64,000 bases of DNA from Terrimonas ferruginea DSM 30193 (GTDB lineage: Bacteria > Bacteroidota > Bacteroidia > Chitinophagales > Chitinophagaceae): assembly GCF_000425585.1 (NCBI RefSeq), contig NZ_AUDS01000014.1, forward strand, positions 1 to 64,000, in the 5' to 3' direction. Both the position numbers and the translations under genes were made by a program. Below, one piece after another: positions 1 through 64,000 of the stretch. The notes beneath the pieces were generated by a model that was given only the letters and a program-made list of their open reading frames with translations, had not been told where the DNA came from and made no database searches. Each line of letters begins with the position of its first letter. Position 1 is the first letter of the stretch.

Positions 1-2
1 CC

Positions 3-191
3 ACCAAACTGGTGGTGCTATACGGCGACAAAGAAACCAAGACCAACACCGTGTCTTTGCAACAACTATTACAAATACCCGATACCCAAACCCGGAACAC
101 TTTATCTTTGCAGTACTACAAAAAACAAAGCCATCAGCACACAGGTAACGACCAATGCCGATGGCTTCAAAAACAAAAACCAAAGATATGA
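3..191 (+). CDS. possible C-terminal fragment of a gene cut by the window edge
   Basis: A frame open from base 3 ends at TGA 189-191. Its first part (KLVVLYGDKETKTNT) reads like protein, the tail is Gln/Lys-rich and less convincing, and the other two forward frames are also open for most of the stretch. An intrinsic terminator follows at 205-228, which would suit the end of a gene. I do not recognise the family. The same stretch can be read as a small RNA (next entry), so both calls are weak. Confidence 0.25.
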   Translation, partial: TKLVVLYGDKETKTNTVSLQQLLQIPDTQTRNTLSLQYYKKQSHQHTGNDQCRWLQKQKPKI

Positions 192-232
192 GGAAAAAAA
201 TTGTCCCTGCGGATAACCGCAGGGTTTTGTCT
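117..232 (+). ncRNA. candidate small RNA or truncated leader
   Basis: A promoter-like TATCTTTG lies at 103-110 and an intrinsic terminator at 205-228, so a transcript of about 115 nt from near 117 is possible. It would hold a first hairpin pairing 128-135 with 160-167 (AAGCCATC/GATGGCTT) and then the terminator hairpin. A start-like ATGAGGAAAAAAATT at 188 opens a 17-codon frame (stop 239-241) that runs through the terminator, as if a secreted-protein gene had been cut off after its first codons. No clear -33 TTG at the right spacing is seen, so this is a hypothesis. Confidence 0.3.
205..232 (+). terminator. intrinsic terminator
   Basis: Perfect 8-bp stem CCCTGCGG (205-212), loop ATAA, CCGCAGGG (217-224), followed by TTTTGTCTTT. 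Confidence 0.75.
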
Positions 233-252
233 TTCCCTTAAGTTGACGGCTA

Positions 253-270
253 TGGTGTATACACGAACCA
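253..270. repeat. degenerate copy of the GGTTCGTG hairpin repeat
   Basis: TGGTGTATACACGAACCA equals the full hairpin (compare 6114-6135) with four bases (TCGT) missing from the left arm. The right arm CACGAACCA is intact. Confidence 0.45.
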
Positions 271-278
271 CGGAAGTG

Positions 279-286
279 TAACTTTG
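279..286 (+). promoter_or_regulatory. putative -7 promoter box TAACTTTG
   Basis: Matches the Bacteroidota TAnnTTTG box about 110 bp upstream of the ATG at 397. No good TTG is found 19 bp upstream. Confidence 0.35.
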
Positions 287-396
287 CTAAGGCTCCTGAA
301 GAAATGCCGCAACTTTCCCGGCGTTTATATTACCCAATCCTGGAACAGTTATTGCACACCGCACAAAACTTTATTCCAAAAATCAACACGCAGCAA

Positions 397-720
397 ATGG
401 ATAACAAAACACTTTCCATCGTCTCTTACATTACCATTATCGGATGGCTCATTGCTTATGTCATGGGAAAAGACAAAATGGACAGCCTGCTCCGGTACCA
501 CCTCAAACAATCACTCGGGCTCGGACTGGTCAGTCTCGCCTTTTCCATCTCTCTCAATATTGTGGCTTCTATCGTTCCGGCCTTAAGCTTTCTCGGTATT
601 ATCGGTTATGCCATCATCGTACTCTGGGTGATCGGCATCATCAACGCCGCCAACGGCGAAATGAAACCTGTTCCTTTTATCGGGAAGGCATTCGAAGACA
701 AGTTTTCTTTCATCGGTTAA
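397..720 (+). CDS. small DUF4870-like membrane protein
   Basis: 107 aa protein with hydrophobic segments at about residues 7-23, 45-64 and 66-88 and a short C-terminal tail (MKPVPFIGKAFEDKFSFIG), the layout of DUF4870/Tic20-like small membrane proteins of unknown function. An upstream in-frame ATG at 304 would add 31 residues without membrane-protein character, so the ATG at 397 (MDNKTLSIVSY) is preferred. The gene stands alone and shares the terminator at 751-779 with the convergent lipoprotein operon. Confidence 0.75.
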   Translation: MDNKTLSIVSYITIIGWLIAYVMGKDKMDSLLRYHLKQSLGLGLVSLAFSISLNIVASIVPALSFLGIIGYAIIVLWVIGIINAANGEMKPVPFIGKAFEDKFSFIG

Positions 721-750
721 TCAACTGATCAATCCTGAGTATACATCCTA

Positions 751-779
751 AGCAGAAGGCTATCCTTCTGCTTTTTATT
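751..779. terminator. bidirectional intrinsic terminator
   Basis: Perfect 9-bp stem AGCAGAAGG (751-759), loop CTAT, CCTTCTGCT (764-772), then TTTTATT. It separates the membrane-protein gene from the convergent operon ending at 775, and the last codons of that operon overlap the T-tract. Confidence 0.8.
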
Positions 780-963
780 GCGCACTTTTGAGATTGGACT
801 CAGGCACTACTATCCCGGTGAAAGGTTCTTTAAAATCTATTTCATAGCAGAATATCTTGGACAGTACCCGGCGTATAATGCCGGTACTTCCCTCGGGAAT
901 TGTACCTTTTTTCACGTTGTAATCTCTCGTTAGCTGCACGTGATCGTTTTTCTGAAATTTCAT
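775..963 (-). CDS. small hypothetical protein, last gene of a lipoprotein operon
   Basis: 62 aa soluble protein without signal peptide; the frame is compact and ends in the terminator region. The sequence (KGTIPEGSTGIIRRVLS) looks like a small SH3-like beta barrel of the kind seen in DUF4926 or KOW-like proteins, but I do not recognise it firmly. Its ATG overlaps the stop of the upstream lipoprotein gene by one base (TAATG), which implies translational coupling with the two lipoproteins. Confidence 0.6.
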   Translation of the reverse strand: MKFQKNDHVQLTRDYNVKKGTIPEGSTGIIRRVLSKIFCYEIDFKEPFTGIVVPESNLKSAQ

Positions 964-2075
964 TATTGAACGGTTAATTGACTTTTGTAATAGTTGTATG
1001 CTTGCTTCACCGCCTGTATCGCGGCTACTCTTTTCGCCGTGTTGTTGGATGTCAGGTCATCTTTATAGGCCGCTACTATCGTAAGAAATGTGTTCGTTAA
1101 TTTTTCATGCTCCTGTGCCAATGCCGCCGCCTGCTGCCTGTTGGCATCAAGATTTTGCAGTTCAGGTACCAGTGGCTCCTCCGCCGTGCCGCCGGACTTC
1201 GCCTGGGCCGGTGCAGGAATAGATATACCTGAAAAATGCTGGATACTTTGACTAAGCACTTTGAACGATGTCCGGAACGCCTGGTCCGCATCGAGCCTCA
1301 CTCCCTTGATTACAAAACTTCCGGGACCATCCATTTTAATGGCGATATCTGAATTACCAACAACAGTAGTCACTTTCGTCCGGTTGATGCGGGCTGCCTT
1401 GTCTGATTTGGCCAGGTTACTTTCGTCATCATAAAATTCCGTCTTGTATTTCTGCCAGAACTGTTCCGGTGCTTTTGCCACATAAGAGGCCATGCGATCA
1501 TCGGTGATCGTGTTGCCAAAAATGCCGGCAGGTACTGCCATTGCCTTTATGTCTTCCGTGAGCGTACCAATATTATCAATAACCGTTTTATCGCGCACAC
1601 CGGACTCTTCCAGTAATTCCTGCAGGTATTTCTTCAATGCGTCCAACTGCCGGTCGTAGGATGCCTGTGTTGCTTCATACTGCGCACGGAAATCAGCAGC
1701 TTCACTGTTCAACAGCTTACTCAATGCCCCGCGCGTATCCGTCATTTTACTTTTAAATAAACTCATTTCAGCATTGATCGCGCTATCGACCTGCTCCATT
1801 ACGCCGGACAACTGTGATTGATCAAAATTGTCGAGCGCAGCCAGCGCACCGCGTACACTGTCAGAGATCAGCTTTGACATATCATTGAAGAAGCTTCCGT
1901 TAATGCGTGTATTATATGCTTTCAGTTCGCTCTCCAATTTCTGCCGTTGGTACTCGCGGCTTTTCTGCATTTTATCCATGTCAAATGCATCAACGCGTAC
2001 ATTCATGGAGGAAAAGCAGGAAGACAGCAGGCAGATCATCGCAAATCCCGTTATCAATCTTGTTTTATTCAGCAT
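963..2075 (-). CDS. uncharacterised lipoprotein with coiled-coil region
   Basis: 370 aa. N-terminal signal with lipobox LLSSC (Cys20) points to a lipoprotein in the cell envelope. Residues about 30-180 are charged and helical (repeated KSREYQRQKLESEL-like stretches), then a mixed alpha/beta part and an Ala/Gln-rich C-terminus. No enzyme motif recognised. It starts 3 bp after the stop of a second lipoprotein gene and is coupled to the 62-aa gene downstream, so the three products probably act together at the membrane. Confidence 0.75.
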   Translation of the reverse strand: MLNKTRLITGFAMICLLSSCFSSMNVRVDAFDMDKMQKSREYQRQKLESELKAYNTRINGSFFNDMSKLISDSVRGALAALDNFDQSQLSGVMEQVDSAINAEMSLFKSKMTDTRGALSKLLNSEAADFRAQYEATQASYDRQLDALKKYLQELLEESGVRDKTVIDNIGTLTEDIKAMAVPAGIFGNTITDDRMASYVAKAPEQFWQKYKTEFYDDESNLAKSDKAARINRTKVTTVVGNSDIAIKMDGPGSFVIKGVRLDADQAFRTSFKVLSQSIQHFSGISIPAPAQAKSGGTAEEPLVPELQNLDANRQQAAALAQEHEKLTNTFLTIVAAYKDDLTSNNTAKRVAAIQAVKQAYNYYKSQLTVQ

Positions 2076-2078
2076 GGC

Positions 2079-2714
2079 TTAAAAATTAGGTAGAAGCATT
2101 TCCGCCGCCGCAGATGCTGCGGGCGATTGGGCTTTCATATTAAGGAGAAATATTTTCAGACTGGTTTTCACTTCATTCACCGAAGCACTGTCGCGAAGCG
2201 TGGTGATAAAACTATCACCGAGGGCCGTGACGGCCTGGTTGCGTTTTTTGATATCGGCAATCGCAGAGGTGGCTACAGTATTTTCCTGGATTTTTTCCCG
2301 TTGTGATAATCGCATGATCGATCCGAGTATCCGGTCGTTTTCCGCGAAAGCGCCGATTTGTTCGGATATGGCGTTGCTATTGGTGGAAAGAATTAGGACC
2401 AGCTTTTTGTTGCTGTCGATCCTGAGCTGATCTGTCGTATGATCTTTGGGATCGGTGGTATAAAAACGCACGGACGAAGCATAGGTGGTATCCTTTTCCA
2501 CGGGCTGCGACATTTCACCAAAATAACGGTCTACGGCTTTGTCGTCGTAGAAGCCACTCATGTACCGGGCTTTTGAGGCAAAGGATTTTTCGTCGATGCG
2601 CAGGCGGTAATAATTGTTACCACTTTTAAAGTAATGGACTTCGTGGCCGGTCTGGCAGGCGGCCAGTAGCAAGCAGGCCAGCACAGCGATTAGTTTTGGT
2701 TTATATGGTGTCAT
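2079..2714 (-). CDS. uncharacterised lipoprotein, first gene of the operon
   Basis: 211 aa. Signal peptide with lipobox LLAAC (Cys20), then a mature domain starting HEVHYFKSGNNYYRLRI and a helical C-terminus. Family not recognised. It is the first of three tightly packed genes running to 775. The 175 bp upstream, shared with a divergent SHOCT gene, holds a CACCCC/GGGGTG hairpin (2798-2822) and a weak TATCTTGA box but no perfect promoter. Confidence 0.7.
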   Translation of the reverse strand: MTPYKPKLIAVLACLLLAACQTGHEVHYFKSGNNYYRLRIDEKSFASKARYMSGFYDDKAVDRYFGEMSQPVEKDTTYASSVRFYTTDPKDHTTDQLRIDSNKKLVLILSTNSNAISEQIGAFAENDRILGSIMRLSQREKIQENTVATSAIADIKKRNQAVTALGDSFITTLRDSASVNEVKTSLKIFLLNMKAQSPAASAAAEMLLPNF

Positions 2715-2889
2715 GTTGTTTGCTTTACCTGAATGAAGAAAAGCAATTCAAGATAAAGCAGATATCACGCTGTAAAGGAGGGTGTTTTTCCCGGGTACAC
2801 CCCGTTTTTTCCCGGTGGGGTGCGGTTTCCGGAAAAATCCCTGACTTTTTATCAAACCAGACAAATACTTTTACCCATATTATTTTATC

Positions 2890-3216
2890 ATGGAAATGGA
2901 ATACCTGGTCATATATGCCATCATCTCTCTTATACTGAGTGCTGTGATTGCTGAAAACATTGGAAAGAGAAAAGAGATTGGCTTCACCGGTACATTGTTG
3001 CTCGGTATTTTTTTTACGCCGTTGGTAGCGTTAATCGGAGCCCTCGTCAGTGCACCGTTAGACAAACAACACACCAATCCAGTTAAAAGCTCAGCCCCAA
3101 CGCCCGGCAACAATATTTCTATGGCAGATGAATTACAAAAGCTCGCCAGCCTGCGGGAAAAAGGAATGCTCACTGAGCAGGAATATCAACGCTTAAAAGA
3201 CAGGATTATTCAATAA
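2890..3216 (+). CDS. SHOCT-domain membrane protein
   Basis: 108 aa. Two hydrophobic segments (about residues 4-20 and 33-53), a polar linker, and a C-terminal SHOCT domain (about 78-108: DELQKLASLREKGMLTEQEY). SHOCT is a short helical oligomerisation or interaction motif often found at the ends of bacterial membrane proteins; the function here is unknown. Divergent from the lipoprotein operon. Confidence 0.8.
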   Translation: MEMEYLVIYAIISLILSAVIAENIGKRKEIGFTGTLLLGIFFTPLVALIGALVSAPLDKQHTNPVKSSAPTPGNNISMADELQKLASLREKGMLTEQEYQRLKDRIIQ

Positions 3217-3222
3217 AAACCA

Positions 3223-3628
3223 CATAGTCTCCTGCCGGAATTAAAATAGGAAACGATTAATAGTAAGGAACAGGTGTATTGACCGTAATAGGCGTTCCAC
3301 TCCAATAAATCGTAATGTCAGGGTGCAGGTATCCGCCGCTGGCCGTTACAAACCCTGAATAAAGACAAGGTGTCCAGGTAGTACCACCAATATAAAGATC
3401 CACCTGGCAAGCCGAAGGATCATAATAGGTAAAATGAACAAGATCACCGGATGGTGTATAATAGTCAGCCTGTAATGTAACCGTTTTGGAAAATTTGCCG
3501 ACCGACTGAACGGAGCCATATAATTTTTCCGAAGAAAAGATAAACGTAGCGAGGAACACTAACAGTAGTGCATAAACAATTTTCTTTTTCATGTTGTAAG
3601 GTTTAAAGTATGATAGCAGGAGACTATG
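3223..3628. repeat. 13-bp perfect inverted repeats flanking a small secreted-protein gene
   Basis: CATAGTCTCCTGC at 3223-3235 is the exact reverse complement of GCAGGAGACTATG at 3616-3628. Between them lies one gene (3257-3592). No target-site duplication is evident outside the repeats. The unit could be a small mobile cassette or simply a long-range RNA stem; the repeat pair itself is certain. Confidence 0.6.
3257..3592 (-). CDS. small secreted protein
   Basis: 111 aa with a signal peptide (MKKKIVYALLLVFLATFIFSS) and a beta-rich mature part with two cysteines (SACQVDLY, WTPCLYSG) that may form a disulphide. The upstream in-frame ATG at 3643 would put 17 polar residues before the signal and overlaps the right inverted repeat, so the start at 3592 is preferred. 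Family not recognised. The gene is framed by perfect 13-bp inverted repeats. Confidence 0.65.
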   Translation of the reverse strand: MKKKIVYALLLVFLATFIFSSEKLYGSVQSVGKFSKTVTLQADYYTPSGDLVHFTYYDPSACQVDLYIGGTTWTPCLYSGFVTASGGYLHPDITIYWSGTPITVNTPVPYY

Positions 3629-3640
3629 AGGCTTTTTTGT

Positions 3641-3750
3641 CAATTGTGAATAGCCAATAGTGAATGGTGAATCGTCAATCGTGAATCGTCAATCTGCCCT
3701 ATTACTTAAAACTTACAACCTTATCCCTTACGCCTTAAACCTTACGCCTT
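3641..3750. repeat. two heptad repeat arrays (GTGAATC type and CTTACGC type)
   Basis: 3641-3691 is made of degenerate 7-mers such as GTGAATG, GTCAATC and GTGAATC; 3699-3750 of CTTAAAA, CTTACAA, CTTACGC and CTTAAAC. On the minus strand the second array begins inside the last codons of the histidine kinase gene and supplies its TAA stop (3742-3744). Confidence 0.8.
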
Positions 3751-5331
3751 CACGAAAGGCAGCTCCACCAAAAACACTGCCCCGGCTCCCGGATGACTTT
3801 CCGCCCAGATACGTCCCTTATGGCTTTCGATAATCTGACGCGCAATGTAGAGGCCAAGGCCGCTTCCCGGTTTTGATTCGCCGGGAACACGGTAAAAGCG
3901 ATTAAAAATGGCATCGGTATAAGCTGCGGGTATTCCCGGTCCTTCGTCGCGCACCGACAGCCTAACATGTTCGCCCGATGACTCGGCTTTGAGGGTTATC
4001 AGCGAACCGGTAGGAGAAAATTTCACGGCATTTGATAAAAGGTTGGTCAATACCCTTGTCAGCTTTACTATATCTGCCCGCACGGTTAACGGTTCTTCCG
4101 GCAACAACAGATCCAGGCGATGGGTAACCATTTCCGTTGTGTCGATGCACTCGCGGATGAGGTTTTGCAATACGGCCGTGTTAAAGGAGAGATCGAGCTT
4201 ACCTGCCTGTATTTTCGACACATCCAGCAGATCGCCGATCATGTCTTCCAGCCGGCGCAACTGCCGGCCGATCTTATCCAGGATTTCCGGCGGTACGGAT
4301 GATAATTGTTTCGCTAATTGCACATAACCGCTGATGGTGGTCAGGGGCGTTTTGAGTTCGTGGCTGGCAAAGCCGATGAAGTCGTCCTTTTTTGCATTGA
4401 GGATACGTACTTCTTCATATAGTTTGGCATTGTCCAGCGCAACCGCTGCCTGCGATGCGATGGCAGATATCACCTGCTCATGTTCATAGAGAAATTTCGA
4501 CGGTTCCGGATGGCCGAAGAACAGGCCGCCGATTACTTCACCCGTGCTCCTTGCCACGGGCACTGCCAGGTAGCTTACCACCGGCAGGTGTCCCTCCGGC
4601 ATTCCTGAGTGTGGATTATTTTTCCCATACAATGGATCGCGTCTGATATCGTCCGACCTTACTATCCTTTCGCCATGAAAGGTTGTGCGGAATAGCGCCG
4701 TGTTTCTCGGCATACCCATCTTTTCAAATGCTTCACGCGGGGCACCGGATAAACTGAATAGATGGTAACTTTCGCCTTTATCGTCCACCTGGTTATAGAA
4801 AAAAGCGCCGAATGCCGCGCCGCACAGGCGTCTAGTAGCATCGGTCACTTCCTGCAGGATCTGCGGCACATCCAATTGAGCGGCAATCCGTTTCCCTACA
4901 TAATTGACCTGTTCCAGGCGATGTGCATATTGCCGGATCAGCTCTTCGTCCTGTTTCTGTTTTGAAATATCACGTGCAATTTTTGAAGCGCCTACTACTT
5001 TTCCCTGTTCGTTACGGATGGGGGAAACGGTCAGGGAAATATGAATAAGTTTTCCGTCTTTCCGCTGGCGGATCGTTTCAAAATGTTCGACCCTTTCTCC
5101 GCGGGCCAGCCGCGAAATGATCATACCTTCTTCCTGGTGGCGATCGGGTGGAATGATGAGGTACACAGGGCGGCCCACTGCTTCATCGGCGGTATAGCCG
5201 AATATCCGTTCAGCCGATTTATTCCAGCTTATAATGGTGCTGTTCAGATCTTTGCTGATGATGGCATCTTCCGAAGAATCGATAATCGCTGCCAGGAATG
5301 CCTTTCTTTGCTCAATGTCATCAGGTTGCAT
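3742..5331 (-). CDS. soluble PAS-GAF hybrid sensor histidine kinase
   Basis: 529 aa, no membrane segment, so a cytoplasmic sensor kinase. Domains in order: PAS (about 10-130, followed by a PAC-like segment), GAF (about 145-303), HisKA with phospho-acceptor His324 (FASHELKTP), and HATPase_c with N box (LTNLLSNAVKFS, about 428-439), G1 (RDEGPGIP, about 461-468) and G2 (GSGLGLYIA, about 489-497). The GAF/PAS pair suggests sensing of a small ligand or redox/light cue through a cofactor; none can be named. It is divergent from a receiver-only regulator at 5533, its likely partner. The last residues and the stop lie in a heptad repeat array. Confidence 0.92.
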   Translation of the reverse strand: MQPDDIEQRKAFLAAIIDSSEDAIISKDLNSTIISWNKSAERIFGYTADEAVGRPVYLIIPPDRHQEEGMIISRLARGERVEHFETIRQRKDGKLIHISLTVSPIRNEQGKVVGASKIARDISKQKQDEELIRQYAHRLEQVNYVGKRIAAQLDVPQILQEVTDATRRLCGAAFGAFFYNQVDDKGESYHLFSLSGAPREAFEKMGMPRNTALFRTTFHGERIVRSDDIRRDPLYGKNNPHSGMPEGHLPVVSYLAVPVARSTGEVIGGLFFGHPEPSKFLYEHEQVISAIASQAAVALDNAKLYEEVRILNAKKDDFIGFASHELKTPLTTISGYVQLAKQLSSVPPEILDKIGRQLRRLEDMIGDLLDVSKIQAGKLDLSFNTAVLQNLIRECIDTTEMVTHRLDLLLPEEPLTVRADIVKLTRVLTNLLSNAVKFSPTGSLITLKAESSGEHVRLSVRDEGPGIPAAYTDAIFNRFYRVPGESKPGSGLGLYIARQIIESHKGRIWAESHPGAGAVFLVELPFVKA

Positions 5332-5532
5332 AAGTAGTTCAGGGGATTATTTAGACATGGAGAAACGGGCTTGATGCACTGCATAAAAATAATCAAAAAC
5401 ATTTTACGCTATACCTTGCCTGTTATCGTTTTTAATTCTATTTTAATTTTTTGGCTGCAAATTTGCGGCTGAAGTCCGAACCACCATACCATAACGATAA
5501 TCATTAACCGGTATTTTTATTTGAACACCACC

Positions 5533-5961
5533 ATGCAGCACATTTTAATTGTAGACGACGATCCGGATCTTTTGGAGATGATCACGCTTGTACTTGTCAG
5601 CCAGCGCCATAAGGTCACCACTGCCAGTTGCGGCGCCGCCGTTGCCGGCGCACTCGACGGACCACTCCCCGATCTTATTCTTATGGATATCTATCTCGGC
5701 GATGCAGATGGCCGCGACCTCTGCCGTCAGTTGAAAGATTCATCCGCATACGGCCATGTTCCCGTTTTACTGTATTCTGCCGGTTATATCCAGCAGGAAA
5801 GCATTGCCGCATCGGGAGCAGACGACTTTATCGCCAAACCCTTTGACATTTATCAACTCCGCGAGCGGATAGACCAGTTGATCCTGCAGAGCAGAGATGC
5901 GCAAAAAAAATCCCCTGTTGAAGAACAGGGGGATATGAGCGAAGGCGTTGCGCTTGTTTAA
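5533..5961 (+). CDS. single-domain (CheY-like) response regulator
   Basis: 142 aa. Receiver domain only: acidic pair in VDDD (residues 8-10), phospho-acceptor Asp52 (LILMDIYLG), Ser82 in the Thr/Ser position (LLYSAGY) and Lys102 (AKPFD). No output domain; the last 20 residues form a polar tail. A TTG at 5521 could add four residues, but the ATG at 5533 begins directly at the receiver fold. Divergent from the PAS-GAF kinase, so probably a phosphorelay partner. An intrinsic terminator for the opposite strand lies within the codons of the tail. Confidence 0.88.
   Translation: MQHILIVDDDPDLLEMITLVLVSQRHKVTTASCGAAVAGALDGPLPDLILMDIYLGDADGRDLCRQLKDSSAYGHVPVLLYSAGYIQQESIAASGADDFIAKPFDIYQLRERIDQLILQSRDAQKKSPVEEQGDMSEGVALV
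5903..5931 (-). terminator. minus-strand intrinsic terminator inside the response-regulator tail
   Basis: Read on the minus strand: CCCCTGTT (5931-5924), loop CTTC, AACAGGGG (5919-5912), then eight T (5910-5903). A perfect 8-bp stem with a T-tract, located in the last codons of the plus-strand regulator gene. It would end transcripts from the 42-aa frame at 5964-6092 or the SRPBCC gene. Confidence 0.7.
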
Positions 5962-5963
5962 TG

Positions 5964-6092
5964 TCATTGAACTTCTCCGGTGAAAGACAATAGATCACCA
6001 CCTTTCGAAGATTTTTCGAAAATCATTCGATAAAATTCGACAGCCTCAGGTTCGGGAATCTCTGAGGTCCAACCGTCGAGCCTACTACTCAT
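5964..6092 (-). CDS. possible 42-aa small protein
   Basis: A short frame, MSSRLDGWTSEIPEPEAVEF onwards, with protein-like composition (Glu/Phe/Ser rich) ending 33 bp before a strong minus-strand terminator. It lies between the hairpin at 6114-6135 and the terminator. A longer in-frame ATG at 6155 would run through the hairpin and the repeat array and is unlikely. It could also be a remnant of a larger gene. Family not recognised. Confidence 0.35.
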   Translation of the reverse strand: MSSRLDGWTSEIPEPEAVEFYRMIFEKSSKGGDLLSFTGEVQ

Positions 6093-6113
6093 ATTGCAGA
6101 AAACCCGAAATGC

Positions 6114-6135
6114 TGGTTCGTGGATACACGAACCA
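6114..6135. repeat. GGTTCGTG hairpin repeat
   Basis: Perfect 9-bp stem TGGTTCGTG (6114-6122), loop GATA, CACGAACCA (6127-6135). Related copies at 23624-23647 (intact), 59263-59284 (mismatched) and 253-270 (deleted). Confidence 0.75.
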
Positions 6136-6138
6136 AGG

Positions 6139-6186
6139 CATTGACCATTCACCATTCACTTATTGTCTTATTGACTTATTGCCTTA
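6139..6186. repeat. 7-8 bp repeat array at the end of the SRPBCC gene
   Basis: On the minus strand the array starts on the TAA stop of the SRPBCC gene and continues as TAAGGCAA, TAAGTCAA, TAAGACAA, TAAGTGAA, TGGTGAA, TGGTCAA. Confidence 0.75.
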
Positions 6187-6609
6187 GTGCGCCTTCTCCG
6201 CATACGCACGGAAACTATCCAGTATCGCCTGCCATCCCATGCGCTGCATCTCCAGGCTGTTCTGGTTCTCCGCATCGAAGGTTTCTTTCACATGCGTACC
6301 ACCTTCCACTGCTGTGAAAATGATCTCCACCTTGCGGCCATCACCCAACGTATACGCAATTTTCTCGTTCTCTTTTACCTCGGTATACGTACCGGCAAAA
6401 TCAAATCCCATGCTGCCATCGCGGGCTTCCATGCGCGATTTCAGTTGTCCGCCCACACGCAGATCGTTTTCGGCTGAAGGTGTGTGCCAGTCCGGAGAAG
6501 CGCTGTTCCATTGAATAATGTGCTCGGGCTTGTTCCAGATTTCCCATACTTTTTCTACAGGCGCATTAACGGTGGTTTCAATAGTGATGCTTTGCTGTTG
6601 CGTTGCCAT
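6184..6609 (-). CDS. SRPBCC (AHSA1-like) domain protein
   Basis: 141 aa, full-length single START/Bet v1-like domain: IETTVNAPVEKVWEIWNKPEHI at the N-terminus, the GGTHVKETFDAE strand and the C-terminal helix MQRMGWQAILDSFRAYAEKAH, as in the activator-of-Hsp90-ATPase homologue family. These soluble proteins bind hydrophobic ligands; the ligand is not predictable. The gene is monocistronic. The SRPBCC fold is certain, the role is not. Confidence 0.9.
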   Translation of the reverse strand: MATQQQSITIETTVNAPVEKVWEIWNKPEHIIQWNSASPDWHTPSAENDLRVGGQLKSRMEARDGSMGFDFAGTYTEVKENEKIAYTLGDGRKVEIIFTAVEGGTHVKETFDAENQNSLEMQRMGWQAILDSFRAYAEKAH

Positions 6610-6726
6610 GACTGTCTGTTTTGTTGATTGTGTTATTGGTTATTGACCACACAAAGATGATATCCTGCTAACAAACCGATCGCGTGTCAACACGACTTTG
6701 ATGAGGGTTATTTGCGACGTCGCAAT

Positions 6727-8385
6727 TTATTTTTCGGTATGAATGTATTGCAGTGCGCGTTCCAGTATTTCGTCGCGGCCCTTCAGCACCGCTGCCAGTG
6801 TGGGCGTGACGGTTATATCCACACGTACACCTACCCGTTGCGTGGGGGTGCCATCGGGATAATATACACCGAGGCCGGACATCATCGTACTGTAACCGCC
6901 GGGAAATACAATCGTTGATACGTTGCCGTCGGCACCAGCCGTCTGATTGCCGATGGTCATAACAGCGGGAGCTGTTTGCAAGAGCATCGTTGAAAATTCT
7001 GCATGACTTTGTGTGCTTTCATTTACCAGCAGGATCAATTTTCCTTTATAAGGCTGCTTATTTTGTGTTCCGCAAAAAAAGTCTTTACTCTTTTCAAATA
7101 ACCCGGGCCTGTCTATTTGTGGTACTGTGGCATAGACAAAGGGAACTGCTTTCGGATGTGTGTACCGGCTTAGCTGTTGCGCCGTGCCTTGCGGATAATT
7201 GCGGATATCTAAAATGATCGCACGCGTGTCTTTCAATGCATTCATGATCTGTTTAATGCTGTCTTGTTTCAACCTGCCCATGTGAATGTAGCCCACTCCC
7301 TCTTCCAGCATTTTCCACATCCCATCTTTTGACGGCGTCATCCATGGCTTTATCTCCTCCCAGGCATAACGGTGAATCTTTTTTTCCATCAGCTTGCCAT
7401 CACGTTCTATCACCACATCAGCTACCGGCGAATTGCCATGCAGCAAAGTAGCCACATTGTTCCGGTAGCGCCCGCGTTCGTTGGAGCCGCCGATGTACAA
7501 CCAGTTGGCATCAATGATCTGTTGTGGTGTGCGGCCGTCTATTTTTTTTATAATGTCACCTGCCCGTATATCATCCATTCTGCAAAGAGAATCGCTGCTC
7601 AACCGCACCACCACCGCTTCTTTTTCTATCCATTGTAATGACAAAGGTGCCATTCGCACACCAAAAAGCGGACTGCCGCAGGATGGTACATAAGGTGCGC
7701 AAACACCTACCCCATGACTATCGTTGATACGCGCCGCCAGTTGCCATATCGCAGCCTGATAGGCAAGCGTGTCGCCTGCATCACGGAAAGGAATGATCAT
7801 TTCATCCAATAGGTTGTTCCAGTCTTCGCCAATATCTTTTTTATAAGGGAAAAAATATTGGACCACATTCCAGTAACGATACAAACCGAGCAGGCGATAC
7901 TCCATCGACGGGTAAGCCATGGTTTCATATTTCGGCTCATTCATCATTTCTATATTACCCGCCCCCTTATTGCTTAGATAAAAAGGTTTACCATGATACC
8001 TGTTTTGCAATACATCCAACAGCCTTGCCCGAAGGGTCGTATTTAAAACAGGATTTTCTTTCAGCCAGGTAAGTCCTGCCGTGGTCATATCATCGTCTGT
8101 ATAAGCACTGCATGAACGGCATTTTTTTACTTCGCCCAGCTCGTCCAGCCAAGTGGTATAAAAAGCATTGACGGCTTCCGCGTCGGGCAGCTTTTCAAGT
8201 TGCCCTATTTTACGGATCAGCACCTCGTCCCAGTTGTACTGCCCGCCTGCAACAGCCGGATGAAAGTATTTGAGGAAACCCCACACGCGACCCAAATCTG
8301 CCAGCCGCTGCTCGTGCGTGAGCGCCTGCGCATGGCCATGAATAAACGAAAAAACCGAGACAGCCAGCAACAGGATTTTTTTCAT
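6727..8385 (-). CDS. secreted S41 family peptidase (C-terminal processing protease type)
   Basis: 552 aa. Signal peptide 1-20 (ending HGHAQA). A helical N-terminal region is followed by a PDZ-like segment (about 240-340) and the S41 protease core, with nucleophile region VNESTQSHAEFSTM (Ser460 likely catalytic) and the typical end segment TPTQRVGVRVDITVTPT (about 513-529). Expected to cleave or degrade peptides in the periplasm. A CRSCSAY motif near residue 90 may form a disulphide. Divergent from the DUF2130 gene; no partner gene nearby. Confidence 0.9.
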   Translation of the reverse strand: MKKILLLAVSVFSFIHGHAQALTHEQRLADLGRVWGFLKYFHPAVAGGQYNWDEVLIRKIGQLEKLPDAEAVNAFYTTWLDELGEVKKCRSCSAYTDDDMTTAGLTWLKENPVLNTTLRARLLDVLQNRYHGKPFYLSNKGAGNIEMMNEPKYETMAYPSMEYRLLGLYRYWNVVQYFFPYKKDIGEDWNNLLDEMIIPFRDAGDTLAYQAAIWQLAARINDSHGVGVCAPYVPSCGSPLFGVRMAPLSLQWIEKEAVVVRLSSDSLCRMDDIRAGDIIKKIDGRTPQQIIDANWLYIGGSNERGRYRNNVATLLHGNSPVADVVIERDGKLMEKKIHRYAWEEIKPWMTPSKDGMWKMLEEGVGYIHMGRLKQDSIKQIMNALKDTRAIILDIRNYPQGTAQQLSRYTHPKAVPFVYATVPQIDRPGLFEKSKDFFCGTQNKQPYKGKLILLVNESTQSHAEFSTMLLQTAPAVMTIGNQTAGADGNVSTIVFPGGYSTMMSGLGVYYPDGTPTQRVGVRVDITVTPTLAAVLKGRDEILERALQYIHTEK

Positions 8386-8504
8386 GATAATGTATTAATG
8401 GATGAGGATGAGCGTAAGTTAAGCCGCGGTATTCATCCGGCCAACAACTGCTAATTTTTTTAGTTTGTGTTTTATCGTATTTTAGCCGCAACAATCGATC
8501 ACCC

Positions 8505-9731
8505 ATGCCTGCAGATATTAAATGTCCGCGTTGCGGACACGAATTTGAACCCAATGATGCCATCCGCGAAGAAGTGGAAAAGGAATTGCGCGCCAAAGCC
8601 GCCGAATGGCAGAAGAAAAAATCGGAAGAATACCAACAGCAAACGCAACGCCGTGAAGCCGAGTTCCAGCAGCAACTGCAGCAGGAAAAGCAACGCCTTC
8701 AGCAGCAACTGGAAGAAAATATCCGCAAGAACATTGCAGCCGATTACGAAGTACAACTGAAACAACTTTCCGACAACAACCGGCACAACGAAGAGAAACT
8801 GAAGGAAGCCCGGCAGAAAGAACTCGAATTCCTGCAAAAAGAACAAGCGCTCCGCAACCGTGAAGCTGAAATGGAAATCAACATTCAGAAACAATTGCAG
8901 GTGGAACGCGAAAAACTGACCGACGATATCCGCAAAATAGAAGAACAAAAGATCGCCACGCGCGAAACGGAATTCCAGCTTCGTTTGAAAGAACTCGAAA
9001 AACAACTGGAAGACCAGAAAAAACTTGCCGACGAAATGCGTCGCAAAGCCGAGCAGGGCTCCATGCAATTGCAGGGTGAAGTACAGGAACTGGCATTGGA
9101 AGAGATGTTGCGTGGCTCCTTCCCCTTCGATCTTATTTCAGAAGTAGGAAAAGGCGTGCGGGGGGCGGATTGTATCCAGACCGTACGCAACGGATTCGGG
9201 CAGGAATGCGGCCGCATCATCTTCGAAAGTAAGCGCACCGCGCATTTCGGAACAGACTGGATCGAGAAACTCAAAGCCGATATGCGCAGCCAGGGCGCCG
9301 ACGTGGCCGTGATCGTTACCCAAAGCCTGCCCCGCGATATGGACCGGTTCGGAGAGAAAGACGGCGTATGGATCTGTTCATTTGCCGAAGTAAAAGCCGT
9401 AGTGTACATGCTGCGCGATGGCATCATAAAAGTATCCACCGCACTCAAAAAACAGGACAACAAAGGTGACAAGATGCACCTGCTGTATGATTACCTGACA
9501 AGTTCTGAATTTGCGGAGCAATGGAAAGCGATCCGTGAAGGATTCATGAGCATGAAGATTTCTATTCAGAAGGAAAGAGACGCGATGGAAAAATTGTGGA
9601 AGGCGCGGGAGAAACAACTGGAAAAAGTATTGCTGAGTGCAGCACATATCCGCGGCTCCATCGAAGGAATCTCGGGATCAGATGTGGACCTCGAACTACT
9701 CGGCCCCGGTGAGGAAGAAGATAGCGATTGA
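8505..9731 (+). CDS. DUF2130 domain protein with zinc-ribbon-like start and long coiled coil
   Basis: 408 aa. An N-terminal CPRCGHEF (Cys7, Cys10) gives a half zinc ribbon; about residues 25-210 are an uninterrupted charged coiled coil rich in Glu, Lys and Gln; the C-terminal DUF2130 domain (about 205-360) contains GADCIQTV, GRIIFESKRT and VAVIVTQSLP, which resemble a PD-(D/E)XK nuclease-like core (E...K in FESKRT). DUF2130 proteins are widespread and uncharacterised; a nucleic-acid role is inference. Long open frames on the opposite strand are codon-bias artefacts. Confidence 0.85.
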   Translation: MPADIKCPRCGHEFEPNDAIREEVEKELRAKAAEWQKKKSEEYQQQTQRREAEFQQQLQQEKQRLQQQLEENIRKNIAADYEVQLKQLSDNNRHNEEKLKEARQKELEFLQKEQALRNREAEMEINIQKQLQVEREKLTDDIRKIEEQKIATRETEFQLRLKELEKQLEDQKKLADEMRRKAEQGSMQLQGEVQELALEEMLRGSFPFDLISEVGKGVRGADCIQTVRNGFGQECGRIIFESKRTAHFGTDWIEKLKADMRSQGADVAVIVTQSLPRDMDRFGEKDGVWICSFAEVKAVVYMLRDGIIKVSTALKKQDNKGDKMHLLYDYLTSSEFAEQWKAIREGFMSMKISIQKERDAMEKLWKAREKQLEKVLLSAAHIRGSIEGISGSDVDLELLGPGEEEDSD

Positions 9732-10340
9732 TCAGGACACCACCCAGGCCAGCACGAGGTGATCGAAATGACGGTAATACAGATCAAGTGAAGTATTGTT
9801 CTTGGTAAAAAGACAACGCACTCTGCCCGCATCGGCATCTCGTTCCAGTAGACGGATATGCGCTTTGAAATCCACTTCTCCGTCACCATACCATTTATAC
9901 ACAGCTTCCTTGATGCTCCAGATCGTCGTGAGTCCGCGCACACCCGGTTCACTACCGAATACGGCTCGCTCTTCCGGCGTGGTAAATTTGGAAGCGATGC
10001 GTTCGATGCGCGCCACGGGAATTTCGGCATCCACGCCCGTGCGCAGATCGCGGCTTACCAATGCCGCCGCATAGTCACCGCAATGAGAAATGGAAAAATG
10101 ATACTGCGCATCCGGTAAAAAAGGTTTGCGTGTATCGGCGATGCGGATGAGTTCGTAAGGAAAATCCGGATAAAGATATCGCAGCAGGAAACGCCCCGCC
10201 AGGTGCTGCAAACGCTTATGGGGGTGCGTTACATCGCGGTGTTGCGGAACATTATCCTTAAAAAATTCCTCCGTTTCTTCGATCTTCCATACACCGAGGC
10301 GGGTGGAAGGGTTGATTTGTTGTTGAAAAAAAATCGGCAT
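9732..10340 (-). CDS. 4'-phosphopantetheinyl transferase (Sfp type)
   Basis: 202 aa. Transfers phosphopantetheine from CoA to a carrier-protein serine. Signatures: FSISHCGDYAAALVS, then GVDAE (normally GVDIE, Mg-binding acidic residues kept) followed by IASKFTTPEE, and WSIKEAVYKWYG (the WxxKEAxxK motif). An upstream extension to 10655 would run antisense through dcd and is rejected; the ATG at 10340 fits the family start. It could activate the ACP of the exopolysaccharide locus at 22.2 kb as well as the fatty-acid ACP; that link is inference. Confidence 0.88.
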   Translation of the reverse strand: MPIFFQQQINPSTRLGVWKIEETEEFFKDNVPQHRDVTHPHKRLQHLAGRFLLRYLYPDFPYELIRIADTRKPFLPDAQYHFSISHCGDYAAALVSRDLRTGVDAEIPVARIERIASKFTTPEERAVFGSEPGVRGLTTIWSIKEAVYKWYGDGEVDFKAHIRLLERDADAGRVRCLFTKNNTSLDLYYRHFDHLVLAWVVS

Positions 10341-10394
10341 TCGTGCTGGTTTCTCCTTTATTTTGCCGGTTAAAGATAGAGTAAAACTACGGCT

Positions 10395-10931
10395 ATGATC
10401 CTCTCCGATAAACGTATCCTCGAAGAAATTGAAAAAGGCACCATCAAACTGGCGCCTTACGACCGCGAATGCCTCGGCAGCAACTCTTACGATGTGCACC
10501 TGGGCAAATGGCTGGCTACGTACAAAGAACATATCCTCGACTCCAAAAAACATAACGAGATTGAATACTTCGAAATTCCGGAGGAAGGTTTCGTATTGTA
10601 TCCCCATATTTTTTATCTCGGTGTTACACTCGAATACACCGAAACACATGCGCATGTGCCGTTCCTGGAAGGGAAATCATCTACCGGCCGTCTCGGCATC
10701 GACATTCATGCTACTGCCGGTAAAGGCGACGTAGGTTTTTGCGGGCACTGGACGCTCGAGATCTCGGTCAAACAACCTGTGAAAGTGTATAAGGGAATGC
10801 CGGTTGGCCAGCTTATTTATTTCCCAGTGGAGGGTGAGATTGAAGTACGCTACGATCAGAAGAAAAATGCCAAATATTCCGGTCAGCCCGATAAGCCGAT
10901 CGAGAGTATGATGTGGAAGAACAAGTTCTGA
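10395..10931 (+). CDS. dcd: dCTP deaminase
   Basis: 178 aa. Converts dCTP to dUTP in thymidylate synthesis. Family features in order: MILSDKRILEEIEKG, GSNSYDVHLG, EGKSSTGRLGI (the conserved substrate-binding KSSxxR block) and HWTLEISVKQPVKVYKGMPVGQLIYF, containing the catalytic Glu of the TLE motif. Length is normal. Convergent with the DUF3810 gene; its TGA stop opens an 8-bp repeat array. Confidence 0.93.
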   Translation: MILSDKRILEEIEKGTIKLAPYDRECLGSNSYDVHLGKWLATYKEHILDSKKHNEIEYFEIPEEGFVLYPHIFYLGVTLEYTETHAHVPFLEGKSSTGRLGIDIHATAGKGDVGFCGHWTLEISVKQPVKVYKGMPVGQLIYFPVEGEIEVRYDQKKNAKYSGQPDKPIESMMWKNKF

Positions 10932-11018
10932 TTTGGCAATTTGATGATTTGAAAATTAGAGAATGGAATTAGCAGTAAGTCTGATTTTCAAATCATCAAA
11001 TTTTCAAATTAACCCTCA
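10929..11018. repeat. inverted pair of 8-bp repeat arrays between convergent genes
   Basis: Left arm from the dcd TGA: TTTGGCAA, TTTGATGA, TTTGAAAA. Right arm (about 10980-11011) is the reverse complement type: TTTTCAAA, TCATCAAA, TTTTCAAA. The arms can fold into one long hairpin and may act as a two-way transcription stop. Confidence 0.75.
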
Positions 11019-12128
11019 TATTTCCTGAAACTTCCGGTAATAAGCAATCAGCCACGCCACCACTTCACTGTAGGTTCTTTTGCCGCCGGGCTGATTATTG
11101 GCTTTGAGGTAACTTCCGTAAGCCCAGGTGATCAGCGGCTCGATGGGATTCTTGTATTTCTTTAAATAATCACGGTAGGCTTTGATGTCGGCTTTTACCT
11201 GCGGATGCAGGGTCTGGTTGTAGGCGCGTAGTGCTGCGGAATCGCGGCGGTATAATTCTCCTCCCGCATACTGGTACATGTCGAAATAAACCGAGTAGCG
11301 GAAGAACACGGATGGATGTTTGCGTGAAGCAAGGAAAGCCACAAAGTTGGCTTCGTTCTCTTTCCCATACCCCAATTGATGCGCGATCTCGTGCATGGTC
11401 ACAAAAGGTTCGAGTGCACTGGGGATAGTGGTATTGACCTGTGCTTCACCCGAAAAGGGATTGTAATAACCCTGGAAACCGAGTATGTTTCCCGCATAAC
11501 TGAATAAGGAAGGTTTGGCAGAGCGGGGCTGGTAAGCCAGGTAAGGATGTTGTTGCGCCATGCTGTCGTATCCGCGGCCTGCCTGGCGAAACAGCCTGTA
11601 CTTATCACGGGCAAAAGAATCACGCGCTTCAGGTGTGAGTTGCGAAGCCTCTTTGTTGAGCGCAGTATGCAAGACCTTAACCAATGAATCCAATTCGCCC
11701 GTAGAATAGGCGCTGACCTCGGTAAGACCGAGCTGCGATGAAATGCCCAGCCGGTTATAGTTGAGTCCCCACAGGAGATTGAAGAAAACGTAAATAAACA
11801 GGAAAAGGAAAATGCCTTGTTGCAGCGCGGCTTTGAAATAAGCGCGGTTGAGCCGGCGGAGAAACAGGAAACGGAAGAAACGGACCACGCGGAAGAGCAG
11901 CAGCAGGATCAGGAAGCCATAAAAAAGATCACCGATACTGAAAGGAATCCAGCCGAAGAGGGTACGCTGCAGCCTTGATACAATAGGATAAAAGCCGTAC
12001 GTATAATATTTTTCAACCATATTGGGGTACAGCGATACCCATTTAATGGCAATCGCCCCCAGGATCAGCAACACCCAACTCCAGCCTTTCATCAGCCGGG
12101 AAAAAAGGCGGGAGAAAAACTTTTGCAC
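11016..12128 (-). CDS. DUF3810 family membrane-bound metallopeptidase-like protein
   Basis: 370 aa. Three hydrophobic segments in the first 120 residues (about 17-32, 66-80, 100-125), then an extracytoplasmic domain with a zincin motif HEIAHQLGYGKENEANF (about residues 242-258), where HEIAH and a downstream Glu (ENEANF) fit an HExxH...E zinc site. DUF3810 is common in Bacteroidota; the substrate is unknown. It stands alone and is divergent from the yceD-rpmF-plsX operon. Confidence 0.87.
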   Translation of the reverse strand: MQKFFSRLFSRLMKGWSWVLLILGAIAIKWVSLYPNMVEKYYTYGFYPIVSRLQRTLFGWIPFSIGDLFYGFLILLLLFRVVRFFRFLFLRRLNRAYFKAALQQGIFLFLFIYVFFNLLWGLNYNRLGISSQLGLTEVSAYSTGELDSLVKVLHTALNKEASQLTPEARDSFARDKYRLFRQAGRGYDSMAQQHPYLAYQPRSAKPSLFSYAGNILGFQGYYNPFSGEAQVNTTIPSALEPFVTMHEIAHQLGYGKENEANFVAFLASRKHPSVFFRYSVYFDMYQYAGGELYRRDSAALRAYNQTLHPQVKADIKAYRDYLKKYKNPIEPLITWAYGSYLKANNQPGGKRTYSEVVAWLIAYYRKFQEI

Positions 12129-12225
12129 CGGAATAAATTAAAAATCATTAATAATGAGCAAATTACGATAAATTGCCCAGCAAAAATAAATGAAAAAGAC
12201 CGCGGAATAGTTCATAAATTTTACC

Positions 12226-12233
12226 TACCTTTG
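12226..12233 (+). promoter_or_regulatory. -7 promoter box TACCTTTG of the yceD-rpmF-plsX operon
   Basis: Exact TAnnTTTG match 32 bp before the ATG at 12265, giving a leader of about 25 nt. The -33 region lacks a clean TTG. Confidence 0.6.
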
Positions 12234-12264
12234 CCTCCCGATTTTTCAGGACAAATGTTGAGCC

Positions 12265-12834
12265 ATGGGTCACCGCCGAGATTTTGAGATAGCCTTTGTA
12301 GGGTTGAAACCCGGAGTTCATGAGTACAACTATGAGATTGACGACAAGTTCTTTGAGGCATTTCAGCAGCAGGATTTCCGCCACTGCTCAGCGAAAATAA
12401 AACTCTCGCTGGACAAGAAAAACAGCTTCATGTTATTGAAGTTTGAAATTGGCGGTACGCTTGAAGTCACCTGCGACCGTTGTAATAACGACCTCCCGCT
12501 TGAACTGTGGGACGAGTTTAACATGACGGTTAAGATGGTGGAAGATGCGGAACTGATGAATGACCAGGAAGATGATCCCGATGTGTATTATATCGGTCGG
12601 AATGAAAGTCACCTAGACGTAGCCAACTGGATCTACGAATTCATCAACCTGAGTATTCCGATGCAGAAGGTCTGCGGCTATGAAAACGCCGACGGTCCCA
12701 ACTGCAACCCGGCCGCACTGAAAATGCTTCGTCACATGGAACCCGATCCTGAACAGGACGAGCCTAAGGAATCGAATCCGATCTGGAAAGGCCTTGAACA
12801 GTTCAGGGACCTGAAAGACAAAGGGAAAAAATAA
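12265..12834 (+). CDS. yceD: DUF177/YceD family protein
   Basis: 189 aa. YceD-family protein, associated with 23S rRNA accumulation and usually encoded directly before rpmF. Typical CDRCNNDLPLEL segment (CxxC) in the middle, a second cysteine pair (KVCGYENADGPNC) and an acidic C-terminal stretch (EPDPEQDEPKE). First gene of the operon with rpmF and plsX. Confidence 0.88.
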   Translation: MGHRRDFEIAFVGLKPGVHEYNYEIDDKFFEAFQQQDFRHCSAKIKLSLDKKNSFMLLKFEIGGTLEVTCDRCNNDLPLELWDEFNMTVKMVEDAELMNDQEDDPDVYYIGRNESHLDVANWIYEFINLSIPMQKVCGYENADGPNCNPAALKMLRHMEPDPEQDEPKESNPIWKGLEQFRDLKDKGKK

Positions 12835-12872
12835 AAAGAGAATAATTTTCTAATTAGTTAAATAGCAGAGAT

Positions 12873-13067
12873 ATGCCAAATCCCAAACGCAGACACAGCC
12901 AGCAAAGAAGCGCAAAGCGCCGTACTCACTATAAAGCTACTGCGACCACGCTGACCACTGACAGCACTACCGGAGAAACGCATGTACGTCACCGTGCACA
13001 CGTAAGCGAAGGAAAACTGTACTACAAGGGCAAACTGGTTAGTGAGACCGCTCCTTCCAAAGCTTAA
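12873..13067 (+). CDS. rpmF: 50S ribosomal protein L32
   Basis: 64 aa. Starts MPNPKRRHSQQRSAKRRTHY, the standard L32 N-terminus, followed by a short beta-rich tail. It has no cysteines, so it is the zinc-free form of L32. It sits between yceD and plsX, the classical arrangement joining ribosome and lipid synthesis genes. Confidence 0.95.
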   Translation: MPNPKRRHSQQRSAKRRTHYKATATTLTTDSTTGETHVRHRAHVSEGKLYYKGKLVSETAPSKA

Positions 13068-13163
13068 TATTGTTTTTTCAAATAACGGACTTGATTCCAA
13101 ATCCATTGCCGACCTTTGGTTTGCGATGAGGTTTGGAATTTTAATTTTGGGAAATAAGCTTCT

Positions 13164-14117
13164 ATGGTTATAGGCATTGATATGATGGGCGGTGATTATG
13201 CTCCCCTCGAAGCCGTTAAGGGGATCAACCGTTTTTTGAATGAGGACAAGGAAGGTGATGTACGCCTGCTGCTGATCGGCGACGAGTCACAGATCAACCC
13301 ACTGCTGAATGAGCACGCCGTGCCCACCGGCAGACTGAGCGTTGTACACGCGTCACAGGTGATCGACATGCACGAACATCCCACCAAGGCCCTTAAGGAA
13401 AAACAACAGTCATCCATCGCCATCGGATTTCATTTGCTGGCATCCGGCAAAATGGACGCTTTCATCAGCGCAGGTAATACCGGAGCCATGCTCGTCGGCA
13501 CACTTTTCACCATCAAAGCCGTGGAAGGTGTCATCCGCCCTACCATCTCCAGTATCGTTCCCCTTCACAACGGAGGAACCGGACTCCTGCTCGATGTCGG
13601 TCTCAATGCCGATTGCAAACCGGAGCAACTGAACCAGTTCGCCGTGATGGGCAGCATCTATGCGCAGCTCATTCTTGGTATCAGCGAACCACGCGTAGGC
13701 CTGCTCAACGTGGGAGAAGAAGAAGGAAAAGGAAATGTGCTGGCCCAGGCCACTTATCCCCTTCTCAAAGAAAATAAACATATCCGTTTTATCGGTAATA
13801 TTGAAGGAAGAGACGTACTCACCGGCAAAGCCGATGTGATCGTGTGCGAAGGTTTTACCGGCAACGTCGTACTTAAACTCGCAGAATCGCTGTACGACCT
13901 TAAACCGGTCAACAGCACGAACGACGATTATTTCAACAGGTTCAACTTCGAAATATATGGAGGTACTCCCGTATTGGGAGTAGCCAAACCCGTTATCATC
14001 GGGCACGGTATCTCCGGACAACTGGCATTCAGCAATATGATCGGCGTAGCACGTAAGATGGTAGAAAAGGATGTATTGGGTAAAATGAAAGAAGCCCTGC
14101 GTCCGGAAGAAGCCTGA
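13164..14117 (+). CDS. plsX: phosphate acyltransferase PlsX
   Basis: 317 aa. Makes acyl-phosphate from acyl-ACP for phospholipid synthesis. Starts IGIDMMGGDYAPLEAVKG, with SAGNTGAMLVGTLF, GLLNVGEEEGKG and CEGFTGNVVLKL as family blocks. Normal length. fabH, often the next gene, is not found downstream here. Confidence 0.94.
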   Translation: MVIGIDMMGGDYAPLEAVKGINRFLNEDKEGDVRLLLIGDESQINPLLNEHAVPTGRLSVVHASQVIDMHEHPTKALKEKQQSSIAIGFHLLASGKMDAFISAGNTGAMLVGTLFTIKAVEGVIRPTISSIVPLHNGGTGLLLDVGLNADCKPEQLNQFAVMGSIYAQLILGISEPRVGLLNVGEEEGKGNVLAQATYPLLKENKHIRFIGNIEGRDVLTGKADVIVCEGFTGNVVLKLAESLYDLKPVNSTNDDYFNRFNFEIYGGTPVLGVAKPVIIGHGISGQLAFSNMIGVARKMVEKDVLGKMKEALRPEEA

Positions 14118-14146
14118 CCAATGCCAACCGATCATCGCGGCTGCTT

Positions 14147-15334
14147 ATGAAGCAAACTTTCATTACGGCACTTAAAGCTGAGCTGGAGCATACTTTCGGC
14201 AGGAAGATCCGTTCTTCCCGCGATTGCCTGCAATTGGTAGACGCGATATTTCAACGCACCGGTGAAACCATCAATGCCAACACGCTCCGCCGTTTTTTTG
14301 GTCTCGTTCAATCCCAGTACGCCGCTTCCTCCGCTACCCTACTTATTCTTTGCCGTTATTGCGGATTCGATTCTCCCGATGAAGTAGAGGTCAATATCCG
14401 CAAACAAACCACTACCGATATCGCACGCCAGGAAGTATTGCATTACCTCGTAAGCCTCTTCCGCGACGTACCACCTCCTGAAGGCCAGGACTACGACCGC
14501 GTACTCGACAATCTCACCCGCCGGACGATTGAATTCCTCGAACGCAATGAAGCACTCATCGATCCGTTTCAACGCGAAGTGGCCCGCACACGTGCCGGAC
14601 AATTCTATTATTACGAACAGGCCGTGCAGATGGATCATCTCAATGGTTCTTATGGAAAAGGTCTTCGTTATTATCTCGCTGCCAAGGCCACGCCGGATGC
14701 CATCCTGTTCGCACATGCCATCCAGGTATTCCGCTATTGGCTCAACCAGGACCTGCGGCAACTCGATAAACACATGAGCCGGCTTGCCGACACCCCACCG
14801 CATCCACACCTGGCTCCGCACATCATGGGCAGACTGATGGCCGCGCGTTTATTTCATCTGCATGCGCATGGAGAAATCACCGACAAACTGCTCGCCGAAA
14901 TGCGCCGCTACCAATCCATTCTTAAAATCACGAGGGAAAACTCACCTTCCGCGGTCCCGGATTTTGAACTGATCATCTGCGAAGCACTCACGCTTACCGG
15001 GCACCTGACCGAAGCACGCGAATACCTCCAACGCGGACGCAACTATTATGCAGCTTCACATCACCTCTTACCCAACGAACCACTCGCGATCTGGGAAACA
15101 TTATTAAGTAATATAGACGGACGGAGAACGCGCAAAAAGAACAAGGCCGCCAGCATCCCGTCCCTCGATCCACTCTGCCGCAAATACCATAGCTTATTAT
15201 TATACCGGCTCGGAACTCCACTGCGGCAGCCCTCCGCCAAAAAGCAATTAGCCACGCTCGTAGAAGAAACAGGCTTTCAGATTTTCGCTCAACCCGGAGC
15301 AAATTTCATTCTGAACAAAAAAGAACAATTCTAA
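14147..15334 (+). CDS. helical protein with DNA-binding-like N-terminus, function unknown
   Basis: 395 aa, 29 bp after plsX. The first 90 residues (FGRKIRSSRDCLQLVDAIFQ, then NTLRRFFGL and LLILCRYCGFDS) match a pattern I know from Bacteroidota regulatory proteins in which a short helical bundle resembles an HTH. The rest is helical and repeat-like, reminiscent of TPR-type scaffolds. No enzyme motif. Possibly cotranscribed with plsX. The domain call is from memory of sequence style, so moderate confidence only. Confidence 0.6.
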   Translation: MKQTFITALKAELEHTFGRKIRSSRDCLQLVDAIFQRTGETINANTLRRFFGLVQSQYAASSATLLILCRYCGFDSPDEVEVNIRKQTTTDIARQEVLHYLVSLFRDVPPPEGQDYDRVLDNLTRRTIEFLERNEALIDPFQREVARTRAGQFYYYEQAVQMDHLNGSYGKGLRYYLAAKATPDAILFAHAIQVFRYWLNQDLRQLDKHMSRLADTPPHPHLAPHIMGRLMAARLFHLHAHGEITDKLLAEMRRYQSILKITRENSPSAVPDFELIICEALTLTGHLTEAREYLQRGRNYYAASHHLLPNEPLAIWETLLSNIDGRRTRKKNKAASIPSLDPLCRKYHSLLLYRLGTPLRQPSAKKQLATLVEETGFQIFAQPGANFILNKKEQF

Positions 15335-15542
15335 TATTATTTTTATTTCTACTTTAGACGCAGAAACAACCCCGTCTCACTTAGTCCTTCCTATAGAAGT
15401 CCTCTTTATCTTTCTTTTCCAATTCTTCTGAAATCATATCCGTTTGCTGATTGGAGCACCAGCGATTGCATTGACCGGTTATGGCCTTTTTCTGCCATTT
15501 AAGCCGGACAGGCAATTCATTGGCCTATTTTAAATTATTTGT

Positions 15543-16349
15543 ATGTTATCTATTCCCTATAAACGGACACTGCTGGTCTGTGCTGCGATGTTGTATGTTC
15601 TGTTGTTTAGTTCCTGTACCAACACCAAGAAGGCTACTTACTTCTATGGTATGAAAGATGGTGCCGTAGCTACTCCAACGCCTGTACCCGAATCGATCAT
15701 TCAGAAGAATGACATTCTCTCCATCACGGTATCCAGCCTCAACCCTGAAGCTTCGGCTTTGTTCAATGCTTCGAATGGTATCGCCACTGCCGGCGGCAGT
15801 AACGGCGGTAGTACCGGAGCCGCTGCAGTCGGTTATCTCGTAGGTCCGGAAGGCAACATTCAATTTCCCTTGCTAGGTCTGGTAAAAGCAGAAGGCCTTA
15901 CCAAGAATCAGTTGAAGGATTATATTACCAAAACGCTCGGCGACCGCAAGCTGCTCGTAGATCCTATTATCACCATCCGTTTTCAAAACTTCCGTGTTAC
16001 GGTGCTGGGAGAAGTCAACCACCCTTCGGTGGTGAGCGTTCCCAACGAAAAACTTTCTTTACTCGAAGCGCTGGGCCTGGCCGGTGACCTTACCATCTAC
16101 GGCGAGCGCAAGAACGTAATGATCATCCGCGAACAGGGCGACCAAAAGCTCATCAAACGCATCAACCTGAATTCAGCAGAACTGTTCTCTTCACCCTACT
16201 ACTATCTTCAGTCCAATGATATCGTATATGTGGAACCCAACAAAGTAAAAGTATCCAGCGCTGGCCGTACCATGCAATGGTTACCGATCGTGATCAGCGG
16301 TTTGTCGCTGGCCGTGATCGTCGCAGACAGACTTATCCCGTCCAACTAA
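15543..16349 (+). CDS. polysaccharide export outer-membrane lipoprotein (Wza/BexD type)
   Basis: 268 aa. Lipobox LFSSC (Cys25). Contains the polysaccharide export domain (about 50-140: IIQKNDILSITVSSLNPEA, GYLVGPEGNIQFPLLGLVKA) and an SLBB-like domain (about 150-215: VTVLGEVNHPSVVSVPNEKL), then a C-terminal membrane helix (WLPIVISGLSLAVIVADRL) thought to cross the outer membrane. First gene of the exopolysaccharide locus; the 208 bp upstream show no perfect promoter. Partner of the Wzc-like protein 11 bp downstream. Confidence 0.92.
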   Translation: MLSIPYKRTLLVCAAMLYVLLFSSCTNTKKATYFYGMKDGAVATPTPVPESIIQKNDILSITVSSLNPEASALFNASNGIATAGGSNGGSTGAAAVGYLVGPEGNIQFPLLGLVKAEGLTKNQLKDYITKTLGDRKLLVDPIITIRFQNFRVTVLGEVNHPSVVSVPNEKLSLLEALGLAGDLTIYGERKNVMIIREQGDQKLIKRINLNSAELFSSPYYYLQSNDIVYVEPNKVKVSSAGRTMQWLPIVISGLSLAVIVADRLIPSN

Positions 16350-16360
16350 TACGCTATTAT

Positions 16361-18694
16361 ATGCAAACAGCACCTTCCAAACAGAAAAAAGAGCACCGCA
16401 ACCTGGTCAGCGAGGTCTGGTATAAATATTTTCCCTATTGGCCCCTGTTCATCATCATGTTCATCCTTTGCATGTTCGTGGGCTGGTTCTATCTGAAGGT
16501 AACCGTACCGAAATACGAGATCAGCGCCTCCCTCATGCTGAAGGACGAAACCAAAGGTTCGTACGACGGCGAAACCCTCAACTCACTCGACCGGCTTTCC
16601 GAAAAAAAGATCATCGAAAACGAGTTGCAGGTATTGCAATCACGCAGCCTCATGCAGGATGTAGTACGCCGCCTTCACCTCTACGCTTCGTATTTCGAAG
16701 AGGGAAAACTGGTTGCGACTTCCGCTTACACCAGCACACCCGTAGTGGTGGAAGCCGCCAACCCGGATGAATTGAAGACCATCAAAAAGCTTCCGTTCAC
16801 TTTCCGCGCGTCGGACAGTACGGTGCGCATCAACGGGCAGCGTTATGCCTTGAACCGCTTTTACGCCACTTCATTCGGCAACATCCGTTTTGTACGCAAC
16901 CCGAATTTCCGTCACGCATCCAAGCGGGATCTTTACCTCACACTGACCAATCCCAAAACGGCCACGTCGGTCTTCATCGGCAGTCTCCGCACTCTCGCCG
17001 GCAAAGAATCGACGGTTGTTTCGCTTTCAATCAAAGACATCGATCCTTATCGGGGTGAGCAGGTGCTCGACGAACTCATGGCTGCCTATGACCGGGCCGC
17101 TATCGACGAGAAAAATAAAATCGCTGAAAACACCTCCGCCTTTGTAGACGAACGCCTGCTTGCCGTGCAACAGGAACTCGATAATGTGAACCAACGCAAG
17201 CAAGCCTACAAAGCAAGCCGCGGTGCTGTCGACATCAGCGCACAAGGTGAATTGTTCCTGAAAAATGTTGGAGAGAATGATCAGAAAGTAAGCGATGTGA
17301 ACATGCAGCTTTCCGTTCTCGACCAGGTAGAGAAATATGTGCAATCGAAAAACAGTGCCGACGGAATCGTTCCTTCCACTATCGGGCTGAAAGATCCATT
17401 GCTGGCCAAACTCGTGGATCAGTTGCAGGAAACCGTAACCAGCTACGAAAAGCTGAAGAAGACCACCGGCGAGAACAACCCGATGGTGACCTCGCTGAAT
17501 GACCAGATCACTAAATTGAGACCCAGCCTGCTGGAAAACATCCGCAACCAGCGCAGCAGCCTCGAAGCCACCAAGCTTAATCTCTATTCTACCAACAACC
17601 TCTACAGCTCCATGCTGCAGACCATTCCGCAGAAAGAAAGAGACCTGATCGATATCGACCGCGAACAGGCTATCAAACTCGGTATTTATAATTTCCTTCG
17701 TCAGAAAAAAGAAGAAAGTGCGCTGGCCCATATCTCTACCACCTCGGGCAGCCGCATCGTTGATAAGGCACAGGCCAGCTTTTTCCCCGTGACACCGAAG
17801 TCACAACTCATTTATATTATCGCCCTGGTATTTGGTTTGGGACTTCCCATTGGCTTCATTGCCATCCGCGAAATGCTGAACAGAAAAATATTGTTCCGCA
17901 GCGAAATTGAACACCTGACCAATGTGCCTATCATCGGCGAAGTAGTGCTCGACAGAAGCAAAGATCCGTTGGTGATCCGCGAAGGCAACCGCACATTCAT
18001 TGCAGAGCAATTCAGGAGAATACGTTCTTCGCTTGGTTATCTCGGCGTGAACACCGTCAAGAAAAAAATATTGGTCACTTCTTCCCTGCCGGGTGAAGGC
18101 AAGAGTTTTGTTGCCGCCAACCTCGCGCTGAGTTTAGCCGTTGCCGGTAAGAAAGTGATCCTTGTAGAATTTGACCTGGCCAATCCTTCCCTGAGTCAGA
18201 AGCTCGGTCTTCAGCTCGACAAAGGGGTAACCAATTATCTCTGGAACGAAGCAGAGCCGGAGGAGCTGATCCGCCGTGCTCCAGCTCACGACAATCTTTT
18301 TTTCCTGCCCGCCGGTCCGGTGCCCGAAAATCCTTCGGAGCTGCTGATCAATCCGCGGGTACAGGAACTGCTCGAATATCTCGAAGCAATTTTCGACGCT
18401 ATCATCATCGACTCTGCACCGGCCAGTCTGCTGTCCGATGCATATGTACTATCTCCGATGTGTGACGCTACATTGTATGTCGTGAAACACAAGTTCACAC
18501 CGAAGATTCACCTGGAGCGTCTCGATGAGAGCAATGCGGTAAATCCGCTCAAGAACATGGGTATTATTTTCAACGGCATCCGCTCCCGTGGCTTTACCAA
18601 AAATGGTTATGGCTATGGTTACGGATATGGCTATATACATAACGGACAAACCGGTAGCAAAAAAAAGCGTTCGCGCGCGGCAACGCGTGGATAA
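16361..18694 (+). CDS. Wzc-like polysaccharide co-polymerase with tyrosine autokinase domain
   Basis: 777 aa from the ATG at 16361; an earlier in-frame start overlaps the wza-like gene and lacks sense. Wzz domain with TM1 (about 22-45) and TM2 (about 480-505), long periplasmic coiled coil between, then a BY-kinase: Walker A SSLPGEGKS (about 570-580), Walker A' VILVEFDLANPS, Walker B AIIIDSAPASLLSD. The C-terminus has a Tyr cluster GYGYGYGYGY (about 748-758), the expected autophosphorylation site, then a basic tail. Controls chain length and export with the Wza-like protein. Confidence 0.93.
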   Translation: MQTAPSKQKKEHRNLVSEVWYKYFPYWPLFIIMFILCMFVGWFYLKVTVPKYEISASLMLKDETKGSYDGETLNSLDRLSEKKIIENELQVLQSRSLMQDVVRRLHLYASYFEEGKLVATSAYTSTPVVVEAANPDELKTIKKLPFTFRASDSTVRINGQRYALNRFYATSFGNIRFVRNPNFRHASKRDLYLTLTNPKTATSVFIGSLRTLAGKESTVVSLSIKDIDPYRGEQVLDELMAAYDRAAIDEKNKIAENTSAFVDERLLAVQQELDNVNQRKQAYKASRGAVDISAQGELFLKNVGENDQKVSDVNMQLSVLDQVEKYVQSKNSADGIVPSTIGLKDPLLAKLVDQLQETVTSYEKLKKTTGENNPMVTSLNDQITKLRPSLLENIRNQRSSLEATKLNLYSTNNLYSSMLQTIPQKERDLIDIDREQAIKLGIYNFLRQKKEESALAHISTTSGSRIVDKAQASFFPVTPKSQLIYIIALVFGLGLPIGFIAIREMLNRKILFRSEIEHLTNVPIIGEVVLDRSKDPLVIREGNRTFIAEQFRRIRSSLGYLGVNTVKKKILVTSSLPGEGKSFVAANLALSLAVAGKKVILVEFDLANPSLSQKLGLQLDKGVTNYLWNEAEPEELIRRAPAHDNLFFLPAGPVPENPSELLINPRVQELLEYLEAIFDAIIIDSAPASLLSDAYVLSPMCDATLYVVKHKFTPKIHLERLDESNAVNPLKNMGIIFNGIRSRGFTKNGYGYGYGYGYIHNGQTGSKKKRSRAATRG

Positions 18695-18782
18695 GCGAAC
18701 AGTTTTCGCACAGGTTTTTCCGGAACGGCTTTCATTCAAAGACTCATTACACATGTGCCCTGTAACTGAGATGGGCGGAGCC

Positions 18783-18815
18783 TTTTCCCGGGAAAACCAC
18801 TGATTAGCAGTTTTT
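18783..18815 (+). promoter_or_regulatory. palindrome and weak terminator-like hairpin before the antiterminator gene
   Basis: TTTTCCCGGGAAAA (18783-18796) is a perfect 14-bp palindrome. It is followed by AAAA, CTG (18800-18802), CAG (18808-18810) and TTTTT, a weak hairpin with T-tract. The 145-bp gap before the UpxY-like gene may be a site for transcription pausing or operator binding. Confidence 0.3.
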
Positions 18816-18839
18816 ACTCAACTCTTAAACCTGATAACA

Positions 18840-19379
18840 ATGGTTTCGCAAGATGGTAAACAATGGTTCGCACTTTATACCCGCCCACGCTGGGAGAAAA
18901 AAGTGACCGAACTGCTGGACAGAAAAAAAATTCAAGTTTACTGCCCGCTTAATAAAGTACAGCGTCAATGGTCTGATCGCAAGAAGATCGTTCATGAGCC
19001 ATTGTTCAGCTCCTACGTTTTTGTTTGCCTTTCTCCTGAAGAACAAACAAAAGCGTTGCAAACCGACGGCGTGATCAATTTTGTGTACTGGCTGCACAAG
19101 CCGGCGGTGATCCGCAACGACGAGATCGACGCTATCCGCCGTTTCCTCAACGAATACGAGAATGTTTCACTGGAGAAATGTCCGGTAAACATGAACGACA
19201 CTGTCCGCATTCTCAACGGTCCGTTGATGACATGGGAAGGACAGGTGGTGGAAGTGCGCGCCAATACAATCAAAGTAATGTTGCCTTCGCTGGGGCAATG
19301 CCTCGTGGCCGAGTTCCGCAAAGAGAATGTAGAGAAAGTGATCCATCCGGTATCGGCCTATCACATGAAAGCCGTTTAA
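18840..19379 (+). CDS. UpxY/RfaH-like transcription antiterminator (NusG family)
   Basis: 179 aa. NGN domain at the N-terminus (KQWFALYTRPRWEKKVTELL, FSSYVFVCL) and a C-terminal KOW segment (VRILNGPLMTWEGQVVEV). In Bacteroidota such UpxY proteins open capsule operons and let RNA polymerase read through the long downstream genes. Its position right before the sugar-module genes fits that role. An extra PAVIRNDEIDAIRRFLNEY linker is typical of the family. Confidence 0.9.
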   Translation: MVSQDGKQWFALYTRPRWEKKVTELLDRKKIQVYCPLNKVQRQWSDRKKIVHEPLFSSYVFVCLSPEEQTKALQTDGVINFVYWLHKPAVIRNDEIDAIRRFLNEYENVSLEKCPVNMNDTVRILNGPLMTWEGQVVEVRANTIKVMLPSLGQCLVAEFRKENVEKVIHPVSAYHMKAV

Positions 19380-19388
19380 TTCAGCATT

Positions 19389-19790
19389 ATGCCATTGAGT
19401 GAAGTGAAGCTCCTGGAGCTTCCGAAAATTCTGGACCCGCGCGGCAATCTGTCATTTCTCCAAAACAATGATCAGTTACCTTTCGCTGTACAACGCGTGT
19501 ATTGGATTTATGATGTTCCGGGCGGTGATTTTCGCGGTGGTCACGCTTATCGTTCTTTGCAGGAAGTGATCATTTCCCTTTCCGGCAGTTTTGATGTGGT
19601 GCTGAGTGACGGCTATGAAGAAAAAAAAATCACATTGAACCGCTCCTATTACGGCTTGTATGTGCCAAAGATGATCTGGCGTCAATTGGAAAATTTTTCG
19701 ACCAATGCGCTTGCCTTTATCGCGGCCGACCAGCCTTACAGCGAACAAGATTACATACGCGATTTCGAAGCCTTCAAGCAAACTGTATGA
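19389..19790 (+). CDS. FdtA/QdtA-like sugar 3,4-ketoisomerase (WxcM-type cupin) 1
   Basis: 133 aa. Cupin of the FdtA family that isomerises dTDP-4-keto-6-deoxyglucose to the 3-keto sugar. Family blocks: DPRGNLSFLQN, VYWIYDVPGGDFRGGHAY (His of the active site), LQEVIISLSGSFDVVL and GLYVPKMIW. 9 bp after the UpxY-like gene and overlapping the second ketoisomerase by 4 bp (ATGA). Confidence 0.9.
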   Translation: MPLSEVKLLELPKILDPRGNLSFLQNNDQLPFAVQRVYWIYDVPGGDFRGGHAYRSLQEVIISLSGSFDVVLSDGYEEKKITLNRSYYGLYVPKMIWRQLENFSTNALAFIAADQPYSEQDYIRDFEAFKQTV

Positions 19791-20206
19791 GTCAGCCATC
19801 CGTATTCGATTGCAGCGTTATTTATTTACCCCGCATTCATAACCGCTCAGGCAACATCACTCCTATTCACAACAGCCGCGAAATCCCTTTCGACGTGAGA
19901 AGGATTTTTTACCTGTATGATATTCCGGGCGGTGAATCACGCGGTGCTCATGCACACCGCCGCTGCCACCAGTTCCTGGTAGCCGTGAGCGGTTGCTTCG
20001 AAGTATTGCTCGACGATGGACATACCCAACGCCTGGTGATGCTCAACCGCCCTTATATGGGCCTGCACATTCCCCCGGGCATGTGGGCATCCGAAGTAAA
20101 TTTTTCTTCCGGTTCCGTTTGCCTCGTACTGGCTTCCGAACTTTATGACGAGCATGATTACATCCGCAACTATGACGATTTCAAAAGCTTCAGGACTCCC
20201 GCCTGA
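19787..20206 (+). CDS. FdtA/QdtA-like sugar 3,4-ketoisomerase (WxcM-type cupin) 2
   Basis: 139 aa paralogue of the preceding gene with the blocks HNRSGNITPIHN, IFYLYDIPGGESRGAHAHRR and GLHIPPGMW. The His pair in GAHAHRR is the usual FdtA active-site motif, better kept than in copy 1 (GGHAYR). The two copies may act as a hetero-oligomer or give different products (galacto or gluco configuration). Confidence 0.9.
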   Translation: MSQPSVFDCSVIYLPRIHNRSGNITPIHNSREIPFDVRRIFYLYDIPGGESRGAHAHRRCHQFLVAVSGCFEVLLDDGHTQRLVMLNRPYMGLHIPPGMWASEVNFSSGSVCLVLASELYDEHDYIRNYDDFKSFRTPA

Positions 20207-20735
20207 AATTACCGGTCGCAAAACAATATTGAAAGAAGTAACACCGGAGGACGCGGAAAACATTTGCCGCCTGCGCAATGATCCGCAGATCAACCGTTAC
20301 CTCTCGAGCTCCGAGGCCGTTTCAGTGGAACAACAAACCAACTGGATCATCGCCAACAAGGCTCGCAACGACGGCTATTATTTCAAAATCCTCGATAGCG
20401 ATCATCATTTCTGCGGCACCGCTTCCATTTATAATGTGCAGAATGGCGAAGCCGACTTTGGCCGTTACGTTTGCACACAACCTGTTCAGGCAGTGGAAAC
20501 GGAATACCTGCTGATGGAGTACGCATTCAACAGCATGCAGTTGAATAAACTGTTTTGCCGAACGGCGGAAGACAACCGTCGCGTATGGCGGCAGCATGTA
20601 ACGCTTGGTTTCCGCGAAACCGGCCAGGAAATATTACCGGGAAAAGAGCTGCTGATCAAAGTACAGGAACTTACCCGCGATGCATTTTTGCAGCATGACT
20701 ATTCATTTTTACAACGGTTGATCGACCGTTTCTAG
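20172..20735 (+). CDS. GNAT family N-acyltransferase of the amino-sugar module
   Basis: 187 aa from the ATG at 20172, overlapping the ketoisomerase by 35 bp; an in-frame ATG at 20145 is also possible. RimJ/RimL-like GNAT fold: TILKEVTPEDAENICRLRND, then GRYVCTQPVQAVETEYLLMEYAF (acyl-CoA/ACP loop) and NKLFCRTAEDNRRVWRQHVTLGF. Probably acylates the 3-amino group of the sugar made by the aminotransferase at 22481. The donor may be acyl-CoA or the ACP encoded at 22248. Confidence 0.82.
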   Translation: MTISKASGLPPEITGRKTILKEVTPEDAENICRLRNDPQINRYLSSSEAVSVEQQTNWIIANKARNDGYYFKILDSDHHFCGTASIYNVQNGEADFGRYVCTQPVQAVETEYLLMEYAFNSMQLNKLFCRTAEDNRRVWRQHVTLGFRETGQEILPGKELLIKVQELTRDAFLQHDYSFLQRLIDRF

Positions 20736-20743
20736 TTTTGTTA

Positions 20744-22297
20744 ATGACACTTTATTTTATTTCAGATACGGTTACCACTCCTATAACCCGGGAACTTAAA
20801 AAGACATTGCCGGAACTTTCCGTGGAAGAACGTTATGAAGAAGACCTGATCCCGGCATTAATGCAATGGCCCGAAAAGCCTGCTGATGCGGTCTATTTCA
20901 TTCACTCCGATCAGTACTTCCGGCACAAACCCGCTGCCTGGCAAATGCAGTTCTTACAGACGGTTCATGCATTTGCGGCAAGGCAAACCGGCCCTGTTCT
21001 TTTATCCAATCAACTCGACGACAGTTTCGAACCACGTGCATGGGCCGGCTACGCAGGAAGACAAACCAGCATGGCAGACCGTTATCGCCCGCAACTGGAA
21101 GCATGCCTTTCATTACCCAACTTATTTGTGTTTGACCTCGCGGAACTGGTGCTGAATATCGGTGCGGCACAATTTTACCAATACAATCTCGGGCATCTTT
21201 ACCAGATGCCTTACACCAAACCGGCGGTGAAAGCCATCGCCGGTGAATTGCAACAACAATTGCAATGGCTGCAGGCGGAAGAGAAAAAAGTAATCGTGCT
21301 GGACTGCGACAATACACTCTGGAAAGGCATCGTGGGTGAAGATGGGGTTGAAGGGATCATCTGTGACAACAACGCCGATGGGATCACTTATTATCACTTC
21401 CAGCAATTCCTCAAAAACCGGATCGAAGAAGGGTTCCTGCTTTGCCTCTGTTCAAAAAACAACGAGGCTGATGTGGAAGCGGCTTTCCGCAAACGCCGCA
21501 TGCCCCTGCAATGGGAAGATTTTATCGTAAAAAAAATAAACTGGCAGGACAAGTATACGCAGTTGCAATCCATCGCGCAGGAACTGAATGTGGGCATCAA
21601 CTCACTGATCTTTATCGACGACAATCTCTTTGAACTGAATGCCACCAGCGCCATGCTGCCGGGACTGACTACTTTGCATTTCACCGGTGACTACAAAGAT
21701 TTCCTGCACCTCACGCGTTCCTTCCATTTCAGAAAAAGAAATATTTTAAAAGAAGACCGCCAGCGTACGGAACTCTATCGTACGGAACAGGACCGCAACC
21801 GCCTGCTGGGTGAAACCGGTGACATGAATGCGTTCATTGATGCGCTGGGAATTGAAATGGAGATCGGCGTCAACGATCCGAAAGATCTGGAACGTTTGTC
21901 ACAACTCACCGGCAAAACGAATCAATTCAATTTTAATAAACAGGCTTATACCACCCGCGAACTCGAAGAGATGATTGAAAGGGGCTGGAAATTATTCTCC
22001 CTGCGTGTAAGCGACAAGTTCGGGGATTATGGCCTGGTAGGATTGATTATAACAAGACCGGTGGTAGAAAATCATCTCATCGAAAACTTCCTGATGAGTT
22101 GTCGCGCTTTGGGCAAACGCATCGAAGAAAAATTCTTTCACGAAGTATTCTTGCAACTACAAAACCAGGGCACTGCGCCAGGCCAATTCATTTTTACGCC
22201 GACCGAACGCAATCAACCTGCCCAAAATTTTATAACCATACTGACAAATGACTATCAGCTTAGCACAATTGCAGGAAATATTCCAGAGCGCCTTTAA
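20744..22297 (+). CDS. FkbH-like HAD-IIIC protein
   Basis: 517 aa from the ATG at 20744 (a TTG two codons earlier is less likely). N-terminal region about 1-180, then a HAD domain with VIVLDCDNTLWKGIVGEDGV (DxDxT, Asp near 187), LCLCSKNNEADV and SLIFIDDNLFE, and a C-terminal GNAT-like domain (DKFGDYGLVGLII, SCRALGKRIEEKF). FkbH proteins load a glyceryl group from 1,3-bisphosphoglycerate onto an ACP; the adjacent ACP gene fits this. In this locus the acyl group would go to a sugar. Confidence 0.9.
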   Translation: MTLYFISDTVTTPITRELKKTLPELSVEERYEEDLIPALMQWPEKPADAVYFIHSDQYFRHKPAAWQMQFLQTVHAFAARQTGPVLLSNQLDDSFEPRAWAGYAGRQTSMADRYRPQLEACLSLPNLFVFDLAELVLNIGAAQFYQYNLGHLYQMPYTKPAVKAIAGELQQQLQWLQAEEKKVIVLDCDNTLWKGIVGEDGVEGIICDNNADGITYYHFQQFLKNRIEEGFLLCLCSKNNEADVEAAFRKRRMPLQWEDFIVKKINWQDKYTQLQSIAQELNVGINSLIFIDDNLFELNATSAMLPGLTTLHFTGDYKDFLHLTRSFHFRKRNILKEDRQRTELYRTEQDRNRLLGETGDMNAFIDALGIEMEIGVNDPKDLERLSQLTGKTNQFNFNKQAYTTRELEEMIERGWKLFSLRVSDKFGDYGLVGLIITRPVVENHLIENFLMSCRALGKRIEEKFFHEVFLQLQNQGTAPGQFIFTPTERNQPAQNFITILTNDYQLSTIAGNIPERL

Positions 22298-22475
22298 CGA
22301 AGACATAGACCTGCTGCCCACCAGCAGCAAAGACACACTCGAGGCCTGGGATTCGATCAACCACCTGCAACTGATCGTAGAACTCGAAGACCGTCTCGGC
22401 GTTTCTTTTACGAAGGAAGAAATAGAACAGCTCGACTCCGTACCGAAGCTGACAGCCATGCTTGCCGCAAAATAA
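22248..22475 (+). CDS. acyl carrier protein of the FkbH module
   Basis: 75 aa. Carrier protein with [15 protein letters not shown]: Ser in DSI is the phosphopantetheine site. It overlaps the FkbH gene by 50 bp, which implies tight coupling. The divergence from a fatty-acid ACP (no DSLD block) suggests a specialised partner for FkbH and the GNAT. Confidence 0.92.
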
Positions 22476-22480
22476 GCCCC

Positions 22481-23581
22481 ATGATCAAATTCCTGGATCT
22501 TCAGAAAATCACTGCCTCCTACCATTCGGAGATACAGGATGCCGTGAACAGAGTGGTCAGCTCCGGCTGGTACCTGCTGGGCAATGAAGTAAAAACTTTT
22601 GAAGAGCAATATGCGGCGTATTGCGGTTCGTCGCATTGCATTGCCGTAGCCAATGGGCTGGACGCCTTGAGTCTTATCCTTCGCGCCTATAAGGAAATGG
22701 GCGTATTGCAGGACGGCGATGAAGTGATCGTTCCGGCCAACACTTATATTGCATCGCTGCTGGCCGTCACGGTCAATCATCTCAAGCCCGTACTCGCCGA
22801 GCCTGAAATGATCACTTATAACCTTGATGTAAAAGAGGTTGAAAAACTGATCACCCCACGTACACGCGCCGTAATGGTAGTGCATTTGTATGGTCAATGT
22901 GGTTATTCAAACGAACTCAGGGAACTCTGCCGCAAGCGCGGGTTGAAACTGATCGAAGACAATGCGCAGGCGCAGGGAGCTTTTTATCACACTAAAAGAA
23001 CCGGCAATCTCGGTGATGCGGCCGGTACAAGTTTTTATCCGGGAAAAAATTTAGGCGCCCTTGGTGACGCAGGCGCTGTTACGACCAACGACGCTATTTT
23101 GGCAGAAACAGTAAGAACCCTGGCCAATTACGGCTCAAAAGTCAAATATATCAACGAATACGCCGGGCAAAACAGCCGGTTGGATGAAATACAGGCAGCC
23201 GTTCTCAAAGTGAAGCTGGCTTATCTCGACTCCGACAATGCCAAACGCCGCCAGATCGCGCACCGTTATCTTACCGGCATACATAATCCGCGTATCGTGT
23301 TGCCTGCTGTGCAAACGGAAGAAGGACATGTGTGGCATCTGTTCGTGATCCGCACCGCCGAACGCGAGCGCCTGCAACAGTTCTTACAGGAAAAAGGCAT
23401 TCAGACATTGATCCATTATCCTGTACCGCCACATAAACAAGCGGCTTATAGCGAGCGCAACGAGGAAGAATACCTGCTCACCGAACAGCTACACCGAGAG
23501 GTATTGAGCCTGCCCATCAGTCCCGTGCTCACCCTGACCGAAGCGGATACGATCATAGAGGCGATCAACGAATTCAGGTGA
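22481..23581 (+). CDS. DegT/DnrJ/EryC1 PLP-dependent sugar aminotransferase (FdtB/QdtB-like)
   Basis: 366 aa. Transaminates a 3-keto-6-deoxyhexose nucleotide. Blocks: [63 protein letters not shown] (PLP Lys near 188) and [19 protein letters not shown]. With the two ketoisomerases it gives dTDP-3-amino-3,6-dideoxyhexose. The TGA stop is the start of a heptad array. Confidence 0.92.
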
Positions 23582-23619
23582 AACGTGAATGGTGAATCGT
23601 GAATGGTGAATCGTGAATG
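23579..23619. repeat. GTGAATG/GTGAATC heptad array starting on the aminotransferase stop
   Basis: Starts with the TGA stop and runs through five near-perfect heptads GTGAATG/GTGAATC (about 23585-23619). Confidence 0.85.
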
Positions 23620-23623
23620 CGCC

Positions 23624-23647
23624 TTGGTTCGTGTTGTCACGAACCAA
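23624..23647. repeat. GGTTCGTG hairpin repeat
   Basis: Perfect 10-bp stem TTGGTTCGTG (23624-23633), loop TTGT, CACGAACCAA (23638-23647). Lies between two heptad arrays. Confidence 0.8.
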
Positions 23648-23691
23648 TAGAAATAATTCTAGCGCATCAGCCCCTCTCAATTGCAAACTAT

Positions 23692-23793
23692 GGCTGTTTT
23701 ACTTATAACTTATAACTTACTACTTACGCCCGAAGTATCGGGCGGCTGTTTTAACCTTATACCTTACACCTTACGCCTTACGCCTTCATCCTT
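23692..23793. repeat. CTTATAA/CTTACGC heptad array ending before the flippase gene
   Basis: Heptads CTTATAA, CTTATAA, CTTACTA, CTTACGC, then a 7-bp hairpin (CGCCCGA/TCGGGCG, 23727-23744), then CTTATAC, CTTACAC, CTTACGC, CTTACGC up to 9 bp before the ATG at 23803. GGCTGTTTTA occurs twice (from 23692 and 23744). Confidence 0.8.
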
Positions 23794-23802
23794 CTCCCTC
23801 CA

Positions 23803-25092
23803 ATGCTGACCCGCATAAAAAAAATAATCGCAACCGACCTGGTAAAAGTCACCTCGCTGAATGCAGTGGCAACACTCGTGCGGATGCTCACGGGTTTCAT
23901 CAGCGTGAAGGTGGTGGCAGTACTGATCGGTCCCGCAGGTGTTGCCTTGCTGGGCCAACTGACCAACTTCACTACTATCCTACTGAATATTTCAACGGGT
24001 GGTATTGGTCCGGGCATGACAAGATATGTGGCGCAGTACAGTGAATCACCGAAAAGATATGCAGTGTTCCTGTCTGCCGGATTGCGCATCATTCTCACTT
24101 TATCGATTATCTCGGGAATCGTGCTGCTCGTAGCCGGACGTTTCTTTTCCATACAAATATTAAAAGATGCCGGCTATGCATTTGTGTTTCGTATACTGGG
24201 TGGCACGCTGATCCTTTATGCGCTCAATACTTACCTGGTGGCGATCATCAACGGATTCCGTGAGTTCCGCAAATATGCTTTGGCCAACATGGCCGGCAGC
24301 GTTACCGGATTATTGTTTTCCGTAGTACTCGCTTATAATTTCGGACTGACGGGCGCGCTGATCGGTGCCGTTACTTACCAGTCGGTCGTATTCCTGGTAA
24401 CGTTGAGTATGGTAACGCGTTCATCCTGGTTCAGCAGACGCGCGTTTGGGCTGCCATTCAGCCGTCAGGCAGGCACCCGTCTCGGACACTATGCAATAAT
24501 GACGCTGGTCAGTGCAATCACGGTTCCGGCCAGCCAGTTACTGGTAAGATCTTACATCAATCACAGCACCGGATCCATGGACGCAGCAGGTTTGTGGGAA
24601 GGTATGAACCGGATATCCGCGATGTACCTGATGGTCATCACAACCTCGCTCAGTGTTTACTACCTGCCGAAACTGGCACGCCTGAAAACACGCGCTGAGG
24701 TAAAGACGGAAATTTTCCAGATTTACAAATTGGTACTCCCCTTCCTTTTGATATTATCGGCCGGCATCTATTTGTTCCGCGGATTAATCATCGAATGGCT
24801 GTTTGATACCTCATTCGCCGATATGCGATCTTTGTTCCTGTTTCAGCTTATTGGTGACTTTTTCAAGATCGCGAGCTGGATACTGGCGTACCAACTGATT
24901 GCGCGTGCCATGACAAGAACATTCATTTTCACAGAGATATTCTTCAACGGTTCATTCGTGTTATTGTCGATGTTATTTGTACCGATGTACGGTCCCCTGG
25001 GGGCAACGATTGGTTATGCGGTAAACTTCTTTTTATACCTGATCACGATGGTGCTCATCTTCCGTAAAACACTTTTCGCCCATGCATCCTGA
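23803..25092 (+). CDS. O-antigen/exopolysaccharide flippase (Wzx)
   Basis: 429 aa with about 12 hydrophobic segments (polysaccharide transporter/MATE-like fold). Start MLTRIKKIIATDLVKVTSLN followed by FISVKVVAVLIGPAGVALLGQ, the pattern of WzxE-like translocases. Flips the undecaprenyl-linked repeat unit across the inner membrane. Overlaps the next glycosyltransferase gene by 11 bp. Confidence 0.9.
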   Translation: MLTRIKKIIATDLVKVTSLNAVATLVRMLTGFISVKVVAVLIGPAGVALLGQLTNFTTILLNISTGGIGPGMTRYVAQYSESPKRYAVFLSAGLRIILTLSIISGIVLLVAGRFFSIQILKDAGYAFVFRILGGTLILYALNTYLVAIINGFREFRKYALANMAGSVTGLLFSVVLAYNFGLTGALIGAVTYQSVVFLVTLSMVTRSSWFSRRAFGLPFSRQAGTRLGHYAIMTLVSAITVPASQLLVRSYINHSTGSMDAAGLWEGMNRISAMYLMVITTSLSVYYLPKLARLKTRAEVKTEIFQIYKLVLPFLLILSAGIYLFRGLIIEWLFDTSFADMRSLFLFQLIGDFFKIASWILAYQLIARAMTRTFIFTEIFFNGSFVLLSMLFVPMYGPLGATIGYAVNFFLYLITMVLIFRKTLFAHAS

Positions 25093-26077
25093 ACCGACAG
25101 CCAGCATCGCCCTGATCACGTATAACCAGGAAGCTTATATCCGGCAAACAGTGGAGTCGTTGCTGAAACAACGCACCGACTTTAGTTTTGAAATAGTGGT
25201 GGGTGAAGATGCGTCGTCCGATGCCACGCGCCTCATCCTGGAAGAATACCGTGATCGATATCCGGGAAAATTAAGCCTGCTGCCGGAAGCGCCGAACAAA
25301 GGATTATTGCTGAACTTCCGCGACACTTTGAAATCCTGCCGTGGCCGATACATTGCTATCTGTGCCGGGGATGATTACTGGCACGACGAATACAAACTGC
25401 AGAAGCAGGTCACTTTCCTGGATGCTAATCCCACATTCGGGCTGGTACACACGGATGTTGATTTTTATTTTGAAAAAAATGGCAAGGCGCTTCAGCAGTT
25501 CAATCAACAACATCAATCGCGCATTGTCGATGGCGAGGTATTTGAAGCGTTGCTCACTGGTCAGTTTTTCATTCATGCGTTAACGGCATGTTTCCGCCGC
25601 ACTGCCTTCGAGCAGCATGTTGACTTCGGTTTGTTCGAGCGCGAAGGTTTTGCTTATGAAGATTTGCCGACCTGGCTTTGCCTGTCGCGTCACTGGCATT
25701 TCAAATACCTGCCGGACAGCACCGCTACCTACCGCATCATCGACGATTCGGTATCGCGTCCGAAAGATCCGGCGCGCAAAATCCAGTTTCTCAAAGAACA
25801 TTACAAGATCAAGCAATACTTTATCGACCGGTATAATGTTGCAGCAGAAACGGCCAACGCCTTCTCAATACATTATCACCAGAAAAAATTTGATACCGCT
25901 TATAAATGGAATATCCCTGCTGAAGCAGAAGAATCCTATCAGTTTCTTCGTTCACAGGGAAAAGCAGACAACCGTCTTTTCCTGAAAAGAATGTTGTTAC
26001 GCTATCCTGGTTTAAAAAAATCCGTTGGCCGGTTCAGAAGAATGTTGCAACCGGCAGTTTCAGTGGCGGATACTTAG
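25082..26077 (+). CDS. GT2 family glycosyltransferase
   Basis: 331 aa. GT-A fold: ASIALITYNQEAYIRQTVES, VVGEDASSDATRLI, then CAGDDYW (the DxD-like metal motif) and a helical C-terminal part. Adds one sugar to the lipid-linked unit; specificity cannot be told. Confidence 0.88.
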   Translation: MHPEPTASIALITYNQEAYIRQTVESLLKQRTDFSFEIVVGEDASSDATRLILEEYRDRYPGKLSLLPEAPNKGLLLNFRDTLKSCRGRYIAICAGDDYWHDEYKLQKQVTFLDANPTFGLVHTDVDFYFEKNGKALQQFNQQHQSRIVDGEVFEALLTGQFFIHALTACFRRTAFEQHVDFGLFEREGFAYEDLPTWLCLSRHWHFKYLPDSTATYRIIDDSVSRPKDPARKIQFLKEHYKIKQYFIDRYNVAAETANAFSIHYHQKKFDTAYKWNIPAEAEESYQFLRSQGKADNRLFLKRMLLRYPGLKKSVGRFRRMLQPAVSVADT

Positions 26078-26154
26078 CTAATTTGAAAATTTGACGATTT
26101 GACAATTAGTCAATCCATTATCAAATTTTCAAATTACCAAATCATCAAATTAAC
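26078..26154. repeat. inverted pair of 8-bp repeat arrays between glycosyltransferase and polymerase genes
   Basis: From 2 bp after the TAG stop: TTTGAAAA, TTTGACGA, TTTGACAA; then the reverse-complement type ATCAAATT, TTCAAATT, ACCAAATC, ATCAAATT ending 1-2 bases before the next ATG. Arms can pair. Confidence 0.75.
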
Positions 26155-27504
26155 ATGTCTCTCTCCCTCCTATTCATGATCGTCGGTGCCCTCGGTGTTG
26201 GGTACAGCCTGCTTTATAAGCCGGAGTGGGTAGCTATTCTGCTATTCACGACGGTGATTGCGGATGTGAACTTCGATTTACGCGGTATGCCGCTGAACTT
26301 CCGTGCTATGCTCAGCGTATGTTTGTTTGCCCGGACGTTCACCATGAAACCGCGTTTCATCCTGCCACCGTTTTTCAAGCAGGGATATACGTGGTGGATC
26401 TTACTGTTCATCCTTTACCTGTTCCTTATCTCCGCCAACTTCGAACTGCTGAGTTTCGACCTCGTGAAAGAATTTATCCTGGCTTTTCTTTGTGCCTATT
26501 TCGGTTATTTCTTTTACGCTTACACGGGTGATTATCGTCTGTTCAAAACCAGTATTATTTTCGCGGGTTTGATTTGTCTTGCCGACCTGGCTTATACATA
26601 TGCATTCATTGGCACTTTCCCCGTTGTACGCGTTCACTACATATTTACACCGGCCTGGGAACTGGTGAACCATAATTTCTTTGGTTACATCTGTGGCGCA
26701 GCATTCGTTTTCTTATTGAGCGACTACCTCGCCGAAGATGAAAAACCAGGTAAATGGAACCTGCTGCTGCTCCCTCCGATGTTTCTTGGTGTGCTGTTGT
26801 CTACTTCGCGCAGTGCCATGCTGATCCTGATAATGGTTGCCCTGTGGCTGATCCTGAAAGGGCTTTTCAGCCGCAACAAAAGCCGCAAAGCTTATACACT
26901 GGTACTGGTCAGCATCAGTTGTTTGTTCCTTTGCCTGTTCCTGTTCCAGATAATGCAAATTTTCTTCAATGTAAACAGCGAGTTCATGGAGCAGATCACC
27001 GCGCGGCTGATAGACGAACCACTGGCCATTATCAACCGGTCATTGGGTAACAACTACAATTCCCAATCGCTCGACTCGATGGAATGGCGGAAAGAAGCCT
27101 CTTCCATCGCCTATCACAGTTTCATGAATCTTCCGTTCGACGAACAACTCTTCGGCATCGGTTATGGTGGTTTTTTGAAAAGGGACTATGGCTCCGGTTA
27201 TGACGCGCACAACGGTATCCTCTTATTATTGATCGAATTGGGTATTGTGGGCTTTGCCATTTACTTCCTGATGCTGATCACCTTTTTTATCCGTGCCATC
27301 AGAACCGGGCTCAACTCACCGCTGGTCATATGCCTCGCTTATGTGATTCTGTATGTTACCAGCCACAATAAAGAACTTACTTCTTTCTTCGTGTTCCTGA
27401 TAGGCGGCACACTTACGGCGCAATTGCAAATGCATCAGCATGGTGCGACCGACCGCGAAGAAGAAACACCCGGAAATTTAATCCCCGAATCTTTGCAGGC
27501 ATGA
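26155..27504 (+). CDS. Wzy-type O-antigen polymerase/ligase
   Basis: 449 aa with about 10-12 membrane segments. Contains the O-antigen ligase-type region with the periplasmic GSGYDAHNGILLLLIELGI loop (a His of the AHN type) and STSRSAMLILIMVALWLIL. Probably polymerises repeat units after Wzx. The last codons overlap the next GT4 gene (ATGA). Confidence 0.85.
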   Translation: MSLSLLFMIVGALGVGYSLLYKPEWVAILLFTTVIADVNFDLRGMPLNFRAMLSVCLFARTFTMKPRFILPPFFKQGYTWWILLFILYLFLISANFELLSFDLVKEFILAFLCAYFGYFFYAYTGDYRLFKTSIIFAGLICLADLAYTYAFIGTFPVVRVHYIFTPAWELVNHNFFGYICGAAFVFLLSDYLAEDEKPGKWNLLLLPPMFLGVLLSTSRSAMLILIMVALWLILKGLFSRNKSRKAYTLVLVSISCLFLCLFLFQIMQIFFNVNSEFMEQITARLIDEPLAIINRSLGNNYNSQSLDSMEWRKEASSIAYHSFMNLPFDEQLFGIGYGGFLKRDYGSGYDAHNGILLLLIELGIVGFAIYFLMLITFFIRAIRTGLNSPLVICLAYVILYVTSHNKELTSFFVFLIGGTLTAQLQMHQHGATDREEETPGNLIPESLQA

Positions 27505-28637
27505 AGATCCTGATGATCACCAACACGCTGAAAAAAGGCGGCAAGGAAAGACGGATGCTGGAGCTGATCAAAGGCCTGCTGGAGGCAGATGGCGATTGCC
27601 GTATTATGCTGGTATCACTCGACAACATCGTCGATTATCCGCAGGTATACGAAATGCCCATCCGCTTTGAAATGATTGTAAAAGGAAAAAGCAAAGACTG
27701 GAGACTGGCGTTTAAACTTCGCCGCGCCATAAAAGATTTCAATCCTGACATTATTCACTCCTGGGATATTACGGCAAGTGCCTACCTGCAGATAGCCAAT
27801 CTGATTTCCCGCAAACCCGTTATCCACGGTGTGATCTATGACGCAGCCGCTGATTCAGACGTATTCCGGAAACATTACCGCCGGATAAAAATGCTGACAC
27901 CTTTTTCCAAAATGTTTGTCGCCAATTCAAAAGCCGGATTAGCGGCATACGGAACACCATCTATAAAATCAGTATGCATCTACAACGGCATCGATCTGAA
28001 TCGTTTTAATAAACTACCACCCGTCGAAGAAACAACGGCTCAATTATGGCCGGAAAAAAAGCCGCGGTTTGTAATAATGATGGTTGCCGCTTTCGAGATC
28101 CGCAAAGACCACGGTACATTGCTGGAAGCAGCCCTTCAGTTGATCAACGAAGACGACTCCTTTCATTTTGTTTTCATTGGTGAAGGTGAGTTCCGTTCTG
28201 CCCTCATGGAAAAAGTACCGGCGCATTTACTGAACACACATATTTTATTCACCGGCATGCGGCATGATATTGAAGCCTTACTGCAATGTGCAGACGTTGG
28301 CGTATTGACCACCAATGCCGGTAACCATGGCGAAGGGCTTTCGAACGCCATCATTGAATACATGGCATCCGGGCTGCCCGTAATCGCTACCAAAGGCGGC
28401 GGCACCGATGAATTGGTACGTGAAGAAGAAACCGGCCTTCTCATTGCGCCGGGTGATGTAAATGCACTGGTTGCCGCTATCCGTAAATTGAAAAACGATC
28501 CCTTACTCGCCGGCCAACTCGGTACAAAAGGCGCCGCCTGGGTGCGCAGCGAACTCAACCTCGGGCGTGTAACCCGGTCCTATTTGCAACTTTATCGTCA
28601 CCAACTGGGAGAACAAATTCCTTTGCCCACCAATTAA
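27501..28637 (+). CDS. GT4 family glycosyltransferase
   Basis: 378 aa. GT-B fold: N-terminal MKILMITNTLKKGGKERRML, C-terminal EGLSNAIIEYMASGLPVIATKGGGTDELV with the donor-binding E-x7-E motif. Start overlaps the polymerase stop by 4 bp. Sugar specificity unknown. Confidence 0.88.
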   Translation: MKILMITNTLKKGGKERRMLELIKGLLEADGDCRIMLVSLDNIVDYPQVYEMPIRFEMIVKGKSKDWRLAFKLRRAIKDFNPDIIHSWDITASAYLQIANLISRKPVIHGVIYDAAADSDVFRKHYRRIKMLTPFSKMFVANSKAGLAAYGTPSIKSVCIYNGIDLNRFNKLPPVEETTAQLWPEKKPRFVIMMVAAFEIRKDHGTLLEAALQLINEDDSFHFVFIGEGEFRSALMEKVPAHLLNTHILFTGMRHDIEALLQCADVGVLTTNAGNHGEGLSNAIIEYMASGLPVIATKGGGTDELVREEETGLLIAPGDVNALVAAIRKLKNDPLLAGQLGTKGAAWVRSELNLGRVTRSYLQLYRHQLGEQIPLPTN

Positions 28638-28642
28638 GCGTT

Positions 28643-29470
28643 ATGGAATACAACAAACAAGCGCATTTTTTACTGGAGAAATCACTCGCCGACAAGTTGC
28701 GCATCAGCTCGGCCGAAGAGCGCAGGGTTTTATACCAACAGCTCTACAACGAACTCTTTACACAGTTCCCCAACATTCCGGAAGGACTGAACATTTCAAA
28801 AGAAGACCGGCTGGCCTGGCAACTACGCCTCCTCTCCCGTTTCTTTGATAAGAAGAAAACGATCCTTGAGATCGGTGCGGGTGATTGCCTGCTCAGCAAG
28901 GAACTGGCCAAACATTTTGGTCATGTAACTGCCTATGAAGTGGCGGACAGCATCCCGTTCATCGAAGGCCGCCCCGATAATTTTGAACTCCGCATTTTCA
29001 ATGGTGTGGACATGGCGCAGGAAGATGCATCGGTGGATATCGTTTACAGCAACCAGGTATTCGAGCATTTGCATACCGATGACACGGAGCCGTTGCTGCA
29101 AGCCTATCATCGCTTTTTGCGCAGCGATGGCTTGCTGATGATCATCACACCGCACCGCCTGACAGGCCCGCACGATATATCAAGAGAGTTTACACCGGAA
29201 GCCGAAGGCTTTCACATGAAGGAATATACCTACTCGGAATTGAGCAAACTGTTACGCAAGGAAGGTTTCACGAAAGTCCGGGGATATATAGGTTACAGTA
29301 AAATAGGTTACTTCCCCGTAGTGATGCCTTTATTGATCCTGATGGAAAAAATGTATGGTATCCTTCCCGGTGCATGGCGCCGCAAGATCCGTGGCAATAC
29401 GGTTATTTTTAATTTGTTTGGCATTAAGCTGACCGCGCGGAAGCGCGGGGTAATAAGTAGGAAGTTATAA
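28643..29470 (+). CDS. SAM-dependent class I methyltransferase
   Basis: 275 aa. SAM-binding motif I ILEIGAGDCLLSKELAKHFG, then DIVYSNQVFEHL and GLLMIITPHRLTGPHD as motifs of the Methyltransf_11 type. May methylate a sugar of the repeat unit. The last codons (VISRKL) and the TAA stop lie inside a heptad array GTAATAA/GTAGGAA/GTTATAA. Confidence 0.82.
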   Translation: MEYNKQAHFLLEKSLADKLRISSAEERRVLYQQLYNELFTQFPNIPEGLNISKEDRLAWQLRLLSRFFDKKKTILEIGAGDCLLSKELAKHFGHVTAYEVADSIPFIEGRPDNFELRIFNGVDMAQEDASVDIVYSNQVFEHLHTDDTEPLLQAYHRFLRSDGLLMIITPHRLTGPHDISREFTPEAEGFHMKEYTYSELSKLLRKEGFTKVRGYIGYSKIGYFPVVMPLLILMEKMYGILPGAWRRKIRGNTVIFNLFGIKLTARKRGVISRKL

Positions 29471-29488
29471 GTAATAAGTCAAACAGCC
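29450..29488. repeat. GTAATAA heptad array with AAACAGCC motif
   Basis: GTAATAA, GTAGGAA, GTTATAA, GTAATAA, GTC, then AAACAGCC (29481-29488). The array begins within the methyltransferase gene and supplies its stop. Confidence 0.8.
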
Positions 29489-29543
29489 TCATTGTGATTT
29501 GACACTTTCAATACCGAAAGATCAAACGTAGGGTCTGGAATAT

Positions 29544-29626
29544 CTTTTTTTGCGTCTTTTTCTCCTTACGCGTCTCTGCGTGAACCAACAACTTTTTCAC
29601 GCAAAGCCGCAAAGTAATAAAGAAGC
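29544..29626. repeat. TTTGCG-type interspersed repeat with hairpin
   Basis: TTTTGCGTCTTT- and CGCAAAG-type short repeats surround TGCGTGAA (29577-29584) and TTCACGCA (29596-29603), an 8-bp stem with 11-nt loop. I have seen similar CTTTGCGTCTTTGCG repeats in genomes of this phylum. Confidence 0.6.
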
Positions 29627-29648
29627 AAAGAATAGCTTTCCGAACTTC

Positions 29649-29688
29649 ATTTACACATTTACACACTTACACATTTACACATCATCTC
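29649..29688. repeat. TTTACACA array ending before asnB
   Basis: TTTACACA, TTTACACAC, TTACACA, TTTACACA, then TCATCTCC and the ATG at 29690. Confidence 0.75.
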
Positions 29689-29689
29689 C

Positions 29690-31531
29690 ATGTGCGGCAT
29701 CCTGGGTTGTATAAATTTTAAATTCTCGCCGGCCTCGCTGGCTGCGATCAGCCATCGCGGACCGGATGGCGACGGCGTTTACGAGACCCGTGTCGGTGTG
29801 CACAACGTAACGCTGGCGCATCGCCGTTTGTCTATTGTAGATGTAAGCGAAAATGGCCGCCAGCCGATGCAGGCTTCTGAAATGCCGGTATATATTACGT
29901 TCAACGGAGAAATCTATAACCACCAGGATTTAAAAGACGAACTCGGCGAAGTGACTTTCCGCGGGCATTCCGATACGGAAACACTGGTAAACTTTTTCGC
30001 ACGGCACAACCCGCTGTTGCAGCTGCACCGCCTAAATGGCATCTTTGGTTTTGCGCTGCTGGATGAAACACAACAAAAGCTTTACCTCATCCGCGACCGC
30101 TTCGGCGTGAAACCCGTTTATTATCATCTGCGCGATAATCAACTGGCGTTTTCCTCCGAACTGCGCGGCATCGGTCATTATGTTTCACTGACGCACGATA
30201 AAGAAAAAGTGATCGAGGGCATGAAGATGCGTTATGTGGCGGCACCTGCCACCATTTACAAAGACGTTTATAAAGTAGAACCCGGACAGGTAATTGTATT
30301 TGATCTTTCGGGGGAAAATATACGGACCAGCTATCATTATTATACCCAGCCGCAACCAACCGGCTCCGTACGCAGGGAAAAACAACAACTCATCAACGAG
30401 TACGGCGATCTTTTTGAAAAAGCGGTCGAACGTCAATTGATGTCGGATGTGGAGATCGGCGTATTGTTAAGCGCCGGCGTAGACTCGGCCCTGGTGGCAG
30501 CAGTTGCACGCAATAAGGCTGTCACACCCCTGAAGACCTTCACCGTCGGTTTTGCGGAAGGACTTTTTGCCGATGACGAGATTGCCGGTGCAGCCATCAC
30601 CGCCCAAACGCTGAACCTGCCGCATTTTCATACACGTGTTGAATTCTCCGACTTCATCAATCAATTGAAAGAAGTCACCCGCATCGTGGAAGAACCGATT
30701 GCCACCAACTCCATCATTCCCATGTATTGGCTGTCGAAGCTGGCTTCACAACATGTGAAAGTAGTATTGAGCGGACAAGGTGCGGATGAGCCGCTTTACG
30801 GATACCGCAAATACAAAGGACTGAAAATACTGGAACCGGTGCGCCGCAGCAGTTTGCTGAGGGCCGGTATGAAACTAAGCGGCATGGGTGCTGTGCGGAA
30901 AGAAGATGTACGCCGTTTATATACCGCTGCGCAGGAAAAAGACTTGCTGAGTGCCTATCGTGCCTTCAATGCCATTTCCTCCGAAAAAGAATTGGAAGAA
31001 ATGTCGGGCACATCGCTGAAAGAAATATTCCGCGACAACGAACAGCAATTCCGCCGTCATTGGGAAGCACGCCTGCCTTCACCATCTGCAACAATCAGTT
31101 TTCCTTATCTCGATCTCCGTACTTCGCTGGCAGATGACCTGTTGATGTATTCAGACAAACTCATGATGCACTTTGGCGTGGAGTGCCGCGTGCCTATTCT
31201 CGACAATGATCTTATTGCTTTTATTGAATCTTTACATCCCGATTATAAATTCAGCTTCCGTAAAGGCAAGCTGATCCATAAAGCGTTTGCAGAAGCCTAT
31301 CTTCCTGCAAGCATCGTACATCGTAAAAAAATCGGCTTTGCCACACCTGCGTCATCCTGGTACAATACTTATCACCGGGAGATTACCGATATTATTTGCG
31401 GATCAGCCACCATTCGTCAGTTGTTTGACGTAGAGGCCATCCGGCGCTTGCTGACCGAACACCGCCAAAACCAAAACAGGGAAAAACAAATTTTACTATT
31501 GTTATCCCTCTCTTTAAACCAGCCTGCCTAA
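29690..31531 (+). CDS. asnB: asparagine synthase-type glutamine amidotransferase
   Basis: 613 aa. N-terminal class II glutaminase with catalytic Cys2 (MCGILG) and C-terminal ATP-PPi synthetase domain with the PP-loop LSAGVDSALVAAVA. In surface-polysaccharide loci such enzymes often amidate a uronic acid; a uronic-acid dehydrogenase is encoded at 39249. A housekeeping asparagine role cannot be excluded. No promoter was identified in the repeat-filled 219 bp upstream. Confidence 0.88.
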   Translation: MCGILGCINFKFSPASLAAISHRGPDGDGVYETRVGVHNVTLAHRRLSIVDVSENGRQPMQASEMPVYITFNGEIYNHQDLKDELGEVTFRGHSDTETLVNFFARHNPLLQLHRLNGIFGFALLDETQQKLYLIRDRFGVKPVYYHLRDNQLAFSSELRGIGHYVSLTHDKEKVIEGMKMRYVAAPATIYKDVYKVEPGQVIVFDLSGENIRTSYHYYTQPQPTGSVRREKQQLINEYGDLFEKAVERQLMSDVEIGVLLSAGVDSALVAAVARNKAVTPLKTFTVGFAEGLFADDEIAGAAITAQTLNLPHFHTRVEFSDFINQLKEVTRIVEEPIATNSIIPMYWLSKLASQHVKVVLSGQGADEPLYGYRKYKGLKILEPVRRSSLLRAGMKLSGMGAVRKEDVRRLYTAAQEKDLLSAYRAFNAISSEKELEEMSGTSLKEIFRDNEQQFRRHWEARLPSPSATISFPYLDLRTSLADDLLMYSDKLMMHFGVECRVPILDNDLIAFIESLHPDYKFSFRKGKLIHKAFAEAYLPASIVHRKKIGFATPASSWYNTYHREITDIICGSATIRQLFDVEAIRRLLTEHRQNQNREKQILLLLSLSLNQPA

Positions 31532-31542
31532 ACCTTATTCTG

Positions 31543-33447
31543 ATGCGTTTCACCAGCGGATTATCATCCCGTCACGAACAAGCCGGCCGGCCGGCCGATG
31601 TGTTGCTTGCCACCATCGGACGTATGCCGGTCGCGGTTTTCTTTGCTTTCCTGTTTCTTTATCAGCTTGCCTTTATCTTCCAGGGCCTCGACTTTGCTGA
31701 TGAAGGATTTCATGCCACTTTTTACCAGGAAATTTTTCATGATCCTTCTTCCGTCCAGTACAATTTCATGTATTGGTTTTCCGGCATTATCGGCGGACTC
31801 TGGATGAAAGCCTTTGGCTTCCTGGGTTTGTGGGGACTGCGCTTAGCCGGCGTATTAGCCACTACATTGACCGCTTACCAGACTTTCCGGTTTTTACGTC
31901 AATACATCAATAAAGGCCATTTGTTCATTGGACTGATGCTGGCAACGATGTTTATCAGCAACGATCCCAAGGAACTTTATTATAACAATCTTTCCGCACT
32001 TTTTTACGTACTCATCGCCACGGCTTTTTTTAAAGGCCTTCGCTATCACAAGCCTTTGTTGTTGCTGGTTGCCGGTGTGCTGGTTGCTATCAATACGTTT
32101 ACCCGCTTACCCAACCTCCTGCAATCCGGATTGATCCTTGCGGTATTCTATCACGGCTACATTGCGCATGTCCCGATGCGTACACGCATACAACAAGCAC
32201 TGTTGTTTGCAGCGGGACTCGCCGGCGGACTGCTGCTGATCTGGTTCATCATGTACAGTGTTGGCCACTGGCAACTGTTTATGAATAATTTCAATCTGCT
32301 GGTAAACCTTGCAGGTACTGCTACCGGCACCACAGAAGGACAGGCAAAAGACAGTGGCGGTTATTACAGCCTCGGCGCGCAACTGAGCTTGTTCTGGGGC
32401 AACTACATGATTTCGCTGCGTTATACGGCCTATCTGCTCGCTTTCCTGCTGACAGCAGGGTACGTTACCGGACAGGCACGCCGTTACAGTTGGATCAGGC
32501 GTCTATTGCCCTTTGCAGGATGGCTTTGCTTTTTTGCTTTGTGCATAGCAGTCGTGAGCGTCACGAAAAATGTAAATCTTCCGAATACTTTATTGCTTTA
32601 TTTGTTCTCCGGTAGCGCCATCCTCATCGGCGGATATACGCTGTTGCGCGGACGCAATGTGGATATCCGCCTGCTGGCATTCTTTGGTTTGTTTCAGACA
32701 TTGAGTTATCACGTGGGCAGCAGTTCCGGTATGTTCACCGCAGGTGTATATGCGTTCTGGATCACGTTGCCTTTGATCGTCGACTGGATTTATCGTTTGC
32801 GATCGGTTCAGCTAAGCGGACAAATGCAATCCATACGCGGGGAAGAAGAGGAAGCGAATATCTGGATCTCGCCGCGGCAACTTCGTCACTTCCGTCAATA
32901 CGGACTGGTCATCTGCCTGCTCGGCTGTGTTTATTCTTCCTGGAATCATCCGTTCTGGGATTGGGCGGGAAGAGATAAACTGACACATAGCATCAACAGT
33001 GAAAAAATGCGCGGCATCTTTACTTCCGGTCCCAGAGCCGAAGCCATTAACGAATTACTCGAAGCATCCAAACACTATATCAAGCCGGGCGATTTTCTGC
33101 TGGCACACGATGCCATTCCGATGGTTCACTATTTAACGGGTACGCGTCCATTTCTCCACAACTCTTACCCCTGGCTTTACCAGGCAAATGTTTACAAGGC
33201 CCTGCTGGAGCAAAGCACGGAGGAAAAAGATCATTTACCGGTAATCGTTATGCAAAAAGTAGCCGCCAATAGCCACCGCGGAATACATTGGCCGGAAAAC
33301 AGTGCGCCGGAATATGAACAGTGGAATAGTGTGCGCAATAATATTCTGCAGCAATACCTCACACGTTATCATTATAAAGAAGTATGGTCGAATAATGCTT
33401 TCCGTTTATTCGTATCCGAAACACCTGTTTCTGTTTTTCATCCATGA
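31543..33447 (+). CDS. multi-pass membrane protein, GT-C/ArnT-PMT-like glycosyltransferase
   Basis: 634 aa with about 10-12 hydrophobic segments and a soluble C-terminal domain (about 480-634). The early periplasmic loop DFADEGFHATFYQEIF (an acidic DE pair after TM1) resembles GT-C enzymes (PMT/ArnT), which use polyprenyl-phosphate sugars on the outer face of the inner membrane. I infer a glycosyltransferase or modifying role in the locus; specificity unknown. Confidence 0.65.
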   Translation: MRFTSGLSSRHEQAGRPADVLLATIGRMPVAVFFAFLFLYQLAFIFQGLDFADEGFHATFYQEIFHDPSSVQYNFMYWFSGIIGGLWMKAFGFLGLWGLRLAGVLATTLTAYQTFRFLRQYINKGHLFIGLMLATMFISNDPKELYYNNLSALFYVLIATAFFKGLRYHKPLLLLVAGVLVAINTFTRLPNLLQSGLILAVFYHGYIAHVPMRTRIQQALLFAAGLAGGLLLIWFIMYSVGHWQLFMNNFNLLVNLAGTATGTTEGQAKDSGGYYSLGAQLSLFWGNYMISLRYTAYLLAFLLTAGYVTGQARRYSWIRRLLPFAGWLCFFALCIAVVSVTKNVNLPNTLLLYLFSGSAILIGGYTLLRGRNVDIRLLAFFGLFQTLSYHVGSSSGMFTAGVYAFWITLPLIVDWIYRLRSVQLSGQMQSIRGEEEEANIWISPRQLRHFRQYGLVICLLGCVYSSWNHPFWDWAGRDKLTHSINSEKMRGIFTSGPRAEAINELLEASKHYIKPGDFLLAHDAIPMVHYLTGTRPFLHNSYPWLYQANVYKALLEQSTEEKDHLPVIVMQKVAANSHRGIHWPENSAPEYEQWNSVRNNILQQYLTRYHYKEVWSNNAFRLFVSETPVSVFHP

Positions 33448-34247
33448 GATTATTTTTCATCATAGTTGTATTTATTCCGTTCATGGCGGCGGGTTGCCGT
33501 CATCCGGCAAAAGACACGCTGCCTCCCGGCGCCGATACGGTTATATTCAGCGAAGGCAATCGCCAGCACCTGCTGTTTTCTTCAGGATTTGAAGACAGCA
33601 ATTATCTCAGCGGCTGGCAAAATCAACAGCATTGCTGTGATTATTCTGTTACGGCTGCACCCAGGAGCCGCGCCGGTAACCAGGCCGTACGTTTCGAGTT
33701 GAAAAGAAATGATCCGTCGGTTTCAGGAAGTGTTCGCTCGGAGATCAACCTCGAAGCAGAACTGAGCACCTACGCGGAACGCTGGTATGGCATCAGTTTT
33801 TACCTGGAAGATTACGAGGCCGACAATGGCAGTGAAAGCATCATTCAATGGCATCATACCGCCCATATCAGCAGCGGCAGTCCGCCATTGGCACTTTGGG
33901 TAAATAACGGCAAGTTGTTATTGGTACACCAGGAAAGAGAAGGCGCCAACACGTACGAAGAACTGGGAGCCGCCACCACGGGTCGCTGGATCGATGTGGT
34001 CTTTCATGTAAAGTGGACCGACCAGGCCGACGGTTTTATCCAGGTTTGGAAAAATGGCAGCCTCGCTTTTAATAAATATGGTATCCGCACCAATTTCAGT
34101 CCCAATTACGTGAAGCTCGGTATCAACAAATGGTCCTGGGCGCCGGGGGGAGGACAATCAACAAGCACGCACCGGGTGTTGTATGCCGATGAGTTTCGTG
34201 TGGGCAATGAAAAAGCGCGTTACGAAGACGTACAACCCGGTCCCTGA
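33444..34247 (+). CDS. polysaccharide lyase-like lipoprotein (heparin lyase I fold)
   Basis: 267 aa. Lipobox MAAGC (Cys18). Mature part has a concanavalin-like jelly-roll pattern of the polysaccharide-lyase family (RSEINLEAELSTYAERWYGISFYL, IIQWHH, LLLVHQERE, WIDVVFHVKW, DGFIQVWKNG). Overlaps the GT-C gene by 4 bp. A lyase inside a synthesis locus usually trims or clears polymer, and this suggests a uronic-acid-containing product. Confidence 0.78.
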   Translation: MRLFFIIVVFIPFMAAGCRHPAKDTLPPGADTVIFSEGNRQHLLFSSGFEDSNYLSGWQNQQHCCDYSVTAAPRSRAGNQAVRFELKRNDPSVSGSVRSEINLEAELSTYAERWYGISFYLEDYEADNGSESIIQWHHTAHISSGSPPLALWVNNGKLLLVHQEREGANTYEELGAATTGRWIDVVFHVKWTDQADGFIQVWKNGSLAFNKYGIRTNFSPNYVKLGINKWSWAPGGGQSTSTHRVLYADEFRVGNEKARYEDVQPGP

Positions 34248-34256
34248 TTTATTCTG

Positions 34257-35351
34257 ATGAGTCAACACAAAATTGCCTTCCTGATACATGGCCTCGTTGT
34301 TGGTGGCGCTGAAAAGTTTTTCATCAGCCTCGTCAACGACAGCTATCGCCGCGGGCTCGATCCCCTGGTTATTTTACTCAGCAGTGACAACGCCTTATTT
34401 CACGAACTGGATGCGGGCGTGCGATCTGTGATCATCGAGCGCAACTTCAAATACGACCTGACCGTTGGCAGACAAATTCGTCGTGTAGTAAAGGAGAATG
34501 ATATCGATACCGTTTTTTGCGTCGGCATGTTTTCTTTTTTCCTGATGAAACTTTACCTGCGTACCGGCAAAGGCATCCGTTTTATTCTGTCGCTTCATTC
34601 TACCATCCCCCGGTCGTTCAGGGATTACCTGATGAACCTGGTTTATTTCCGCGCAGCAGGCAAGACTGACAGGATTTTGTTTATCTGCAAAGCGCAGCAG
34701 GATTACCTCCGGAAATATTATCGTTTCACGCCCGCTAATGCAAGGATTATTTACAATGGCATCGATACGGATTATTTTACACCGGATGCACAGGCGGCCA
34801 ATAAACCGGCTTTTATTCCTTCCGGTGAAAAAGTAATTCTCAAAGTAGCGCGCATGTTCCGCGAAAAAGGCCATCAATATGCGATTGCGGCGCTGGAACA
34901 TTTACATCAAGATCATCAGTTGCCCGCTCACCTGTTGTTTGTCGGCTCCGGCGATGCAGCCTATGAAAAGGAGATAAAAGAAAAAGCAGCAGCAAGTCCC
35001 GTGGGCAGGTACATTCATTTTATACCACACCAACCGGATGTGCGGCCTTTTCTGAATGCGGCGGATCTGTTTACCCTCACGTCTTATACAACCGAAACCT
35101 TTTCACTGGCGGCGCTGGAAGCTTTGTCATCCGGCGTGCCGTGTTCACTCACGCATATAGGCGGTGCGGCCGAAATGATCAACGCATCCAATGGCGAACT
35201 CAGCGAATCAAAGAATGTTCAATCCATTGCAAAAAGCTGGCATCATATCCTGACACGCAGCTACGACAAACAAGAACTGCATCGTTTTGTAGCAGACAAT
35301 TTTTCCCTGCCAGTCATGTTGGAAAATTACCGGCAGGAATTGCTATCCTGA
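34257..35351 (+). CDS. GT4 family glycosyltransferase
   Basis: 364 aa. GT-B: HKIAFLIHGLVVGGAEKFFI, YNGIDTDYFTPDA, ILKVARMFREKGHQYAI and TETFSLAALEALSSGVPCSL with the E-x7-E donor motif. Confidence 0.88.
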   Translation: MSQHKIAFLIHGLVVGGAEKFFISLVNDSYRRGLDPLVILLSSDNALFHELDAGVRSVIIERNFKYDLTVGRQIRRVVKENDIDTVFCVGMFSFFLMKLYLRTGKGIRFILSLHSTIPRSFRDYLMNLVYFRAAGKTDRILFICKAQQDYLRKYYRFTPANARIIYNGIDTDYFTPDAQAANKPAFIPSGEKVILKVARMFREKGHQYAIAALEHLHQDHQLPAHLLFVGSGDAAYEKEIKEKAAASPVGRYIHFIPHQPDVRPFLNAADLFTLTSYTTETFSLAALEALSSGVPCSLTHIGGAAEMINASNGELSESKNVQSIAKSWHHILTRSYDKQELHRFVADNFSLPVMLENYRQELLS

Positions 35352-35354
35352 CTT

Positions 35355-36248
35355 ATGTCTTATTGGAAAAAATATACCGGCAAACTTTTCCTCAAGCAAT
35401 GGGGCGTAGGTATGATGCGCTGCGACATCAAAGACATCATCCGCCAAAAGAAAATTACGGTGCCGGTGAAATGGTATGAAGTAGCGGACAAATACTGTTC
35501 GTATGCCGACCCCTTTGTCGTAAGCCGTCCGGATGGCACTTATCATGTATATGCCGAAAAAGTGACTTCCGATGCACTGGATGGCACCATCGAATTGTTG
35601 TCAGCAGATCATGAGATGAATATCCGGTCAACGCAGACTATCCTCAAAAAAGATACCCACCTCTCTTATCCTTTCTTTTACGAAGAAGAGGGACAAACTT
35701 ATTTTTTTCCGGAAAATGCCTTTGGTGGTCCGCTGCAGGCTTATCTGCTGAATGAGACAAAGGGCACATGGCAACTACAGGGCATCGTGCTAAACAAACG
35801 GTTACTCGATGCCACCATTGTCAAAAAAAATGAACTGTACTGGCTTTTCTGCACCATGCCCGGACCCGGTAAACACAGCGAACTGCAAATTTTCTATTCC
35901 TCGTCGTTACTCGGTCCCTATGCACCGCACAATACTAATCCTGTTAAAAAAGACCCATCGGGAAGCCGCCCGGCAGGAAGTGTGATTGAAGTAGACGGAG
36001 AGCTTTACCGCCCGACGCAGAACTGCCGCTACTACTACGGGCAGTCGATCGTTATCCAGCGGATCGTTGAACTGGATGCCGATCATTTCCGCGAAGAGTT
36101 TTACATGGAACTGAAACCATCCGACGGCTCGGCTTATTCATATGGATGGCATACTATCAACGGCCACGGCGATTGCACGGTAATCGATGGACAACGACTG
36201 CATTTTGAGCCATGGCAGCAATTGAAAAGAAAATTATTTAAAAAGTAA
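35355..36248 (+). CDS. GINT1_N-like beta-propeller protein (glucosaminyl transferase-related domain)
   Basis: 297 aa. Looks like the N-terminal domain of glucosamine inositolphosphorylceramide transferase (GH43-like five-bladed propeller): YADPFVVSRPDGTYHVYAEK, SYPFFYEEEGQTYFFPENAF, RPAGSVIEVDGELYRPTQNC. No GT domain is attached. Such stand-alone proteins occur in surface polysaccharide loci; whether this one is an enzyme is unknown. Confidence 0.65.
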   Translation: MSYWKKYTGKLFLKQWGVGMMRCDIKDIIRQKKITVPVKWYEVADKYCSYADPFVVSRPDGTYHVYAEKVTSDALDGTIELLSADHEMNIRSTQTILKKDTHLSYPFFYEEEGQTYFFPENAFGGPLQAYLLNETKGTWQLQGIVLNKRLLDATIVKKNELYWLFCTMPGPGKHSELQIFYSSSLLGPYAPHNTNPVKKDPSGSRPAGSVIEVDGELYRPTQNCRYYYGQSIVIQRIVELDADHFREEFYMELKPSDGSAYSYGWHTINGHGDCTVIDGQRLHFEPWQQLKRKLFKK

Positions 36249-36251
36249 GCA

Positions 36252-37316
36252 GTGGCTGATACGTTTGAACATATTCTTTTTGTAGGCCCGGATCACCGGA
36301 ATCACCGCGGCGGCATAGGCGCCGTGCTGGCGGTGTATGCCAAACATATCAGACCTTTCAAGTTTATCCCTACGCTTTCTTACCGGCATAAATTGATCGA
36401 AGCCTTCTTTTTTATCGGCGCGCTGTTCCGCCTGACCACCACCCTTCTCAGCGACAGAAAGATCCGCATCGTTCACGTACACGGTGCAAAAGACGGCAGC
36501 ATCTTCAGAAAAGCATTTGTCGTTTTTATCAGTAAAAAATTATTCGGCAAGAAACTGGTTTTTCATATTCATGCCGGCGCCTTTGATGAGCGATATACCG
36601 GGGGAAGTGCTGTTTACCGGACACTTTGCCGTTTTGTCGTCAACCAAAGCGATCAGCTCGTTTTGCTTTCAGCGCAATGGAATGATTTCTTTTATAAAAA
36701 TTTCCGTTTAAAAGGAATCCGGGTGATCCCCAATCCCGTAGAACAAAAAGCAGCGCAACCGCCCACCGCGGGCCCGATGATCCGTTTTCTTTTTCTCGGG
36801 CGCATTGCCGATCACAAAGGCATCTTCGATCTGCTGCGGCTGATTCATGCAGAACAGGATCAATGGAAAAATAAATGCCATTTCTCCGTAGGAGGCAATC
36901 ACGAGATCGAACGTTTGCAAAACACGATCCGTGAAAACGGTACGGGCCAACTGGTTGAATTCATAGGATGGGTGGACGGTCAGGACAAAGAACAACAATT
37001 TAATAATTGTCATTACTTCATTCTGCCTACTTATGAGGAGGCCATGCCGATGACATTGCTGGAAGCATTCAGTTACGGCAGGGCTGCACTGACCACTCCG
37101 GTGGGCAGCATTCCCGAGATCATGCAAAACGGTTGTGAAGGCTGGCTCTTCCAACCCGGCGATACCGACACACTCCGCGGACTGATCAACCAGGCGCTGG
37201 ACAACCCGGAGCAGGCTGTTCAACTCGGTAACAATGCCCTGCAAAGTGCCAGCCGCTTTTATCCCGAAGCCATCCGTCATCATTTAGAAGAATTATACCG
37301 CTCCTTAGAAAAATGA
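36252..37316 (+). CDS. GT4 family glycosyltransferase
   Basis: 354 aa starting at GTG 36252. GT-B signatures: HVHGAKDGSIFRKA, VIPNPVE, FLFLGRIADHKGIFDLLRLI and EEAMPMTLLEAFSYGRAALT. No in-frame ATG gives a better start. Overlaps the following gene by 4 bp (ATGA). Confidence 0.87.
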   Translation: MADTFEHILFVGPDHRNHRGGIGAVLAVYAKHIRPFKFIPTLSYRHKLIEAFFFIGALFRLTTTLLSDRKIRIVHVHGAKDGSIFRKAFVVFISKKLFGKKLVFHIHAGAFDERYTGGSAVYRTLCRFVVNQSDQLVLLSAQWNDFFYKNFRLKGIRVIPNPVEQKAAQPPTAGPMIRFLFLGRIADHKGIFDLLRLIHAEQDQWKNKCHFSVGGNHEIERLQNTIRENGTGQLVEFIGWVDGQDKEQQFNNCHYFILPTYEEAMPMTLLEAFSYGRAALTTPVGSIPEIMQNGCEGWLFQPGDTDTLRGLINQALDNPEQAVQLGNNALQSASRFYPEAIRHHLEELYRSLEK

Positions 37317-39259
37317 TCCCTACCCGCGTTAAATGGTATTATTATCGTCTGCAGACCATGCAACCTGCCGAGTGGGCGTTTCGTGGCAAACAATGGCTGC
37401 GCAAACAAAAAGAAAAACGCAAACCGGTCAATCCTGTTTTTACCAATGTGACGGTGCGTCCTTTCGATTTTAGTTTCCCCTATGAAAAAATGCAGGTTGG
37501 CGGACCTTATACGGTGTTCGGCAAAGAACTCGATCCGTCGGCCATTCAGGATTTTCATCTCGATATTTTCTCCGGGAAAAGATTTCCGCAAAATGATTTC
37601 TCAAAAAATATAGATATCCGGACAGACCGCCACGGCAGCGCTAAGGTAGTGTGGGAAGTTAACCGCCTGCATTACCTGCTGCCGTTATTGATCCGTTACC
37701 GCCAGGAAAATAATCCTGCCCATCTCGGCCTTTTTATGCGCCTGATGCGCAATTGGCAGGAACAAAATCCTTATCTGCGTGGCATCAACTGGTATTCCAA
37801 TATCGAAGTGTGCCTGCGGTTGATCAACTGGTACTGGTGCTGGAACATCCTGGAATCGGATGAGCATTGGCAACAGGATGAACAATGCCAGGCCTTCAGG
37901 CAGCAAACCTGGTTACCGCTGATCTATCAGCATTGCTATTATGCATCACGCAATCCGTCCCTGTATTCTTCCGCGAACAATCACCTGGTGGCCGAATACG
38001 CCGGGCTGTGGATAGCTACATTGAAATGGCAATTCCCCGAATCTGCCGGATGGAACAGTTACGCCAAAGCCGGACTGGAACGTGAGATACTTTTACAATA
38101 TTCTCCCGCGGGCATCCACCGCGAAGAAGCATCGGTGTATATCCAGTTTGCTACCGATTTCTTTTTGCAATCGATGATCGCAGGACAACATTACGGTTCA
38201 CCTTTCTCCGCTGCCTTTGAAGAGCGTTTGCAAGCGGCTTTCCATTATATCGCCCAACTGATGGACATCCGTCAGCAGGTACCGCATTATGGCGACGAAG
38301 ACGATGGCCGCGTGATCCTTCCCGACAACGATCACCGCAGTAACAATTTCGTTTCGCTGCTGAACACAGCCGCCCTCTTATGGAATAATGCAGACTGGAA
38401 AATGTCGGTTACTGCCGATACAAAAACGGCACTGCTAACGGCACATCTTGACGAAACGGCCTTACCAATAGCAGCAAAAAAATACCATTCCGTTTGTTTC
38501 CGCGAAGACGGCCATGCTATTCTGCGTAAAACCGACAGCACGCAGCAGCAGGAAATTTATTGTCATTTCGATGCAGCCCCTTTGGGTTATTTATCCATTG
38601 CAGCGCATGGGCATGCCGATGCCTTGTCCGTGGTGTTGCACATCGATGGTTATCCGTTCCTCACAGATCCGGGAACTTTTGCCTATCACACGCATCCGGA
38701 ACACCGGAAATATTTTACGAGTACTCTTGCCCACAATACGATCACGATCGACCAAACTGATCAGGCCATATTAGCCGGACCAACATTGTGGCTCCAGCAT
38801 TACAAGGCTCAAATCGAACAATGCACGCTCAGTGAAACGACCGATATTGTTACCGGTTCACACAACGGTTACCGGCAGAAACAAATCATGCACAGCCGTA
38901 CTGTGCGTTTCTACAAGACAACTGACCAACTCATTTTATCAGATACCATACAGGGGGAGAAAGCAGGTTATCATATTGCCATGCCTTTTCACCTGCACCC
39001 CGACATCCAGGTGAAGCAGACTGCAGCTAATTGTTACCGGTTGTCGCATCCTGCTATCAAACGGGTGGTGGATATTCAAATGGATCGTATGCTGGAAGTA
39101 CATCGTATGCAGGCTAATGAGCAGGGACCGCAAGGCTGGTACTCGCCTTCATTCATGCAAAAACAACCCTCCTCTTTTTTGCTGGGTGAATGTACTTCAG
39201 AAAAAAAATCACTGGTGTTAACCACCACTCTTACTATAATCACACTTCATGAACATTAG
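37313..39259 (+). CDS. heparinase II/III family protein (alginate/heparinoid lyase-like)
   Basis: 648 aa. N-terminal (alpha/alpha) toroid (NWYSNIEVCLRLINWYW, SANNHLVAEYAGLW, HREEASVYIQFATDFFLQ) and C-terminal Hepar_II_III beta-sandwich (YCHFDAAPLGYLSIAAHGHA, DALSVVLHIDGYPFLTDPGT, TSTLAHNTITIDQ). His and Tyr residues of the family are present. No obvious signal peptide, which is common for those in synthesis loci. Second lyase-like protein of the locus. Confidence 0.86.
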   Translation: MIPTRVKWYYYRLQTMQPAEWAFRGKQWLRKQKEKRKPVNPVFTNVTVRPFDFSFPYEKMQVGGPYTVFGKELDPSAIQDFHLDIFSGKRFPQNDFSKNIDIRTDRHGSAKVVWEVNRLHYLLPLLIRYRQENNPAHLGLFMRLMRNWQEQNPYLRGINWYSNIEVCLRLINWYWCWNILESDEHWQQDEQCQAFRQQTWLPLIYQHCYYASRNPSLYSSANNHLVAEYAGLWIATLKWQFPESAGWNSYAKAGLEREILLQYSPAGIHREEASVYIQFATDFFLQSMIAGQHYGSPFSAAFEERLQAAFHYIAQLMDIRQQVPHYGDEDDGRVILPDNDHRSNNFVSLLNTAALLWNNADWKMSVTADTKTALLTAHLDETALPIAAKKYHSVCFREDGHAILRKTDSTQQQEIYCHFDAAPLGYLSIAAHGHADALSVVLHIDGYPFLTDPGTFAYHTHPEHRKYFTSTLAHNTITIDQTDQAILAGPTLWLQHYKAQIEQCTLSETTDIVTGSHNGYRQKQIMHSRTVRFYKTTDQLILSDTIQGEKAGYHIAMPFHLHPDIQVKQTAANCYRLSHPAIKRVVDIQMDRMLEVHRMQANEQGPQGWYSPSFMQKQPSSFLLGECTSEKKSLVLTTTLTIITLHEH

Positions 39260-40559
39260 TATTTTTGGGCTCGGCTATGTTGGCTGTGTCAGTCTCGGAT
39301 GTCTTGCGCGCAACGGCCACCAGGTGGTGGGCGTAGATGTAAGCGAAACGAAAGTAGCCCAGATCAATGCCGGCCTTCCCACGATCATCGAAAAAGAAAT
39401 CGACACCATCATCCGGGAAGAACATGCGGCCGGCCGTATCAGCGCCACAACCGATTATCTTTCCGCTATCCGCGGTACCGCTATTTCCATTATCGCCGTG
39501 GGTACTCCGTCCGGACCGAATGGTCATCTCAACCTGGATTATATCTTCAACGTTGCCGAAAAATTCGGAGACGCTTTGAAAGAGAAAGAAGGCTTTCACA
39601 TCATCGCGCTGCGCTCGACCGTATTACCGGGAACGAATGAAAAATTTGCGTCGATCGTTGCGCAACATTCGGGTAAAAAAGCCAACGAAGACTTCGCTGT
39701 GGTATCCAATCCGGAATTCCTGCGGGAAGGAACGGCCGTACACGACTATCATCACCCACCGCTTACACTGATCGGTTCCGCGCATACCGAAGCTGCGGAG
39801 CAGGTGGCTTCGCTTTACCGGCACCTGCCGGCAGAGGTGATCATTACCGATCTGAAAGTAGCCGAGCTGATGAAATATGTAAACAATACCTTCCATGCGC
39901 TCAAGGTTTCATTTGCCAACGAAATCGGTAATATCTGCTCTTCCCTGTCGATAGACTCGCATAAAGTGATGGAAATATTCTGCATGGACAAAGTGTTGAA
40001 CATTTCTCCCTATTATTTCAAGCCGGGATTTGCCTACGGTGGTTCCTGTTTGCCCAAAGACCTTAAAGGTCTGCAGACACTGGCACATGATCAATACGTG
40101 CGTACGCCACTGATCGAAAGCATCGACGTCACCAACCAATTGCAGATCACGCGGGCGGTGAGTATGATCCAGGCAACCGGAAAAAGAAACCTTGGTTTCA
40201 TGGGACTTAGCTTTAAAGCCGGCACCGACGACCTGCGAAACTCGCCCGCTGTTACCTTAATCGAAACGCTGCTCGGCAAAGGTTATACCATCACCATCTA
40301 CGACAGCAATGTGAGCTTATCCAAACTTACCGGCACCAACAAAGAGTACATCGACAGGCATATCCCGCATCTGTCGCGCCTGCTTACACAGGATTTGCAG
40401 GAACTGGCCGGTGTATCAGAAGTACTCGTGGTCAATAACAAGGAAACCGATTACATCGACTTTTTAGAGCAACTCGAAAGTGATCATCATGTCATCGACA
40501 TGGTCCGGTTGCCGGAAGCGATACGTCAGAAGAAAAATTATCAAGGAATAAACTGGTAG
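39249..40559 (+). CDS. nucleotide-sugar 6-dehydrogenase (GDP-mannose/UDP-glucose family, AlgD-like)
   Basis: 436 aa. NAD-binding N-terminus MNISIFGLGYVGCVSLGCLA, central VSNPEFLREGTAVHDYHHPP and catalytic-Cys block GFAYGGSCLPKDLKGLQ, then SFKAGTDDLRNSPAV. The GGSCLPKDL/DLRNSP form resembles GDP-mannose 6-dehydrogenases more than UDP-glucose ones. It makes a uronic acid donor. Overlaps the preceding lyase gene by 11 bp. Confidence 0.85.
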   Translation: MNISIFGLGYVGCVSLGCLARNGHQVVGVDVSETKVAQINAGLPTIIEKEIDTIIREEHAAGRISATTDYLSAIRGTAISIIAVGTPSGPNGHLNLDYIFNVAEKFGDALKEKEGFHIIALRSTVLPGTNEKFASIVAQHSGKKANEDFAVVSNPEFLREGTAVHDYHHPPLTLIGSAHTEAAEQVASLYRHLPAEVIITDLKVAELMKYVNNTFHALKVSFANEIGNICSSLSIDSHKVMEIFCMDKVLNISPYYFKPGFAYGGSCLPKDLKGLQTLAHDQYVRTPLIESIDVTNQLQITRAVSMIQATGKRNLGFMGLSFKAGTDDLRNSPAVTLIETLLGKGYTITIYDSNVSLSKLTGTNKEYIDRHIPHLSRLLTQDLQELAGVSEVLVVNNKETDYIDFLEQLESDHHVIDMVRLPEAIRQKKNYQGINW

Positions 40560-40561
40560 AT

Positions 40562-41791
40562 ATGTTTGAAGGAAAACATGTGCTGATCGTTGTAGAGAAC
40601 CTCCCTTCCCCTTTTGACAGGCGTGTGTGGCAGGAGGCCACTACGCTGCGCGAAAACGGAGCCGCCGTGAGCATCATTTGCCCGAAAATGAAAGGATACA
40701 CCAAATCCTACGAGCACATCGACGGCATCGACATCTACCGCCACAGCCTGCCGCTGGAAGCGCGTGGTGCATGGGGATACCTGCGTGAGTACACTGCCGC
40801 ACTCTGGTGGGAATTTATCCTGGCCTGGAAGATCTATTTCAAAAGACGTTTTCACGTGATACAGGGATGCAATCCTCCCGATCTCATTTTCCTCGTTGCT
40901 CTTTTCTTCAAACCTTTCGGAGTGAAATATGTGTTCGATCATCACGACATCAATCCTGAATTGTACATCGCCAAGTACAACAAAAAAGGTTTTTTTTATA
41001 AATTTTTATTACTGGTTGAAAAGCTGACGTTCAAAAGTGCTTCCTACAGTATTGCCACTAATGAAAGTTACCGGCAGATAGCCATCGAACGCGGTGGCAT
41101 GAAGCCGGAAAAGGTAACCGTGGTGCGCAGCGGTCCCAAACTTGATCGTTTGCGGCTCACCGAAGGCAATGCGGCTTTCCGCAAAGGCCGGACTTTCCTT
41201 ATCGGCTACGTTGGCGTTATCGGCGAACAGGAAGGACTCGACCTGTTGCTCGAATCTGCGGCAAAGATCGTTGCGCAACGGCAGGATGTGCAGTTCGCTA
41301 TCGTTGGCGGCGGCACCGACCTGGAAAAAATAAAACAGCTATCAACCCAAATGGGACTCGACGATTATGTCGATTTCTATGGCCGGGTAGACGACCAAAC
41401 ATTGGTTGATGTTCTCAATACTGCCGATGTGTGTGTGAACCCCGACAAGCCGACGGAGATGAACAACCTTTCCACGATGAACAAGATCATGGAGTACATG
41501 GCGCTTAAAAAACCCATCGTACAATTTGATCTGAAAGAAGGAAGAGTTTCCGCACGTGAAGCTTCGCTGTATGCGGAGAATAATGACACGGCTGACTTTG
41601 CCGATAAAATCTGCTGGCTGCTCGACAACCCTGAAGAGCGTACCCGCATGGGCGAGTATGGTTACCAGCGTATATTAAATGAGCTTTCCTGGAATCATGA
41701 AAAGACCAACCTGCTGAACGTTTACCGGAAAGTATTTCGTCTCGGACAAACCGATGCGCAACTGGTCAATGCGCCCACTCCCACCCGCTGA
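40562..41791 (+). CDS. GT4 family glycosyltransferase (WbuB-like)
   Basis: 409 aa, two bases after the dehydrogenase stop. KHVLIVVENLPSPFDRRVWQEA, HDINPELYIAKY, IGYVGVIGEQEGLDLLLESA, and NKIMEYMALKKPIVQFDLKE: the FDRRV start is typical of WbuB-like enzymes. Likely adds the second or third sugar. Confidence 0.87.
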   Translation: MFEGKHVLIVVENLPSPFDRRVWQEATTLRENGAAVSIICPKMKGYTKSYEHIDGIDIYRHSLPLEARGAWGYLREYTAALWWEFILAWKIYFKRRFHVIQGCNPPDLIFLVALFFKPFGVKYVFDHHDINPELYIAKYNKKGFFYKFLLLVEKLTFKSASYSIATNESYRQIAIERGGMKPEKVTVVRSGPKLDRLRLTEGNAAFRKGRTFLIGYVGVIGEQEGLDLLLESAAKIVAQRQDVQFAIVGGGTDLEKIKQLSTQMGLDDYVDFYGRVDDQTLVDVLNTADVCVNPDKPTEMNNLSTMNKIMEYMALKKPIVQFDLKEGRVSAREASLYAENNDTADFADKICWLLDNPEERTRMGEYGYQRILNELSWNHEKTNLLNVYRKVFRLGQTDAQLVNAPTPTR

Positions 41792-41796
41792 ATAAT

Positions 41797-43188
41797 ATGA
41801 ATCACCGGTTAACCACACTGCTGCGCCTCTGCTTTGCGTTCCTGGACCTGATCGTCCTGAACCTGGTATTTATTATCTGCCGCTATGTTTTCAGAACGCA
41901 TATTCCGGGTGATATGGAAATCCAGTACAGTTATCTCTGGTTCTCCTCCAATCTTGCCTGGGGCATTGCCGCCTGGGCCAACGGCATCTACCATGACCGG
42001 CTGATGTATTCGTTTGAAAAATTCTCCCGCATGACCATGAAGGCATTTGTGTATTTCGTGGTATTGGAAATGCTTTATCTTTTCTTTTATAAAGAAGCGG
42101 ACATCTCGCGTTTGTTTATCATCAGCGTGCTCACCTCCTTCCTGAGCAGCCTCCTGCTTAACCGCTTCCTGCACCTGACCGTTTTGCATTATGTACAACG
42201 CAAACATCACATCGTCCGCAAGATCATTATTGTTGGCTACAACACGCAGGCAAAAAAACTGGCGCTTTACCTTGAACAGGAACCGATCAAAACCGAGATC
42301 ATGGGCTTTTGCGAACGGGACGACAATATCCAGGAACTGACGAACTACCCGGTGATCGGCGACATCGACAACCTGCTGAGTTTCTCCCGCACCAACCAGG
42401 TAACCGAAATATTTTCGACCGTGGCACCCGAACAGGATCCGCGGTTGTATCCTTTGATGGAAGAAGCCGACCGTTCACTGATCCGCTTCAGGATCGTGCC
42501 CGACCTCAGCTATTTTGTACGCAAACCGGTCTATCTCGATTATATCAATGACATTCCGCTATTAACCCTGCGCCGGGAGCCGTTGGACGATGTAGGCAAC
42601 CGCATCAAAAAACGGCTGTACGATATCGCAATAAGCTCATTGGTCATCATTTTTATATTATCCTGGCTGGTGCCCATTCTTGCTTTACTGATATGGCTCG
42701 ATTCACGAGGCCCCATCTTTTTCGTACAGCAACGCAGTGGCAAAGACGGCAAAACATTCAATTGCCTTAAGTTCCGCAGCATGCGGATGAATGCGGATGC
42801 CGATGCAAAGCAGGCTACTAAAAAAGATGTGCGCATCACGCGGCTTGGCCGTTTTCTGCGGAAGAGCAACCTGGATGAAATGCCGCAATTTTTCAATGTA
42901 TTCATGAGCGACATGAGCGTGGTAGGCCCGCGTCCGCATATGATCAAACACACGGAAGACTATTCGAAATTACTCGATCATTATATGATCCGCCATTTCC
43001 TCAAACCCGGCATTACGGGCTGGGCACAAATCCACGGCTACCGCGGTGAGATCCGTATTGTCGATGATATCAATAACCGCGTGGAATACGATCTCTGGTA
43101 CCTGGAAAACTGGAGCCTCTGGCTCGACACGCGCATCATGTTCCTTACCGCTTTAAATATGGTACGCGGAGAAAAAAACGCGTATTAA
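41797..43188 (+). CDS. undecaprenyl-phosphate sugar phosphotransferase (WcaJ type)
   Basis: 463 aa. Several N-terminal TM helices, a CoA-binding-like domain (about 140-250, GYNTQAKKLALYLEQEP), TM near 285 and the C-terminal bacterial sugar transferase domain: NCLKFRSMRMNADADAKQAT, RFLRKSNLDEMPQFFNVF, SVVGPRPHM. Starts the repeat unit by moving hexose-1-P to undecaprenyl phosphate. Last gene of the locus. Confidence 0.93.
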   Translation: MNHRLTTLLRLCFAFLDLIVLNLVFIICRYVFRTHIPGDMEIQYSYLWFSSNLAWGIAAWANGIYHDRLMYSFEKFSRMTMKAFVYFVVLEMLYLFFYKEADISRLFIISVLTSFLSSLLLNRFLHLTVLHYVQRKHHIVRKIIIVGYNTQAKKLALYLEQEPIKTEIMGFCERDDNIQELTNYPVIGDIDNLLSFSRTNQVTEIFSTVAPEQDPRLYPLMEEADRSLIRFRIVPDLSYFVRKPVYLDYINDIPLLTLRREPLDDVGNRIKKRLYDIAISSLVIIFILSWLVPILALLIWLDSRGPIFFVQQRSGKDGKTFNCLKFRSMRMNADADAKQATKKDVRITRLGRFLRKSNLDEMPQFFNVFMSDMSVVGPRPHMIKHTEDYSKLLDHYMIRHFLKPGITGWAQIHGYRGEIRIVDDINNRVEYDLWYLENWSLWLDTRIMFLTALNMVRGEKNAY

Positions 43189-43218
43189 CATTTCTACTCA
43201 TCTCCTTCCTTTATTTTT

Positions 43219-43234
43219 AGGGCAAAATCGCCCT
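43219..43234 (+). promoter_or_regulatory. hairpin next to the beta-lactamase start
   Basis: AGGGC (43219-43223), loop, GCCCT (43230-43234) directly before the ATG at 43236. The short stem could mask the ribosome landing site. Weak. Confidence 0.25.
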
Positions 43235-43235
43235 G

Positions 43236-44036
43236 ATGTCCCGCATTCTTTTACTGACCGTCTTTTCTTTTTTCTCTCTCTTTGCTGTTGCCCAGGATTC
43301 GCTGCAACAACCCTTCCTCGATTGTAAAGTAACCGGTAGTTCGGTCATCTTTGACTACCGCAACAACAAATGGCTCATCACCGATACGGCAGACAGCCGT
43401 GCCATCACCTGTCCCGCATCCACCTTCAAAGTCATCAACCTGCTCATAGCACTGGAGACAGGTGTGATCAAAGATGAACAAGCGGTTGTAAAATGGCCAG
43501 GCAAAACGGATACGGTGCTATACGGTTACCGCCCGGAGATTTATCATGATATCACGGTGGAAGAAGCCTTTCGTGTTTCCGCGGGATGGGCTTTTATCGA
43601 GCTCGCCAAAAAAGTTGGCCGGGAACGGTATAAAAAAATATTGAAAGCAGCCGGTTATGGGAATGGCAACCTGTCTGAACCGGGTGACGACTTTTGGAAT
43701 TTCGGGCCGTTCGGCATTTCGCCCGAAGACCAGGTAAAGTTCCTGGTAAGACTGTATGAGGGCAAACTGCCGTTCTCTAAGAAAAACATGGAGACCGTTA
43801 AACGTGTGATGATCACGGAAACGAAACCCAACTATACCCTGCACTCCAAAACCGGCTGGACCCGCATCGACGGGCAGGACATCGGCTGGTGGGTTGGCTA
43901 CTTCGAATCCGGCAAAGACGTTTATTTTTTTGCCACACGCATCACAAAACCCCGTAGCGAATACAATCCTGAATTCTCCACATGCAGGAAAAACATTACA
44001 TGGAAGCTATTGAAATACATCGTTCCTGAACCTTAG
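43236..44036 (+). CDS. class D (OXA-type) beta-lactamase family protein
   Basis: 266 aa. Signal peptide 1-20 (FSLFAVAQ). Motifs: STFK with Ser62 and Lys65 (PASTFKV); S-x-V position reads SAG (115-117) instead of SxV; YGN at 141-143; FWNFGPFGISP; KTG at 205-207 (SKTGW). The SxV change may alter activity. Expected to hydrolyse beta-lactams in the periplasm. Gene follows the polysaccharide locus but its own promoter is not clear. Confidence 0.88.
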   Translation: MSRILLLTVFSFFSLFAVAQDSLQQPFLDCKVTGSSVIFDYRNNKWLITDTADSRAITCPASTFKVINLLIALETGVIKDEQAVVKWPGKTDTVLYGYRPEIYHDITVEEAFRVSAGWAFIELAKKVGRERYKKILKAAGYGNGNLSEPGDDFWNFGPFGISPEDQVKFLVRLYEGKLPFSKKNMETVKRVMITETKPNYTLHSKTGWTRIDGQDIGWWVGYFESGKDVYFFATRITKPRSEYNPEFSTCRKNITWKLLKYIVPEP

Positions 44037-44062
44037 GAGCCCGCTGATGATGTGTATCAACT

Positions 44063-44083
44063 CCTGACATGATTAAAATCAGG
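44063..44083 (+). promoter_or_regulatory. possible operator CCTGA-N11-TCAGG
   Basis: Inverted repeat CCTGA (44063-44067) and TCAGG (44079-44083), 49 bp before the universal-stress gene. The layout resembles sites of CRP/FNR-type regulators, but this is a weak call. Confidence 0.25.
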
Positions 44084-44131
44084 CATCTGAAAGAAGCACA
44101 CAGTTAATTTACTGACTGGTTTGTTCCTTTT

Positions 44132-44974
44132 ATGAGAAAGATCCTCCTCGCTATCGACAGCCGGCAGGCCTCCTGGCCGGCACTGGACTTCGCCTGCTAC
44201 CTCGGAAAGCTCACACGCTCGCCGGTTACGGGCGTGTTCCTGCATCACCTCACCGACCGCGACGCCGGCCCGACCTCTGGTATATCAGATGATGTTTATC
44301 TCACAGATCATAATGTACGGCAGTTTGCAGATGCCTGCTGCCGCCGCGATCTGGCCGTTCGTATCCACCGTGACAAAGGTGATCCCGCGACAACCTTGTT
44401 CACGGAAACCAAAGCGGCAGATGTGTTGATCGTGGATCCTGAATTATCGTTCAACAAGCGCATCGAGGGAAGTGTTACTACCTTCGCAAAAGATGTGATC
44501 CGTCATACCGCCTGCCCGGTGCTGATCACGCCCCAGCGTCAATCACCACCGAAAGAAATTATTTTTACGAGCAATGGCACTGCCTCCTCCATGCTCTCCA
44601 TCAAACAACTCACCTATCTTTTTCCCGAATGGCATTCCATTCCGGTAAGAGTGATACAGGTAAATAAAAATGGTACGCCCGACTATGAAGAGCAATACCA
44701 TTTAAAAGAATGGTTGTCGCGACACTACCGGCAGTTATCATTTGAAACGGTAAAAGGGGATGCTGGTATGCGCTTTTTCGAACAACTATCCGGGTATACA
44801 GATAGCCTGCTTGTGCTCGGCGCATTCGGACGAACAGCCCTTTCAAGACTTTTCAAACGAAGTCATGCAAAACAAATGATAGTAGCCCTCCGGCAACCGG
44901 TGTTCATTGCTTACTACGAAGCCATCGAAGAAAAAGCCATAGAGGAAAACGAGTCCTTGTTTGCTACGGTTTAG
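44132..44974 (+). CDS. two-domain universal stress protein
   Basis: 280 aa with two tandem Usp folds (about 1-137 and 145-268). Starts MRKILLAIDSRQASWPALDF. In domain 1 the ATP-binding G-x2-G-x9-G(S/T) motif is degenerate (IEGSVTTFAKDVIRHTACPV); domain 2 has LVLGAFGRTALSRLFKRSH. Overlaps the 3' end of the P-type ATPase gene (convergent, 11 bp). Confidence 0.85.
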   Translation: MRKILLAIDSRQASWPALDFACYLGKLTRSPVTGVFLHHLTDRDAGPTSGISDDVYLTDHNVRQFADACCRRDLAVRIHRDKGDPATTLFTETKAADVLIVDPELSFNKRIEGSVTTFAKDVIRHTACPVLITPQRQSPPKEIIFTSNGTASSMLSIKQLTYLFPEWHSIPVRVIQVNKNGTPDYEEQYHLKEWLSRHYRQLSFETVKGDAGMRFFEQLSGYTDSLLVLGAFGRTALSRLFKRSHAKQMIVALRQPVFIAYYEAIEEKAIEENESLFATV

Positions 44975-47555
44975 CAGCGCCGCGGCGGCGTATCAATTTT
45001 TCCAATTCCACTGCCCAGAATATCAGGGTTGCGGCTCCGGTACAGATCAGCAACTCCTGCCAGGTAAGCGGTTGCGTGTGAAAAATTTTATTGAAGAACG
45101 GCAGATAAATAATACCCAGCTGTAATGCAAATGTTCCGGCAAGCGACCATAACATGGGTTTGTTAGAAAGTATGCCGATACTGAAAAGAGAATTGTATTC
45201 CGATCTTATTGCCATTACATGGAATAACTGACCAAAACATAAAACGGTAAATACCATCGTTTGCCAATGTGCGTCGCCAACATTTATCGACCATGCCTGT
45301 GTCACCAAGGTAATCCCTGCCAGGAATAATCCCGCCCATAACACATGCGCTCCCAACCCTCCGGCAAAAATACTTTCACCAGGTTTGCGTGGCGGTCGTT
45401 GCATGATTTGCCGCTCCGCTTTCTCCGCGGCCAACGCCAGTCCGGGTAAACCATCGGTCACCAGGTTGATCCATAAAATATGTATAGGCAACAGCGGTAC
45501 AGGCAGGCCGAATAATGGTGCGAGGAAGATCGTCCATATTTCTGCGGAATTGCCGGTAAGAATGTAGCGGATAAATTTCCGGATATTATCAAATATTCTC
45601 CTGCCTTCTTTAACAGCACCGACAATCGTTCCGAAATTATCATCGAGTAAGATCATGTGTGCCGCTTCTTTGGATACATCTGTTCCGGATATACCCATGG
45701 CTACACCGATATCGGCATGTTTCAATGCCGGCGCGTCATTCACCCCATCACCCGTCATCGCCACATACTGCTCTTTTTTTTGCAGCGCCCGGATGATGCG
45801 CAATTTTTGTTCGGGCGAAACGCGCGCATACACGCGCACCTGCTGCACGGTTTCGTCCAATTGCTCATCGGAAAGGGCTGCCAATTCTTTACCGGTCAAC
45901 GTGCGATCTTCCTCAGTGGCAATAATCCCCAGGCGCCCCGCGATAGTTGCGGCGGTTACGGGGTGGTCACCCGTGATCATAACGGGTGTGATGCCCGCGG
46001 AGCGGCACTCCTCTACGGCCTGCTTTGCTTCTTCCCGCGGCGGATCCATGAGACCAGCCATGCCCGTAATGCGGATCGACTGCTCTATCGAATCCGGTTG
46101 CGGATCATCCGGTTTGCTATCGAGTGTACGGATACCAAAACCAATCACACGTCTTCCGTTGGCCAACATCTCCTCCAATAACTCCGACCACTTTTCTTTC
46201 TCCTCGTTGTCAGATTTTTCCAATAATATTTCCATGGCCCCTTTGACAATTACAAAATAACCATCGCCATCCTGGTGAATGGTGCTCATTAATTTTCTTT
46301 CGGAATCAAAAGGAATTTCGCCCACGCGTGGATGCTGTTGTTCCAGTTCGTCTTTGGTAAAGCCTTTATCCGCTGCGTAATTGAAAAGAGCTGTTTCTGT
46401 AGGATCGCCGACAGATTCATCCTTGTCGTTTTTCGTTACATCATTGTTGAGCGCCATGCCTTTCATCAGCCATTGAAAATCTTCTTCGCCGGTTTCCGAC
46501 GTATTTTTTTCATCCAGTAAAAAATTCTTCCCGGCAACGGCTTCCACCGTCATCTGGTTAAGCGTAAGGGTACCGGTCTTGTCGGTGCAGATATAAGTGA
46601 TGGAACCCAATGTTTCAACGGCGGGCAACTTGCGGATGAGTGCATTTTTACGTACCATTTTTCGTGCGCCCAAAGCCAGGGAAATAGTAATGACGGCGGG
46701 CAGTGCCTCGGGCATGGCAGCAACGGCTAATGACAATGCGGTGAGCAGCATCACCACCGGATCTTCGCCACGCAGGTATCCGGTCAGGAACACGATCACG
46801 CAGATACCTAACACTACCCAGGCCAATGTGCGGCTGAAAGCGGCCAGGCGTTTTTGCAAAGGCGTTTGCGTACCCGGTTCCTGCAACAAACTGGCAATGC
46901 GTCCGAGCGCAGTGTCCATACCTGTTGCCACCACCACACCTTTGCCGCGCCCGTTGGTAACAAACGTGCCTTTGAAAGCCATATTGAGGATATCGCCCTG
47001 TGCCGGATCATTTTCATCAATGGGTTTCATGTCTTTATCCACGGCAACGGATTCGCCGGTGAGTGCAGATTCATTGATTTGTAAATGGCTGAGTTCGATG
47101 ATGCGCAGATCGGCGGGCACCAGGTCACCTGCTTCGAGCACGATGATATCGCCACGTACAATTTCGGCTGAGGGAATGGAGGCGGTATTGCCGTCACGCA
47201 AAACTTTCACGTTGGCCACGGCCATATTTTTCAAAGCCTCCATGGCCTTCTCGGCCCGGTATTCCTGCACAAAACCAACGATGGCATTGAGGAAAACAAT
47301 CACCACAATAATGATGGTATCGGTAAGATCACCGAGGATACCCGAGAGCACAGCGGCACCCATCAGGATAATGATCATGAGGTCTGCGAACTGCCGCAGG
47401 AACATCATCACCGGCGAGCGTTTGCGTGTGCCTTCCAGCTGGTTGGGGCCGTCGGCCGCCAGCCGTTTGCCGGCTTCAGCAACGGAAAGTCCACCGGCAC
47501 TGGCGCCGGTTTCTTTGAGTGCTTCTTCTGCGGAAAGTTGGTACCATTTGGTCAT
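44964..47555 (-). CDS. Ca2+-type cation-transporting P-type ATPase
   Basis: 863 aa from the ATG at 47555 (five codons upstream another ATG exists). P2A-type: cation ATPase N-terminal domain (YQLSAEEALKETGASAGGLS), TM pairs, LTGESVAVDK, CTDKTGTLTLNQMT with the phosphorylated Asp, MTGDGVNDAPALKHADIGVAM, and six C-terminal TM segments (ILTGNSAEIWTIFLAPLF, ILWINLVTDGLPGLALA). Likely exports Ca2+ or Mn2+. The AEIW...NLVTDGLP motifs fit PMR1/SERCA-type pumps. Confidence 0.93.
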   Translation of the reverse strand: MTKWYQLSAEEALKETGASAGGLSVAEAGKRLAADGPNQLEGTRKRSPVMMFLRQFADLMIIILMGAAVLSGILGDLTDTIIIVVIVFLNAIVGFVQEYRAEKAMEALKNMAVANVKVLRDGNTASIPSAEIVRGDIIVLEAGDLVPADLRIIELSHLQINESALTGESVAVDKDMKPIDENDPAQGDILNMAFKGTFVTNGRGKGVVVATGMDTALGRIASLLQEPGTQTPLQKRLAAFSRTLAWVVLGICVIVFLTGYLRGEDPVVMLLTALSLAVAAMPEALPAVITISLALGARKMVRKNALIRKLPAVETLGSITYICTDKTGTLTLNQMTVEAVAGKNFLLDEKNTSETGEEDFQWLMKGMALNNDVTKNDKDESVGDPTETALFNYAADKGFTKDELEQQHPRVGEIPFDSERKLMSTIHQDGDGYFVIVKGAMEILLEKSDNEEKEKWSELLEEMLANGRRVIGFGIRTLDSKPDDPQPDSIEQSIRITGMAGLMDPPREEAKQAVEECRSAGITPVMITGDHPVTAATIAGRLGIIATEEDRTLTGKELAALSDEQLDETVQQVRVYARVSPEQKLRIIRALQKKEQYVAMTGDGVNDAPALKHADIGVAMGISGTDVSKEAAHMILLDDNFGTIVGAVKEGRRIFDNIRKFIRYILTGNSAEIWTIFLAPLFGLPVPLLPIHILWINLVTDGLPGLALAAEKAERQIMQRPPRKPGESIFAGGLGAHVLWAGLFLAGITLVTQAWSINVGDAHWQTMVFTVLCFGQLFHVMAIRSEYNSLFSIGILSNKPMLWSLAGTFALQLGIIYLPFFNKIFHTQPLTWQELLICTGAATLIFWAVELEKLIRRRGAAKP

Positions 47556-47593
47556 GTGGAGGAAATGCAAAAAGCTGACCAGAGCACTAATGT

Positions 47594-47659
47594 GTTAATT
47601 TGAAGATTTGATAATTTGATAATTATTGCCAAATTGTCAAATCTTCAAATTGTCAAATT
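47594..47659. repeat. inverted 8-bp repeat arrays between esterase and ATPase genes
   Basis: On the minus strand the array starts within the last codons (AI) and TGA stop of the esterase gene: TTTGACAA, TTTGAAGA, TTTGACAA, TTTGGCAA, then the opposite type ATTATCAA, ATTATCAA, ATCTTCAA. The two halves can fold together. Confidence 0.75.
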
Positions 47660-48564
47660 GCCCTAAAAAAGTCCCACACGTATTGCGTGGCACTGAAATC
47701 CTGGCACACATTGCCGGTGCCCGTACCGCCGCCTGTGCCGGGCCAGGTATGACCACCGCCCTGTATTTTGATAAAAGTGACTTTGGCGCCGGAGCTGCCT
47801 CCGGCATAAACATATTGCGTAGCGGTACATCCGTCTGTGGGTACGCGATCCGGAATGGCCGTTGTCACCGGAGTATTGTTGCAATTATTGACCGCTACCC
47901 ATTTATTAACAGTTGCCTCCGCTCCAACAACGCGACCGCGGCACGGTATGCCAAAAATTGCGCCTCCATTGTATAATACACCCGGATCGTCAGTACCATT
48001 GATCAGCAGAGCCGATACCGGACTGCTGACTGAAAAACCCGGATACACCGGCTCCGCGATGGAAGCGATAACGGCAGCTATTCCCTTGATGCGTGTGGAG
48101 AGTCTGGAGGCCAGATAATGGCAGAAGATACCGCCGTTGGACACACCACAGGCAAACACTTTCGACGTGTTGATCGAATAATGTTGAGAAACAGCATCAA
48201 TCAATGCATTTACATACGCCACATCATCCTGCGACTGATCGATACAGCTTGCGTTGCGGCCATCGTTCCAGTTATCGTTGTATGCATCCGGGTATACCAC
48301 GATGAATTGATCGCGGTCAGCCAATGCATTGAAACCAAGTGGCACAACCGAGGCAGAACCTCCACCACCACCGCCATGAAATACAAATAATAAGGGAAAA
48401 GTTGTAGAAACATTTGCCGAAGGAGGAACATATACCTGATAAGTACGCTGAACGCCGTTTACGGTCAATTTACCATTCAGCGGAACAGTGTCATTTTGCT
48501 TATCCCTGCGGCAGCCTGCCGCAAAAAGCATGATCAAGGCAATACAATATAAACTATTACGCAT
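47653..48564 (-). CDS. lipoprotein esterase (LpqC/polyhydroxybutyrate depolymerase family)
   Basis: 303 aa from the ATG at 48564. Lipobox FAAGC (Cys18). Alpha/beta hydrolase: oxyanion HGGGGGG, nucleophile CGVSNGG (GxSxG form), acid GTDDPGVLY, catalytic His in GGGHTWPG. Members act on esters such as feruloyl groups or PHB oligomers. Substrate unknown. Upstream 217 bp hold a palindrome ATGTTTAAACAT (48593-48604). Confidence 0.87.
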   Translation of the reverse strand: MRNSLYCIALIMLFAAGCRRDKQNDTVPLNGKLTVNGVQRTYQVYVPPSANVSTTFPLLFVFHGGGGGGSASVVPLGFNALADRDQFIVVYPDAYNDNWNDGRNASCIDQSQDDVAYVNALIDAVSQHYSINTSKVFACGVSNGGIFCHYLASRLSTRIKGIAAVIASIAEPVYPGFSVSSPVSALLINGTDDPGVLYNGGAIFGIPCRGRVVGAEATVNKWVAVNNCNNTPVTTAIPDRVPTDGCTATQYVYAGGSSGAKVTFIKIQGGGHTWPGTGGGTGTGNVCQDFSATQYVWDFFRAI

Positions 48565-48781
48565 GTGCAACATAGACTCCGATTAAAGTATGATGTTTAA
48601 ACATGAATAAAAAATAAGATCAATAAGCTCCGGGTATTCCCTGATTTATTGATTTACAGGGTGAAGTATTTCCCAACAAAATTGGACAGGCAGCTCTTTG
48701 GCATTATTTTCCCACCTATTACTACAGCCACCGCGACGAATTTTGTCCAACTTCCCCTTACCATTGCTCTAAATGTAAATT

Positions 48782-49651
48782 ATGGAAAAGTTTTCTATAC
48801 AACAGACTTATGCCCTGCATGAATGTATACAGATCGCTTCGCAGCGGGAGGTAGACGTGTGGGTTACGGGTGAACGAAACGGTGCCAGGGAACTGGTGGC
48901 GGAAGCTATTCATCATTTCAGTCCGCGCCGCCGGCATCCTTTTATCGTTATAGAATGCAATCGCCTCGGCGAAAATAACCTGCACATTGAACTCACGCGG
49001 CCTGTAAACAGGAATATCAGTGGTTTGATCCATTCTCATCCGGAACTATTGGATAACCTGAAAGGCTGTACCGTCTTCCTTAAATACGGCGCTATGATAT
49101 CGCAGGAAACTCTCTCGAAGCTCGTCACCACACTGGTGGAGCGGACCAAAGCCAGGATTATCTTCGATGGTCCGGCAGAAGCTCCGGCAGCGGGTGATGC
49201 GGACAGCAATTACCTGCTGATACGGCTACCGATATTGAGCCATTGCGAAGAAGACATCGTATTCTTTGCACATCTCTTTTTGAAGCGGGCCAATCATGAC
49301 TTTGATAAAAACATTACCGGTTTTTCCGAAGAGGTCATCCCCCTGCTGCTGCAATATCCCTGGCCCGGGCATCTGCCCGAACTGCGCCAGATGATCAGGC
49401 AGGCAGTGTTTCTTACTCCGGATGGAGAACAAATAACCACACCGGTAATGCCGGATGAACTGAGGATCGGTCAGCATGCCAACCGCGCCAACGTGTTGAA
49501 AGAAGTAACCAACCAGGCTGAATATGATCTGATCATGCAGACCCTGCAGCAGACTCGCTATAATAAAAAACAGGCAGCACAATTGCTGAAAATAAGCAGG
49601 AAGACACTGTACAGCAAATTGAAAAAACTCTCGCTGCCATCGTCTACTTAA
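48782..49651 (+). CDS. degenerate NtrC-type AAA+ regulator with Fis-type HTH
   Basis: 289 aa. Aligns with the sigma-54 activator fold but the ATPase is broken: the GESGTGKE Walker A reads GERNGARE, the GAFTGA loop is missing, and Walker B reads CTVFLKYG instead of GTLFLDEI. The YPWPGHLPELRQMI helix and the C-terminal Fis-type HTH (YNKKQAAQLLKISRKTLYSK) are intact. So it can probably bind DNA but not remodel sigma-54. No receiver or PAS domain. Monocistronic. Confidence 0.85.
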   Translation: MEKFSIQQTYALHECIQIASQREVDVWVTGERNGARELVAEAIHHFSPRRRHPFIVIECNRLGENNLHIELTRPVNRNISGLIHSHPELLDNLKGCTVFLKYGAMISQETLSKLVTTLVERTKARIIFDGPAEAPAAGDADSNYLLIRLPILSHCEEDIVFFAHLFLKRANHDFDKNITGFSEEVIPLLLQYPWPGHLPELRQMIRQAVFLTPDGEQITTPVMPDELRIGQHANRANVLKEVTNQAEYDLIMQTLQQTRYNKKQAAQLLKISRKTLYSKLKKLSLPSST

Positions 49652-49822
49652 TCTGTTACGCAAACGCACTAGGCGTGTGTAAAGTTGACCACGTTGTTAT
49701 GCCCGCGCAGTAAGCTCTTTTTTATAACCCAAAGATTATCATGTAACTGGCTTTTCCTTTACTGACGGCATGTGCTTTGACCTGTTACACTATAAAATAT
49801 TTTATCAAAAAAACACACAGAT

Positions 49823-50365
49823 ATGCCAACCACAAAAGCCAACACAGGTAAGCAGAAAAACGCCGGAAGCGAACAGCTCGAAGAATTTTTCATCGATGCC
49901 CTGAAAGACATTTATTGGGCGGAAAAACATCTCACCAAAGCGCTTCCCAAGATGCAGAAGGCCGCCACCACTTCGCAACTGCAAAGTGCAATCAAGGAAC
50001 ATATCGGCCAAACGGAAGAGCATATTTCCAGGCTGGAACAGGTCTTTGAAATGCTCGGCAAGAAAGCCCAGGCAAAAAAATGTGATGCAATGGAAGGCCT
50101 GATCAAAGAAGGGGAATCCATTGTTGAAGAAACAGAAGAAGGCAGCCTCACACGCGATGTAGCAATCATTATGGCTGCGCAAAAAGTGGAACACTATGAA
50201 ATTGCAACCTATGGAGGACTGGCACAATTAGCCATGACTATGGGTTATGACGAAGTATCCGCGGTACTTGCACAGACATTGGAGGAAGAAAAACAAACGG
50301 ATGCCAATCTTACCGCCATTGCCGAAAATAACATCAACTGGGAAGCAGAACAGGAAGATGAATAA
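49823..50365 (+). CDS. YciE/YciF ferritin-like protein (DUF892)
   Basis: 180 aa. DUF892 four-helix ferritin-like fold: EEFFIDALKDIYWAEKHLTK, AIKEHIGQTEEHISRLEQVF, CDAMEGLIKEGESI, AAQKVEHYEIATYGGLAQLA with Glu and His ligands for a di-iron site. Linked to stress response in other bacteria. Ends at the terminator at 50378. Confidence 0.92.
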   Translation: MPTTKANTGKQKNAGSEQLEEFFIDALKDIYWAEKHLTKALPKMQKAATTSQLQSAIKEHIGQTEEHISRLEQVFEMLGKKAQAKKCDAMEGLIKEGESIVEETEEGSLTRDVAIIMAAQKVEHYEIATYGGLAQLAMTMGYDEVSAVLAQTLEEEKQTDANLTAIAENNINWEAEQEDE

Positions 50366-50377
50366 GCATTGTGTACG

Positions 50378-50405
50378 AAAGGAGGGCTTTACGCCCTCCT
50401 TTTAC
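50378..50405. terminator. bidirectional intrinsic terminator
   Basis: Ten-base-pair stem AAAGGAGGGC (50378-50387), loop TTTAC, GCCCTCCTTT (50393-50402), with T on one side and A on the other. Serves the yciE-type gene and the convergent DoxD gene. Confidence 0.88.
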
Positions 50406-51370
50406 TTATCAATAGTTGCGGTCCACTCCAGACCACTTACGTCAATCAGCCTGAGCACATAATTACCCCGGGGCATCCACACGTCTTTAAATCTCAGAAC
50501 CGCCTTCGCTCCCAGCGGAATAACCAGGCTGTACTTACTGCCTTTTACCTTCGCTACGTAACTATTGACGATCGAAGCAGCCGATAGCCCTGCCCCGGTC
50601 TTTGAAAAAACTATTTCACCTTTATCGTTTTCAATTTGAACACCAATCAGGAAAGATCCGTATACATCCGCGCCTTCTGTACGCTGAATTTCAAACACCA
50701 GTTCGCCTTTTTGTATCCGGGCATTACTTATCTCAAGCACCGGCCTGATCGATCCATTGTGCAAAGTACCCCAAACACCTCCGTGAAAATATTGATTGGT
50801 AAACAATGTAAGGAAGGTGATCACTATAGCGCCGGTTATTACCAGTTTTTTATTCTGCAGGGGAATGCTTTGCCGGTAAAAGAAGCGCCTTCCACGACCA
50901 AAAATATGGTCCAAAGAAACAGGACCACCACCAGCCACAAAAACGGTAAATCCCGCAGCAATACCCAATACGCCGATCTGCCATTCATCCAGGCAAGTAG
51001 TACCGAGCCATCCTGCACCCAGTAAAATACCCGCCGCGAGCGATACCACCAGCACACTCATCCATCGCGTCATCAATCCGAACATAAAACACAACCCCGC
51101 TATGGCTTCTGCGATGGTAAAGACCCACATCGACCTATGCAGCAAATCCGGATGAGAGACCAGGTATTGAATGATTGGTTTTATTCCTAATGCCTGCGGC
51201 AGAAAATGATTGAATTTTTCACCGATATATCCCGGCGCATCAGGATCCAGTTTATTTTCGAGAACAAGACGGCGCCAGAAGGCGGAGAAGTAAGTCCATC
51301 CCGTTACCAGACGAAGGGACAGCACGATGAGACCGGCCGGTGTTGCCGGAGTGGTAAATTCTTTTTGCAT
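50402..51370 (-). CDS. DoxD/DoxA-type (TQO small subunit) membrane protein
   Basis: 322 aa. N-terminal DoxX/DoxD-like membrane domain (about 10-190, SLRLVTGWTYFSAFWRRLVL, AIAGLCFMFGLMTRWMSVLV) with four helices and LDEWQIGVLGIAAGFTVF, then a hydrophobic helix and a C-terminal beta domain (about 215-322) like thiosulfate:quinone oxidoreductase subunit DoxA. The two subunits are fused. Thiosulfate oxidation is only a family-based guess. Confidence 0.82.
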   Translation of the reverse strand: MQKEFTTPATPAGLIVLSLRLVTGWTYFSAFWRRLVLENKLDPDAPGYIGEKFNHFLPQALGIKPIIQYLVSHPDLLHRSMWVFTIAEAIAGLCFMFGLMTRWMSVLVVSLAAGILLGAGWLGTTCLDEWQIGVLGIAAGFTVFVAGGGPVSLDHIFGRGRRFFYRQSIPLQNKKLVITGAIVITFLTLFTNQYFHGGVWGTLHNGSIRPVLEISNARIQKGELVFEIQRTEGADVYGSFLIGVQIENDKGEIVFSKTGAGLSAASIVNSYVAKVKGSKYSLVIPLGAKAVLRFKDVWMPRGNYVLRLIDVSGLEWTATIDK

Positions 51371-51416
51371 GTTTGATAATTGAATGAGAGAATAAATTGT
51401 CTGTGCATTTATTCTC

Positions 51417-51746
51417 TCATATCCTCAAACAGCGGTTCCGCAAAAAAACAGGGCAATGTTCCGGTGACTGGATTGCCCGCGACTGCAAAGGCATCACATT
51501 GTATGCCCGCAGAACACCAACAGCAACAGTTGCATTGTATGTTGAGATACGGGCAACCTGCACATTCTTTTTTTCGTTGGCAACAGGTACGGCACAAACA
51601 ACAGCAGGTTTTGAAAACCGGACATCCGTAACCGGCACTCCCACCAGTCGCTTAGTCTCGCGGCGTAGCGCACAGGGAATACTGATCCATACTGCCAATA
51701 TGATCAGCGTTATCCGGATAAATATATGTGCAGATCGTTTTATCAT
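51417..51746 (-). CDS. possible small membrane-anchored protein
   Basis: 109 aa. N-terminal hydrophobic helix (HIFIRITLIILAVWISIPC) and a mixed tail ending in VFLRNRCLRI. Its ATG overlaps the stop of the metallopeptidase gene (ATGA), which suggests coupling. Similar short proteins with this end style occur in Bacteroidota, but I cannot name a family. The opposite strand also has an open frame, so caution is needed. Confidence 0.45.
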   Translation of the reverse strand: MIKRSAHIFIRITLIILAVWISIPCALRRETKRLVGVPVTDVRFSKPAVVCAVPVANEKKNVQVARISTYNATVAVGVLRAYNVMPLQSRAIQSPEHCPVFLRNRCLRI

Positions 51747-53038
51747 TTAGCCGTCGTAAAGTCTAATACATAAGGAACCAGTCGTGTGCCATCGGCCATT
51801 CTGAAATTAGCCGTGATTACAAACTGGTATCGACGCCCCGGTTGCAACTCCGCATCGAAGCTCCAACTCTGGCCATCTTCCGACCACACCCGGCCCGCAG
51901 CCGGAATCTTCGGGCAATAGTCCTCACCCAGCGGTCCGAAATCAATACCCGTATTGTGTTTATTCATCGGCTTTGAAAAACGTAAAGTGAATTTTTGTAC
52001 ACCCGCAGGAATATTTACCGTTCCGCTACTTAAGGGCAATACTTCCACTATTTTCGGACGCTTGCTTTCATAGACCGCAAGTAATGCTTCGTACGGTTTA
52101 TCGAAGTATCCCGAACGATTCATGAATGAAGTAACTACGCTGTCATTCCCATAATCCATTTCGATCATTTCCGCAATCGCACGTTTTTTATCAGCTGCAT
52201 TTGTATAATAAGTCTCGGCAGTGCGATAGCCGATATAATAACCAAGGTCCCGTTCTTTCAATTCATTGCGGTTAGTACCCCATATCCAATTATACATTCT
52301 GTCGGGATAAAAAATATCCTCCTGGAATTTTTGCTTTACGCGTTGTTCATTTTGCGCAGCAAAAACAAAGGATGGTGTAGTGGAGGGTTTGCCGGTGGCC
52401 AGGCAGGAAACAAACTCTGCTACTCCTTCATACAAACTATTCGCCAGCAGATGATCGTAAGGCAGCTTTTGTTGCGTGTGCACATACTCGTGCGTACACA
52501 ACAAATCGATCGTTTCAGCGGGATGATAGCTGTGATAATAGGTACGGAAAAAATCAGGCAGCCCGGTGGTATCGATGGATCGTCCGCTCAGCGCCATTTC
52601 CACGCCGATTAACACCTTTCCATCACTGATAGTACCATTGGTACGGAAAGCACCCACCGCAAAATAAACGGGAGAAGGGCGCAAAGCCGGATAGATAGCC
52701 TGCAACTTTCCGATGGCCGTTTTGATCTGCTTTATTTGCGCAGTCGTTGGTTTACTGGTTGGACGAAGAGAGGCCCAAAATGCCGGATAAAGCCGGATAG
52801 CATCCAGGTAATCTTTTGCTTCATAACGGCGAACCTGCCGGAGGGCTTTCAGTCCGGGCGATGCTTTATCAAGGTAAAGTTCCTGTAGATATTTTTGTTG
52901 GAGCAGCGTATCCGGGGTACTCCTGATTTTGTCGTACGCCTGCCAGAAATGGTCGACATCCGTCGAAACAATCACCGGCTGCTGGGCCCGTACAGATAAG
53001 GTCATCAACAGCAGGATAACACAAGAAATTCTAAACAT
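51743..53038 (-). CDS. secreted metallopeptidase-like protein (GldB/DUF2268-like)
   Basis: 431 aa. Signal peptide 1-18. Central zincin motif HEYVHTQQ (HExxH) followed by EGVAEF, which fits the third ligand. C-terminal 90 residues are an Ig-like Big_5-type domain (TLRFSKPMNKHNTGIDFGPL). The N-terminal part resembles gliding-lipoprotein GldB/DUF2268 proteins. Function unknown. Confidence 0.82.
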   Translation of the reverse strand: MFRISCVILLLMTLSVRAQQPVIVSTDVDHFWQAYDKIRSTPDTLLQQKYLQELYLDKASPGLKALRQVRRYEAKDYLDAIRLYPAFWASLRPTSKPTTAQIKQIKTAIGKLQAIYPALRPSPVYFAVGAFRTNGTISDGKVLIGVEMALSGRSIDTTGLPDFFRTYYHSYHPAETIDLLCTHEYVHTQQKLPYDHLLANSLYEGVAEFVSCLATGKPSTTPSFVFAAQNEQRVKQKFQEDIFYPDRMYNWIWGTNRNELKERDLGYYIGYRTAETYYTNAADKKRAIAEMIEMDYGNDSVVTSFMNRSGYFDKPYEALLAVYESKRPKIVEVLPLSSGTVNIPAGVQKFTLRFSKPMNKHNTGIDFGPLGEDYCPKIPAAGRVWSEDGQSWSFDAELQPGRRYQFVITANFRMADGTRLVPYVLDFTTAK

Positions 53039-53145
53039 AAGCGCTAAGATATAGTCCGTTCATTGATAACCGTCTTCATCACCTGTTAAAATCCTTTCTG
53101 CAACGCGGTTGTTTTAATATTTCCCAAACGTATATAATGAATTAT

Positions 53146-53153
53146 TATTTTTG
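53146..53153 (+). promoter_or_regulatory. -7 promoter box TATTTTTG of the metal-efflux operon
   Basis: Exact TAnnTTTG match only 5 bp before the ATG at 53159, so the mRNA would be nearly leaderless or start at a later ATG (53180 or 53189). Confidence 0.5.
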
Positions 53154-53158
53154 CACCC

Positions 53159-53479
53159 ATGCGGTATTTCGCTTCATTTATGGCTTTCATGATGCTTGCA
53201 TTGAGCATATTGCCTTGCCGGGACAATCCGGGATCGGAGCCGTCTGCCGCCATTTATACGCTTTCCTCCCAGCACGACCCGCATCAGCACGAAGATCATA
53301 AAGACGTTTGTTCGCCTTTATGCAGTTGCGCCTGCTGTGCCACGAGTTCGGTCACGGCTCCGGCTATCGAATTTACCACCGCGGCAGTACACCATCATCC
53401 CGGTATCTGCGGGTTCCGCTCAGGTTCTCTTCGCCAGATGGCCATTCCCGTATGGCAACCTCCTCAATTGATCAGTTGA
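53159..53479 (+). CDS. DUF6660-type small periplasmic protein
   Basis: 106 aa. Signal peptide ending near ILPC, then His-rich HDPHQHEDHKD and Cys-rich VCSPLCSCACC segments, and IPVWQPPQLIS at the end, the pattern of DUF6660 proteins encoded before CzcA pumps in Bacteroidota. The His/Cys clusters can bind metal; a role as sensor or metal carrier is likely. Confidence 0.8.
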   Translation: MRYFASFMAFMMLALSILPCRDNPGSEPSAAIYTLSSQHDPHQHEDHKDVCSPLCSCACCATSSVTAPAIEFTTAAVHHHPGICGFRSGSLRQMAIPVWQPPQLIS

Positions 53480-53531
53480 TCCTTTCTACCGATGCCGGTT
53501 GCGTGAACCGGTAATTATTCCCGTTTACTTT

Positions 53532-53567
53532 CCTGATCCGGACAAACTGTATATACAGGTCGTCAGG
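53532..53567 (+). promoter_or_regulatory. nested palindromes before czcA
   Basis: CTGTATATACAG (53547-53558) is a perfect 12-bp palindrome inside outer arms CCTGA (53532-53536) and TCAGG (53563-53567). Possible operator or RNA hairpin 40 bp before the ATG of the pump gene. Confidence 0.35.
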
Positions 53568-53606
53568 CCTTTTATTATGGTATGCCCGGTGACATAAACT
53601 GTTATT

Positions 53607-56600
53607 ATGCTCAACAGCATTATCCGTTTTTCCATAAAAAACAAACTGATCATCGGGTTGTTTACGTTGGCGCTGATCATCTGGGGTATCTGGAGTGCCA
53701 CGCGGTTACCCGTGGATGCCGTACCCGATATCACCAACAACCAGGTGCAGGTGATTACCATCACACCTACCCTCGCCGCGCAGGAAACCGAACAACTCGT
53801 TACTTATCCCATCGAACAAAGCCTTGCCAATCTGCCCGACATCGAAGAGATGCGTTCCATCTCGCGTTTCGGCCTGTCCGTGATCACGGTTGTGTTCAGT
53901 GACAAAACAGATATTTATTTCGCAAGGCAGTTGATCAACGAACGGTTAAAAGAAGCAGAAGAAAGAATTCCTCCCGGGCTTGGCAAACCGGAGCTCGCGC
54001 CGGTAAGTACCGGTCTGGGAGAAGTATATCAATATGTACTGCATCCGAAAAAAGGCGCCGAAGACAAATACTCCGCTATGGACCTGCGCACCATGCAGGA
54101 CTGGATCGTGGCACGTCAACTTTATGGTACGCCCGGTGTGGCCGAAGTGAACAGCTTCGGTGGCCTGCTCAAGCAATACGAAGTAGCCATCAATACAGAA
54201 AGGCTTAAAGCCATGAACGTAACGATAAGTGAATTGTTCTCCGCATTGGAGAAAAATAATGCCAATACGGGCGGTGCCTATATCGATAAAAAACCGAATG
54301 CTTATTTCATCCGTGGCCTGGGAATCGCCAGCGGCCTCGAAGACATCCGTAATATCGTTATCAAGCGGGTGAATGCGATTCCGGTATTGGTAAGAGATGT
54401 GGCAACCGTTGACCTGGGTAGTGCAGTACGTTACGGCGCGCTCTCCTTCAACGGAGAAAAAGAAGTAGTGGGCGGGATTGTGATGATGCTCAAAGGCGCC
54501 AACTCTGCAGCTGTTGTGCAACGCGTAAAAGAAAAGATGAACACCATTCAACGTTCATTGCCGGAAGACGTGATCATTGAACCGTTTCTCGACAGAACCG
54601 ACCTGGTCGATCGCGCCATCCGAACCGTAAAGACCAACCTCGTGGAAGGCGCACTGATCGTGATCTTCGTGCTGGTTTTGTTTTTGGGAAATCTACGCGC
54701 CGGGCTGATCGTAGCCTCCGCCATTCCGCTCTCATTATTATTTGCCCTGGGCATGATGCACGCCTTTGGCGTAAGCGCCAATCTTATGAGCCTTGGTGCC
54801 ATTGACTTTGGCCTGATCGTTGACGGCGCCGTGATCATTGTGGAAGCCACTTTGCATCACCTGGCCATTCGTAAAAACAAACAACCGCTCACGCAGGCAC
54901 AGATGGATGAAGAGGTTTATCAATCTGCTTCGAAAATCCGTAACAGCGCCGCATTTGGCGAGATCATTATTTTGATTGTATACATCCCGGTGCTTACACT
55001 GGTAGGGATTGAAGGAAAAATGTTTCGGCCGATGGCGCAGACCGTGAGTTTTGCCATTCTCGGCGCCCTGTTGCTTTCCCTCACCTATATTCCGATGATG
55101 TCGGCATTGATCTTACCGAAACGTATTTCCCAAAAAAGATCTGTATCGGATCGCATGATGAGCTGGCTGGAAAAAAGATATACGCCACTGCTGCAACTGG
55201 CCATGCGTTTCCGCAAAGCCGTGATAACCGTTACGGTGGTATTATTCATTGCAAGCATCTGGCTCTTCAGCCGCATGGGTGGCGAATTCATTCCGCAGTT
55301 GCGCGAAGGTGATTATGCTTTTCATTGCATCCTGCCGCAGGGAACCTCGCTGAGCCAGAGCGTTGAAACATCCATGCAGGCAAGCCGCATCATCCGTTCC
55401 TTCCCCGAAGTAAAAATGGTGGTAGCCAAAACAGGTTCACCCGAAGTGCCCACCGACCCCATGCCTCCCGAAGCATCGGATCTGATCATTGTACTGAAAC
55501 CGGTCAGCGAATGGACAACAACAAAAGATTACAACGAACTGGCGCGGTTGATCAGCAAAAAACTGGAAACCATTCCCGGTGTTTTCTTCGAAGCGAACCA
55601 ACCGATACAAATGCGTTTCAATGAACTGATGACCGGTATTCGCCAGGATGTAGCGGTGAAAATATTCGGAGAAAACATCGACACCTTAGCGAAGCTGGCT
55701 GGTAAAGTAGCCCAGGTCATCCGCAGCGTGCCCGGCACTTCTGTTCCGCAAATTGAAAAAACAACAGGACTGCCGCAGATCACGATTGATTATGACCGGG
55801 CAAAACTCGCTTCGTACGGGATGAATGTAGCAGACATTAACCAGACGGTAAGCACTGCGTTTGCCGGACAATCTGCCGGTGTGATTTATGAAAACGAAAG
55901 ACAGTTTGACCTGGTGGTGAGGCTCGACAGCGCCAGCCGGCGTTCACTCGAAGATGTAAGCAATCTTTTTGTATCCCTGCCGGACGGCGGACAAATTCCT
56001 TTATCGCAACTAGCACGTGTTGAGTTCCGCGAAGGTCCGGCGCAGATCAGCCGGGAAGATGGCCGCAGGAGAATTGTGATCGGCTTCAACGTTACCAACC
56101 GTGATGTAAGCAGCGTGGTAAAAAATATACAGGAAAAGCTGGATGCCGCTTCGCTCCTGCCCACCGGATATTATTATACTTACGGCGGCACATTTGAAAA
56201 TCTGCAGGAAGCCTCCGGGCGATTGAAGATTGCCGTTCCCATTGCCCTGGCATTGATCTTTGTGTTGCTTTATTTTACGTTCCGCTCTGCCGGAGAGGCC
56301 GCTTTGATTTTTACTGCCATTCCCATGAGTGCCATCGGTGGCGTGTTTGCTTTGTTGCTGCGCGATATGCCTTTCAGCATTTCAGCCGGTGTTGGCTTTA
56401 TTGCCTTGTTCGGTGTGGCCGTGCTGAATGGGATCGTACTCATCAGTACGTTCAATCAATTGCAAAAAGAAGGCGTGCAGGATATCTATCAGCGCGTAAT
56501 CGAAGGCACGCGCATCCGCCTGCGGCCTGTATTGATGACTGCCACCGTAGCATCGCTCGGGTTTATTCCGATGGCTTTGTCTGCCGGTGCAGGCGCCGAA

Positions 56601-57908
56601 GTACAAAAACCGCTGGCTACCGTTGTGATCGGCGGATTGGTAACGGCAACATTTCTTACCCTGTTCGTTTTACCCCTTCTCTATATTTTATTTTACTCCG
56701 TAAAAAAGAAAAAAATGAAACCGCCGGTTTCCGCATTGATCGCCGGACTGTTGCTTTCTTTTTCCGCATTGAATGCGCAACAGCGCACCGGCATCGATCC
56801 ATTGCTGCAGCAATCGGGCAGCAACCTGCAATATGGCATTAATGAGCAGCAGATCAGCCGTGCGCAAACACTTATCCGCAGTGCCGGTATGTTACCCAAA
56901 ACAGGTGTATTTGCCGAGAATGAAGATTTACGGCCAAGCGACAACAAAGGCATCCTGAAAATCGGCGTTACGCAAAGCATTGCCTGGCCTGGATTGTACG
57001 CGGCACAAAAGAAAGTATACAGTGAAGAGCTGGCCTACTATCAACTCAATACAAAACAACTCGATGCTGACATCCGGCGGCGTACGCGCACAGTATATTA
57101 TCAATTGTGGTTTTTACAGGACAAGCAAAAATTATTTATGCGGCTGGATAGTTTGTACCGCTCGCTTGCGCAGGCGGCCACGCTCAAAGTAAAAACCGGT
57201 GATAGTCCGGGACTTGACAGCATTGCGGCCAATGTGCGCTTGCAGGAGATCGAAGCGCAACGCCAGCAGGTAATGAGAGACATGGAAATACAACAACGTG
57301 CACTCCAGCAACTGCTGAATACCAACATGGTTTATCTCGCTGAAGACAAGAAACTTGAAAAGCTGACCCCGCTTGGCGCTATAGATAGTCTGCATCCGCT
57401 GATGGCATTGCGGCAGCAGCAGATCGATATTGCGAGCGCCTCTGTCAATGTGGCCAGGAATGAAAACCGACCGGAATTCTCGGGGCGTTTTTTCAGCCAG
57501 CGTCTCTATGGCATGCGTGATCCCTTCAGTGGTTTTTCGGTCAGCGCGGCATTCCCGCTATTTGGCAGAGGAGCCATGCGGCAAAAAGTAAAAGCGGCGC
57601 AGCAGGAAGTAGCAGTGCAGCAAAAGCAACTGGCTTATCAGCAACAACTATTTGAGACGGAAAAAGAACAGGCCGCCAAAGAAGTAGAGAAAAATAATTC
57701 GTTGCTGAAATTTTATGAAAACGCCGGACTGCGGCAGGCTGAAGCCATCATCAGTGCGGCAGGACTGGCCTATCGCGCGGGTGAGATCAGCTTTGCAGAA
57801 TTATCCCAGTACCTGAGCCAGGCTATCGACATACAACGGAATTACCTGGAGCAATTGAACGCCTACAATCAATCCGTTATTCATTATGATTATTTCCTTC
57901 ATCCTTAG
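53607..57908 (+). CDS. CzcA/CusA RND metal pump fused to a TolC-like outer membrane channel
   Basis: 1433 aa. Residues 1 to about 1030 are a complete heavy-metal RND pump (LSVITVVFSDKTDIYFARQL, SLGAIDFGLIVDGAVIIVEA, FGVAVLNGIVLISTFNQL, LPLLYILFYSV). Then, from Met1037, a signal-peptide-like segment (MKPPVSALIAGLLLSFSALN, AQQ) begins a TolC/CzcC-type domain to residue 1433. The ATG at 56715 could also serve as an internal start giving a separate TolC. Partner of CzcB downstream. Probably exports Co, Zn or Cd. Confidence 0.93.
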   Translation: MLNSIIRFSIKNKLIIGLFTLALIIWGIWSATRLPVDAVPDITNNQVQVITITPTLAAQETEQLVTYPIEQSLANLPDIEEMRSISRFGLSVITVVFSDKTDIYFARQLINERLKEAEERIPPGLGKPELAPVSTGLGEVYQYVLHPKKGAEDKYSAMDLRTMQDWIVARQLYGTPGVAEVNSFGGLLKQYEVAINTERLKAMNVTISELFSALEKNNANTGGAYIDKKPNAYFIRGLGIASGLEDIRNIVIKRVNAIPVLVRDVATVDLGSAVRYGALSFNGEKEVVGGIVMMLKGANSAAVVQRVKEKMNTIQRSLPEDVIIEPFLDRTDLVDRAIRTVKTNLVEGALIVIFVLVLFLGNLRAGLIVASAIPLSLLFALGMMHAFGVSANLMSLGAIDFGLIVDGAVIIVEATLHHLAIRKNKQPLTQAQMDEEVYQSASKIRNSAAFGEIIILIVYIPVLTLVGIEGKMFRPMAQTVSFAILGALLLSLTYIPMMSALILPKRISQKRSVSDRMMSWLEKRYTPLLQLAMRFRKAVITVTVVLFIASIWLFSRMGGEFIPQLREGDYAFHCILPQGTSLSQSVETSMQASRIIRSFPEVKMVVAKTGSPEVPTDPMPPEASDLIIVLKPVSEWTTTKDYNELARLISKKLETIPGVFFEANQPIQMRFNELMTGIRQDVAVKIFGENIDTLAKLAGKVAQVIRSVPGTSVPQIEKTTGLPQITIDYDRAKLASYGMNVADINQTVSTAFAGQSAGVIYENERQFDLVVRLDSASRRSLEDVSNLFVSLPDGGQIPLSQLARVEFREGPAQISREDGRRRIVIGFNVTNRDVSSVVKNIQEKLDAASLLPTGYYYTYGGTFENLQEASGRLKIAVPIALALIFVLLYFTFRSAGEAALIFTAIPMSAIGGVFALLLRDMPFSISAGVGFIALFGVAVLNGIVLISTFNQLQKEGVQDIYQRVIEGTRIRLRPVLMTATVASLGFIPMALSAGAGAEVQKPLATVVIGGLVTATFLTLFVLPLLYILFYSVKKKKMKPPVSALIAGLLLSFSALNAQQRTGIDPLLQQSGSNLQYGINEQQISRAQTLIRSAGMLPKTGVFAENEDLRPSDNKGILKIGVTQSIAWPGLYAAQKKVYSEELAYYQLNTKQLDADIRRRTRTVYYQLWFLQDKQKLFMRLDSLYRSLAQAATLKVKTGDSPGLDSIAANVRLQEIEAQRQQVMRDMEIQQRALQQLLNTNMVYLAEDKKLEKLTPLGAIDSLHPLMALRQQQIDIASASVNVARNENRPEFSGRFFSQRLYGMRDPFSGFSVSAAFPLFGRGAMRQKVKAAQQEVAVQQKQLAYQQQLFETEKEQAAKEVEKNNSLLKFYENAGLRQAEAIISAAGLAYRAGEISFAELSQYLSQAIDIQRNYLEQLNAYNQSVIHYDYFLHP

Positions 57909-57918
57909 TTCTCCTTTT

Positions 57919-59148
57919 ATGAAAAAATATTTTTTCCCGATACTGATCCTTTCATTGGCGCTCTTTTCCTGCGGACAAAAAGATAGTGTTAAGCCTGCAG
58001 CACCCGCAGTGCAGGAAGAAGAAACACACAGTGAGCTGATCAGTATGACCGGTGAGCAGATCCGTAGTATTGGTTTGCAGACCGGCGTTATTGAAGAAAA
58101 ACAATTGACCGCATCGCTGCGTACGACCGGTGCGCTGAGAGTGCCGAACCAAAACAAGGCGGTTATCAGTCCCGTTTATGCCGGCTCGATCAAAACCCTG
58201 CTGGTGCAACCCGGTAGTCATGTACAAAAAGGCCAGGTAGTAGCGACCATCAGCAATCCTGATTTTATGCGTACGCAGGAAGATTACCTGACGGTGAATG
58301 CGCGGATCCGCCTGGCAGAGCAGGAATACCAGCGTCAGCAGGAACTCAACCGGGGCAATGCGGGCGCTCTGAAGAATCTGCAGGCGGCAGAAGCCGAGCG
58401 GCAAGCGCTCCATACGAGGCGGCTGGCTTTATCGCAACAATTGCGGTTGATGGGCATTGACCCGGACAAATTATCCGCAGGTAAACTGGTATCCGTTCTC
58501 TCCCTGCGCACACCGATATCCGGTGTAGTGAGTACGGTTACTGCAAAAATGGGTAGCTATGTGGATGTGAGTACGCCCGTAGCGGAGGTGGTGGACAACA
58601 GTCAACTGCACCTTGATCTTTTTGTTTATGAAAAAGACCTGAACAAACTGCGCAACAACCAGCGTATTCACTTCACAATGACCAATAATCCCGGTAAAGA
58701 ATACGATGCGGAGATTTATTCATTGGGATCATCCTTTGAAGATGAAACAAAAGCGGTGAGCGTGCATGCGCGTGTGATCGGTGATAAAACCGGACTGATC
58801 GACGGCATGAGCATCACGGCGCTGATCAGTCTTGACAAAATTGCTACACCTGCGGTTCCCTCCGACGCCATCATTGCGTACCAGGGCCAGGATTATGTGT
58901 TTGTGGTAAGTGAACCCGAAGCCAGGAAAGAAGCAACGGATCACGGTCATGACCACGAAGAAACAACGCCAGCCGGAGAAACTGTTTATTTTAAGAAAGT
59001 GCCCGTTGCGCGTGGCACAACGGAGGTCGGTTATACACAGATCACGTTATTACAGGAAATTCCTGCCAATGCCCGCATTGTAACAAAAGGTGCGTTTTTT
59101 GTATTGGCCAAACTGACCAATTCCGGTGAAGACGCACACGGGCATTAA
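57919..59148 (+). CDS. CzcB-like efflux RND periplasmic adaptor lipoprotein
   Basis: 409 aa from ATG 57919; an earlier in-frame ATG lies inside the pump gene. Signal with lipobox LFSCG (Cys near 15). Membrane-fusion protein domains: barrel-sandwich hybrid (SPVYAGSIKTLLVQPGSHVQ, GSYVDVSTPVAEVVD) and long hairpin between. A His-rich loop DHGHDHEE (about residue 350) and C-terminal DAHGH may bind metal. Its TAA stop opens a heptad array. Confidence 0.92.
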   Translation: MKKYFFPILILSLALFSCGQKDSVKPAAPAVQEEETHSELISMTGEQIRSIGLQTGVIEEKQLTASLRTTGALRVPNQNKAVISPVYAGSIKTLLVQPGSHVQKGQVVATISNPDFMRTQEDYLTVNARIRLAEQEYQRQQELNRGNAGALKNLQAAEAERQALHTRRLALSQQLRLMGIDPDKLSAGKLVSVLSLRTPISGVVSTVTAKMGSYVDVSTPVAEVVDNSQLHLDLFVYEKDLNKLRNNQRIHFTMTNNPGKEYDAEIYSLGSSFEDETKAVSVHARVIGDKTGLIDGMSITALISLDKIATPAVPSDAIIAYQGQDYVFVVSEPEARKEATDHGHDHEETTPAGETVYFKKVPVARGTTEVGYTQITLLQEIPANARIVTKGAFFVLAKLTNSGEDAHGH

Positions 59149-59209
59149 GTCAAAATTCAAAAGTAAAAAGTCAAAAAAGTAGTAAGTAGCAGGTTATAGG
59201 TAAACAGCC
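59146..59209. repeat. GTCAAAA/GTAGTAA-type array with AAACAGCC motif
   Basis: From the TAA of the czcB-like gene: GTCAAAA, TTCAAAA, GTAAAAA, GTCAAAA, AAGTAGTAAGTAG, then AAACAGCC (59202-59209). Confidence 0.75.
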
Positions 59210-59262
59210 ATGGGGAGGTATAGGGTTTGAAACTTTCGAAAGCTGTTCGTAAAACCTTCTGC

Positions 59263-59284
59263 TGGCTCGTGAGGACACGAAGCA
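59263..59284. repeat. mismatched copy of the GGTTCGTG hairpin
   Basis: TGGCTCGTG (59263-59271), loop AGGA, CACGAAGCA (59276-59284); outer pairs have two mismatches. Confidence 0.45.
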
Positions 59285-59288
59285 AGAC

Positions 59289-59340
59289 CGCTGTTTATTC
59301 ACAATTGACCATTGACCATTCACCATTGACCATTCACGTA
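59289..59340. repeat. TTGACCA/TTCACCA heptad array before the P1B ATPase gene
   Basis: CGCTGTTT (59289-59296) then TTCACAA, TTGACCA, TTGACCA, TTCACCA, TTGACCA, TTCACG, about 12 bp before the ATG at 59352. Confidence 0.8.
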
Positions 59341-59351
59341 TTCTCATCAAC

Positions 59352-61787
59352 ATGAAAAAAATACAACTGAACATCGACCTGCTGTTGCCGGACGTTCCCG
59401 ACGAAAAAGATGCCTGTGTCCGCCGCATACTGGAAGAATTGAAAGATGAACCCGGACTGGAGAAGGTGCATGTACTACCGGCTAAGGACGAACAACCGGC
59501 TCAGCTTTGTTTACACATTGACACGTCGGTAACCACGATTAAAGAAGTGGAAAAGATCGCGAAGGAAGCCGGCGCACGCATCACGGAACGTTATCGCCAT
59601 CTGTTACTTGAAGTGCGTGGCATCCGCCATCAGCGGCAGACCAGTCTTATTGAAACACGACTGCGCAATAAAAAGGGAATACTGGGTGCTTCAGTATCGG
59701 GTACGGGAAATATCCTGATTGAATACGACAACACGTTAACTAACCGGGATGAAGTAATGCTGTTGTTGAAAAAAGAGGGATTAAGCGTTGTTGAGCCTGC
59801 ACAGCAGCAGACAGCGCACGATCATGAACACGCGCATGGAGAAGAAGGCCATCATCACGGAGGGCTGCTCGGACCCAACAGTGAGTTATACTTCAGTCTT
59901 ATCTGCGGGCTGTTTACCGGCGTGGCATGGGCATTGGAAAAATGGGCGGACGTTCATCCCGGTATCACCTTGGCTTTGTTTGGCCTGGCTTACCTCACAG
60001 GTGGCTATTATACAGCAAAAGAAGCTGTGCAGACCATCGCCAAAGGAGGATTTGAAATAGACTTTCTGATGCTGGTAGCCGCTGCCGGCGCAGCGATATT
60101 GGGAAATTGGTTTGAGGGTTCGTTGTTATTATTTCTCTTCAGCCTGGGTCATGCGCTGGAACATTTTGCGTTGGAAAAAGCACGCAAATCCATCGCGTCC
60201 CTGGCTGATCTGCGGCCCAAAACAGCCCTGCTTTCTGTAAATGGACAAACAAAGGAAGTAGCTGTTGAAACATTGCAAACCGGAGACATCATTCTCGTAA
60301 AACCGCACAGCAAGATCGCGGCAGACGGCGTAATCGTAAAAGGCAGCAGCAGCGTGAACCAGGCACCCATTACGGGCGAAAGCATGCCGGCAGAAAAAAT
60401 GGCTATCCCTGCAAACGCACAAACAAACGGTAAGGTACCCGATGCAAACCGGGTATTTGCCGGCACGATCAACGGTGATGGATCATTGGAAATAAAAGTA
60501 TCCGCTAAAGCCGCCGACTCTACGCTGGCAAGGCTGATACAAATGGTGAATGAGGCGCAAACACAAAAATCACCCACGCAACAATTCACCGACCGGTTTG
60601 AGAAATATTTTGTCCCCTCGGTATTGATATTGGTGGTATCGCTCTGCTTTGCGTTTCTCGTGATAGATGAATCGTTCAGGGAAAGTTTCTACCGCGCGAT
60701 GTCGGTGCTGGTGGCTGCAAGCCCCTGCGCATTGGCGATCTCCACGCCGAGTGCGGTACTGAGCGGCATAGCACGTGCGGCACGGGCCGGTGTACTGATC
60801 AAAGGCGGACGACCGTTGGAAGACCTGGGCACCTTGCAGGCTATGGCATTCGACAAAACCGGTACGCTTACTGAAGGAAAGCCAAAACTTACATTGATAA
60901 AAACATTGTCCGATAAAATAACTGAAGCGCAATTACTTCAGATAGCGGTATCCATCGAATCCGGCAGCGACCATCCGCTGGCACAGGCCGTGGTAAAAGG
61001 AGGAAAAGAAAAATTAAATAACGCAACGATCGATGCTGCGGAACAGGTACAGGCCATACAGGGAAAAGGCGTTCAGGCTATGATCAATGGACAAAAAATA
61101 GCAGCGGGTAATCTCGCTTTGTTTGAAAAAGAAAACCCACCCGTTGCGGTAACCGATGCAGTGCATGAAGCGGAAAAAGCAGGAAACACCATCATACTTA
61201 TCCGGAGAAATGAGGAGTACATCGGTCTGCTGGGATTGATGGATACGCCACGCGTGGAAGCCAAAGAAACCATTCGCCAGTTGAGAAAAGCAGGTATCCG
61301 CACCGTGGTGATGTTAAGCGGCGACAACCAAAATGTAGCAGATGCCGTAGCTGCGCAAACCGGCATCGACGAAGCCCGCGGCGGTTTGTTGCCCGAACAA
61401 AAAGTGCAGGCCATGGAAGAGTTGGTGAAGCGCGAGAAAAAAGTGGCCATGATCGGCGACGGTGTCAATGATGCGCCGGCGATGGCGCGCAGTACGGTTG
61501 GCATTGCCATGGGCGCAGCCGGAAGCGATGTAGCATTGGAAACTGCCGATGTTGCCCTGATGGGCGATCGTTTATCGTTACTGCCTTTTGCCGTGGGACT
61601 GAGCCGCAAGTCGCGGCAGATCATCCGGCAGAACCTGATTATCAGCCTGGGAATGGTCGCCTTGCTTGTGCCGCTCACCATTGCCGGAGTGGCAACGATC
61701 GGACCGGCGGTGATGGCGCATGAAGGTTCTACGCTGGTGGTGGTGATGAATGCATTGAGATTGCTCGGGTATAATTCAAAAGAGTGA
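59352..61787 (+). CDS. P1B-4-type heavy-metal-exporting ATPase
   Basis: 811 aa. Metal P-type ATPase: TGES (GITGES region at PITGESMPAEK), TM6 motif SPC (AASPCALAI, about 456) instead of CPC, DKTGTLTEGKPK (about 500), GDGVNDAPAMARSTVGIAM and TM8 motif HEGST (about 789). SPC plus HEGST mark the P1B-4 subgroup (Co/Zn/Fe exporters). The N-terminus has two HMA-like folds without CxxC and a His stretch HDHEHAHGEEGHHHGG (about 152-167). Final gene of the efflux operon; its TGA opens a heptad array. Confidence 0.93.
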   Translation: MKKIQLNIDLLLPDVPDEKDACVRRILEELKDEPGLEKVHVLPAKDEQPAQLCLHIDTSVTTIKEVEKIAKEAGARITERYRHLLLEVRGIRHQRQTSLIETRLRNKKGILGASVSGTGNILIEYDNTLTNRDEVMLLLKKEGLSVVEPAQQQTAHDHEHAHGEEGHHHGGLLGPNSELYFSLICGLFTGVAWALEKWADVHPGITLALFGLAYLTGGYYTAKEAVQTIAKGGFEIDFLMLVAAAGAAILGNWFEGSLLLFLFSLGHALEHFALEKARKSIASLADLRPKTALLSVNGQTKEVAVETLQTGDIILVKPHSKIAADGVIVKGSSSVNQAPITGESMPAEKMAIPANAQTNGKVPDANRVFAGTINGDGSLEIKVSAKAADSTLARLIQMVNEAQTQKSPTQQFTDRFEKYFVPSVLILVVSLCFAFLVIDESFRESFYRAMSVLVAASPCALAISTPSAVLSGIARAARAGVLIKGGRPLEDLGTLQAMAFDKTGTLTEGKPKLTLIKTLSDKITEAQLLQIAVSIESGSDHPLAQAVVKGGKEKLNNATIDAAEQVQAIQGKGVQAMINGQKIAAGNLALFEKENPPVAVTDAVHEAEKAGNTIILIRRNEEYIGLLGLMDTPRVEAKETIRQLRKAGIRTVVMLSGDNQNVADAVAAQTGIDEARGGLLPEQKVQAMEELVKREKKVAMIGDGVNDAPAMARSTVGIAMGAAGSDVALETADVALMGDRLSLLPFAVGLSRKSRQIIRQNLIISLGMVALLVPLTIAGVATIGPAVMAHEGSTLVVVMNALRLLGYNSKE

Positions 61788-61839
61788 ATGGTCAATGGTG
61801 AATGGTGAATGGTCAATGGTGAATCGTGAATAAACAGCC
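61785..61839. repeat. TGAATGG/TCAATGG heptad array with AAACAGCC motif
   Basis: From the TGA stop: TGAATGG, TCAATGG, TGAATGG, TGAATGG, TCAATGG, TGAATCG, TGAAT, then AAACAGCC (61832-61839) and a half copy TTGGCTCGTG. Confidence 0.85.
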
Positions 61840-62153
61840 GCTTTGGCTCGTGTCTTCCTACAACCCTATACCCTATGTCTTACACCCTACACCTTATGCC
61901 TTTTATCTTATGCCTTTCGGGCTATAAAAAACGGGCATTCATCGAAAAGTGGGGGCAACTCATCGAAATTCTGAAAAATCGGCAGACTATCTTCTTTTCT
62001 TTGAACTGGTTTAGAGGGCTAAAAGACAGGGCTGAGCAACCTTTCCAGGTTATTCAGCCCTTCTTGTTTTAAGTCAAAAGTAAAAAGTCAAAATTCAAAA
62101 GCGGGAAGAGGCAAAGTCCTTAAACTTATCACTCAATACTTATTACTTATTAC
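61788..62153. other. 366-bp gene-free stretch made mostly of repeats
   Basis: Holds the array above, a CCCTATA/CTTACAC/CCTTATG array (about 61852-61918), about 100 bp of ordinary sequence, a terminator (62029-62070), a GTCAAAA-type array (62070-62100) and a CTTATTA/CTCAATA array that ends in the stop of the convergent NmrA gene. A 65-codon frame at 61875-62072 runs through repeats and terminator and is probably not a gene. Confidence 0.65.
62029..62070 (+). terminator. intrinsic terminator
   Basis: GGGCTGA (62029-62035) pairs with TCAGCCC (62054-62060), inner AACC/GGTT pair, then TTCTTGTTTT. It lies 240 bp after the ATPase gene, so it ends either the operon transcript or an unseen small RNA. 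Confidence 0.7.
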
Positions 62154-62160
62154 TCAATAC
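62124..62160. repeat. GTAATAA/GTATTGA heptad array at the NmrA gene end
   Basis: On the minus strand the last codons (KY) and TGA stop are the first heptad GTATTGA, followed by GTAATAA, GTAATAA, GTATTGA, GTGATAA, GTTTAAG. Confidence 0.8.
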
Positions 62161-63032
62161 TTGCCTGCGAATTCCTTCGCAAATTCTTCCAGCCTGATGG
62201 CTCCTGTTACCGGCGCGCCTTGTTTGATGAAATCGGCGGGAATGATCCCTTTGCGGAAACCTGCGCCCATCTCCGTATACAAACCGGCAATTTCTTCGGG
62301 AACGCCCGCCGCTTTCATCCCTTCCAGTGACTGTTCATCGGTGAATTCAACCCAGGGAAGTCCGGGTTTGCCCACTGCTGTGCCGAGTGCCGTGGCTACT
62401 TCAGCCGCTGTGCGGTAGTCGCTCACCACATAACGCACTTCATGACCATTGCCCGGCTCCTGCAAAGCTTTGGCTGCGGCTGCGGCGATATCTTCCGGAT
62501 GAACGAAGGGGATTTTGGTACCGGCCGGATAGTTGCCGCCAAGGATATCCTGGTGTTTGATCAGCGGAATATCATTGTAGGAATTGATATAAAAATAGCC
62601 GGCACGGAGATAAGTAACCGCCACCTCTTTCAGTTGCTGATAGCTTTGCTCAACGGCATACAAACCACCGATGGGGCCATTGCCTTCGGGGAGATCGGCG
62701 CCGATACTGCTCAGCATCACCACACGTTTAACACCACTGCGGCGAATAGCTTCGGCGAGCGCTTCCCCGGCGGCGGCAGTATGAGCTTTGATATTTTGTC
62801 CACCGAGATTGGGCGGAGTCATGGTATAAACAGCATCAGCACCTGTAAAGGCTGAGGTCAGGAAACCGGCGTCATCGATGGAGCCGATAGCCGCTTTTGC
62901 ACCGAGCGCTTCAATGTCGCTGCGACGGGCATCCTGGCTGCTGATAACTGTTATATCGTGGCCAGCTGCGATGAGGGTTTGTGCCAGCGGTTTGCTGATA
63001 TTACCGAGCGAACCTGCAATTGTAATCTTCAT
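62154..63032 (-). CDS. NmrA-family NAD(P)-binding reductase (QOR2-like)
   Basis: 292 aa. Rossmann start MKITIAGSLGNISKPLAQTL (variant of GxxGxxG), VVMLSSIGADLPEGNGPIGG, then VTYLRAGYFYINSY and a substrate part typical of NmrA/SDR-a5 proteins such as quinone oxidoreductase 2. Likely reduces quinones or similar electrophiles. Divergent from an HxlR-type regulator with a shared, overlapping promoter region. Confidence 0.85.
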   Translation of the reverse strand: MKITIAGSLGNISKPLAQTLIAAGHDITVISSQDARRSDIEALGAKAAIGSIDDAGFLTSAFTGADAVYTMTPPNLGGQNIKAHTAAAGEALAEAIRRSGVKRVVMLSSIGADLPEGNGPIGGLYAVEQSYQQLKEVAVTYLRAGYFYINSYNDIPLIKHQDILGGNYPAGTKIPFVHPEDIAAAAAKALQEPGNGHEVRYVVSDYRTAAEVATALGTAVGKPGLPWVEFTDEQSLEGMKAAGVPEEIAGLYTEMGAGFRKGIIPADFIKQGAPVTGAIRLEEFAKEFAGKY

Positions 63033-63041
63033 GGTATTTAT

Positions 63042-63071
63042 TTGTTTTATTGAAAAGCAAAGCTAACTTTG
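63042..63071 (+). promoter_or_regulatory. consensus promoter TTG-N19-TAACTTTG for the HxlR gene
   Basis: TTG at 63042-63044, 19-nt spacer, TAACTTTG at 63064-63071, an exact fit to the Bacteroidota consensus. Transcription start near 63078, 34 nt before the ATG. Confidence 0.8.
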
Positions 63072-63088
63072 TACTTACTTTTTTACAA
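63058..63088 (-). promoter_or_regulatory. promoter TTG-N20-TAGCTTTG for the NmrA gene
   Basis: On the minus strand TTG at 63088-63086, 20-nt spacer, TAGCTTTG at 63065-63058. The two -7 boxes overlap by two bases, so the promoters face each other. Confidence 0.7.
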
Positions 63089-63096
63089 GTACTTAC
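63071..63096. promoter_or_regulatory. putative HxlR operator
   Basis: GTACTT (63071-63076) and AAGTAC (63087-63092) form an inverted repeat with a T-rich spacer, and GTACTTAC repeats directly at 63071 and 63089. It covers the start site of the HxlR promoter and the -33 box of the NmrA promoter, so one bound dimer would block both. Confidence 0.6.
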
Positions 63097-63111
63097 CCCA
63101 AAGTATGTATC

Positions 63112-63513
63112 ATGGCAGCAGTGAAAGAACAATCAACTATTCAGGCCAATAAGCGCATTGCGCAGGCCGAATGCCCGGTGACCTATGTAATGGAAAAGAT
63201 CGGCGGCTATTGGAAACCGATCATCCTGTATCATCTCGCGGCCGGTGACAAACGCTACAGCGAATTAAAAAAAGCCATACCCGCCATCACGGAGAAAATG
63301 CTGATCCAGCATCTTAAACAATTGGAGCAGGACAACCTTGTGATCCGCGAGGCGCGGCCGGTGGTGCCGCCCTATGTTACTTACCGGCTCACCGCTGCAG
63401 GACATGGATTGCAACCGGTGATCCGTGCCATGGCAGAATGGGCTTTTAAGGATATCAAAGGAAGTTTTAAAGAAAAGGCGACGCGCAAATCAAAAGCGGC
63501 TATTGCTGCGTGA
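63112..63513 (+). CDS. HxlR-family winged-helix regulator
   Basis: 133 aa. Typical HxlR block: CPVTYVMEKIGGYWKPIILY, RYSELKKAIPAITEKMLIQH, LKQLEQDNLVIREARPVVPP, YRLTAAGHGL. Cys21 sits where redox-sensing members (YodB, QorR) carry their sensing cysteine. Likely represses the divergent reductase gene and itself, and is released by quinone or diamide-like stress; that is inference from context. Confidence 0.9.
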   Translation: MAAVKEQSTIQANKRIAQAECPVTYVMEKIGGYWKPIILYHLAAGDKRYSELKKAIPAITEKMLIQHLKQLEQDNLVIREARPVVPPYVTYRLTAAGHGLQPVIRAMAEWAFKDIKGSFKEKATRKSKAAIAA

Positions 63514-63529
63514 GGGATAGAAAGGGGAA

Positions 63530-63586
63530 GTACCGGCTAAAGCCGGTACCAAAGCCCTGCATAGCCCGGCCGCGCCGCAGGCGCGG
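63530..63586. repeat. REP-like element of two hairpins
   Basis: GTACCGGCT (63530-63538) and AGCCGGTAC (63541-63549), a 9-bp stem; then CCGCGCC (63570-63576), GCA, GGCGCGG (63580-63586), a 7-bp stem. GC-rich paired hairpins between genes resemble REP elements. No T-tract, so not a plain terminator. Confidence 0.5.
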
Positions 63587-63626
63587 ACACGCCCAAAAAA
63601 GAAAACCAACTACTATTTGCCTTTCC

Positions 63627-64000
63627 ATGCAGTACCAGACTTTTTCTCCAGCACCCGGCCTTTCCGATCTGATCGATTGTTACTGGACACTCGACGACGA
63701 CGCTGATAGTCCCGCGGCAAAACAAACCATTGTTCCCGATGGCCGCATGGAAATGATTTTTCATCTCGGTGATCTGTATCAACAATACCTGCCCGATAAT
63801 ACCAGTATCATTCAGCCACGCTCCTTTGTGATCGGGCAACTTACGCGTCCCTTGACGATCGAACCCACGGGCAGGACCGCTATTTTCGCCGTTCGTTTTC
63901 AGCATGAAGGATTGCTTCCCTGGCTTTCTGTTCCGTTGAAGGAACTGGAAAATCGCGCAGTCGCGTTGGAGCAATTGTACGGAGAAGACGGCCTGGCGCT
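63627..64000 (+). CDS. AraC-type regulator, N-terminal part, cut by the window edge
   Basis: Starts ATG 63627 with MQYQTFSPAPGLSDLIDCYW, then IVPDGRMEMIFHLGD and SFVIGQLTRPLTIEPTGRTA, about 124 residues until the end. This is the N-terminal ligand-type domain (DUF6597) of AraC-family regulators; the HTH part lies beyond 64000. An open minus-strand frame over the same bases is a shadow. Confidence 0.8.
   Translation, partial: MQYQTFSPAPGLSDLIDCYWTLDDDADSPAAKQTIVPDGRMEMIFHLGDLYQQYLPDNTSIIQPRSFVIGQLTRPLTIEPTGRTAIFAVRFQHEGLLPWLSVPLKELENRAVALEQLYGEDGLA

Follow-up and report, generated by a model that had tools for sequence, protein, structure and literature searches.

N-glyceroyl and N-lactyl amino sugars occur in bacterial surface glycans. 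The O-antigen of Pragia fontium has an N-glyceroyl amino sugar (PMC10609480), and Tannerella forsythia has Pse5Am7Gra, 7-N-glyceroyl-pseudaminic acid (PMC9912281), for which papers of 2018-2019 stated that the glyceroyl genes had not been identified (PMC6120980; PMC6388019). The Tannerella compound is, like the product predicted here, an N-glyceroyl amide on a surface sugar in Bacteroidota, but its acceptor is a nine-carbon sugar and not a 3-amino-3,6-dideoxyhexose. The Neisseria glyceramido transferase PglB2 also yields an N-glyceroyl amino sugar and belongs to another enzyme class, ATP grasp/phosphoglycosyltransferase (PMC11130364). FkbH-like proteins of the tetronate and methoxymalonyl pathways form glyceryl-ACP from 1,3-bisphosphoglycerate, and in tetromadurin biosynthesis (Mad7/Mad8 and Mad14/Mad12) an FkbH-type protein likewise goes with a free-standing ACP (PMC7489565). 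There the glyceroyl enters a tetronate or methoxymalonyl unit of the polyketide, whereas the neighbours of the FkbH-ACP pair described here are sugar-nucleotide and polysaccharide genes. No report tying FkbH, with or without ACP, to O-antigen, LPS, flagellin or other surface glycans was found in the open-access literature searched, judged for polysaccharides by the titles of two papers and for LPS, flagellin and nonulosonic acids by the best 5 of 9,824 matches.

The closest described systems for the sugar itself are the FdtA/FdtB and QdtA/QdtB pathways to dTDP-Fuc3N and dTDP-Qui3N (2PA7, 3FRK; WlaRA, 5TPV), whose FdtA and DegT enzymes belong to the same families as the proteins studied here and match them strongly. 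Our locus differs from them in having two FdtA genes and in the proposed source of the acyl group, which would be an ACP cassette rather than acetyl-CoA. The acyltransferase FdhC (5KTA/5KTC) has a GNAT fold, is found beside FdtA/DegT and transfers 3-hydroxybutanoyl from CoA to a 3-amino-3,6-dideoxyhexose; its structure 5KTC contains CoA and 3-[(R)-3-hydroxybutanoylamino]-3,6-dideoxygalactose. We know of no involvement of FkbH-ACP with FdhC.

The window analysed here comprises 64,000 nucleotides of the Terrimonas ferruginea DSM 30193 genome and includes a surface-polysaccharide locus of the Wza/Wzc/Wzx/Wzy type. Within this locus the genes FdtA1-FdtA2-GNAT-FkbH-ACP-DegT form a packed run on the plus strand, spanning positions 19389-23581 (Table 1). 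This order, with several overlapping ends, had been proposed in a sequence-only reading and was confirmed by the coordinates and by a profile search, in which all six genes were recognised by curated models. FdtA1 and FdtA2 overlap by 4 nt, FdtA2 and GNAT by 35 nt if GNAT starts at Met10 of its longest ORF, and FkbH and ACP by 50 nt, while gaps of 8 nt and 5 nt separate GNAT from the ATG of FkbH and ACP from DegT, respectively. RmlB, which is required for the substrate, is encoded on a different contig (C1:419664; 457 bits against a cut-off of 365.1).

Table 1. Features of the polysaccharide locus and the Sfp-type gene, with positions in the window and the supporting profile matches.
Feature	Position	Strand	Profile match
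Sfp-type 4'-phosphopantetheinyl transferase	9732..10655 (domain near 9771-10037)	-	PF01648 46.9 / 48.8 bits
UpxY-type transcription antiterminator, head of run	18840..19379	+	NF033644 140 bits, cut-off 100
FdtA1, sugar 3,4-ketoisomerase family, HAY	19389..19790	+	PF05523 161 bits, cut-off 23
FdtA2, sugar 3,4-ketoisomerase, intact HAH	19787..20206	+	PF05523 176 bits, cut-off 23
FdhC-like GNAT, predicted sugar N-acyltransferase	20172..20735 (ORF opens 20145)	+	PF13302 59 bits, cut-off 25.4
FkbH-type protein, predicted acyl-ACP-forming	20744..22297	+	TIGR01686 247.1 bits, cut-off 146.65
ACP	22248..22475	+	PF00550 24.1 bits, cut-off 20.8 (weak pass)
DegT-type sugar aminotransferase (FdtB/QdtB type)	22481..23581	+	PF01041 343 bits, cut-off 19.8
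Wzx-type flippase, after run	23803..25092	+	PF01943 46 bits; NF011679 249.9 bits, below cut-off 325

The two FdtA genes are the only copies in the source genome. FdtA2 retains both histidines of the HAH motif, which we take to be active-site residues of FdtA, and matched the solved enzymes 5TPU and 2PA7 with E-values of 3.3e-33 and 2.6e-32. FdtA1 is a family match in which, according to alignment with 2PA7/5TPU, Tyr replaces the second His. The DegT protein matched solved aminotransferases with E-values of 3.2e-130 (7N63), 9.1e-123 (5U1Z) and 2.1e-105 (QdtB, 3FRK).

FkbH occurs once in the source genome and consists of an N-terminal, a HAD and a C-terminal GNAT-like domain. Asp187 and Asp189 of the HAD DxD motif, as well as Cys453 of the SCR motif, which we infer to be catalytic, were conserved in all 79 ungapped rows of an 80-row alignment. 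The GNAT-like part had been singled out earlier; it is present but was rejected as a special feature, being ordinary for the family, because the TIGR01686 model covers residues 183-502 and thus already spans it. In the ACP, Trp34, Asp35 and Ser36 (WDS) were invariant across six aligned ACPs, Ser36 being the predicted phosphopantetheine serine. The Sfp-type transferase, earlier suggested to prime this ACP, is a real gene and may possibly do so, but it lies about 10 kb upstream of the run on the opposite strand, not linked to the operon, and a second PPTase match is found at C6:69503. It was rejected as a necessary primer on these two grounds. Polyketide clusters are the best-known home of FkbH (PMC7489565), so the FkbH-ACP pair could have no connection with the sugar and be either a passenger or what is left of a decayed natural-product pathway. 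With intact catalytic residues, frames that overlap in a run with sugar genes, and a gene set that recurs and is partly fused elsewhere (see below), we regard such an origin as very improbable.

The GNAT structure was modelled with a pLDDT of 84.9, residues 1-16 of the longest form staying below 50. Its closest solved fold in a Foldseek search against PDB was FdhC, 5KTC (E 7.6e-13, TM 0.76/0.79), and similarity was also seen at the sequence level (phmmer E 2.3e-10), while the score against the PseH acetyltransferase model TIGR03585 was 56.8 bits, below the cut-off of 93.1. We call the protein FdhC-like and not FdhC because the loop in the CoA-pyrophosphate region has 12 residues against 15 in FdhC. 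The eight FkbH-linked GNATs of this kind have loops of 12-13 residues, two to three shorter than FdhC, and longer loops were found in the FkbH-linked GNATs of L132, L135, L138 and L067, the last one five genes away from FkbH. The shortened loop is compatible with an ACP donor. It is nevertheless weak evidence for ACP use: the same span, measured identically, has 13 residues in the CoA-using PseH 4XPK, FdhC uses CoA without a G-x-G/A motif, the GNAT of L100 retains a G-S-A triplet, and those of L133 and L177 retain one basic residue. Evolutionary events are also few, with loop length changing only twice on a GNAT tree of 22 rows and an independent-pairs test of loop against FkbH linkage giving three pairs and p 1. 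The tree held 22 of 40 rows; the 18 omitted were canonical acetyltransferases, PseH/NeuB-type, and long or partial rows, including L067. Two signatures were discarded, namely loss of G-x-G/A alone as a sign of ACP use, since FdhC lacks the motif and yet binds CoA, and a short loop free of any basic residue, since L133 and L177 keep one.

FdtA, GNAT, FkbH, ACP and DegT are co-linked in six further loci (L045, L046, L048, L100, L133 and L177), located on three Bacteroidota MAG contigs, in one genome of the same phylum and, for two loci, in the family of Vibrio sinaloensis. In L133, DegT and FkbH form a single ORF of 1,034 aa (PF01041 at residues 85-433; TIGR01686 with 209 bits at residues 679-994), and in L177 the GNAT is fused to a VOC protein. 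All six loci have a VOC protein, which is absent from the window and gave no match in the source genome in a search run without positive control. L100 adjoins genes that, judged by eye from their reading frames, resemble rmlB/A/D/C, and one same-phylum genome has GNAT-VOC-FkbH-ACP within a pseudaminic-acid cluster. Among 58 loci collected by FkbH similarity, the GNAT, as detected by our HMM, was found within 4 kb of FkbH in seven (L044, L045, L046, L048, L067, L074 and L100). Conversely, FkbH was present in the fetched stretch at 4 of 19 same-phylum GNAT places, among them the two best matches outside the own genome, L132 and L133. Single-sequence searches of a phylum sample found only the own genome, both for FkbH (1 of 395 at E<=1e-80) and for GNAT (1 of 395 at E<=1e-12). 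In plasmids, the GNAT search gave 10 records, none covering 80%, and the FkbH search gave 114; of two inspected, one lay near pseB and a NeuB-family gene and the other was unannotated.

Gene neighbourhoods were compiled in a context table of 80 rows, excluding the window and L024, which lies on the same contig as L044. Only genes on the same strand and no more than 4 kb away enter the table, which therefore misses the FdtA of L080, 4.9 kb away; the family labels of the table come from HMMs built from these loci and seed searches rather than from curated models, and L132, L133, L135 and L138 were picked by GNAT similarity, so that GNAT linkage there is by construction. MBOAT O-acyltransferases stood beside FkbH-ACP in 12 of the 80 loci. 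This would fit an alternative in which the GNAT relies on CoA in the ordinary way and makes a 3-acetamido or 3-hydroxybutanoyl sugar, the glyceroyl from FkbH-ACP going to another acceptor, either another sugar or a hydroxyl. The use of CoA by FdhC, the closest solved relative, points the same way, as do the GNAT of L132, which passes the PseH model (107.3 against 93.1 bits), and L080, where FdtA-DegT adjoins what appears by eye to be its own hexapeptide acyltransferase, the FkbH-ACP-VOC set is separate and no GNAT match was recognisable. However, MBOAT, Acyl_transf_3 and ATP-grasp had no match among the 20 window-locus proteins scanned, four glycosyltransferase-like frames lying outside the scan, so a second acyltransferase is absent from that set. 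The same GNAT type accompanies FkbH-ACP in the six further FdtA loci, one with the DegT-FkbH fusion, and in the Vibrio family the loop has FdhC length in five FdtA-GNAT-DegT loci without FkbH and is shorter in two with it. We therefore consider the CoA-dependent alternative unlikely.

MaoC genes were found in 24 and SDR genes in 14 of the 80 FkbH-ACP loci, and such enzymes could by analogy dehydrate and reduce glyceroyl-ACP to lactoyl-ACP. Bryostatin loading is an analogue for this chemistry. An N-lactyl group on Fuc3N is documented (PMC9912281), and FkbH-ACP and GNAT might thus cooperate to transfer lactoyl, or another hydroxyacyl that has glyceroyl-ACP or a different acyl phosphate as its source. 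Against this, neither MaoC nor SDR had a match among the 20 window-locus proteins scanned, and no version simpler than the window cassette was found, which makes a group other than glyceroyl less probable still than a CoA-dependent GNAT.

We consider it likely that the run is an amino-sugar cassette that caps a surface sugar with ACP-delivered glyceroyl. The earlier proposal that the FkbH-ACP acyl group reaches the 3-amino sugar via the GNAT thus gains support from the co-linkage in six loci, the fusions in L133 and L177, the FdhC fold and the lack of other acyltransferase matches in the proteins scanned. The product would be a dTDP-3-acylamido-3,6-dideoxyhexose for the surface polysaccharide. 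By their families and homology to solved FdtA/QdtB-type enzymes, FdtA, chiefly FdtA2, would form the 3-keto sugar by isomerising dTDP-4-keto-6-deoxyglucose, and DegT would then aminate it at C3. FkbH, judged by its family, would load D-glyceroyl from 1,3-bisphosphoglycerate onto the dedicated phosphopantetheinylated ACP. Co-linkage and the shortened loop suggest that the FdhC-like GNAT would then move the acyl group from ACP, not CoA, to the 3-amino group, and the Wzx/Wzy machinery would use the acylated sugar; this order of steps is itself a prediction.

More tentatively, FkbH-ACP may be a portable module that supplies acyl-ACP to surface-glycan synthesis. Combined with an FdhC- or PseH-like GNAT, plus epimerase-like VOC proteins and methyltransferases, it could lead to N-glyceroyl sugars, 7-N-glyceroyl-pseudaminic acid among them, and perhaps to sugars whose glyceroyl group is O-methylated or C2-epimerised; with MaoC/SDR it could give lactoyl amides, and with MBOAT O-esters in a Dlt-like manner. 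Short-loop GNATs would then be ACP-dependent sugar N-acyltransferases. The cassette provides candidate enzymes and a candidate donor, 1,3-bisphosphoglycerate via ACP, for N-glyceroyl sugars. If the proposed pathway holds, a route hitherto tied to polyketides would connect central glycolysis with the structure of surface antigens, and the acyl group of many polysaccharides would become predictable by genome annotation.

The order FdtA, FdtA, GNAT, FkbH, ACP and DegT proposed for the cassette in the sequence-only reading was borne out by the coordinates and by curated models. The six genes share one strand and are separated by gaps of a few bases or overlap. Wza-, Wzc- and UpxY-type genes lie 5' of them, while Wzx, a Wzy_C protein, glycosyltransferases, an AsnB-like protein, a UDP-sugar dehydrogenase and a PGT lie 3'. 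The run is a surface-polysaccharide locus carrying a dTDP-3-amino-3,6-dideoxyhexose module. The best RmlB of the source genome sits on a different contig, and no further FkbH or FdtA was found elsewhere in that genome. A polysaccharide lyase and a heparinase-like protein are also encoded within the biosynthetic locus.

Positions of cassette genes, first FdtA copies of tandem pairs and two further genes of the locus
Feature	Position	Strand	Family agrees with curated models
FdtA1 (first copy of tandem pair)	window 19389-19790	+	yes
FdtA2	window 19787-20206	+	yes
GNAT	window 20172-20735 (ORF opens 20145)	+	yes
FkbH	window 20744-22297	+	yes
ACP	window 22248-22475	+	yes
DegT	window 22481-23581	+	yes
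Polysacc_lyase (PF14099)	window 33444-34247		
Heparinase II/III-like (PF07940)	window 37313-39259		
FdtA first copy	L046:8258-8656		
FdtA first copy	L048:272-667		
FdtA first copy	L134:4176-4592		

The cassette proteins look functional. FkbH has the HAD DxD motif and the SCR cysteine of the C-terminal domain, both of which are shared by all 79 ungapped rows in an alignment of 80, and its predicted structure (pLDDT 83.0) best matched 3SLR, a phosphatase-domain protein of Bacteroides fragilis (E 1.2e-21). The ACP carries the WDS motif including the serine. The GNAT model (pLDDT 84.9) best matched 5KTC, FdhC with CoA and its 3-hydroxybutanoylamino-3,6-dideoxygalactose product (E 7.6e-13), and the structures nearest to DegT were 7N63, 5U1Z and QdtB 3FRK. 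Each of the four observed tandem FdtA pairs has HAY or HAF in copy 1, against HAH in copy 2 and in solved FdtA; copy 1 is a diverged paralogue that has been conserved, and it may be a partner that lacks catalysis or differs in specificity. This divergence is a trait separate from FkbH, since L134 has no FkbH.

Two FkbH sequences searched against 84,980 species genomes gave 58 loci, four of which combine FdtA, GNAT, VOC (a family found next to FkbH), FkbH, ACP and DegT: L045 (Saprospiraceae), L046 (Bacteroidetes), L048 (Flavobacteriales) and L100 (Vibrio sinaloensis). L044 has DegT, GNAT, VOC, FkbH and ACP without FdtA. The window GNAT clustered with those of L044, L045, L046 and L048, each FkbH-linked, in two trees (96/95 and 99/97). 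Of 395 genomes from the same phylum, 43 matched the GNAT profile, the source genome counted; FkbH was within the fetched stretch in 4 of 19 places (L132, L133, L135, L138). The order in L133 is FdtA, DegT-FkbH, ACP, GNAT, VOC, the fusion being a single 1,034-aa protein (PF01041 394 bits, TIGR01686 209 bits). In the family of Vibrio sinaloensis, 13 of 247 genomes had GNAT matches, and 12 loci were fetched besides L100. L177 contains FdtA, FkbH, ACP, a GNAT-VOC fusion and DegT; five (L178, L180-L183) have FdtA-GNAT-DegT without FkbH, four are PseH/NeuB-type, and L184 ends at a contig edge. L179, also lacking FkbH, reads FdtA-GNAT-KSIII-ACP-(MaoC/SDR-like)-DegT, perhaps a further ACP-fed N-acylation route. 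The two fusions are the strongest evidence that DegT, FkbH, GNAT and VOC act in one pathway.

The donor was approached through a GNAT loop, counted between the 'FGRY/WGSW' glycine and the conserved glutamate in a single alignment of 40 rows; in canonical GNATs this region binds the CoA pyrophosphate. The span is 12-13 residues in eight FkbH-linked window-type rows (window, L044, L045, L046, L048, L100, L133, L177), 15 in FdhC and the FkbH-less FdtA-linked rows L134, L178 and L180-L183, and 18 in L137, FdtA-linked without FkbH. The shortened loop fits a donor devoid of this pyrophosphate. However, PseH (4XPK) likewise has a span of 13, and FdhC binds CoA although G-x-G/A is absent. The L100 GNAT retains a G-S-A triplet, L133 and L177 each retain a basic residue, and the loop is 15-18 residues long in the FkbH-linked GNATs of L132, L135, L138 and L067. 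The comparison of loop and FkbH on the tree is a non-independent test, because just two trait changes are required. The L179 loop is of FdhC length, yet has zero basic residues.

MaoC, SDR and ketosynthase families had zero matches in the 20 window-locus proteins scanned, and therefore unmodified D-glyceroyl is the simplest acyl product. We consider it probable that FkbH, ACP and GNAT put glyceroyl on the 3-amino-3,6-dideoxyhexose. The components are individually of known kinds; neither their combination nor polysaccharide N-acylation by it was found in the open-access literature searched. Amino sugars bearing N-glyceroyl are already on record: D-glyceroyl on Qui2NAc4N in Pragia fontium (a table in PMC10609480), Pse5Am7Gra in Tannerella forsythia (PMC9912281), and the glyceramido sugars of Neisseria, whose PglB2 is of the ATP-grasp type (PMC11130364).

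L132 has the order PseB-like, PseC (489 bits), PseG-like, methyltransferase-like, GNAT, VOC, FkbH, ACP, PseI (506 bits), the PseB-like and PseG-like frames being judged by eye. This gene content predicts 7-N-glyceroyl-pseudaminic acid. Against this prediction, the L132 GNAT may be an acetyltransferase, because it exceeds the PseH acetyltransferase model cut-off (107.3 vs 93.1 bits). In an 80-locus context table, a NeuB-family gene lies within 4 kb of FkbH in five loci (L067, L054, L074, L086, L132), which suggests that acyl-ACP is used on nonulosonic acids. An MBOAT protein is near FkbH in 12 of the 80 (L028, L030, L032, L035-L037, L039, L049, L057, L066, L091, L135), with ACP mostly between or beside them; L049 has an additional second frame resembling an SGNH partner. 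The layout resembles Dlt in its ACP, MBOAT and extra partner, with FkbH replacing the Dlt loading enzyme. VOC is near FkbH in 17 loci, MaoC in 24 and both in 1, kinship ignored; the two possibly mark glyceroyl-type versus lactoyl-type product branches.

VOC is present in the six other FdtA loci and absent from the window. Against the methylmalonyl-CoA epimerase model (cut-off 115 bits) the relatives' VOC proteins scored 29.6-81.4 bits, and that of L177 50.1 bits. In L080 (SAR86), VOC-FkbH-ACP follows FdtA and DegT at 4.5 kb; the two may be separate modules, because GNAT had zero matches there and a hexapeptide-type frame (judged by eye) lies 5' of FdtA. Methyltransferase-like genes adjoin the cassette in L045, L046, L048, L100 and L132. 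Glyceroyl together with such a methyltransferase could give O-methylglyceroyl, comparable with the di-O-methylglyceric derivative of pseudaminic acid that a passage of PMC3958885 describes in Campylobacter jejuni. Our guess is that VOC is an epimerase acting on C2 of glyceroyl-ACP; if so, the VOC-less window would yield the D form.
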